Assembly: GCA_938005475.1 (NCBI GenBank)
Contig: CALLNY010000089.1
Span: forward strand, 1-32,200
Direction: 5' to 3'
DNA from: an uncultured Bacteroidia bacterium
GTDB taxonomy: Bacteria; Bacteroidota; Bacteroidia; J057; CALLMJ01
Length of the DNA: 32,200 bases
Part shown: one piece after another, positions 1-32,200 of the stretch
How positions within the stretch are numbered: the stretch's first letter is position 1
Layout: every line of letters begins with the position of its first letter
Notes under the pieces: model-generated
The model's input: only the letters and a program-made list of their open reading frames with translations
Databases searched by the model: none
Told to the model about the DNA's origin: nothing
Translations under genes and position numbers: made by a program

Positions 1-423
1 ACGTTGAAATGTTTGTTGTACCATAATATTTCTCTGATTTAAAAGTTTTACAAGAGAGCCTTCCACCAAAGACTCAATCAATTTACCCCATTGCCCTACA
101 AAAAGCTCTTCCAATTTTTTAATTTTTTTATCGGTTTGCCTCAGAATCCTATCAGTCTCCTGAAACCTCTCGGTTAAAATTCTATCGGTCTCCTGAAACC
201 TTTTGTCAGTCTCCTGAAACCTTTTGTCGGTCTCCTGAAACTTTTCGGTTAAAATTCTATCAGTCTCCTGAAACCTTTTGTCGGTCTCCTGAAACTTCTC
301 GGTTAAAATTCTATCAGTCTCCTGAAACCTTTTGTCGGTCTCCTGAAACCTTTTGTCAGTCTCTTTAAACATTAACCATATCTTTTCAAAGGTAAGTTTT
401 TCTTCATTTGAATGATCATCCAT
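1..423 (-). CDS. Coiled-coil PD-(D/E)XK nuclease-like protein (DUF3782-like), C-terminus beyond window
   Basis: This reading frame starts at ATG 423 and stays open for 141 codons to base 1, so the C-terminal half is outside the window. Residues 1-18 are a short leader. Residues 19-97 are back-to-back units of FQETDKR (7 residues) and FQETDRILTEK (11 residues), a heptad/hendecad coiled coil. Residues 104-141 (LEELFVGQWGKLIESLVEGS...) match the start of the nuclease-like domain that is more complete in the neighbouring pseudogene, where it leads to an E-x-D ... E-V-K motif. Proteins with this layout are usually annotated as DUF3782 or predicted restriction-endonuclease-fold proteins. Their substrate is unknown. 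A full promoter lies just upstream, so this copy is probably expressed. The family name is inferred from motif and layout only. Confidence 0.75.
   Translation of the reverse strand, partial: MDDHSNEEKLTFEKIWLMFKETDKRFQETDKRFQETDRILTEKFQETDKRFQETDRILTEKFQETDKRFQETDKRFQETDRILTERFQETDRILRQTDKKIKKLEELFVGQWGKLIESLVEGSLVKLLNQRNIMVQQTFQR
133..369 (-). repeat. In-frame 21/33-bp tandem repeats coding for a coiled coil
   Basis: On the minus strand the repeats encode units of 7, 7, 11, 7, 11, 7, 7, 11 and a diverging 11 residues, all starting F-(Q/K)-E-T-D. Units are almost identical in DNA; for example 'tctcctgaaacc' recurs every 21 or 33 bp on the plus strand. A 7+11 pair forms a 54-bp higher-order unit seen at residues 26-43, 44-61 and 69-86 (the last preceded by an extra 7). 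Both 21 and 33 are multiples of three, so gain or loss of units changes coil length without shifting frame. Confidence 0.9.
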
Positions 424-438
424 GATAGTAAATTTTTA

Positions 439-470
439 CAAATATAATAAATTTAAAAATACAAAACCAA
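439..470 (-). promoter_or_regulatory. Bacteroidota-type promoter of the coiled-coil nuclease gene
   Basis: Read on the minus strand, TTG (470-468) is followed by a 21-bp spacer and TATATTTG (446-439), matching the phylum's -33 TTG / -7 TAnnTTTG pattern. The box ends 15 bp before ATG 423. Confidence 0.6.
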
Positions 471-474
471 TTCC

Positions 475-869
475 TCAAAAAGCTATGGGAACAAATTTTT
501 CATCATTTAACAGTTTCGCACTTTCCCCAGTGGCTCTATAAAATCCTGTACATCTTGCTCCTATAACGTTGTCTTTACTTCCACCGCCACCACATCTTCT
601 CCGTTACTTGCTATTATATCTATCTCTACTTCCTTCCCCGTCTTTGTAGATACAGAACGCTGAAATGTCTGCTGAACATTTATACCCTTTTGATTGAATA
701 ATCTTGCTATCGAACCCTCCACTAACGACTCCCCTAATTTCCCCCACTGACCCACAAACAACTCCTTTAACTTCCTCAATTTCTTGTCCGTCTCCTGAAA
801 CTTCCTATTCGTCTCCTGAAACTTATTTTCTACAAAAATAATCAAAAACAGACACAAATTTTTCATCAT
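475..869 (-). pseudogene. Internally deleted paralogue of the coiled-coil nuclease gene
   Basis: The open frame (561-869) carries FQETNRKFQETDKK, then a domain closely matching the neighbour (ELFVGQWGKLGESLVEGS...), then EIDIIASNGEDVVAVEVKT, the probable D ... E-x-K nuclease core. It stops at TAG immediately after EVKTTL. Beyond the stop, in another frame, the minus strand reads GFYRATGESAKLLNDEKF and ends VPIAF at 475. This looks like the original C-terminus, so the middle of the nuclease domain appears to have been deleted with a frameshift. The apparent start MMKNL is probably an artefact: it lies in the 27-bp repeat whose other frame encodes KLLNDEKFV. Only two coiled-coil units remain. 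A short functional protein is possible but unlikely. Confidence 0.65.
491..517. repeat. 27-bp direct repeat, copy A
   Basis: Identical to 854-880 in the same orientation, 363 bp apart; identity stops sharply on both sides. On the minus strand one frame encodes KLLNDEKFV, here part of the C-terminal remnant of the deleted nuclease gene. Confidence 0.85.
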
Positions 870-880
870 TTAACAGTTTC
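854..880. repeat. 27-bp direct repeat, copy B
   Basis: Exact second copy of 491-517. On the minus strand the same frame reads LKLLNDEKFV, then diverges to SVFDYF. It may be the C-terminal scrap of a third paralogue, or the product of a template-switch duplication. The rest of the 870-1031 gap shows no gene or hairpin I can support. Confidence 0.8.
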
Positions 881-1031
881 AACTGTTGTAATGCGGCATT
901 ATATAAGAACAAAAGTAGTGGAAACAAAGATTATTGTCATAAGAAGTGGATTTTGACCATTTTTGTGAGAGGGTACTTCGTAATCCTTACAATTATACAA
1001 TTATGGGCATAAGTTTCTAACTATCTTAATC

Positions 1032-2252
1032 TTAATTGTATTCAGGCGCTATTAAATAATATTTGACAACGTTTTCAGCAAGACCCTGGAAATGAGATAT
1101 ATCAGAAGCCTCGTGGATATTTTTTAGTGCACCATTCTTGTAACTAATCAGAATAGGTTCTTGGTCTGAACTAAAATAGGCTTGATTAGAAAGTTCTCCT
1201 GTATAAACATAAAAAGGTATATCATCCTCGGAAAGTTGATATTTTTGTTTAAAAAAAGATTTTTTATTTTTTACATATTTTTCTTCAAAGGGATTAGCTT
1301 GCATTTGTAATTTAAAGAACTTTCGGGATAGCAATCTGGTACATAAATCACTCAGTACTTTATCTTTTTCATATCGCCACTGCTGTACGGCATATAAAAT
1401 GTTAATATCTTCTAAATTCACAAAACGTCCAACGGTTTCATCATCTATCTCTTGAAGTTGATTCAAGGAAAGAAAGTAACTCAAATTTTCATCTACCCAA
1501 TGAATTTCATTTCTTTGAAATAACTGACGGACGCGCTTTAAGATATTCACGAGCATAGTTTCAGCAGTTACAGCCGTTTTGTGTAAATACACTTGCCAAT
1601 ACATCAACCGTCTTGCAACGATAAACTTTTCAACAGAGTAAATCCCTTTTTCTTCAACCACCAATTGATTATTAACAACATAAAGAGTTTTGATAATTCG
1701 TTCAGTGCCTACAATACCTTCTACTACACCAGTAAAAAAACTATCACGCATGAGGTAGTCCATTCTATCCATATCTAATTGACCTGAAACTAATTGGTGT
1801 AGAAATGACTTAGGGTATTTATTTTGAAAAATTTTGAGTGCTAATTCTAGTTCTCCTTTAAATTCTGCGTTAAGCCTTTTCATTAGTTCTAAGCTCATGG
1901 TCTCGTGGTCTAAATTAGGAATTAAGACATGCTCTAAAGCATGCGAAAAAGGACCATGCCCAATATCATGCAGAAGTATAGCAATTAAAGTAGATATAAA
2001 TTCTTCGTGGGAAATATCAATATTTTTGTTTTTAAGAACATTAAGAGCTTGTTGAGTGAGGTGCATAGCCCCCAATGCGTGATTAAAACGAGTGTGCTCA
2101 GCCCCTGGATATACGTAAGAACTTAATGCTAATTGCTTGATTCTTCGTAACCTTTGAACGTACGGATGATTGATTAAATCTAGTAAAATGCCTTTCGGAA
2201 CCTCAATAAAACCGTGTACAGGGTCATTAAATATTTTGATGGGTGTTGTCAT
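1032..2252 (-). CDS. HD-domain phosphohydrolase (YdhJ/SAMHD1-like)
   Basis: Cytoplasmic metal-dependent phosphohydrolase of 406 residues, a usual length for the bacterial HD superfamily group related to dNTP triphosphohydrolases. The N-terminus has the group signature (DPVHGFIEV, then EHTRFNHALG). HD metal ligands are visible as H58, H95-D96 (LLHDIGHGPFSH) and D162 (GQLDMDRMDYLMRD). The C-terminal 200 residues are the helical region of the family. Nucleotide preference cannot be read from the sequence: dNTPase or phosphatase activity is an inference. The ATG at 2252 lies 26 bp inside the upstream DUF445 gene, so the two are translated from one mRNA and are probably translationally coupled. 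Confidence 0.85.
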   Translation of the reverse strand: MTTPIKIFNDPVHGFIEVPKGILLDLINHPYVQRLRRIKQLALSSYVYPGAEHTRFNHALGAMHLTQQALNVLKNKNIDISHEEFISTLIAILLHDIGHGPFSHALEHVLIPNLDHETMSLELMKRLNAEFKGELELALKIFQNKYPKSFLHQLVSGQLDMDRMDYLMRDSFFTGVVEGIVGTERIIKTLYVVNNQLVVEEKGIYSVEKFIVARRLMYWQVYLHKTAVTAETMLVNILKRVRQLFQRNEIHWVDENLSYFLSLNQLQEIDDETVGRFVNLEDINILYAVQQWRYEKDKVLSDLCTRLLSRKFFKLQMQANPFEEKYVKNKKSFFKQKYQLSEDDIPFYVYTGELSNQAYFSSDQEPILISYKNGALKNIHEASDISHFQGLAENVVKYYLIAPEYN

Positions 2253-3357
2253 ACGATTGTAAACCTAAAACATAATCCAACAAAGCTAATAATAAAATAA
2301 GGGAAGTAAGAGAAATGGTAGCAAAAAGGGGTTGCCATATTAAAAAACCACCAATTAAGCCTAAAATACCTCCTAAATCCCGTATATAACGTAGTTGTTC
2401 ATTGGTAGCTCCCCAAATCATCTCTTCTAATTTTCCTTCCTCAAATTGCCGAAGTTGTTTTTTGAACAAGTCTTGTAAATTTAAATTTTCAACAATTTCG
2501 ATAAGCGTTAAATAGACCCATTCTTCTGCTTTTGGGATTTCGGTTTTAAGGGTCTGAATTAGTTCCTCTAATTCCTCAGGGCGACTCATAATTAAATTTA
2601 CTACTGTATCAGGAATTTCATGAATTGTATTCTGAAGAACCGCTTGATATTGATGAGATTGTAAACGAGTATAAGTTTTAAATACCAAACCTGTAAACCC
2701 TTTTTTGAATAGTTCTTTAAGTTTTTTATCTAACTGTTCTATAAACTTTTTACGATTTTCTTCTTTTTCGAAATATTTAGTTAAACTTTGCTCAAACTTA
2801 ATCTTTGTGGCTTTTAGGAACTCTTCGTCTTGCAATAAATTTTCTATTCCATTCACGATGACAGCAGAAAGTTTAGATAGAATTTGAGATTCATGTATCA
2901 TAGTTTTAATATGTTCTTCGTTGAGGACGTGGTGGTGAATAGCATAAGCTAATTTATCGGCAATCCTATCTTTTTGAGCGGGAATGAGCCCTTGCCCCCA
3001 GATAGGACGTTTCTTTTGGGGTTTAAATAACATTTTAATTGCCAACCAGTTTGTACCGTAACCAATTAAACCACTCACACATAGAGTTTTAACTAAATTA
3101 TGCAATGGAATCGGATATTTTAAGATATATAGGAAGTCATTGTTAGAGAAATCCCAAAAAATTCCTATAAAAAAACCGATTAAACAAATCACAGGTATAA
3201 TTTCCAAAACCCACAAGAAACGAAATTTTTTTTTCTGAATAGGCGGAGCGGCAAGGGTCTCAACATGGGCGAAAGACTCCCATATTTCTTTAAAATCAAA
3301 ATGTTTGGATAAATAAATTTTAAGAATATCACGAAAACGAACATTTTGCTCTTCCAT
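2227..3357 (-). CDS. DUF445 family membrane protein
   Basis: A 376-residue membrane protein. Two hydrophobic helices near the N-terminus (about 48-70 and 85-110) are followed by the family-typical stretch GYGTNWLAIKMLFKPQKKRP and IWGQGLIPAQKDRIADKLA. A long charged helical region (about 150-330) comes next, then a hydrophobic hairpin at the C-terminus (about 333-367). This matches DUF445 (YheB-like) proteins, whose biochemical role is not established. Its 3' end overlaps the HD phosphohydrolase gene by 26 bp, and the pair probably share the promoter at 3376-3406. A link between the two functions is suggested only by this arrangement. Confidence 0.8.
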   Translation of the reverse strand: MEEQNVRFRDILKIYLSKHFDFKEIWESFAHVETLAAPPIQKKKFRFLWVLEIIPVICLIGFFIGIFWDFSNNDFLYILKYPIPLHNLVKTLCVSGLIGYGTNWLAIKMLFKPQKKRPIWGQGLIPAQKDRIADKLAYAIHHHVLNEEHIKTMIHESQILSKLSAVIVNGIENLLQDEEFLKATKIKFEQSLTKYFEKEENRKKFIEQLDKKLKELFKKGFTGLVFKTYTRLQSHQYQAVLQNTIHEIPDTVVNLIMSRPEELEELIQTLKTEIPKAEEWVYLTLIEIVENLNLQDLFKKQLRQFEEGKLEEMIWGATNEQLRYIRDLGGILGLIGGFLIWQPLFATISLTSLILLLALLDYVLGLQSYDNTHQNI

Positions 3358-3375
3358 ATCCAGTTATCGAGTAAA

Positions 3376-3406
3376 CAAAATAAAAGAGTTTTTAGAGTAA
3401 AACCAA
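3376..3406 (-). promoter_or_regulatory. Probable promoter of the DUF445-HD operon
   Basis: On the minus strand TTG (3406-3404), a 20-bp spacer and TTATTTTG (3383-3376), one mismatch from TAnnTTTG. The box ends 18 bp before ATG 3357. Confidence 0.45.
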
Positions 3407-3451
3407 AAGAATGTATAGAATTATTTGGAGTTGAGAAATTAAAACCAAATG

Positions 3452-4333
3452 TTAAGCGAGTAAATGATTTAGAGCGGCTTCTGCGGTGGGAAAAATAAAT
3501 TGGTAACCCATTTCAATAGCTTTCTTAGGATAAACGAACTGCCCTTCTAACAAAAGCATAGCTCGCTCACCAAGTAAAGTTTTAATTAAACAAGCAGGAA
3601 GCGGTAAACCAGATGGTTTTTTGAGAATTTTTCCTAATATTTTAGCAAATTGAGCGTTGTTCATAGTTTCAGGGGCAACGATGTTTAGGGGACCTGATAC
3701 CTTTTCATTATGAATTGCCCAGTCAATAAGATTTACAACGTCTTGAATATGTATCCACGGGAAACCTTGCTTACCATCTCCAATATGTCCACCTGCATAA
3801 AACTTAAAAGGAGGAATAATTTTAGGTAAAGCACCTCCATCATTGCCAAGCACAATTCCAGTTCTTAATAAAACTGTTCGAATAGGAGCTTTTAAAGCTT
3901 CTTTTTCCCATTGTAGTGCAATCTCTGACAGAAAATCTTTTCCAGCGGGAGCATGTTCATCTAATATTTTAGTACTTTTAGTTCCGTAATAACCGATAGC
4001 AGAACTAGAAATAAAAACTTTGGGCTTAGGTTCAGATTGTACTATAAATTCTACACAAGCACGGGTAACGCTAATTCTGCTTTCCAATATTTCTTGTTTA
4101 TAAGCTTTCGTCCAGTTTTTGTCTGCTATACCTGCGCCCGCCAAATTGATTACCACATCAATATTTTGTATTTTGGGGATTTTTCCATTTTCATAAGGAA
4201 GATAAATTAGACCTGTTTTTTCGCTAGGGGTAGGTTTACGTGTTAAAATATAGACTTCATTTTTTTGAATTAAAAAGTGATGAGTTAAATGTTTTCCAAT
4301 AAAACCTGTTCCTCCTGTGATTAAAATTTTCAT
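3452..4333 (-). CDS. TIGR01777 family NAD(P)-dependent epimerase-like protein
   Basis: Extended short-chain dehydrogenase of 293 residues. The N-terminus MKILITGGTGFIG carries the Rossmann glycine motif at residues 7-13, followed by NVDVVINLAGAGI-like sequence (IDVVINLAGAGIADKNW), FISSSAIGYYG (active-site region with YYG) and LLRTGIVLGNDGGALPK. GGHIGDGKQGFPWIHIQDV is characteristic of the TIGR01777/SDR39U1 (YfcH) group. Family members are soluble and their substrate is unknown. The frame is open further upstream, to a TTG at 4357. I chose ATG 4333 because it begins directly at the conserved beta strand and the upstream residues (MLFDVHKY) have no counterpart in the family. It is divergent from the protease gene. 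Confidence 0.85.
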   Translation of the reverse strand: MKILITGGTGFIGKHLTHHFLIQKNEVYILTRKPTPSEKTGLIYLPYENGKIPKIQNIDVVINLAGAGIADKNWTKAYKQEILESRISVTRACVEFIVQSEPKPKVFISSSAIGYYGTKSTKILDEHAPAGKDFLSEIALQWEKEALKAPIRTVLLRTGIVLGNDGGALPKIIPPFKFYAGGHIGDGKQGFPWIHIQDVVNLIDWAIHNEKVSGPLNIVAPETMNNAQFAKILGKILKKPSGLPLPACLIKTLLGERAMLLLEGQFVYPKKAIEMGYQFIFPTAEAALNHLLA

Positions 4334-4356
4334 ATATTTATGAACATCAAATAGCA

Positions 4357-4376
4357 CAAAATTAGTTGCAAAATTA
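4357..4376 (-). promoter_or_regulatory. Two TAATTTTG boxes upstream of the epimerase-like gene
   Basis: On the minus strand TAATTTTG occurs at 4364-4357 and again at 4376-4369; both fit -7 TAnnTTTG. No TTG is seen at the expected -33 spacing, so which one is used, if either, is uncertain. Confidence 0.35.
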
Positions 4377-4449
4377 AGTGGAAAATTTAGTTAGGAAAAT
4401 GAAATTTGTTATAATTTGCAAAATAAAATTTTAGTTTTAGAAAAAGCAT

Positions 4450-4457
4450 TATTTTTG
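4450..4457 (+). promoter_or_regulatory. -7 box TATTTTTG before the protease gene
   Basis: Exact TAnnTTTG. It ends 1 bp before ATG 4459 and 19 bp before ATG 4477, which favours 4477 as the start. No clear -33 TTG. Confidence 0.4.
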
Positions 4458-4476
4458 TATGAAAATGGAAATTAGG

Positions 4477-6096
4477 ATGAAGAAATTGACAGCTATTTTA
4501 TTTGCAGTGGCTTTGTTAGCCGTTGGTTTTTTAGCGGGCTTTATGTTCAAATCTCCTGAATGGAAAAAATTTTTTGAGAATCTGGATAAATTTGAACAAG
4601 CAGTAAAATATGTCAATCGCGAGTATATTGAGGAAGTAAATAATGATGAACTGATAGATAATGCAATATCAGGAATGTTGCAAGGTTTAGACCCCCATTC
4701 TTTTTATATTCCTAAAAAAGAAATGCAAGAAGTAGAAGAGCAAATGAGTGGTAGTTTTGAGGGAATAGGTGTAGAGTTTCAGATTGTAGACGATACTATC
4801 ATGGTAGTATCACCAATTGAAGGGGGTCCCAGTGAAAAACTTGGTATCCAATCAGGAGACCGTATCATAAAAATAGGAGATAAAAACGTTGCAGGAGTAG
4901 GTTTTACGAATAACGATGTCATAAAGAATTTAAGAGGTAAAAAAGGAACGATTGTAGAGGTAACAATTAAAAGACCAGGCTTGAATAAAAATTTAGTTTT
5001 CAAGATAGAACGTGATAAAATCCCAATTTACTCTGTAAATTATTCCTACATGATAAATGATGAAACAGGTTATATGAAGGTAAGTCGTTTTGCAGAGACT
5101 ACGTATAATGAGTTTCGTTCTCATCTATTGAACTTAAAACAAAAGGGAATGAAAAATCTGATTTTAGATTTACGCGGTAATCCTGGTGGTTATCTACAGA
5201 TGGCTTACTATATGGCAGACGAATTTTTGGGAGATAAAAAATTGATTGTATACACCGAAGGTCGTATTCCTGAATCTAATGCAAGATACGAAGCAACGGC
5301 AGCATTATCCAATTTTGAGGAGGGAGGTTTAGTGATATTGATTGATGCAGGTTCTGCATCTGCTTCGGAGATTGTTTCGGGGGCTGTGCAAGATTGGGAT
5401 AGAGGTCTCATTATTGGAACACGTTCCTTTGGCAAAGGGCTGGTACAAACCCAAAAAACACTAAAAGATGGCTCTGCTATTCGTTATGTTATCTCTAAAT
5501 ATTACACTCCTTCTGGTAGATGTATCCAAAAACCTTATAACAAAAAAGCTAAAGAATATAATTTAGATATTGTAGAAAGACTTGAAAATGGAGAACTCTT
5601 CGACGAAAGTAAAATCAAACTTCCTGATTCATTGAAATATAAAACGCAAGCAGGAAGAACAGTTTATGGAGGAGGTGGTATCATCCCAGATGTTTTTGTT
5701 CCTTATGATACATTAGGTCGCTCCGAATATTTATCAGATCTATATGCCAATAACATATTTAGACTTTTCTCTCTGCGTTATTGCGAACAAAATCCTTCTC
5801 TTAAAACGCAATTCAAAGATCATAAAGAGTACTTGGCAAAGTTTGTTGTAAATGATAAGTTGGTGAAAGAATTTACGACCTTTGCGGCATCCCACAACGT
5901 ACCTTTTGTAGAAAAAGATTTTAAAACTTCACACGAAGTTATAAGGACCAATTTAAAAGCTTTTATTGGACGTAATCTCTTCGGAGAGGATGGTTTCTAT
6001 CCTACTTTACATCAACAAGATAAATTTATCCAAAAAGCAATCCAATATATGCCGAAAGCAATTCAATTAGCTAAAACAGGAAAATTCGAAAAATAA
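4477..6096 (+). CDS. C-terminal processing peptidase, S41 family (CtpA/Prc type)
   Basis: Membrane-anchored periplasmic serine protease that trims or degrades proteins from the C-terminus. Numbered from ATG 4477 (539 residues): signal anchor at about 2-24, helical region to about 85, PDZ domain at about 92-180 (GIGVEFQIV ... GIQSGDRIIKIGD), then the S41 core with DLRGNPGGYLQMA. The catalytic Ser295 lies in GSASASEIVSGAVQDWD, and Lys320 and Gln324 in SFGKGLVQ. The Ser-Lys spacing of 25 is the one known from CtpB. The C-terminal 150 residues are the helical extension usual in Bacteroidota members. I prefer 4477 over ATG 4459 because of the MKKLTA-type N-terminus and the -7 box position. The mscS-like gene follows after 18 bp and is probably cotranscribed. 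Confidence 0.93.
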   Translation: MKKLTAILFAVALLAVGFLAGFMFKSPEWKKFFENLDKFEQAVKYVNREYIEEVNNDELIDNAISGMLQGLDPHSFYIPKKEMQEVEEQMSGSFEGIGVEFQIVDDTIMVVSPIEGGPSEKLGIQSGDRIIKIGDKNVAGVGFTNNDVIKNLRGKKGTIVEVTIKRPGLNKNLVFKIERDKIPIYSVNYSYMINDETGYMKVSRFAETTYNEFRSHLLNLKQKGMKNLILDLRGNPGGYLQMAYYMADEFLGDKKLIVYTEGRIPESNARYEATAALSNFEEGGLVILIDAGSASASEIVSGAVQDWDRGLIIGTRSFGKGLVQTQKTLKDGSAIRYVISKYYTPSGRCIQKPYNKKAKEYNLDIVERLENGELFDESKIKLPDSLKYKTQAGRTVYGGGGIIPDVFVPYDTLGRSEYLSDLYANNIFRLFSLRYCEQNPSLKTQFKDHKEYLAKFVVNDKLVKEFTTFAASHNVPFVEKDFKTSHEVIRTNLKAFIGRNLFGEDGFYPTLHQQDKFIQKAIQYMPKAIQLAKTGKFEK

Positions 6097-6114
6097 ACCT
6101 AAACTACAAATAAA

Positions 6115-6957
6115 ATGAACTTTCTAAATTATGTAAGCCAGTTTTTGGATTACGAAATCCTATCAATTGGTAACAGCTACAAATTAAAAGTTTACAATAT
6201 CTTTTTATCATTGTTAGTTTTTTTTGTAGCAAAGCTTATAAAAACGGTGTTAAAAAAATGGTTAGATATTAAAGTAAAAAAACAAGATTTAGATGTTGGT
6301 AATGAATACGCAATCCTGACTATTGCAAGTTATGTTTTATGGATAATTACGATTGTGATTATTCTTGAGATTTTGGGGATAGATGTTACTATTCTTACGG
6401 CGGGTTCTGCGGCTTTATTGGTAGGAATTGGACTAGGCATCCAGAGTATTTTTATGGATTTTTTGTCAGGGATTGTGTTATTGCTGGAAGGAGAAAATAA
6501 AGTAAATGATATCATTGAATTTGATAACCGTGTGGGCATCATTAAACGTGTGGGCATAAGAACTTCCGAGATACAAACCTTCAATGATACAGCTGTAATC
6601 GTACCAAATTCAAAGCTCATTAACAACTATGTTGTGAACTGGAGTCACACAGACAAAACTGCTAGGTACTCTATCAAGGTTCAAGTAGCTTATAAATCTG
6701 AGGTCCGATTAGTTGAAAAGATTCTAATTGATTGTATCTCGGAGGATAGTAGAGTATTAAAAGCTCCTGCTCCTTTTGTAAGGTTTGAGGATTTCGGAGA
6801 TAAAGGCTTGATTTTCAATGTATTCTTCTGGACAAAAGATATTATTTTGTTCGAGAATATACGAAGTGATGCTCGTTTCCGAATTTTTGAAAAGTTTAAA
6901 GAACACAATATAGAAATACCTTTTCCGCAACGTGTCATTACGATGGTTAATTCCTAA
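6115..6957 (+). CDS. MscS family mechanosensitive ion channel
   Basis: Small-conductance mechanosensitive channel of the inner membrane, 280 residues, the size of the minimal E. coli-type MscS. Three membrane helices are visible at about 25-43, 67-88 and 92-125. The third has the Gly/Ala-rich pore helix (LTAGSAALLVGIGLGIQSIF) running into DFLSGIVLLLEG. The beta domain follows (VNDIIEFDNRVGIIKRVGIR, then NDTAVIVPNSKLI and NYVVNWSH), and the C-terminal alpha/beta domain ends with the family signature IEIPFPQRVI. It lies 18 bp after the protease gene on the same strand, so the two probably form an envelope-stress operon; that role is an inference. Confidence 0.92.
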   Translation: MNFLNYVSQFLDYEILSIGNSYKLKVYNIFLSLLVFFVAKLIKTVLKKWLDIKVKKQDLDVGNEYAILTIASYVLWIITIVIILEILGIDVTILTAGSAALLVGIGLGIQSIFMDFLSGIVLLLEGENKVNDIIEFDNRVGIIKRVGIRTSEIQTFNDTAVIVPNSKLINNYVVNWSHTDKTARYSIKVQVAYKSEVRLVEKILIDCISEDSRVLKAPAPFVRFEDFGDKGLIFNVFFWTKDIILFENIRSDARFRIFEKFKEHNIEIPFPQRVITMVNS

Positions 6958-6971
6958 AAAGTAGTTTTTAG
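6954..6971. terminator. Weak AT hairpin after the mscS-like gene
   Basis: CTAAAAA and TTTTTAG form a 7-bp stem around a GTAG loop, overlapping the stop codon. It has little GC and no following U tract, so terminator function is doubtful. It lies between convergent genes. Confidence 0.25.
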
Positions 6972-7055
6972 ATAATTGTAATTAGTGTAATGAATGATAA
7001 AAGCCACTTATAAAAGGAACTTTCAAAGCGGGTTTATTAGTGACTACAGGTTTTA

Positions 7056-7706
7056 TTAAAAACTATAAAATATAGCGATACCGAATCCACCGATGCGAAT
7101 GGGGATTGGATTTACAGCTGTTGCAGAAAGAAAACCTCTCGCATTAACAGGATTAAAATAGAATTGTAAGCCATTATTTCCCATTCTTGGTGATTTCCAG
7201 TTAATTTCTGCGATAGTAGTAGGGGCAATATAGGTTTGAGATATTCGGTCTCTTCTTCCAAGCCCATCAACATAAGGTTGTAATAAGTAATTAAAGGCTA
7301 ATCCCCCCCCTAATCCTAAACCAATTACTTGATCATTGAAAGGCGTTGCGTTATTTCCTACTCTAAAAAGTGCATAAATTGGGAAACGTAGAAACGTACC
7401 AAAACCTAGATTGGAAAATAAGAAATCAAAATGTGTACCCGCGGCACCGCTTATAGAAACTACATCATTGCTATGTAATAGGACATAATTCGCTTTTAGT
7501 CCAATACCATATTGAGATAATGCACCGTCCGAAAAGACTGGAGTTGTATTATCATCCCAAAAGATAGGTATAAAATCATAGCAGATACCCGTAGAAAAAC
7601 CTAATTTATTACTATTTTTAGAATTATTTTCACGCAAATCACCTTGCGCTTTTAAGTTTCCGAAGAATATTAAAAAAGTTAATAACGAAGTAATAAAGAA
7701 TTTCAT
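7056..7706 (-). CDS. Exported, probable outer-membrane beta-barrel protein
   Basis: I do not recognise a named family. From ATG 7706 the product is 216 residues with a signal peptide (MKFFITSLLTFLIFFGNLKA, cleaved around AQG). The rest alternates short amphipathic strands rich in Gly, Tyr and Phe (GLKANYVLL, GFGTFLRFPIYALFRVG, GLGLGGGLAFNYLLQP) and ends with an aromatic residue after FGIAIFYSF. That pattern is seen in BAM-dependent outer-membrane barrels. The frame extends to ATG 7718, but that start overlaps the surE stop, and 7706 begins the signal peptide cleanly. It follows surE by 5 bp and is probably in the same transcript. Confidence 0.65.
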   Translation of the reverse strand: MKFFITSLLTFLIFFGNLKAQGDLRENNSKNSNKLGFSTGICYDFIPIFWDDNTTPVFSDGALSQYGIGLKANYVLLHSNDVVSISGAAGTHFDFLFSNLGFGTFLRFPIYALFRVGNNATPFNDQVIGLGLGGGLAFNYLLQPYVDGLGRRDRISQTYIAPTTIAEINWKSPRMGNNGLQFYFNPVNARGFLSATAVNPIPIRIGGFGIAIFYSF

Positions 7707-7711
7707 ATCTA

Positions 7712-8479
7712 TTACCATTGAATATTTTCTAGTTGTTTTTTGAGTTCATAATGGGTCATATCTAATTGTACAGGCATAATAGAAACATAACCTTGTCTTA
7801 GGTAATATTCATCATAATCGAGAAGATTGGGGTCTTCATTGAGGGACAAATGCCCGCAAAGCCAGTAATAGGAACGACCATGGGGGTCTATTCTTTTTTC
7901 AAATTCTTGAACAAATTTTCCACGCGATTGTCTTGTAACTTTAATACCTTTTATATCTTGAAGAGGTAATTTAGGGATATTAACATTAAGTAAAGATAAA
8001 GGGGGTAGGGGGTTTTGTAAGACGTACTGAACGATTTTATGGATAATAGGGATACAATGGGTAAAATCGGCATCGGGAGCGAAATCCATCAAAGAGAAAG
8101 CAATGGCTTGATATCCTTGTATAGCGGCTTCCATAGCGGCGGCAAGGGTTCCAGAATACAATACTGAAACGCTTGAATTAGAACCATGGTTAATGCCTGA
8201 TACTACTAAGTCTGGATTAAATCCTACAACACCAGTAGCCATTTTAATGCAGTCTACGGGTGTTCCTGAACAAATATACGCTTCACGGAGCGGGTCATAA
8301 TGAACTTTGGTAATTTTAAGGGGTTTATCAAGAGTGATAGCATGCGAGGAGCCACTTCTAGAAAAAGCAGGAGCCATAATTGAAACGTTTCCAAAACCAC
8401 TTACTGCATCTACTAATGCACGCATTCCCTTTGCTTGTATACCGTCATCGTTTGTCACTAAAATTTCTTTGATTTTCAT
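7712..8479 (-). CDS. surE: 5'/3'-nucleotidase SurE
   Basis: Cytoplasmic metal-dependent nucleoside monophosphate phosphatase, active in stationary-phase survival in other bacteria. The 255-residue protein begins MKIKEILVTNDDGI, with the paired aspartates D11-D12 that bind the metal. S42 (FSRSGSSHAIT) and N97 (VVSGINHGSN) complete the known ligand set. SGTLAAAMEA, the family helix, follows. The full core and the C-terminal swapped arm are present. A TTG at 8491 would add four residues with no family counterpart, so ATG 8479 was chosen. The downstream barrel-like gene starts 5 bp after the stop. Confidence 0.95.
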   Translation of the reverse strand: MKIKEILVTNDDGIQAKGMRALVDAVSGFGNVSIMAPAFSRSGSSHAITLDKPLKITKVHYDPLREAYICSGTPVDCIKMATGVVGFNPDLVVSGINHGSNSSVSVLYSGTLAAAMEAAIQGYQAIAFSLMDFAPDADFTHCIPIIHKIVQYVLQNPLPPLSLLNVNIPKLPLQDIKGIKVTRQSRGKFVQEFEKRIDPHGRSYYWLCGHLSLNEDPNLLDYDEYYLRQGYVSIMPVQLDMTHYELKKQLENIQW

Positions 8480-8488
8480 TTCAAAACA

Positions 8489-8496
8489 CAAAAATA
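8489..8496 (-). promoter_or_regulatory. -7 box TATTTTTG before surE
   Basis: Exact TAnnTTTG on the minus strand, ending 9 bp before ATG 8479. There is no clear -33 TTG at usual spacing. Its position would give an almost leaderless mRNA. Confidence 0.4.
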
Positions 8497-8619
8497 ATCT
8501 TTTTTATGTGAACTCCTACTTTTAATCATATTTGTAAAACTATCTTATTTTTGAATAATAACACCCCTAAAAGAATGTACATATGTAACTTAACATGAAC
8601 TATTTTATATTTTAACCAT

Positions 8620-9252
8620 TTACCATAAGGATTGATTTATCCAAGAAGCAAATAATTTTTCCACTTTGTAAGAAAATTCCATAGCAGGAATAGGGCTACT
8701 GTGGATATGATACTCATCCAAATCGTAATTCTCTTCTTTAAGCATTAAGAAAGGCTCTAGCTGATAAATTATAATTTTACCTTTTAAGGCTAACTTGTTT
8801 TGTTGCTCAGTAAAAAGTTTATTACTCATGGCAAAGACCCATTTTCGTTTGATACTGTAAAGATTAAGTTGATCAATGCAAAAAATGTAATCTAGGGGAT
8901 GCTTAATAATAGGTTTTTGATGGAAGGGATAAGATTTGACAACGGTTTCAAATTGTTTTCCTTCATTTAAAAAATATATTTCTTGGGAGTTAAGATATTT
9001 CTGGAACCAAAGAGTTAAAAGTTGACCTAATTTTATGGTAACTGCTGTTTTTAAATTTTCATCAGATAGACCGATAGTATCGTTGATTTGCAAATAGGAA
9101 GCCCAGTATTTAGCTTGATATCCATCAATCTGTAAATTTTTACGAGAGACTAAAATGCCTACTTTTTTGTGTTCAAAATTAAGCTTTTGGGCTTCAAGTT
9201 TTGTAATGCAAAAAAGAAAACTAATAATTATGCTCCAGTAAAGTTTCTTCAT
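8620..9252 (-). CDS. Exported protein of unknown function
   Basis: I do not recognise the family. The 210-residue product has a signal peptide (MKKLYWSIIISFLFCITKLEA, cleavage near AQK). The mature part is mixed alpha/beta, without cysteine pairs or obvious catalytic motifs. It contains FCIDQLNLYSIKRKWVFAMSNKLF and IIIYQLEPFLMLKEENYDLDEYH, suggesting a compact periplasmic domain. It overlaps the upstream lipoprotein gene by 32 bp, so the two are almost certainly cotranscribed and may act together. A role in the envelope is an inference from the signal peptide alone. Confidence 0.7.
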   Translation of the reverse strand: MKKLYWSIIISFLFCITKLEAQKLNFEHKKVGILVSRKNLQIDGYQAKYWASYLQINDTIGLSDENLKTAVTIKLGQLLTLWFQKYLNSQEIYFLNEGKQFETVVKSYPFHQKPIIKHPLDYIFCIDQLNLYSIKRKWVFAMSNKLFTEQQNKLALKGKIIIYQLEPFLMLKEENYDLDEYHIHSSPIPAMEFSYKVEKLFASWINQSLW

Positions 9253-9907
9253 AGAAATAGCTATCGGTTGTCAAAGTACGAGTTCCATTGGGATTGAGGT
9301 TGTATTTTTTATAATTATCATACCGTTTAATTTTGCCAATTCCCCTAGCATAAATTTCATAGGTATCTACTTCGGTTAATAATGAATTTTTGTTAAGCCT
9401 TTGTTGTACAAAGACACAGTGGGGATATGTTTTACCATTGATAATAACCGTTGTATCAATATTTACATAGGTATAATCTTCTTTTCCGAGATTATTCATT
9501 TCATTACCGTTCCACATATCATTTTGTTTGACAGGGAATTTAAGTACTAGGAATTTGGTATTTCCTTCAATTCTTTCAGCCCAATTTGCATCACGGTACT
9601 GGGTCCATAACTCATAAAAAGTCAAACTATCCAACACGTTTCCTTTAAGGATATTTAATCTACTGATAATACGGTTCTTCAAATCAGTTTCATTAGTATC
9701 TGTTAATTCTTTTTTGTAATAAAATTTAGGTATAGCGCCTTGCGTGGTATAGGTAGTATCCACTACTTGATAGATACGATATTTACCTTGTTCAATAGGA
9801 TATAAATTGAGGTCAGGGAATTCATATTCTATTTTTCTATTACAACCTAAATGAACGCCGCAAAAAATTATCCACAAGCTAAACTGAACTTTCAATGAGA
9901 TTTTCAT
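9221..9907 (-). CDS. Putative lipoprotein of unknown function
   Basis: A 228-residue product with a signal peptide ending in a lipobox (FCGVHLGC, Cys22). The mature region begins NRKIEYEFPDLNLYPIEQG, then KYRIYQVVDTTY, and continues as a beta-rich domain (FLVLKFPVKQNDMWNGNEM, YTYVNIDTTVIINGKTYPHC). This resembles uncharacterised Bacteroidota surface lipoproteins that start with a 'YP...G..W.Y.V' stretch. Start ATG 9907 is supported by a TAATTTTG box 13 bp upstream. The gene overlaps the next gene by 32 bp. Confidence 0.72.
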   Translation of the reverse strand: MKISLKVQFSLWIIFCGVHLGCNRKIEYEFPDLNLYPIEQGKYRIYQVVDTTYTTQGAIPKFYYKKELTDTNETDLKNRIISRLNILKGNVLDSLTFYELWTQYRDANWAERIEGNTKFLVLKFPVKQNDMWNGNEMNNLGKEDYTYVNIDTTVIINGKTYPHCVFVQQRLNKNSLLTEVDTYEIYARGIGKIKRYDNYKKYNLNPNGTRTLTTDSYFYEETLLEHNY

Positions 9908-9920
9908 TGGAAACTTTGCT

Positions 9921-9928
9921 CAAAATTA
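9921..9928 (-). promoter_or_regulatory. -7 box TAATTTTG before the lipoprotein gene
   Basis: Exact TAnnTTTG on the minus strand, 13 bp before ATG 9907. No -33 TTG at the usual distance. Confidence 0.4.
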
Positions 9929-9966
9929 GCAATAAAAGAAGAAAGAAAAAAGTTTTTTAAAAAAAA

Positions 9967-9997
9967 TTGCAAAATAAAGGTTACCTTTATAAGTTTC
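9967..9997 (+). promoter_or_regulatory. Promoter with an embedded palindromic operator
   Basis: TTG (9967-9969), a 20-bp spacer and TAAGTTTC (9990-9997), one mismatch from TAnnTTTG. The spacer holds a perfect inverted repeat at 9974-9990: ATAAAGGT, a central T, ACCTTTAT. A dimeric regulator bound there would cover the polymerase site. No downstream protein gene begins within the next 200 bp, so this promoter seems to serve the small transcript ending at the 10065-10104 terminator. Confidence 0.5.
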
Positions 9998-10003
9998 GCT
10001 TCA

Positions 10004-10104
10004 TAAATAGACAAAGAGCAAGCAAAAAGTCAAGTATTCAGCGTTTAGTTATTTTGTATTGAGACAAGCCTCCTAATTCTAAATAATAGGAGGTTTGTTT
10101 TTTT
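10004..10104 (+). ncRNA. Candidate small RNA, about 100 nt
   Basis: The segment lies between a predicted start (about 7 bp after the -7 box at 9990-9997) and a strong intrinsic terminator. It contains no ATG-initiated reading frame. It matches none of 6S, 4.5S/SRP, tmRNA or RNase P RNA as far as I can see. The nearest upstream plus-strand gene ends at 6957, so the terminator is unlikely to serve a long mRNA. The rest of the 9908-10206 gap holds an A/T run (about 9945-9968) and the nuoH promoter. Confidence 0.45.
10065..10104 (+). terminator. Strong intrinsic terminator
   Basis: An 11-bp stem (CAAGCCTCCTA pairing with TAGGAGGTTTG, one G-U pair), an 11-nt loop, then seven T residues at 10098-10104. 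The U tract exists only on the plus strand. Confidence 0.8.
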
Positions 10105-10159
10105 GTGGATTAAAGAGATGGCAATGAAGTTAAAAATGGAATAAAATTAGAGTTGAGAA

Positions 10160-10189
10160 TTTGGAAAAGAAAAAAATTGTTTAGATTTG
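10160..10189 (+). promoter_or_regulatory. Promoter of nuoH
   Basis: TTTG (10160-10163), an 18-bp spacer and TAGATTTG (10182-10189), an exact TAnnTTTG, ending 17 bp before ATG 10207. It lies downstream of the small-RNA terminator, so nuoH transcription is independent of that unit. Confidence 0.6.
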
Positions 10190-10206
10190 CAGTTTGAAAG
10201 ACCAAT

Positions 10207-11217
10207 ATGTTAGAGACATTAATATTAGCGTTGATTGTTTTATTTGTAATGATTACTTTGGCGGCGTATACGACGTATGCGGAGCGTAGAATATGTGCTT
10301 TCATGCAACAGCGTCCTGGTCCGAATCGGGTAGGTCCATTTGGGCTTTTACAACCCGCTGCGGATGGTCTAAAACTGCTATTGAAAGAAAACATAGTTCC
10401 TGCAGATGCTAATAAGACTATACATTTCATAGCACCGGTAATAACGGTAATGCTTGCTGTTTCTGCTCTGTGTATTTTGCCGTTTGCGCGTGGTGTCCAA
10501 GTTTTTGATGCTAACATTGGTATTTTATTTACTTTAGCAATAGCTTCGGTATCAGTATATGGAATTAGCATGGCAGGTTGGGCATCTAATAGTAAATACG
10601 CTTTACTGGGGGGGTTACGCAGTTCTGCTCAAATGATTTCTTACGAGCTATCCATGGGAATTTCTATTGTATCGGTGATTTTACTAACCAATCATTTTTA
10701 TCCTGGTGCAGAATATTTACGATTAACCAGCATCGTAGAAGCACAAAAAGATGTTTGGTTTATATTTATCAATCCATTAGGTTTTTTTATCTTTTTAGTA
10801 TGTGCTTTTGCGGAAACCAATCGTGCTCCATTTGATTTTGCTGAAGCAGAACAAGAATTAGTAGCAGGATTTCATACGGAATATACAGGAATGAAATTTG
10901 GTTCATTCTTCGTAGGAGAGTATATGAATCTATGGATTGCCTCTGGAATAATAACCACTTTGTTTGTAGGAGGATACAGAGGTCCCTTTGAAGAGATGCT
11001 TGGGGTTGCAAATTGGGATTTTATTAAACAGACTGCATGGGGTGTTTCTTGGTTCCTCGGCAAATCTGCATTCTTTGTTTTCGTATTTATATGGGTACGT
11101 TGGACATTGCCCCGCTTTAAGTATAATCAATTGATGAATATAGGGTGGAGATATTTTCTTCCTCTTTCAATCTTGAACTTAATGGTCATCGCACTCGTTT
11201 TGAATTTAATTCAGTAA
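10207..11217 (+). CDS. nuoH: NADH-quinone oxidoreductase subunit H (NuoH)
   Basis: Membrane subunit of respiratory complex I that joins the peripheral arm to the proton-pumping membrane arm and forms much of the quinone site. It has 336 residues, with about eight hydrophobic helices. The ubiquinone-site loop [18 protein letters not shown] lies at residues 26-43. The conserved cytoplasmic loop [19 protein letters not shown] is at 203-221 with the following FHTEYTG, and the C-terminal helix pair is complete. None of the other nuo genes is adjacent: upstream is a small-RNA region and downstream is clpC, 62 bp away. Separate placement of nuo genes occurs in some bacteria, so the rest of complex I is presumably encoded elsewhere. 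Confidence 0.96.
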
Positions 11218-11279
11218 GTAAATTATTTTTATAATTTTAAACTTTTCATTTAAGTTTTACGTATAAAATAAAAAAGTAG

Positions 11280-13814
11280 ATGGAAGCGAATTATTCAAAT
11301 CGTGTAAAAGATGTAATATCCTATAGCAGAGAAGAAGCTGTAAGGCTCGGACATGATTATATAGGCACTGAACATCTTTTGTTAGGTTTAATCAGGGAAG
11401 GAGAAGGTTTAGCGATAAAAGTACTTGAAAATCTCGGAGTAGACCTCAAAAAACTACGAAAGAAAATAGAGGAAATCTCTAAACCAAATACAAATTCTGT
11501 TTCGATTGGCAACATACCTGTCACAAGACAAGCGGAAAAAGTATTAAGAATAACTTACTTAGAAGCAAAATATTTTAAAAGTGATGTGGTAAGTACGGAA
11601 CATTTGCTTTTATCTCTGTTAAGAGATGAAGAGTACGTTTCTGCTAAGATTCTTGCTCATTTTAATGTGTACTATGAAACTGTAAAAAGAGAATTGGAAA
11701 GTGGAGATGACGTTCGTTTTAGAACGAGAATGGAAAGCACTTCTGAACCAACGGGTGGACCGTTAGGTTCAAGTCATGAGCATGAAAAATCTAAAAAGAC
11801 TTATATAAAATCAAAGACCCCTGTTTTAGATAACTTTGGTCGTGACTTAACTAAAGCGGCAGAGGAAGGAAAATTGGACCCGATTATCGGCAGAGAAAAA
11901 GAAATAGAAAGAGTTGCGCAAGTACTATCTCGTAGGAAAAAAAATAATCCTGTTTTGATAGGAGAGCCTGGGGTTGGAAAAACTGCAATTGCGGAAGGGC
12001 TAGCATTAAGGATTATTCAAAAGAAGGTATCGAGGGTGCTTTTCAATAAGCGTGTAGTATCTTTAGACATTGCTTCCTTAGTGGCAGGTACTAAATACAG
12101 GGGGCAATTTGAGGAGCGTATGAAAGCAGTAATGGCAGAATTAGAAAAATCTCCTGATGTTATTCTTTTCATTGATGAGTTACATACCATTGTGGGGGCA
12201 GGTGGGGCTTCAGGTTCTTTAGATGCTTCCAATATGTTTAAACCAGCACTTGCCCGTGGGGATATTCAATGTATCGGTGCTACCACGCTTGATGAATATA
12301 GACAATACATTGAAAAAGACGGAGCATTAGAACGCCGTTTCCAAAAAATTATGGTAGACCCTACCACTCCCGAAGAAACCCTCCAAATTCTGAACAACAT
12401 CAAATCTAAATACGAAGACCATCACAATGTAATATACGATGATGCCGCTATACAGGCTTGTGTCAAATTAAGTGAACGTTATATCACAGACCGTTGCTTC
12501 CCTGATAAAGCTATTGATGTATTAGACGAAGCAGGGAGTAGAGTACATCTTTCTAATATTCATGTTCCTAAAAATATTTTAGAGTTAGAACAAAAAATTG
12601 AAGACATCAAAGAACTAAAAAATAAAGTCGTTAAAAGCCAGCGTTTTGAAGAAGCCGCTCAATTACGAGACCAAGAAAAAAAATTACTAGAAGAACTTGA
12701 ACTAGCAAAATTAGCATGGGAAGAAGAAACCAAATCCCAAAAATTCAGAGTAACGGAAGACGATATAGCCGCAGTAGTTTCCATGATGACCGGTATTCCT
12801 ATCTCCAAAATTTCTGAAGGTGAAGCAAAAAATTTGCTTGAAATGGAAAACTATCTTAAATCACGTATCATAGGACAAGACGAAGCAATTACGAAATTAG
12901 TACGTGCTATCAAACGCTCTAAAACCGGCTTAAAAGACCCTCGTAAGCCTATTGGAACCTTTATCTTTTTAGGACAAACCGGCGTAGGAAAAACACAACT
13001 CGCAAAAGAACTTGCAAACTTTTTATTTGAAGGTCCTGATTCGCTCGTCCGTATTGATATGAGTGAATACATGGAAAAATTCTCTATTAGTCGTTTAATT
13101 GGGGCGCCTCCAGGATATGTCGGTTACGAAGAAGGTGGGCAACTTACTGAAAAAATTCGTAGAAAACCCTATTCCGTCGTATTACTTGATGAAATTGAAA
13201 AAGCTCACCCTGATGTATTCAATATTTTATTACAAGTATTAGATGATGGTATCCTAACCGATAGCCTAGGTAGAAAAGTAGATTTCCGTAATACCGTAAT
13301 CATTATGACTTCCAACGTTGGGGCAAGAGAACTACAAGAATTTGGAGGAGGTGTAGGTTTTGTTACAAAAGCCAAAGAAGATGCAATCTCCGAAACTAAT
13401 AAAGCTACGCTCCAAAACGCACTCAGAAAAGTTTTTAGACCCGAATTTCTAAACCGAATTGATGATATCATCATATTCAATAAACTATCAAAAGAAAATA
13501 TGCTCAAAATTGTTGATATTGAAATAAATGAACTTTTGGGAAGGTTATCGGAAATGAGCTTTAACCTACGAATTTCTGACGCTGCAAAAAATTTTATTAT
13601 AGAAAAAGGTTTCGACGAAAAATATGGTGCTAGACCTCTCAATAGAGCTATCCAAAAATATATTGAAGACCCCATCGCTGATGAACTATTAAACGTAGAA
13701 AATAAACCCGGTGCAACCATCATCATTGATTTAGACCCAGAAAAACAATCTACTATTGTAAAAATTCAAGACCCTCCTTCCTCTAAATCTTCTAAAACTA
13801 AATCAAAATCTTGA
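11280..13814 (+). CDS. clpC: ATP-dependent Clp protease ATP-binding subunit ClpC
   Basis: Hexameric AAA+ unfoldase that feeds substrates to ClpP. The protein has 844 residues in the family order: paired Clp N-domain repeats (about 4-140), AAA-1 with Walker A GEPGVGKT (228-235) and Walker B VILFIDE (294-300), and a middle UVR-containing coiled coil (about 430-480, [12 protein letters not shown]) typical of ClpC rather than ClpB or ClpA. AAA-2 follows with Walker A GQTGVGKT (565-572) and [12 protein letters not shown] tripeptide at 692-694 is the ClpP-binding loop. The C-terminal tail is Lys/Ser-rich. No promoter box is seen in the 62-bp gap after nuoH, so cotranscription with nuoH is possible. 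clpP and a McsB-like partner are not in the window. Confidence 0.96.
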
Positions 13815-13942
13815 ATAACTATGCAAAGTATTAAACTATTGCATTCAATAATCCAATACTACGCATCAGAAAATATTCTCTATCACCTAATTTCCACTTA
13901 ACAAATTTGCAGTTTTGTTTGATCTTTATTTTCTTTGCATTA

Positions 13943-15019
13943 ATGAAAAAAGGATGGATTATAACTGCTTTAGTCTTATTTTCATGTAAAAAAAGCCCTG
14001 AAAAAGTTAGTCCTACAATCCGAAGTATCAGCGAGTCCGTTTATGCATCAGGCTTAATTAAAAGTAGAAATCAATATCAATGTTACCCCAAAGTAAATGG
14101 AATTATTGAAAAAATTTATGTTCAGGAAGGAGACTACGTAAAGAAAGCACAGGTCCTTTTCTCTATTGCAAATCAAACTCAAAAGCTAAATCAAGAGAAT
14201 GCGTTGCTCAATCTTAACTTTATGGATATCCAAGCTAATCAAGGGAAATTGCAGGAAGCAAAGACTATGGTAGATTTAGCATATTCCAAAATGCAAAACG
14301 ATTCTTTACTTTATGAAAGACAAAAAAGCCTCTGGCAAGAAAATATTGGTACTCAATTAGAATTGGAACAACGTCAACTTCAATATGATAATGCAAAAGC
14401 CGCGTATTTATCTGCTATCGTGAAATATCAAGACCTAAAAAGGCAACTGGAATTTAATTACGAGCAATCCAAAAAAAATTATCAAATCAGTAGAACATTG
14501 ACGGGAGATTTTGAGGTAAGAAGCGAAGTAGAAGGGATTGTTTACCAGATAAACTATAAAGTAGGGGAGTTTGTGAGTGTTCAAACTCCGGTTGCAGTAA
14601 TTGGTTCTGGTAAGGACTTTGTTTTAGAATTGCAAGTTGATGAATATGATATTATGAAAATTAAAAAAGGACAAAAGGTGTTTGTTTCAATGGATAGTTA
14701 TAAAGGAAAAGTCTTTGAAGCAAAAATCACTAAAATAAATCCCATCATGAATCAACGAAATAAAACTTTTACCGTAGAAGCAGAATTTTTACATGCCCCT
14801 GATAATTTGTTCCCCAATTTAACATTTGAAGCAAATATTCTTCTACAACATAAAGAAAAAGCTTTACTCATTCCAAGAGATTTTGTAGAGGGAGATAGCA
14901 TAGTCTTTTTAGCAGATGGTCAAAAGGTAAAAATACAAACGGGTTTAAAGGATTATAGTTTTATAGAAGTTTTAAGTGGTCTTAAACCGGAAGATATAAT
15001 TATAAAACCAACGAAATGA
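13943..15019 (+). CDS. Periplasmic adaptor (MacA/HlyD-like) lipoprotein of an ABC exporter
   Basis: Membrane fusion protein of 358 residues from ATG 13943. The signal peptide ends in a lipobox (ALVLFSC, Cys15), so it is likely a lipoprotein. Next come the first lipoyl half (KVNGIIEKIYVQEGDYVKKA), a long helical hairpin (about 75-185), the second lipoyl half (RSEVEGIVYQINYKVGEFV) and the beta-barrel and membrane-proximal domains. The frame runs back to a TTG at 13907, but the ATG starts the signal peptide exactly. The 3' end overlaps the permease gene by 4 bp (ATGA), so adaptor, permease and ATPase form one MacAB-like exporter operon. No outer-membrane TolC partner is present here. Confidence 0.88.
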   Translation: MKKGWIITALVLFSCKKSPEKVSPTIRSISESVYASGLIKSRNQYQCYPKVNGIIEKIYVQEGDYVKKAQVLFSIANQTQKLNQENALLNLNFMDIQANQGKLQEAKTMVDLAYSKMQNDSLLYERQKSLWQENIGTQLELEQRQLQYDNAKAAYLSAIVKYQDLKRQLEFNYEQSKKNYQISRTLTGDFEVRSEVEGIVYQINYKVGEFVSVQTPVAVIGSGKDFVLELQVDEYDIMKIKKGQKVFVSMDSYKGKVFEAKITKINPIMNQRNKTFTVEAEFLHAPDNLFPNLTFEANILLQHKEKALLIPRDFVEGDSIVFLADGQKVKIQTGLKDYSFIEVLSGLKPEDIIIKPTK

Positions 15020-16275
15020 ACTGGAAACTAAATGGGCAGGTTGCCATATCTTTACTATTAGCGAAATGGAGGCAAACGCTTGTTGCGGCAATTGGAGTTA
15101 CTTTCGGAATAACTTTCTTCATTACGCTTTTAAGTTTTATGTCAGGTTTGAATGATTTACTCGACGGTTTAATCGGAAACAGGACCCCTCATGTTCGTCT
15201 TTATAATGAAGTACAACCTAATGATAAACAACCTATATCTCTCCATCCTGACCACCAGAACGATTATCATTTTATTCGTTCTATTAAACCAAGAAACAAG
15301 TTAGCAAGGATTTATAATTATAGTGCCATTACTCAAACTTTAGAAAAAGACCCCCGAATTTTAGGTTTGGCTCCGAAAACCACTACTCAGGTTTTTTATA
15401 ATGTAGGAACGGTTGACATTGCAGGTGTTATCTACGGTATAGACGTAGAACAAGAAGCAAAATTATTTATGTTCGCAGATTATGTAACCCAAGGTAACTT
15501 CATGGATTTAAAAAATGTTTCTAACAGTATCATTTTGGGAAAAAGTTTAGCAGAGAAGATGATGGTCAATATCGGGGATATCATACAATTAACTACGGGG
15601 AAAGGGCAACAAGTTAAATTGAAAGTAGTAGGTTTTTTTGAATCGGGCTTAATGGATTTTGATAAAACGCAGGGATATGTCTATATCAATACTGCACAAA
15701 AAATTTTGGGAGTTTCAAATAACGAAATTACCGATTTACAAATCAAATTAAAAGATATTACACAGGCTCCGATACTAGCAAAAGAGTTCGCGCAAACCTT
15801 TGAATTGAACGCTATAGATATTCAAACAGCTAATTCTCAATTTGAAACGGGAGGTAGAGTACGTTCAATTATATCCTATGCAGTAGGAATTACTTTACTG
15901 ATAGTAGCAGGTTTTGGTATTTATAACATTCTAAATATGATGATTTACGAAAAAATAGACTCCATTGCTATTCTAAAAGCCACAGGATTTTCGAGCCAAG
16001 ATGTAAATCTTATTTTCGTCATGATTGCCTTATCTATTGGCATTTTTGGCGGTTTTGTAGGACTTATTGGAGGGTTAAGCCTCTCCTATATTATAGACCA
16101 TATCCCTTTTAATACCCCCGCCTTGCCCACTATTAAAACTTATCCTATCAATTATAACCCTAAATTCTATCTCATTGGTACGATTTTCTCGCTTATTACC
16201 ACCTATCTAGCAGGTTATCTCCCCGCAAGAAAAGCCAGTAAAATTGACCCTGTTGTTATTATCCGTGGAAAATAA
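15016..16275 (+). CDS. MacB/LolC-type (FtsX family) ABC transporter permease
   Basis: Inner-membrane permease of 419 residues with the MacB topology: one helix near the N-terminus (about 22-42), a large periplasmic domain (about 43-280, including DIAGVIYGIDVEQEAKLF and SIILGKSLAEKMMVNIGDII), then three C-terminal helices (about 285-308, 333-358 and 382-402). The FtsX-family loop IYEKIDSIAILKATGFSSQDV is clear and the end [18 protein letters not shown] is typical. The ATPase is a separate protein encoded next, unlike fused MacB. It probably drives export of a small molecule, peptide or lipoprotein through the cell envelope; the substrate is unknown. Confidence 0.9.
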   Translation: MNWKLNGQVAISLLLAKWRQTLVAAIGVTFGITFFITLLSFMSGLNDLLDGLIGNRTPHVRLYNEVQPNDKQPISLHPDHQNDYHFIRSIKPRNKLARIYNYSAITQTLEKDPRILGLAPKTTTQVFYNVGTVDIAGVIYGIDVEQEAKLFMFADYVTQGNFMDLKNVSNSIILGKSLAEKMMVNIGDIIQLTTGKGQQVKLKVVGFFESGLMDFDKTQGYVYINTAQKILGVSNNEITDLQIKLKDITQAPILAKEFAQTFELNAIDIQTANSQFETGGRVRSIISYAVGITLLIVAGFGIYNILNMMIYEKIDSIAILKATGFSSQDVNLIFVMIALSIGIFGGFVGLIGGLSLSYIIDHIPFNTPALPTIKTYPINYNPKFYLIGTIFSLITTYLAGYLPARKASKIDPVVIIRGK

Positions 16276-16945
16276 AACTATATTAGAAGCAATCAATATC
16301 ACTAAATATTTTCATGACCCTATAACGGTAAAAGTATTAGACCGCGTAAATTTGACTATAAAAAAAGGAGATTTTTTATCTATTATTGGAAAATCAGGCT
16401 GTGGAAAATCTACTTTGTTGTATATCCTATCTACTATGGATACCAATTACGAGGGCGATTTATTCATTGACGGAGTATCCATGAAAAATAGAAGTCAATC
16501 TTTTTTAGCAAGAGTTCGCAATGAAAAAATAGGCTTCGTATTCCAATTTCATTACTTGCTCAATGAGTTTAATGTGTTAAAGAACGTTATGTTACCAGGG
16601 TTAAAACTTAACAAGAAATCTCCCAAAGAGATAGAACATGATGCTTACGAAAAACTTAAAATTTTAGGAATTGAGAAAGAAGCTTTTAAAAATCCCAATC
16701 AACTTTCAGGAGGACAAAAACAGCGCGTTGCAATTGCAAGGGCTATGATTAACGAGCCTATCATCATCATGGCTGACGAACCTACAGGTAATCTAGACAA
16801 AAAAAATACTGAAATCGTATTTGATATCTTCCAAAAATTAGCCACTCATTACCACCAATCCTTGTTAATTGTAACTCATGACCAAGAATTTGCTAATCGA
16901 ACTGATAAAATTATTGAAATGCAAGACGGTAAAATTATACATTAA
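16265..16945 (+). CDS. ABC transporter ATP-binding protein (LolD/MacB-like)
   Basis: Cytoplasmic ATPase of 226 residues that powers the preceding permease. Walker A GKSGCGKS is at residues 42-49. The Q-loop is in [15 protein letters not shown], the signature is LSGGQKQR, Walker B is [13 protein letters not shown], and the H-loop is LIVTHDQEF. No ATG is available. I chose GTG 16265 (reading [16 protein letters not shown]), which overlaps the permease end by 11 bp; a TTG at 16244 would add seven residues without family support. The overlap implies translational coupling. Confidence 0.9.
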
Positions 16946-17082
16946 CATTTCTCTCATCAATGCATCTAAATTGCCTTCCTATGCATATTAGCAATACTTT
17001 TTCCACTCTCATTAACTACACAAGTGTTAAGCTTAATTTTACTCCCGTTTTATATTTAAATTAGCAGTTCTAATAAGCAATT

Positions 17083-19872
17083 ATGAAATTTATTGAACAG
17101 GTAGTTCAAGATATTTTAAAAATTCCAGATTTTTACAAAGATGTATTTTTATTTCCTACGAAACGCTCTGTTTTATTTTTTGAGCATAGCATAAAACAAC
17201 AAATTGAAAATCCCGCTTTATTTCCCTTTGCAAAAAGTTTAAGGGACTATGTCTTTGAATTAACTGGGCTCAATAAGTTAGACGCTTTTAATTTAACGTT
17301 TGAATTCTTTGAAGTATATAAATCAATATTCCCTAACGAAACTTTTGAGAACTTTTTTATGTGGTCCCAAATTTTGCTTAAAGATTTTGAAGAAATTGAT
17401 TTTTCTAATACTTCCGCTGAAAAAATTTTAGTAAATATTGCTGAACTTAAAAAAATTGATGCTTATGTGGAAAGCTTTGATAAAGAAAATCCATCAGAAT
17501 ATAGAAACAAATTTTTTTATTTTTGGGATAATTTATTACTGCTTTATAAAAATTTTAACACTCATTTAATCAAAAAAAGAAATTCTTCTTACTATGGTTA
17601 TGCTTTAAAATATCTTATTCAGCTAATAAAAAAAAATAAAATTAGTATCAAAGGCAGAAATTTATATTTCATTGGTTTCTCAGACCTACAATTTTTAGAA
17701 CTTGAATTAATTAAATTAGTAATGGAAAAAGGAAAAGCAAAATTTTATTTTGATGTTGATGAAATCTTTTTTACTAAAAATTTTAATAAAAGTGAAATTT
17801 ATCAACTATTTGAAAAAATAGAAAAAAAAATCTCTATTTCAGTACCTAAACAAAAGTATATAGGCTTAAATCCTTTAGAAATTACTTTAGTTCCGTGTAA
17901 AAACTCTATTCAACAATTTAAGATATGTAATTATGTTTTGAAAAATATTATACAAAAATATAAAGATCCACTAGAAAACTACGCCATTATTTTAAATGAG
18001 CCTAATTCATTAGATGTAGTTCTGAATAGCCTACCTAAAGAACTTGAAGCAGTAAATATTACTGTTGGTTTGCCACTAGAAAAAACTCACATTGCAAAAT
18101 TAATCGTGGCACTTTTTGAATTAAAAATTTATCCGCTTACTATCATTCTTCAAAATAAGCTATCTTTTATTTTGCATAATCCTTATTTTCAATACTGTTT
18201 GAACGAAGAGGATAAAATAAACATTGAAAAATGGTTTAACTTCTCTTACATTACTCATGAAAATTTAAATGAAATACCTTTCTTTAGAAATTGGATAGCC
18301 CAAAATTCTATTGCTTCTTCCATTACATTTCTTTTAGATTGGATTTTTAGTGATAATCAATGTAATACAGTTAATAGTTTAGAGGTAATTAGACATGAAG
18401 AATTTTATTCTATGTATCTATTTTTAACTAAAATAAAAAATAATTTAAATAAATTACCAACTAATTTAGATCTCAAAAATTTTCTATTGATTTTAAAACA
18501 ATTACTTCAAACCGAGTTTATTCCTTTTAGTGGTGAGCCTTTAAAAGGTTTACAAATTATGGAGCTTCAAGAAAGCCAGAGCCTAGATTTTAAATATGTA
18601 TTCTTAATGAACGTAAATGAAGGAATACTACCTAAATCTCCCGATTATTCATCCTTTATTCCTATGGAACTAAAGAAAGCCAATCATTTGAGAACCCCCG
18701 AAGATCTTGACGCCCGTTACGCTTACTTATTCTACAGATTATTCCATAGAGCTAAGCATATCTTTTTATTCTATAATCAAACCGAACAAGAAGAAGAAAG
18801 CCGTTTTGTAAAACAAACCAAAATTCTTTTTAAAACACTTGATAAGATTACTATTAACGAAAAAAATTTCTCTCTCTCCCCTAAAAAAAAGTACGAAATA
18901 AAACCTATTATTATTACAAAAAATCCTAATATAATGCAAAAAATCCTTCAAACACTGACCCATGGCATCTCTCCTACCAACTTAATCAATTACTTGTATT
19001 GCCCGCTGAAATTTTATTATTTGAAAATTGAAGAAATACAATCGGAAGAAGAATATGAAGATAATCTCAAGAGTAATGAATTCGGAAATATTGCTCACAA
19101 TATTTTAGAAAAAATTTATAAATCATTAAATAACAATAAAATAAAAACTATCCCTTTTTTTGAAATACATAGCAAAAACTTGAAAGAATGGCTTGAAAAA
19201 TATTCCAATATACTACCCGAATGGATTTCTGATGAATTCAAAAAAAACTATCCTCATAAAAAAAACGAAAGTAAAAATTATTTTTTATTGAAAGCTATTG
19301 AGCATATTATTCTCAAAATCATCGATAAGGATATTGAAAGACTACATAATCGTAAAATTACTATTTACGGATTAGAAGAAAAATTAGAAAAAACAATTGT
19401 TATTAACGGTGTTAAAATCAGAATGCATGGAAAAATTGATAGAATAGAAAAAGAAAATAAGAGTTTTTTTGTATTAGATTACAAATCCAGTAAAATAGGT
19501 AAAACAGAAATTGAAAATTTAAAGGTTTTTGATAGTGAAAATATTGCAAAATATAAAGAAGCTTTCCAACTTTTTTTCTACTCTATGTTGTTAGACCACC
19601 AAATTAAAATCAAGAACAGAAGTAATAATCATGATATTTATGCTGGAATATATAGTTTCAGAAAGTTAAATGATGGTTGGATAGCTCTACAAAATAATAA
19701 TGATTTATTAAATTATAAAAAATTTGAAAAAGAATTCGAAGAATTTATAACATCTAAAATAATAGAAATTTTAGACCCTAATGTTCCTTTTGTTCAAACT
19801 TCATATGAGGCGAATTGTAAATACTGCCCATTTTTGAAAAACTGCGGCAAATTCCATTTAATCCAGCAGTAG
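17083..19872 (+). CDS. AddB-like PD-(D/E)XK exonuclease subunit with Fe-S cluster site
   Basis: Large protein of 929 residues resembling the AddB/RexB half of a double-strand-break repair helicase-nuclease. The N-terminal region is helicase-like but shows no intact Walker A, as in AddB. The C-terminal nuclease has H672 (FGNIAHNILE), D786 (GKIDRIEK), D799 and K801 (VLDYKSSK). The 13-residue D-D spacing and D-x-K match the RecB nuclease motif. Cysteines C640 (YLYCPLKFYYL) and C912-x2-C915-x5-C921 (CKYCPFLKNC) form the split Fe-S set known from AddB. No AddA-type helicase gene is adjacent. Its reading frame is markedly richer in Lys, Asn and Ile codons than its neighbours. Confidence 0.85.
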   Translation: MKFIEQVVQDILKIPDFYKDVFLFPTKRSVLFFEHSIKQQIENPALFPFAKSLRDYVFELTGLNKLDAFNLTFEFFEVYKSIFPNETFENFFMWSQILLKDFEEIDFSNTSAEKILVNIAELKKIDAYVESFDKENPSEYRNKFFYFWDNLLLLYKNFNTHLIKKRNSSYYGYALKYLIQLIKKNKISIKGRNLYFIGFSDLQFLELELIKLVMEKGKAKFYFDVDEIFFTKNFNKSEIYQLFEKIEKKISISVPKQKYIGLNPLEITLVPCKNSIQQFKICNYVLKNIIQKYKDPLENYAIILNEPNSLDVVLNSLPKELEAVNITVGLPLEKTHIAKLIVALFELKIYPLTIILQNKLSFILHNPYFQYCLNEEDKINIEKWFNFSYITHENLNEIPFFRNWIAQNSIASSITFLLDWIFSDNQCNTVNSLEVIRHEEFYSMYLFLTKIKNNLNKLPTNLDLKNFLLILKQLLQTEFIPFSGEPLKGLQIMELQESQSLDFKYVFLMNVNEGILPKSPDYSSFIPMELKKANHLRTPEDLDARYAYLFYRLFHRAKHIFLFYNQTEQEEESRFVKQTKILFKTLDKITINEKNFSLSPKKKYEIKPIIITKNPNIMQKILQTLTHGISPTNLINYLYCPLKFYYLKIEEIQSEEEYEDNLKSNEFGNIAHNILEKIYKSLNNNKIKTIPFFEIHSKNLKEWLEKYSNILPEWISDEFKKNYPHKKNESKNYFLLKAIEHIILKIIDKDIERLHNRKITIYGLEEKLEKTIVINGVKIRMHGKIDRIEKENKSFFVLDYKSSKIGKTEIENLKVFDSENIAKYKEAFQLFFYSMLLDHQIKIKNRSNNHDIYAGIYSFRKLNDGWIALQNNNDLLNYKKFEKEFEEFITSKIIEILDPNVPFVQTSYEANCKYCPFLKNCGKFHLIQQ

Positions 19873-19885
19873 CGTAATTATTTGA

Positions 19886-20311
19886 CTATTGGGTGTATTT
19901 GTCTTTTGACAGATAGCCAATCAATAAAGCGGCACAACCACTTCCAGAGGAATAGTTCGCTTGAATAGTATATTGGGCAGTGGCTCCAAATTGTATATCC
20001 CAGAAATTAGCCGTATCACTTTCATTAGAAAATACTTGCTTTCCATTCATATCAAAAATCCTGATAATCAAATTATTGCCGTTATTAGATTTATTACAAG
20101 AAGCAATTCTGTACACTAAATTTGCATTAAATACTAATCTAATTTTCCCTATCTCATTTTCTACTAATTGAACGCGATAATATTGTCCATTAGAATTAAA
20201 AGGTTTTAATTTAGGAAGGCAAGATGATGCCCTTTCATCGCACTGAGCTGCTGCATTTTCTTGAAAAATCGCCCACAATACAATCCAGAAAAGTAGAGTT
20301 ATTTTTTTCAT
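19886..20311 (-). CDS. Small exported protein of unknown function
   Basis: I do not recognise the family. The product has 141 residues with a signal peptide (MKKITLLFWIVLWAIFQENA, cleavage around AAQ). The mature part is about 118 residues with cysteines near the N-terminus (C-x6-C), one in the middle and one near the C-terminus, so disulfides are possible. Strand-like sequence (KIRLVFNANLVYRIASC, LIIRIFDMNGKQVFSN, AQYTIQANYSSGSGC) suggests a small beta-sandwich. It starts 4 bp after the upstream lipoprotein gene and is probably cotranscribed. Its 3' end faces the addB-like gene, 13 bp away. Confidence 0.7.
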   Translation of the reverse strand: MKKITLLFWIVLWAIFQENAAAQCDERASSCLPKLKPFNSNGQYYRVQLVENEIGKIRLVFNANLVYRIASCNKSNNGNNLIIRIFDMNGKQVFSNESDTANFWDIQFGATAQYTIQANYSSGSGCAALLIGYLSKDKYTQ

Positions 20312-20315
20312 CTTT

Positions 20316-21206
20316 TTAAATTATAGAATTACGAATTTTTTCAGTAATTTTTGAAATCCTTTTGATAGTATCGTTATTAAAAGCTAATTTAGTCTGATTT
20401 TCTATTACAGCTAATTTTTTTTCTTTTTTTAGTTCTGTTTTTTCATAAGCATAAGAAGCTCTAATTTTGTTAAACTCTCTTAAAAGTTCATTTAAATCCT
20501 TTAATATTTTACTTAATTCAGGTACCTTTGGAGAACTCTTAACAACCTCAATCACATCATTTAAGGAAAATTTTTGTTCGGCAATAAGAATAGCTAAAGC
20601 TTTATTAGGATTAGCCTCCCATATTTGGCAAGATATATAAAGCGCTTCTATCCAACCCCCAACTAACATAAGAGCAATTAGTTCCTCTTGATTATTTTTC
20701 TTCAAATATGAATGAACCTCTGTAAAGGAGTCCGTTGTAATAGCAATAAGAGAATCTTGATCATTTTGGTTAATTTCAAATCTTTTCATGAGGTCAGCTG
20801 TAAATACATAACCAATACCAATTTTATCCCCTAATTTTTGAATTGTTGAAAAATATTTTAGTGCTTCCACATGCTTCTTATAAACATTGGTATATGCTAA
20901 ATCAGCCCCATAAACCCCTATATTTAAAGCTATTTGAGCTGATGTTTGATAAGAAGATACCTTTGAAACAGGATTCATATATTTGTTATCAAATCGAGCA
21001 CCCGTTTTCTCTAAAAGTAAAGCCGCTTGCACTGGAGAAGGAATACTGTAAATCATCTTTTCTATTTTTGCTTTATCTCTCGGAGAAATTTGCTCCTTCC
21101 TCTCTTCACTCGACTCCATATTCTCCTCAAGCTGTGAGGTGGTTTTCCCTCCACAGCTATAAAGTAAAAGCAGTAAAACACTCCATAAACCCCATCTTCT
21201 AATCAT
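20316..21206 (-). CDS. Putative lipoprotein, conserved in Bacteroidota, unknown function
   Basis: A 296-residue product with a lipoprotein signal (LLLLLYSCGG, Cys18). After a charged linker, the mature protein is nearly all helical (LNIGVYGADLAYTNVYKK, IGIGYVFTADLMKRFEINQN, MLVGGWIEALYISCQIWE). I have seen this pattern in uncharacterised Bacteroidota lipoproteins, but no biochemical role is known to me. A coiled-coil-like stretch closes the protein (about 225-290). It is the first gene of a two-gene unit with the small exported protein. ATG 21206 is supported by a -7 box 16 bp upstream. Confidence 0.75.
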   Translation of the reverse strand: MIRRWGLWSVLLLLLYSCGGKTTSQLEENMESSEERKEQISPRDKAKIEKMIYSIPSPVQAALLLEKTGARFDNKYMNPVSKVSSYQTSAQIALNIGVYGADLAYTNVYKKHVEALKYFSTIQKLGDKIGIGYVFTADLMKRFEINQNDQDSLIAITTDSFTEVHSYLKKNNQEELIALMLVGGWIEALYISCQIWEANPNKALAILIAEQKFSLNDVIEVVKSSPKVPELSKILKDLNELLREFNKIRASYAYEKTELKKEKKLAVIENQTKLAFNNDTIKRISKITEKIRNSII

Positions 21207-21222
21207 ACTCTTCTTTTAACTG

Positions 21223-21230
21223 CAAAAATA
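21223..21230 (-). promoter_or_regulatory. -7 box TATTTTTG before the lipoprotein gene
   Basis: Exact TAnnTTTG on the minus strand, 16 bp before ATG 21206. No -33 TTG at usual spacing. Confidence 0.42.
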
Positions 21231-21394
21231 AACAAATTTTCATTAGGTAAATTGAATAAAATTTTGATATGAAATCTAACTAATTGTTTTTAAATAAATT
21301 ACGCACAAGATCCCACTAATATTTATTTTATTAACCAATATTTACAGCTTAGTTTACTTTAAAGTGAAAAATTAATTTTATGCAGCTTTTGTAT

Positions 21395-21535
21395 GTCTAT
21401 GGCTATTCAGCCACCCTTTTTTGCAACATCATTGAGTAGTTCGCAGTATCCCTAACGTAACGTTGCCTACCAAGAATGACAACAGCTTCGGTTCGGCTTC
21501 GTCATCCAGCCCCCTTGAGTAAACCCTTCCTCTAA
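21395..21535. other. GC-richer, hairpin-prone intergenic patch of unknown origin
   Basis: In an otherwise AT-rich 438-bp gap this patch is visibly richer in G and C. It holds a short hairpin TGGCT-ATTC-AGCCA (21400-21413) followed by six T after ACCC, a perfect palindrome AACGTAACGTT (21454-21464), GCAAC (21423-21427) pairing with GTTGC (21462-21466), and ATGAC (21476-21480) pairing with GTCAT (21501-21505) around a doubled GCTTCG. A 19-residue frame (21476-21535) exists but has no support as a gene. It could be a dispersed repeat, a MITE remnant or an RNA. The rest of the gap shows only promoter boxes. Confidence 0.4.
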
Positions 21536-21625
21536 ATAACAAAATTATAATAACACCATAAACAATTTGTTAAGTAATTGTTCATAAATTCTATTTTTTA
21601 TCAACCAATACTACTAAAATCTTGT

Positions 21626-21633
21626 TAACTTTG
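21626..21633 (+). promoter_or_regulatory. -7 box TAACTTTG before the radical SAM gene
   Basis: Exact TAnnTTTG, 11 bp before ATG 21645. No clear -33 TTG. Confidence 0.42.
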
Positions 21634-21644
21634 TAAATCAACGC

Positions 21645-22691
21645 ATGCAATCCTTTACTGAACAATTATTTGTGAATTTCAAAGAAACTCAAATTCTTAT
21701 CAATACATTAACTTTCAAAAAGTTATGGAACTTCCTCAAAGTATATACCTCTTTTCATTTATCCCAAATAACGAAAAAAGCTATTCCTATTGGTTTTCCT
21801 GTAACACTTGGAGTAGAACCCACCAACTATTGCAATTTACGTTGCCCAGAGTGCCCATCAGGATTACGCTCCTTCTCACGCCCAACAGGTATGCTTCAAA
21901 AAGAACTTTTCCAGAAACTTATCGACGAACTACACCCCTATCTCATCTATCTCATCTTATATTTTCAAGGAGAACCTTACTTGCACCCCGATTTCTTTGA
22001 GCTTGTTCATTATGCCACACAAAAAAATATTTTTACTGCTACCTCCACTAATGCCCATTTTTTGACCCCCGAAAACGCCATAAAAACTATCCAATCTGGA
22101 CTTAAAAGACTGATTATTAGTATAGATGGTACTACTCAAGAAACCTATCAAACTTATAGAGTAGGGGGAAATTTAGAAAAAGTTATAGAAGGAACCCAAA
22201 ACATCCTTGAAGCCAAAAAGAAACTCAAATCCCCCACCCCTTTTGTAATCTTTCAATTTTTGGTAGTCAAACCAAATGAGCATCAAATCCCTGAAATTTA
22301 TGAATTAGGAAAAAAACTCGGCGTTGACAAAATTGCTTTAAAAACTGCCCAAATTTATGATTATCAAAATGGTAGCCCTCTAATCCCCGAACAAAACCGT
22401 TACAGCCGCTACCAAAAAAATCAAGACGGTACTTACTCCATCAAAAATAAATTAGAAAATCAATGTTGGAAGCTTTGGTCGGGAGCAGAAGTTACTTGGG
22501 ATGGAAGAATAGTACCCTGTTGTTTTGATAAAGACGCTAAATATCTAATGGGAATATTCCCCGAACAATCTTTTCAACAAATCTGGTACAACTCCTCCTA
22601 TCTCCATTTTCGTAAAAAATTACTACATGGACGCAAAAACATCGATATTTGTACTAACTGCACCGAAGGAACTAAAGTATGGGAAAATTAA
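21645..22691 (+). CDS. Radical SAM enzyme with SPASM domain
   Basis: A 348-residue radical SAM protein. The cluster motif is C63-x3-C67-x2-C70 in NYCNLRCPECPSG. GEPYLHPDF (about 109-117) is the typical SAM-binding region and IISIDG (157-162) is a core strand. A SPASM-type C-terminal cluster region has C274, C292-C293 (GRIVPCCFD) and C336-x2-C339 (ICTNC). Family members modify peptides, cofactors or sugars, and the SPASM set suggests peptide or protein maturation. No precursor-peptide-like ORF is evident beside it. The next gene, a large secreted propeller, has its own promoter 15 bp downstream of this stop, so a substrate relationship is only speculative. Confidence 0.9.
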   Translation: MQSFTEQLFVNFKETQILINTLTFKKLWNFLKVYTSFHLSQITKKAIPIGFPVTLGVEPTNYCNLRCPECPSGLRSFSRPTGMLQKELFQKLIDELHPYLIYLILYFQGEPYLHPDFFELVHYATQKNIFTATSTNAHFLTPENAIKTIQSGLKRLIISIDGTTQETYQTYRVGGNLEKVIEGTQNILEAKKKLKSPTPFVIFQFLVVKPNEHQIPEIYELGKKLGVDKIALKTAQIYDYQNGSPLIPEQNRYSRYQKNQDGTYSIKNKLENQCWKLWSGAEVTWDGRIVPCCFDKDAKYLMGIFPEQSFQQIWYNSSYLHFRKKLLHGRKNIDICTNCTEGTKVWEN

Positions 22692-22705
22692 AATGATAAA
22701 AAAGA

Positions 22706-22736
22706 TTGTTTTACCTTTTATTTTGTTGTAATTTTG
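22706..22736 (+). promoter_or_regulatory. Promoter of the secreted propeller gene
   Basis: TTG (22706-22708), a 20-bp spacer and TAATTTTG (22729-22736), matching -33/-7 exactly. It lies 17 bp before ATG 22754 and shows that the in-frame TTG at 22706 is promoter sequence, not a start codon. Confidence 0.65.
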
Positions 22737-22753
22737 CAGTAATAACAAAAAAA

Positions 22754-25700
22754 ATGAAATATATTGTTATAATTTGTAATTTCGTCATTCTTGCACAGCT
22801 TTCGGTTGCTCAGCCTTGGCATAATCCTAACCACAATATTTATCAACGAGAAAAAGATTTTCTTGAATATTGGAAAGATAAAGAGATTACCAAAGGTTGT
22901 GGATACAAGCCTTATGCACGCGAATTACGCTTTTGGAGACCACGTTACAGTGTAAACCAACCTTATGCGGGGCAAATTCTATGGAATGAAGTCCAAAAAT
23001 TTAATCAACAATCACAAAAAACACAAAGCCCACAAGGGAATTGGCACATCATTGGACCCATCGGTGAGCCGGCTCCCGGTGGAGGAATTGGAAGAGTTAC
23101 TTGTATAGCTTTTCATCCTAATAACCCCCAAATTATTTTTGTGGGTACACCCGCTGGTGGTTTATGGAAATCTACCGATGGTGGTAATTCTTATACCCCC
23201 CTAACTGACCATTTGCCCGTTCTAGGCGTTGCTGAAATTGTCATCCACCCTACTAACCCCGATATCATCTATATCGCTACAGGAGACCGCTCCGCAAGTG
23301 ACACTTACACTATCGGCGTACTAAAATCCACAGACGGCGGCAACACTTGGAATACCACAGGTTTGAGTTTTTTAGTTACCAGCCAAGATGTCATCAGAAG
23401 GATGGTCATGCATCCTGATAACCCCGATATTTTATTCACCGCAGGCTCTAATGGTATCTATAAAACCGAAAACGGCGGACTTACATGGGCTCTTAAAAGT
23501 GCAGGAAACTTCTTTGATTTGGAATTTAAGCCTGATGACCCCTCGGTAATGTATGCTGGCGGTAATGCTATTATTATGAAAAGTACTAATTCAGGCGAGA
23601 CCTGGCAATTTTTTCAAACAGGTATCAATTTAATCAATGCAGGAAGAATAGAATTAGCTGTAACACCCTCCGAACCTAACTGGGTCTATGGAGTAGTTTC
23701 TCATAGGGTTACTAGTGGTTTACACTCTGTAATTCAATCTACTGATGGATTTACCTGGACACAACTACGAGATGGTAGCATTAACTATTTAGGATGGAAA
23801 AATGACGGGTCCGACACCGGCGGGCAAGGCTGGTTTGACCTCGCTATCGCTGTCAATCCAAGCAATAAAAATGACGTATTTATTGGAGGAGTGAATATAT
23901 GGCGTTCCACAAACGGTGGTAACTCTTTTAACATTGTTGGACATTGGCAAGGTTTGGGTGCCCCTTATATCCATGCAGACATCCATTACATGGTTTATCA
24001 AGGTAATACTTTATACGTGGGTTGTGATGGTGGTATCTACAAAAGAAGCGGCGCTAACTGGCAGTCCTTAAACGGTAACCTGGCTATCCACCAAATCTAT
24101 AAAATTGGGAACTCCGAATCCGATCCCGAACTTATTTCTTATGGATCTCAAGATAACGGTACTACAAAATATGATAACGGTATAAATATTAACATCAGAG
24201 GTGCAGACGGCATGGAAACCTGTATAGACCCCCAAAATCCCAATATCATTTATGCCTCACAATATTACGGTGATATTTATAGAAGCATCAATCGTGGAAC
24301 CACTTTCTCTAAAATTAGTGTCGATACTGAAACCGGTGACTGGGTTACTCCTTATTTAATTAATCCCCAAAACCGATTTGGGCTTTTCATTGGTCTTAAA
24401 AATGTATGGAAATCCACCGATAGGGGAAATTCATGGACCCGAATATCTAATTTTAGTGCAGGAGACATGGTTGCATTAGCGGTTGCTCCCTCCGACTCTA
24501 ATATTATTTATGCCGCTTTTCCTAACACAATCTATAAAACAACAGATGGCGGTGCCTCTTGGCATCTCACCACCTTAACCGCTCCCGCTGAAATTACTTA
24601 TCTTAAAATACATCCTACCAACCCTAATCATATCTATGTAACCTTCTCAGGCTACCTCCCCAAAGACAAAATCTACCTTTCCCAAGATGGTGGTACTACC
24701 TGGCAAAATATCTCAGCAGGCTTACCAAACGTCCCCGCTAATTGTGTAGAATATCAAAATGGAAGCGATGACGGTATTTATGTTGGTACAGACATCGGTG
24801 TATTCTACAAAAATAACCAAATCCCCGTTTTTCAACCTTTTTCTAACGGATTACCCCGTGTCATTGTCAATGAACTGGAAATTCACTATGGAGCACAAAA
24901 AATACGTGCAGGTACTTATGGAAGAGGGCTCTGGGAATCCGATTTATTTACTAACCCTACTCAACCCCCTATCGTCTACTTCTCCGCAAATCCTCTTAAT
25001 ACCTGCTTATATCAACCTATTTCCTTCCAAGACTCCTCTACCAATATTCCTCTTTCTTGGCAATGGTCTTTCCCTAACGGTATCCCCGCTAACTCCAATC
25101 TACCTAATCCTACCGTCCAATATATCACCCCCGGCCTACACACCGTTAAACTCGTTGTTAATAACGTCGTAGGATCAGATAGCCTAACCAAAACTAATTA
25201 TATCCATATTTTACCCGCAAATCCTATGCCTTACGCAGAAGACTTTGAAAACCAATTTCTTCCTGATACCTTGTGGAAAATCCTTTCTAATGATAACATC
25301 CAATGGACTACCGCCCAAGTCATCAATAAATCCGGGCAAATGTCCAAAGTAATTAAAATGCCTTGTTATAATTACTCAAGCATCGGAGAAATCGATGAAA
25401 TTATTACCTCCCCCATCGATGTTACAGGTTATAAAAATGCTAAATTATTTTTTGATTTGGCCTATGCTAGGTTCAACTCCTCCCAATATGAAAGATTACG
25501 TGTACAAATTTCAACAGACTGTGGCAAAACTTTTTCACAGGTTTACAATCGTAATAACACCAACTTACAAACTACAACCGAAACTACTTCCGAGTTCATC
25601 CCAAATGATGCCAATCAATGGCGAACAGACTCCATTAACCTCAATAATTATTTAACCTCAGGAACCCTTATCATTAAATTCTTGGTAACAAATGGCAACG

Positions 25701-26215
25701 GAAACCATTTATATCTGGATAATATCAATATCCGTGGAGAATGTCAAACCATTGATTTTTATCTTACTCAATCTAATGATACAATCTACGCCGATATCAT
25801 TGCTAATACTTATCAATGGTACAGAAATGACACTCTATTAGCAACTACTTCCATTCCCTATTTTGTTGTTGAGCAGAACGGTAATTATAAAGTAGTAGCC
25901 AATGTGAACAGTTGTACAGGAGAACAATCTATTAACGTTCAAGGAGTTAAAAATACAATCGCTCGGGACGATATAACCCTTAAAATTTATCCCAACCCCA
26001 CAAACGGTTCACTCTGGTTATCCAGTACTAAACCCTTTATAAACCCCATTCGTATAGAATGCTGGGACCTTCAAGGTAGATTACAAAAATTATGGGACTA
26101 CAACCAAACATGGGAAACTCTTGCTTTAGATATAAGTCATCTAACGCAAGGAATGTACTTCATCAAAATAGAAAGTAGCCAAAAAGTAAGTTGGCATAAA
26201 ATCATCAAAGATTAG
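22754..26215 (+). CDS. T9SS-secreted Asp-box beta-propeller protein with PKD domain
   Basis: Surface or secreted protein of 1153 residues. In order: signal peptide (1-20, ending LSVAQ); sortilin/BNR-type propeller region (about 75-735) with about ten Asp-box motifs such as KSTDGGNSY, KSTDGGNTW, KTENGGLTW, KSTNSGETW, RSTNGGNSF, KTTDGGASW and LSQDGGTTW; PKD domain (about 737-820, SWQWSFPNGIPA ... VQYITPGLHTVKLVV); choice-of-anchor-J/MAM-like sandwich (about 824-995); short Ig-like stretch; and T9SS type A sorting domain at the end (LKIYPNPTNGSLWL ... LTQGMYFIKIES). It is probably exported by the type IX system and fixed to or released from the cell surface. Asp-box propellers occur in glycosidases and in binding proteins. 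No catalytic set is assignable here, so the function is unknown. Confidence 0.88.
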   Translation: MKYIVIICNFVILAQLSVAQPWHNPNHNIYQREKDFLEYWKDKEITKGCGYKPYARELRFWRPRYSVNQPYAGQILWNEVQKFNQQSQKTQSPQGNWHIIGPIGEPAPGGGIGRVTCIAFHPNNPQIIFVGTPAGGLWKSTDGGNSYTPLTDHLPVLGVAEIVIHPTNPDIIYIATGDRSASDTYTIGVLKSTDGGNTWNTTGLSFLVTSQDVIRRMVMHPDNPDILFTAGSNGIYKTENGGLTWALKSAGNFFDLEFKPDDPSVMYAGGNAIIMKSTNSGETWQFFQTGINLINAGRIELAVTPSEPNWVYGVVSHRVTSGLHSVIQSTDGFTWTQLRDGSINYLGWKNDGSDTGGQGWFDLAIAVNPSNKNDVFIGGVNIWRSTNGGNSFNIVGHWQGLGAPYIHADIHYMVYQGNTLYVGCDGGIYKRSGANWQSLNGNLAIHQIYKIGNSESDPELISYGSQDNGTTKYDNGININIRGADGMETCIDPQNPNIIYASQYYGDIYRSINRGTTFSKISVDTETGDWVTPYLINPQNRFGLFIGLKNVWKSTDRGNSWTRISNFSAGDMVALAVAPSDSNIIYAAFPNTIYKTTDGGASWHLTTLTAPAEITYLKIHPTNPNHIYVTFSGYLPKDKIYLSQDGGTTWQNISAGLPNVPANCVEYQNGSDDGIYVGTDIGVFYKNNQIPVFQPFSNGLPRVIVNELEIHYGAQKIRAGTYGRGLWESDLFTNPTQPPIVYFSANPLNTCLYQPISFQDSSTNIPLSWQWSFPNGIPANSNLPNPTVQYITPGLHTVKLVVNNVVGSDSLTKTNYIHILPANPMPYAEDFENQFLPDTLWKILSNDNIQWTTAQVINKSGQMSKVIKMPCYNYSSIGEIDEIITSPIDVTGYKNAKLFFDLAYARFNSSQYERLRVQISTDCGKTFSQVYNRNNTNLQTTTETTSEFIPNDANQWRTDSINLNNYLTSGTLIIKFLVTNGNGNHLYLDNINIRGECQTIDFYLTQSNDTIYADIIANTYQWYRNDTLLATTSIPYFVVEQNGNYKVVANVNSCTGEQSINVQGVKNTIARDDITLKIYPNPTNGSLWLSSTKPFINPIRIECWDLQGRLQKLWDYNQTWETLALDISHLTQGMYFIKIESSQKVSWHKIIKD

Positions 26216-26217
26216 CC

Positions 26218-27699
26218 TTGCTACCTACCAATAAAGAACACTGGGGCACAAAAATAGGTTTAGTTTTAGCTATGGCAGGGAATGCGGTAGGATTAGGTAA
26301 CTTCTTACGCTTCCCTGTTCAGGCTATACAAAATGGGGGCAGTGCCTTTATTATTCCTTATTTCATCTGTTTTCTATTGATGGGAATACCCCTCCTGTGG
26401 GTAGAATGGAGTATGGGGCGGTTCGGTGCTAAACATAATCAACATAATTTACCTTCTATCCTTCAACTCTTTGTTCAATACCGTTGGATTCGGTTTTTAG
26501 GTGTATTTAGCTTATTTACTAATATTGTCGTTGCCGCTTATTATACCTACATAGAATCATGGACACTCGCTTACTTATATTATGCGCTCATTCAAAAATT
26601 TTCAGGTCAAACTTTACAAGAAGTACAACATTATTTTGATAGTTTCAGAAGTTGGAATCATTATGAGGGCATTCTATTTTGGTTAATTACATGCTTATTA
26701 AATGTTTACATTTTAAGTAAAGGGATACAGAAAGGTATTGAAGCGACTGCAAAGTTACTTATGCCAATGTTAATTCTTTTTGCGATAAGTTTAGCCATTT
26801 TCGCATTAAGTTTTCAGAAAGGGGATTTTGGTGCCATTCATGCTGGGATAGTCGGCTTTGATTATCTATGGACGCCCGATTTTTCAGGGATATGGAAACC
26901 CAAAGTATGGTTAGCAGCAGCAGGGCAAATCTTTTTTACTCTTGCATTAGGTATGGGAACTATCCAATGCTACGCCGCCTACATGAAAAAAGAGGAAGAT
27001 ATCGCACTAAATGCTATGGCTTCTGGTTGGCTCAATGAATTCGTTGAAATTGTACTCGGTGCCTCTATCATTATCCCCATTTGTGTCGGCTTTCTTGGAC
27101 TAAACAAAATCCATGAATGGGCTCAACTCGGTGGTATGGGCTTAAGTTTTAAAGTGTTACCCTATTTATTCTCGCAATGGGGAATCCTTCTAGGAACATT
27201 AACTGGACTTTTTTGGTTTGGTGCTTTATTCTTTGCCGGCATTACCTCCTCTCTTGCTATGGGACTTCCCATCACCTCCTTCCTTTCTGACCACTTCGCA
27301 TGGCCCCCAAAAAAAGGAGCCTTCTTATTCGGTACGCTAATTTTTTTGCTCGGCATACCTTGTATCCTTTCTCCTAAAATCTTTGATGAATTTGACTTCT
27401 GGGCAGGATCCTTCTCATTAGTGCTTTTTGCTGTCATTGAAATTATTTTATTTTCCTGGGTCTGGGGAATAGATAAAGCTTGGAACGAAATCAACCTAAA
27501 CGCCAAAATCAAAATCCCCTACCCTTTTAAATTCATTATTCATAAAGTCACGCCAGTCTTCCTAATTACTATTTTTATTGCCAATATCCCTGGCTTGATT
27601 CAAAAACTTATAGAAGAAACTACTATTGATGTAGTAATTGCACGGCTGTTAATGGTGTTATTGTTTTTATTAGGTCTGTGGGCAATTTACAAAACCTAA
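26218..27699 (+). CDS. Sodium:neurotransmitter symporter (SNF/NSS) family transporter
   Basis: Sodium-coupled amino-acid transporter of 493 residues with about 11-12 membrane helices. The family start is unmistakable: W9-G-T-K-IGLVLAMAGNAVGLGNFLRFP (TM1 with the unwound substrate/Na+ site), then GGSAFIIPYFICFLLMGIPLLWVEWSMGRFG. TM6 region is AAAGQIFFTLALGMGTIQCYAAY. No ATG precedes TM1, so the start must be TTG 26218, 2 bp after the stop of the propeller gene; translation is probably coupled. The length and a microprotein 4 bp downstream resemble the MetP-MetS type methionine/alanine importers. The substrate is inferred, not shown. Confidence 0.9.
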   Translation: MLPTNKEHWGTKIGLVLAMAGNAVGLGNFLRFPVQAIQNGGSAFIIPYFICFLLMGIPLLWVEWSMGRFGAKHNQHNLPSILQLFVQYRWIRFLGVFSLFTNIVVAAYYTYIESWTLAYLYYALIQKFSGQTLQEVQHYFDSFRSWNHYEGILFWLITCLLNVYILSKGIQKGIEATAKLLMPMLILFAISLAIFALSFQKGDFGAIHAGIVGFDYLWTPDFSGIWKPKVWLAAAGQIFFTLALGMGTIQCYAAYMKKEEDIALNAMASGWLNEFVEIVLGASIIIPICVGFLGLNKIHEWAQLGGMGLSFKVLPYLFSQWGILLGTLTGLFWFGALFFAGITSSLAMGLPITSFLSDHFAWPPKKGAFLFGTLIFLLGIPCILSPKIFDEFDFWAGSFSLVLFAVIEIILFSWVWGIDKAWNEINLNAKIKIPYPFKFIIHKVTPVFLITIFIANIPGLIQKLIEETTIDVVIARLLMVLLFLLGLWAIYKT

Positions 27700-27703
27700 C
27701 AAA

Positions 27704-27802
27704 ATGAAACTTGAATCTTTAATTTTAATGCTGATAATCAATGGAATAACGATTTATTTTGTGATTAAATTTCTTTGGAAAGTTATCAAAGAGAAAGATT
27801 AA
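27704..27802 (+). CDS. 32-residue membrane microprotein, MetS-like small subunit of the NSS transporter
   Basis: A small gene of 32 codons plus stop. The product begins MKLESLILMLIINGI, has a single hydrophobic helix (about 5-24) and a basic C-terminal tail (KFLWKVIKEKD), giving an N-out/C-in orientation by the positive-inside rule. It starts 4 bp after the NSS transporter stop. In actinobacterial MetPS, a small single-helix protein (MetS) encoded just downstream is needed for the NSS-family MetP to import methionine, and many bacterial NSS genes have such a partner. This fits in size, topology and position. The stop overlaps, on the opposite strand, the stop of the glycosyltransferase gene (4 bp shared). 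Confidence 0.7.
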   Translation: MKLESLILMLIINGITIYFVIKFLWKVIKEKD

Positions 27803-28977
27803 GTTTGAAGTTTACTAATTTGATGTAAGAGTTCATTGGCTAGTTTCTTTCTATCAAAATATTTTACAGCCGCATTACGAGCATTTCGGCTCATCGTAGT
27901 CCTTAAAGTTTTATCTTGAATAAGTAATTCAAGATTAGCTATAAACGCAGAGCGGTTTCCGAGTGGCGAAGCGAAACCACATTGATGCTCTCCTAGAAAC
28001 GTTTTTTGCCAGCCCTCATAATTATTCACAACCGGTAACCCACAGGCTAAATAATCATAGAATTTATTAGCAGAATTTGCTTCTAATACTTTATAATTAG
28101 CTATCGTAGAAACTCCAATATCTGCATTTGCCATCATCACTGAAACTAACTCCTTGGATACCCATGAATGCCACGTAAAAGTTTGTGGTTTTAATTGTTT
28201 CATTAACTGCTTAACTTTATTTGCTTGATTTCCATTTCCTATTAAAATGAATTCAGCAGAATTTTCAAGCGCTTTAGCCGCATATATCAATTCCGATACC
28301 TCATTCACCTGACCCACTGCCCCTGCATAAAGAATTTTAGGTATCTTATTACTTTTTTCCACAGGAAAAAAAACATTGGGATTAGTTCCATTATAAGAAA
28401 CTATCACCTTCTCTGCCGGGACACCATGCAATAAAATTTGTTGTTTCATATCAGGAGATAGTGCTACTATCAATGAAGCATGTTTATAAATTTCTTCTAC
28501 TTTGGTATGCAAATACTTCAAAAGCAGTGGATTAGTTAGTATTCTCATTTGTTCAGGCACATCTGGCCATACATCTACCGTTTCAAATATCAAAGGAATA
28601 TCCCATTTCTTTGACCATTTTTTCCCTAATTCTCCAACACTCGGTGGTGTGGAAGACGCATAGATAAGGTCAGGCTTATTCAGCTTAGTAATCAGATTAT
28701 CAGCATAATAATAGAACTTTAAGAACGATATAATACGCTTTAAAAAACCAAAATAATGAGAGTAAGGAACATTTAACACATAAGTTTGTATACCATTAAT
28801 ACATTCAAAATGAAATTCTTTTTGATGAACTGGGTGTATTGAAGGAAAGTTTGCCGAAGATGTCAGCATGATTACTTCATGCCCTGCCTCTACCCAGTAC
28901 CTACCTATTTCATATGACCTATTATTGCCGTAACTACCAGGTGGACAAAAATACTGATGTATAAACAGAATTTTCAA
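27799..28977 (-). CDS. GT4-family glycosyltransferase (WbuB-like)
   Basis: Cytoplasmic-face glycosyltransferase of 392 residues. The N-terminal GT-B Rossmann domain begins MKILFIHQYFCPPGSYGNNR with EAGHEVIMLTS. The nucleotide-sugar domain has KILYAGAVGQVNEVSELIYA, EFILIGNG, and an acceptor/nucleotide-binding helix EANSANKFYDYLACGLPVV (the E-x7-E region of GT4 is partly changed to A-N-K-F-Y-D, as in WbuB-like enzymes). The start is TTG 28977, 1 bp after the TAA of the upstream WecA-like gene. KILFIHQY at residue 2 is where family members begin, so no ATG is missing. It probably adds the second sugar to the lipid-linked primer made by its neighbour. Confidence 0.88.
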   Translation of the reverse strand: MKILFIHQYFCPPGSYGNNRSYEIGRYWVEAGHEVIMLTSSANFPSIHPVHQKEFHFECINGIQTYVLNVPYSHYFGFLKRIISFLKFYYYADNLITKLNKPDLIYASSTPPSVGELGKKWSKKWDIPLIFETVDVWPDVPEQMRILTNPLLLKYLHTKVEEIYKHASLIVALSPDMKQQILLHGVPAEKVIVSYNGTNPNVFFPVEKSNKIPKILYAGAVGQVNEVSELIYAAKALENSAEFILIGNGNQANKVKQLMKQLKPQTFTWHSWVSKELVSVMMANADIGVSTIANYKVLEANSANKFYDYLACGLPVVNNYEGWQKTFLGEHQCGFASPLGNRSAFIANLELLIQDKTLRTTMSRNARNAAVKYFDRKKLANELLHQISKLQT

Positions 28978-28978
28978 T

Positions 28979-30112
28979 TTAGTTTTTTACCGCTTCTTTC
29001 TTGGTTATATTTTCAATTTGCTGAATAACCGAAGAGGTTTGGGATGTAGCATCTTTCATTTTTTTAGCTTTTAAACCCATCTGGTAGAAAAGAAGAAACA
29101 AACCATACATCGCTAGTACGTAACTCACAAACAACGCAGTATAAAAATGAGACCAATTTTCTTTTACGGTAAAAGAAGAATAAACCAACAGAGTGGCAAG
29201 CCCAGTTACCATGATATAGAACAGTGGAATTACTTTAATAGGTATACCAAGATAAGCAAAATGGTGGGTAGTATGGTCTTTACCACCAACAAATGGGGAT
29301 TGACCTCTTCGAATACGAGCCACTGTTACAAAAGTAGAATCGATGATAGGAGCTAAAAAAATCAAGCCCGCAAGTAATATCTGGCGAGTAAAAATCAATT
29401 CACCTTCTGCGTTGGGTAGGTTCCATAAATATTTTATACCATAAAAAGCTAACAATGCCCCTAAAAATTGAGAACCTGTATCCCCCATGTATAATTTGCT
29501 AGGGTTCCAATTTAAAATTAAAAATCCAACCAGCGTACCAATAATACCTGATGTCATAAATAAATCAAAGTGAGAGAAAATAGGATTAAAATAAATAACC
29601 CCAACAATAGCCACTAAAATAGAAACCGCTACACTGCCCGTGATACCGTCCATATTATCTAACATGTTGATAGAATTTAAACAGCCGACAGTCCAGAATA
29701 CCGTCAAAGGGGCATCCAAATAAATATTCTTGAATAACTGAATTTCATATCCCATTAAAACCATCAAAACTCCAATCAACACCTGACCCAAGAGCTTCAA
29801 TAAAGGTTTAGTAGTTAATGCATCATCTACAATTCCTACAAAAAAGCCCAGACTCGTAATGATAAGAAGTGGTAAAAAGTCTTTTTGTTTTCCAAGAGAA
29901 ATATCTGATAAATATAAAGCTAGAATTGCTGAAATTAAAAATCCTATGTAAAAACTTAACCCTCCGATAATAGGTTTTTTAGAATGATCCCAGCGCTCCT
30001 GACCATCATTTCTTAATGATAGGGCTCCGAGTTGTTTTGAAAACTGAATCAATATGTAATTTAATCCAAACGAAAAAATAAAAAGAGCAAAAAAAATTAT
30101 ACTACTACTCAT
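28979..30112 (-). CDS. WecA/TagO-like undecaprenyl-phosphate glycosyl-1-phosphate transferase
   Basis: Integral membrane enzyme of 377 residues with about 11 helices. It transfers a HexNAc-1-phosphate from a UDP-sugar to undecaprenyl phosphate, the first step of O-antigen, enterobacterial-antigen-like or teichoic-type glycan assembly. Motifs of the MraY/WecA superfamily are GIVDDALTTKPLLKLLGQ (DD), INMLDNMDGITG (catalytic D-x-x-D) and MGDTGSQFLGALLAF. GGKDHTTHHFAYLG is the WecA-type His loop; the NMDG rather than the MraY motif points away from peptidoglycan. An upstream TTG at 30118 exists but ATG 30112 is preferred. It forms an operon with the GT4 gene (1-bp gap). Confidence 0.9.
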   Translation of the reverse strand: MSSSIIFFALFIFSFGLNYILIQFSKQLGALSLRNDGQERWDHSKKPIIGGLSFYIGFLISAILALYLSDISLGKQKDFLPLLIITSLGFFVGIVDDALTTKPLLKLLGQVLIGVLMVLMGYEIQLFKNIYLDAPLTVFWTVGCLNSINMLDNMDGITGSVAVSILVAIVGVIYFNPIFSHFDLFMTSGIIGTLVGFLILNWNPSKLYMGDTGSQFLGALLAFYGIKYLWNLPNAEGELIFTRQILLAGLIFLAPIIDSTFVTVARIRRGQSPFVGGKDHTTHHFAYLGIPIKVIPLFYIMVTGLATLLVYSSFTVKENWSHFYTALFVSYVLAMYGLFLLFYQMGLKAKKMKDATSQTSSVIQQIENITKKEAVKN

Positions 30113-30142
30113 AAGCAATGTTTAATTTCAGCGTTAATATTG

Positions 30143-30176
30143 CAAATTTATGTAGTTTTACGATACAATCCACAAA
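30143..30176 (-). promoter_or_regulatory. Promoter of the WecA-like/GT4 operon
   Basis: On the minus strand TTTG (30176-30173), a 22-bp spacer and TAAATTTG (30150-30143), exact -7. It ends 30 bp before ATG 30112. The divergent cytochrome gene starts at 30189, so the region serves both directions. Confidence 0.5.
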
Positions 30177-30188
30177 AAGTTTCAAAAA

Positions 30189-32075
30189 ATGCACTTTATG
30201 TTATATCAATATATTTTTCGGTATATTTTTTTGAGCATATTTATTGCTATTTTAATAATTTATAATGCTACTTCTTGCCAAAAGAACAATGAATTTTTAA
30301 ACTTAAAACAAAATATCCAATATACTGGCAAAGCGAGTTGTATGAGTTGCCATAAAGAAATTTACAATGAATTTATAAAAAGTGGGATGGGGCATTCCTT
30401 TTATAAACCCGGCGATTTTCCTTGGATTGAAAATTTTGAGCATAGTACCGTTTGGGATAGTTTCAGTAATTTATACTACGAAGCCTTCTTAAACCATCCT
30501 AATGAATTGTATATCAAAGAATTTCGTTTAAATGGTAAAGATACTTTATTTTCTAATTCATGGAGAGTAGATTGGATTATTGGTTCGGGAAGGCAGACCC
30601 GTTCATATATCATTGAAAAAAATGGTTTTTTATATGAAGCACCGATAACTTGGTATTCTATCAAAAAAATTTGGGATTTATCGCCAGGTTATCATGAAGG
30701 TTTCAACTCAGGTTTTAGAAGAGCACTCGGCGAAGAATGCATTCATTGCCATAATGGTTATAGCCCTTTCAGCGAAGGTTCAACCCATCACTTCCAAGCT
30801 ATTGCCCAAAGCATTGACTGTGAACGTTGCCATGGACCCGGTGAAATTCATATCAAAAACATGGAAAAAGACCTTATCGTCGATGTTGGTAAGGGGGAAA
30901 TAGATTATTCTATCGTCAACCCTAAACATTTAGACATCGATAAACAATTCGATGTTTGCCAACAGTGCCATCTGCAAGGAATTGTCGTTACTCAACCAGG
31001 AAAAAGATTCCAAGATTTTAGACCCGGTCTTAAAATCAATACTTTTTTTGATGTCTTTACCGTTGAACAAAATAATAAAAAAGAATTTGGTATAGCATCA
31101 CATGCAGAACGCCTTAAAAAATCAGCCTGTTTTAAGAAAAGTAAAATGACATGCACTACCTGCCATAACCCTCATCAACCTACCGATTTAACTTTGGCAG
31201 TACAAGCCTGCTGGAAATGTCATTCGGAACCTCACCAAAAAAAGTGTAGCTTGAACGATAACCTTAAAAACTCCTCAAATTGCGTTCCTTGTCATTTGAA
31301 TAAAACAGGTACTTCCGATATACCACACGTCCAATTCACTGACCATTACATCCGAATTATTTCCCGAGATACCGCTCAAAAATTATCCCCCAAGCAAGTA
31401 AAAGATATCATGATTTTTTGCCAAACCCAAACTAAACCTTCTGCTGATTTGACAGCACGCGCCTACTGGAACTTCTTTGAAACCCGTAATAATAATCCTA
31501 CTTTTTTAGATACAATCCCAAAATATACCTTCCTAAACCCTTCATTAGAAGCCGCTAAATTTTATATTTACCGAAATCAATTAGAACAAGCCCAAAAAGT
31601 TTTACAAATGTTCAAGCCGTTAAACCTACAAGAAAAAGTCTGGCAAGCCATTTTGTTGGCAGAAGTCTATGAAAAACAAAAACAATTGCCCCAAGCTATT
31701 GCATACTACGAAAAAGCCCACGCCTTGCAACCTTTTCAATACCAAGCCCAACTGAAAGCTATCTTACTACAACTAAAAGTTTCTGATGGCTCTATACGTC
31801 ACTTGGAAAAAGCCCTTGATAACTTATTAGTACTGCATAAAAAAAATCCACTAGATTATTTTGTTACCCTTAACATCGGTAAACTGTACAATGATTTAAG
31901 ACAAGATAACGCATCAGAAAAATTTTTATGGGATGCATTAAAAATTTACCCTAATAGTATGGATGCACTCCTTGAATTAGAAAAATTGTACCAACGTCAA
32001 AGAAACTTGAACAAAGCCCAACTAATACGCCACCGAATTCTAACTACCCAAAAAACAAAAGACAAAATACAATAA
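30189..32075 (+). CDS. Heptaheme c-type cytochrome with C-terminal TPR repeats
   Basis: Exported protein of 628 residues. A hydrophobic N-terminus (about 8-26) ends NATSC30, a possible lipoprotein site. Seven CxxCH heme motifs start at residues 51, 184, 211, 257, 322, 341 and 365, the last three packed within 50 residues. Extra cysteines are C314 and C353. A region of about 130 residues without heme sites separates hemes 1 and 2. The C-terminal part has TPR-like helices (VWQAILLAEVYEKQKQLPQA, AIAYYEKAHALQPF). It is probably a cell-envelope electron-transfer or redox protein; the donor and acceptor are unknown. Related TPR-multiheme proteins occur in Bacteroidota and Planctomycetes without a defined function. 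It has no oxidoreductase neighbour here. Another in-frame ATG lies three codons downstream. Confidence 0.85.
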   Translation: MHFMLYQYIFRYIFLSIFIAILIIYNATSCQKNNEFLNLKQNIQYTGKASCMSCHKEIYNEFIKSGMGHSFYKPGDFPWIENFEHSTVWDSFSNLYYEAFLNHPNELYIKEFRLNGKDTLFSNSWRVDWIIGSGRQTRSYIIEKNGFLYEAPITWYSIKKIWDLSPGYHEGFNSGFRRALGEECIHCHNGYSPFSEGSTHHFQAIAQSIDCERCHGPGEIHIKNMEKDLIVDVGKGEIDYSIVNPKHLDIDKQFDVCQQCHLQGIVVTQPGKRFQDFRPGLKINTFFDVFTVEQNNKKEFGIASHAERLKKSACFKKSKMTCTTCHNPHQPTDLTLAVQACWKCHSEPHQKKCSLNDNLKNSSNCVPCHLNKTGTSDIPHVQFTDHYIRIISRDTAQKLSPKQVKDIMIFCQTQTKPSADLTARAYWNFFETRNNNPTFLDTIPKYTFLNPSLEAAKFYIYRNQLEQAQKVLQMFKPLNLQEKVWQAILLAEVYEKQKQLPQAIAYYEKAHALQPFQYQAQLKAILLQLKVSDGSIRHLEKALDNLLVLHKKNPLDYFVTLNIGKLYNDLRQDNASEKFLWDALKIYPNSMDALLELEKLYQRQRNLNKAQLIRHRILTTQKTKDKIQ

Positions 32076-32102
32076 AAAAGGGAATAATTAAAACTTATTC
32101 CC
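32074..32102 (-). terminator. Intrinsic terminator for the minus-strand T9SS gene
   Basis: A perfect 8-bp stem, GGGAATAA (32080-32087) with TTATTCCC (32095-32102), and a 7-nt loop. On the minus strand it is followed by six U residues (A run 32074-32079 on plus). It starts right at the cytochrome stop codon and could also slow plus-strand transcription. Confidence 0.7.
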
Positions 32103-32134
32103 CTATACATAAACCAAATTTCCCTTCTATATTT

Positions 32135-32200
32135 TTATTCTTTAACTATTTTTTTGACCCACTTCTGCTCTTTATAAATCAATTCTAAGAAGTATACTCC
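32135..32200 (-). CDS. C-terminal tail of a T9SS cargo protein (start beyond window)
   Basis: The minus strand reads GVYFLELIYKEQKWVKKIVK, then E and a TAA at 32135-32137. A 'G-x-Y-F-x-x-I ... K-x-x-K' ending is the signature of the type A T9SS C-terminal sorting domain, and the same pattern ends the propeller protein (GMYFIKIES ... HKIIKD). The terminator at 32074-32102 lies 32 bp downstream. The rest of the gene is outside the window, so the cargo function is unknown. Confidence 0.75.
   Translation of the reverse strand, partial: GVYFLELIYKEQKWVKKIVKE

Follow-up and report, generated by a model that had tools for sequence, protein, structure and literature searches.

The window, that is, the whole stretch of DNA that was analysed, comprises 32,200 nt of contig C89 of a low-GC, 2.63-Mb Bacteroidota genome (G000), which was compared with a second genome from its genus (G001) and with about 20 genomes of the same order. 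A lipoprotein gene (9221-9907, minus strand) and nuoH (10207-11217, plus strand) flank a 299-bp intergenic region at 9908-10206, in which the following features are found (the contigs named here carry related copies, which are described below).

9967-9997, plus strand: alternative promoter TTG-N20-TAAGTTTC, with TTG at 9967-9969 and TAAGTTTC at 9990-9997
9974-9990, either strand: perfect 17-bp palindrome, with 8-bp arms ATAAAGGT (9974-9981) and ACCTTTAT (9983-9990) and a T between them
9979-9991, plus strand: conserved promoter motif GGTTACCTTTATA, including the likely -7 box TACCTTTA at 9982-9989
9998-10104, plus strand: predicted sRNA of about 100-107 nt, its start placed within a few nt, with promoter and terminator and no ORF
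10017-10022, plus strand: AGCAAG block of the sRNA, kept in five of six family members
10040-10058, plus strand: core AGCGTTTAGTTATTTTGTA, predicted single-stranded seed, exact in C52 and C4 and with one mismatch in C34
10061-10104, plus strand: intrinsic terminator with a 15-bp stem and an 11-nt loop, then seven T
10160-10189, plus strand: independent nuoH promoter, with TTTG at 10160-10163, N18, and TAGATTTG at 10182-10189

The elements on which the first-pass annotation had relied, i.e., TTG-N20-TAAGTTTC, the perfect 17-bp palindrome, an ATG-free interval and a seven-T terminator, are all present in the sequence; in particular, no frame beginning with ATG lies between promoter and terminator. 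The arms of the terminator hairpin occupy 10061-10075 and 10087-10101, the run of seven T lies at 10098-10104, and this hairpin accounts for nearly all of the folding z-score of -3.49 obtained for 9999-10106. Because the terminator is one-sided (a T run is missing on the opposite strand) and is not preceded by the end of any annotated gene, it must serve a transcript that starts in the same intergenic region, and this on its own argues well for a separate RNA. As had been proposed, nuoH has a promoter of its own, whose near-consensus TTTG-N18-TAGATTTG pair agrees with the Bacteroidota -33/-7 consensus (PMC7366714). There are two nuoH-like genes in G000 (window 10207-11217 and C43:13328-14344), which are 39% identical. 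G001 has no clear nuoH orthologue, its sole copy being 40% identical to the window nuoH, and no orthologue of the divergent lipoprotein gene was found there; thus, synteny could not be used.

A covariance model (R1) that had the window sequence as its only input was applied to 100 genomes; its best matches after the window itself were G001:C4:25358-25445 (E 0.018) and G000:C52:10845-10934 (E 0.048; both per-genome E-values). The covariance search that had been suggested as a check thus returned relatives both in the same genome and in G001. The three sequences share AGCAAG.AAA.AGT.AA...AGCGTTTAGTTATTTTGTA, after which their terminator hairpins are wholly divergent. In a pattern search, the exact 19-mer AGCGTTTAGTTATTTTGTA was found twice in G000 (window and C52) and also in G001:C4, with 0.0001 exact copies expected per genome according to a second-order Markov estimate; near copies occur in G001:C34 (one mismatch) and in G000:C105 and G000:C90 (two mismatches each). 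The reversed 19-mer, used as a control, had no match in G000 or G001, and in none of 295 other genomes is the 19-mer present exactly or with one mismatch (two-mismatch matches only). A third G001 member, C66, surfaced in a 10-mer search. The family consists of three copies per genome in both genomes, namely the window, C52 and C105 in G000 and C4, C34 and C66 in G001, and its conservation supports the earlier claim of a separate, terminated non-coding RNA of about 100 nt. Because the neighbouring genes differ between the two genomes, copies were paired across genomes by sequence and not by synteny: the window pairs with G001:C66 through a long AGCAAG-to-CAGCG interval, C52 with G001:C4 through the common upstream TTGATAATCAATATGTTGAAAAA..., and C105 with G001:C34 through the same terminator. 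Beside the G001:C66 copy, a small regulator of the helix-turn-helix (XRE-like) type is encoded divergently, and a pepP-like gene lies downstream of this copy.

A second model (R2) was built from the family members, so the E-values of members under it are not independent; over 395 genomes of the class it gave scattered partial matches at chance level (E 0.001-0.02 per genome). The core pattern was absent from viral contigs, a comparison of the 252-bp intergenic region with the DNA of 60 relatives and plasmids yielded chance A-rich matches only, and no related RNA was found upstream of nuoH in order-level relatives, in which a TAnnTTTG-like promoter is often present at that place. Neither the window nor its relatives matched an Rfam family at the gathering score, and none of the eight member loci did so at E <= 1; the best sub-threshold matches were PyrR at 22.7 bits (gathering 54) and BTnc049 at 18.4 bits (gathering 81.9).

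Within the family, GCGTTTAGTT is present in all six members, and its extension ...TATWTTGTA is found in four of them and, almost unchanged, in C105. The window and G001:C66, the members that diverge most, have only AGCGTTTAGTT of the core plus AGCAAG in common. Every copy is preceded by a promoter-like box and followed by a GC-rich hairpin with a run of T, and in predicted folds the core is unpaired or weakly paired. The core is identical or nearly so among paralogues, whereas terminators and flanks differ, the terminator hairpin sequences being alike solely in the C105/C34 pair. The copies have no reading frame in common that begins with a start codon, and the frames that exist differ between them. 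For C52, C4 and C105, the gene downstream is convergent, and these copies are thus not leaders.

It is reasonable to assume, with a probability of roughly 70%, that the locus is a stand-alone gene whose non-coding RNA is about 100 nt long, and that this genus has three such seed-sharing paralogues per genome. The family, its copy number, its promoters and terminators and the absence of a shared ORF can be read directly from the sequences, and several general features of trans-acting, seed-pairing sRNAs are found here: an own promoter and terminator, no conserved ORF, and a core conserved beyond its surroundings. Transcription, pairing, the targets and the sponge role considered below are inferred. 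In each paralogue, an individual promoter is followed by a largely unstructured 5' part, which holds a conserved core around GCGUUUAGUU, and by an individual intrinsic terminator. The common core would most likely serve as a seed that pairs in trans with other RNAs, in the manner of the FopS and GibS sRNAs, and the variable terminators would simply end the transcripts. Such a family would be a new one of a known kind, apparently restricted to one genus in the genomes compared (two of that genus).

Among characterised systems, FopS of B. thetaiotaomicron comprises 14 paralogous sRNAs with a single-stranded 5' seed followed by a terminator, which repress susC-like mRNAs at the start codon and are bound by RbpB (PMC11697453). 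Like FopS, the window family has several intergenic paralogues with own promoters, a conserved 5' seed predicted to be single-stranded, an intrinsic terminator and no ORF. Unlike FopS, which is stated to have been deposited in Rfam (PMC11697453), it has three copies instead of 12-15 and no sequence match to any Rfam family. The agreement thus concerns the multicopy seed and terminator architecture only; no FopS or GibS covariance model in Rfam was matched, and the family was therefore not filed as FopS. GibS of Bacteroides (PMC7366714) is likewise intergenic, with a conserved unstructured 5' seed and a terminator, but no sequence relation with the window sRNA was found. By its description, the near-palindromic second promoter motif of GibS, PM2, is a further point of resemblance, but it differs in having its boxes at -10 and -30 (PMC7366714). 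Rfp18 of Flavobacterium psychrophilum (PMC9723704) is also a stand-alone sRNA conserved within one Bacteroidota genus; however, it is strongly folded, has its predicted pairing region in a stem-loop, and is described as a single sRNA with no paralogous seed family (PMC9723704). The present comparison, on which alone the finding is based, would add a seed-sharing sRNA family outside Bacteroides, and it suggests that several sRNAs with one common seed might be a recurrent design in Bacteroidota.

With respect to the promoter, GGTTACYTTT is kept just upstream in all four members with a longer 5' part (window, G000:C52, G001:C4, and G001:C66), and the TACYTTTN within it matches TAnnTTTG, the -7 consensus of Bacteroidota (PMC7366714). 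The counterparts of TAAGTTTC in relatives are TAACACTA, TAACCTTT and TAGGTTTA; thus, TAAGTTTC is less well conserved than TACYTTT. The palindrome had been proposed as the binding site of a dimeric regulator, and a repressible sRNA, controlled by such a transcription factor on ATAAAGGT-T-ACCTTTAT, would account for a perfect palindrome that overlies the promoter and is somewhat rarer than expected by chance. When the 299-bp intergenic region was shuffled 1000 times, 11 shuffles contained a palindrome under a strict definition (8-bp arms with two or more G/C each, spacer no longer than 1) and 182 under a loose one (8-bp arms, spacer up to 8, any composition). The palindrome is therefore only mildly unusual and by itself weak evidence, 1% to 18% of shuffles being as good; there are 14 perfect palindromes with 8-bp arms and spacers of 0-9 in the whole window. 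Its right arm is the -7 box, and the ATAAA of its left arm becomes TTTTA, TATTT or TATTC in the three relatives with the same promoter type, i.e., the left arm is conserved in none of them. No second site of the full palindrome exists in the genome, nor anything with fewer than two mismatches, and near matches are no commoner than those of a reversed control (42 vs. 58).

Outside coding frames, GGTTACYTTTNTA occurs in G000 only in the two sRNA genes (window and C52), and in both G000 and G001 every GGTTACYTTTNTA site that does not belong to the family falls within a coding frame, so the genome search for further sites brought no regulon of either the palindrome or GGTTACYTTTNTA to light. Neither of the two signs by which an operator would be recognised, i.e., conservation of both arms at orthologous or paralogous genes or further genomic sites, was seen. 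As the right arm is the box and the left arm is not conserved, the palindrome is probably incidental, a side effect of the -7 element in a single copy and no operator, and control by a dimeric regulator at this site appears improbable. The conserved GGTTAC beside the -7 box could nonetheless be a half-site of some factor, and G001:C4 has GGTTAC-TTTT-GTAACC. In addition, the block TTGATAATCAATATGTTGAAAAA, common to G000:C52 and G001:C4 at approx. 60-90 nt upstream of the core, contains a perfect 11-bp palindrome, TTGATAATCAA, which is an operator candidate better conserved than the palindrome of the window.

It might also be argued that the core is a DNA element, such as a site of protein binding or recombination or the remnant of a dispersed repeat, and that the promoters and terminators around it are intergenic clutter. 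Copies do adjoin different genes in the two genomes, and GCGTTTAGTT also makes an arm of a terminator-like hairpin in G001:C23. However, all six cores have the same orientation, with a promoter-like box ahead of them and a T-tailed hairpin behind, no common ends or flanking repeats extend outside the RNA gene, and no viral-contig copy was found, which leaves a DNA element about as doubtful as the regulator at the palindrome. A transcription attenuator, in which the RNA would be the nuoH leader and the hairpin a conditional terminator, is very unlikely although nuoH follows on the same strand after 105 nt, given the near-consensus nuoH promoter between terminator and start codon, the convergent downstream genes of three other family members, and a search that found neither an antiterminator alternative nor an Rfam riboswitch.

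Under the preferred reading of a stand-alone sRNA gene, a candidate partner of the core is found elsewhere in G000.

G000:C90:32186-32208, match on the minus strand: complement of the core, in a separate promoter-terminator unit when read on the plus strand

This unit has a perfect -7 box, TATATTTG, followed about 75 nt later by ...CTCTACAAGATAACTAAACGCATGAGC and then by the terminator ACCTGCCATaaatcATGGCAGGTATTTTGTTTTTT. It lies at 1945-2060 of stretch L140, divergent from purL and upstream of a gene that we take to be DUF5103-like. Its RNA is complementary to GCGUUUAGUUAUUUUGUAGA along 20 nt, one of the pairs being G-U; 0.0003 such sites are expected per genome, the 20-mer behind this value having been chosen after the match was seen. 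In G001:C118 (stretch L216, near 1501), the neighbouring gene is 90% identical to its G000 counterpart and the intergenic region is strongly diverged, yet AACTAAACGC, i.e., 10 nt of the core complement, as well as an TAATTTTG box and a terminator, are at the same place. For the RNAs of the window, C52, C4 and C34, the duplexes predicted with the G000 partner were better than those of all 500 shuffles, whereas those with the G001 partner were weaker (2-7% level); the duplex of G001:C66 with either partner RNA was at chance level. In a search for mRNA translation starts with the 10-nt complement AACTAAACGC, none was found; apart from the partner RNA and a hairpin in G001:C23, the AACTAAACGC matches fall within coding sequence, mostly in antisense orientation.

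These observations are suggestive of the second small RNA, from the DUF5103-purL intergenic region, being a partner of the sRNA core. Bearing the core complement, it could act as a sponge, and a circuit of sRNA and anti-sRNA, in which the three GCGUUUAGUU-seed paralogues are titrated by a complementary RNA in a Bacteroidota lineage without characterised sRNAs, is put forward here tentatively, at somewhat less than even odds. Should the complementary RNA prove to be a true partner, this would provide a defined and testable sRNA-sponge circuit in which seed and anti-seed are both known. The hairpin in G001:C23 (21149-21186) is terminator-like, and its arms, AACTAAACGCATT and AATGCGTTTAGTT, correspond to the core and its complement, possibly by chance.
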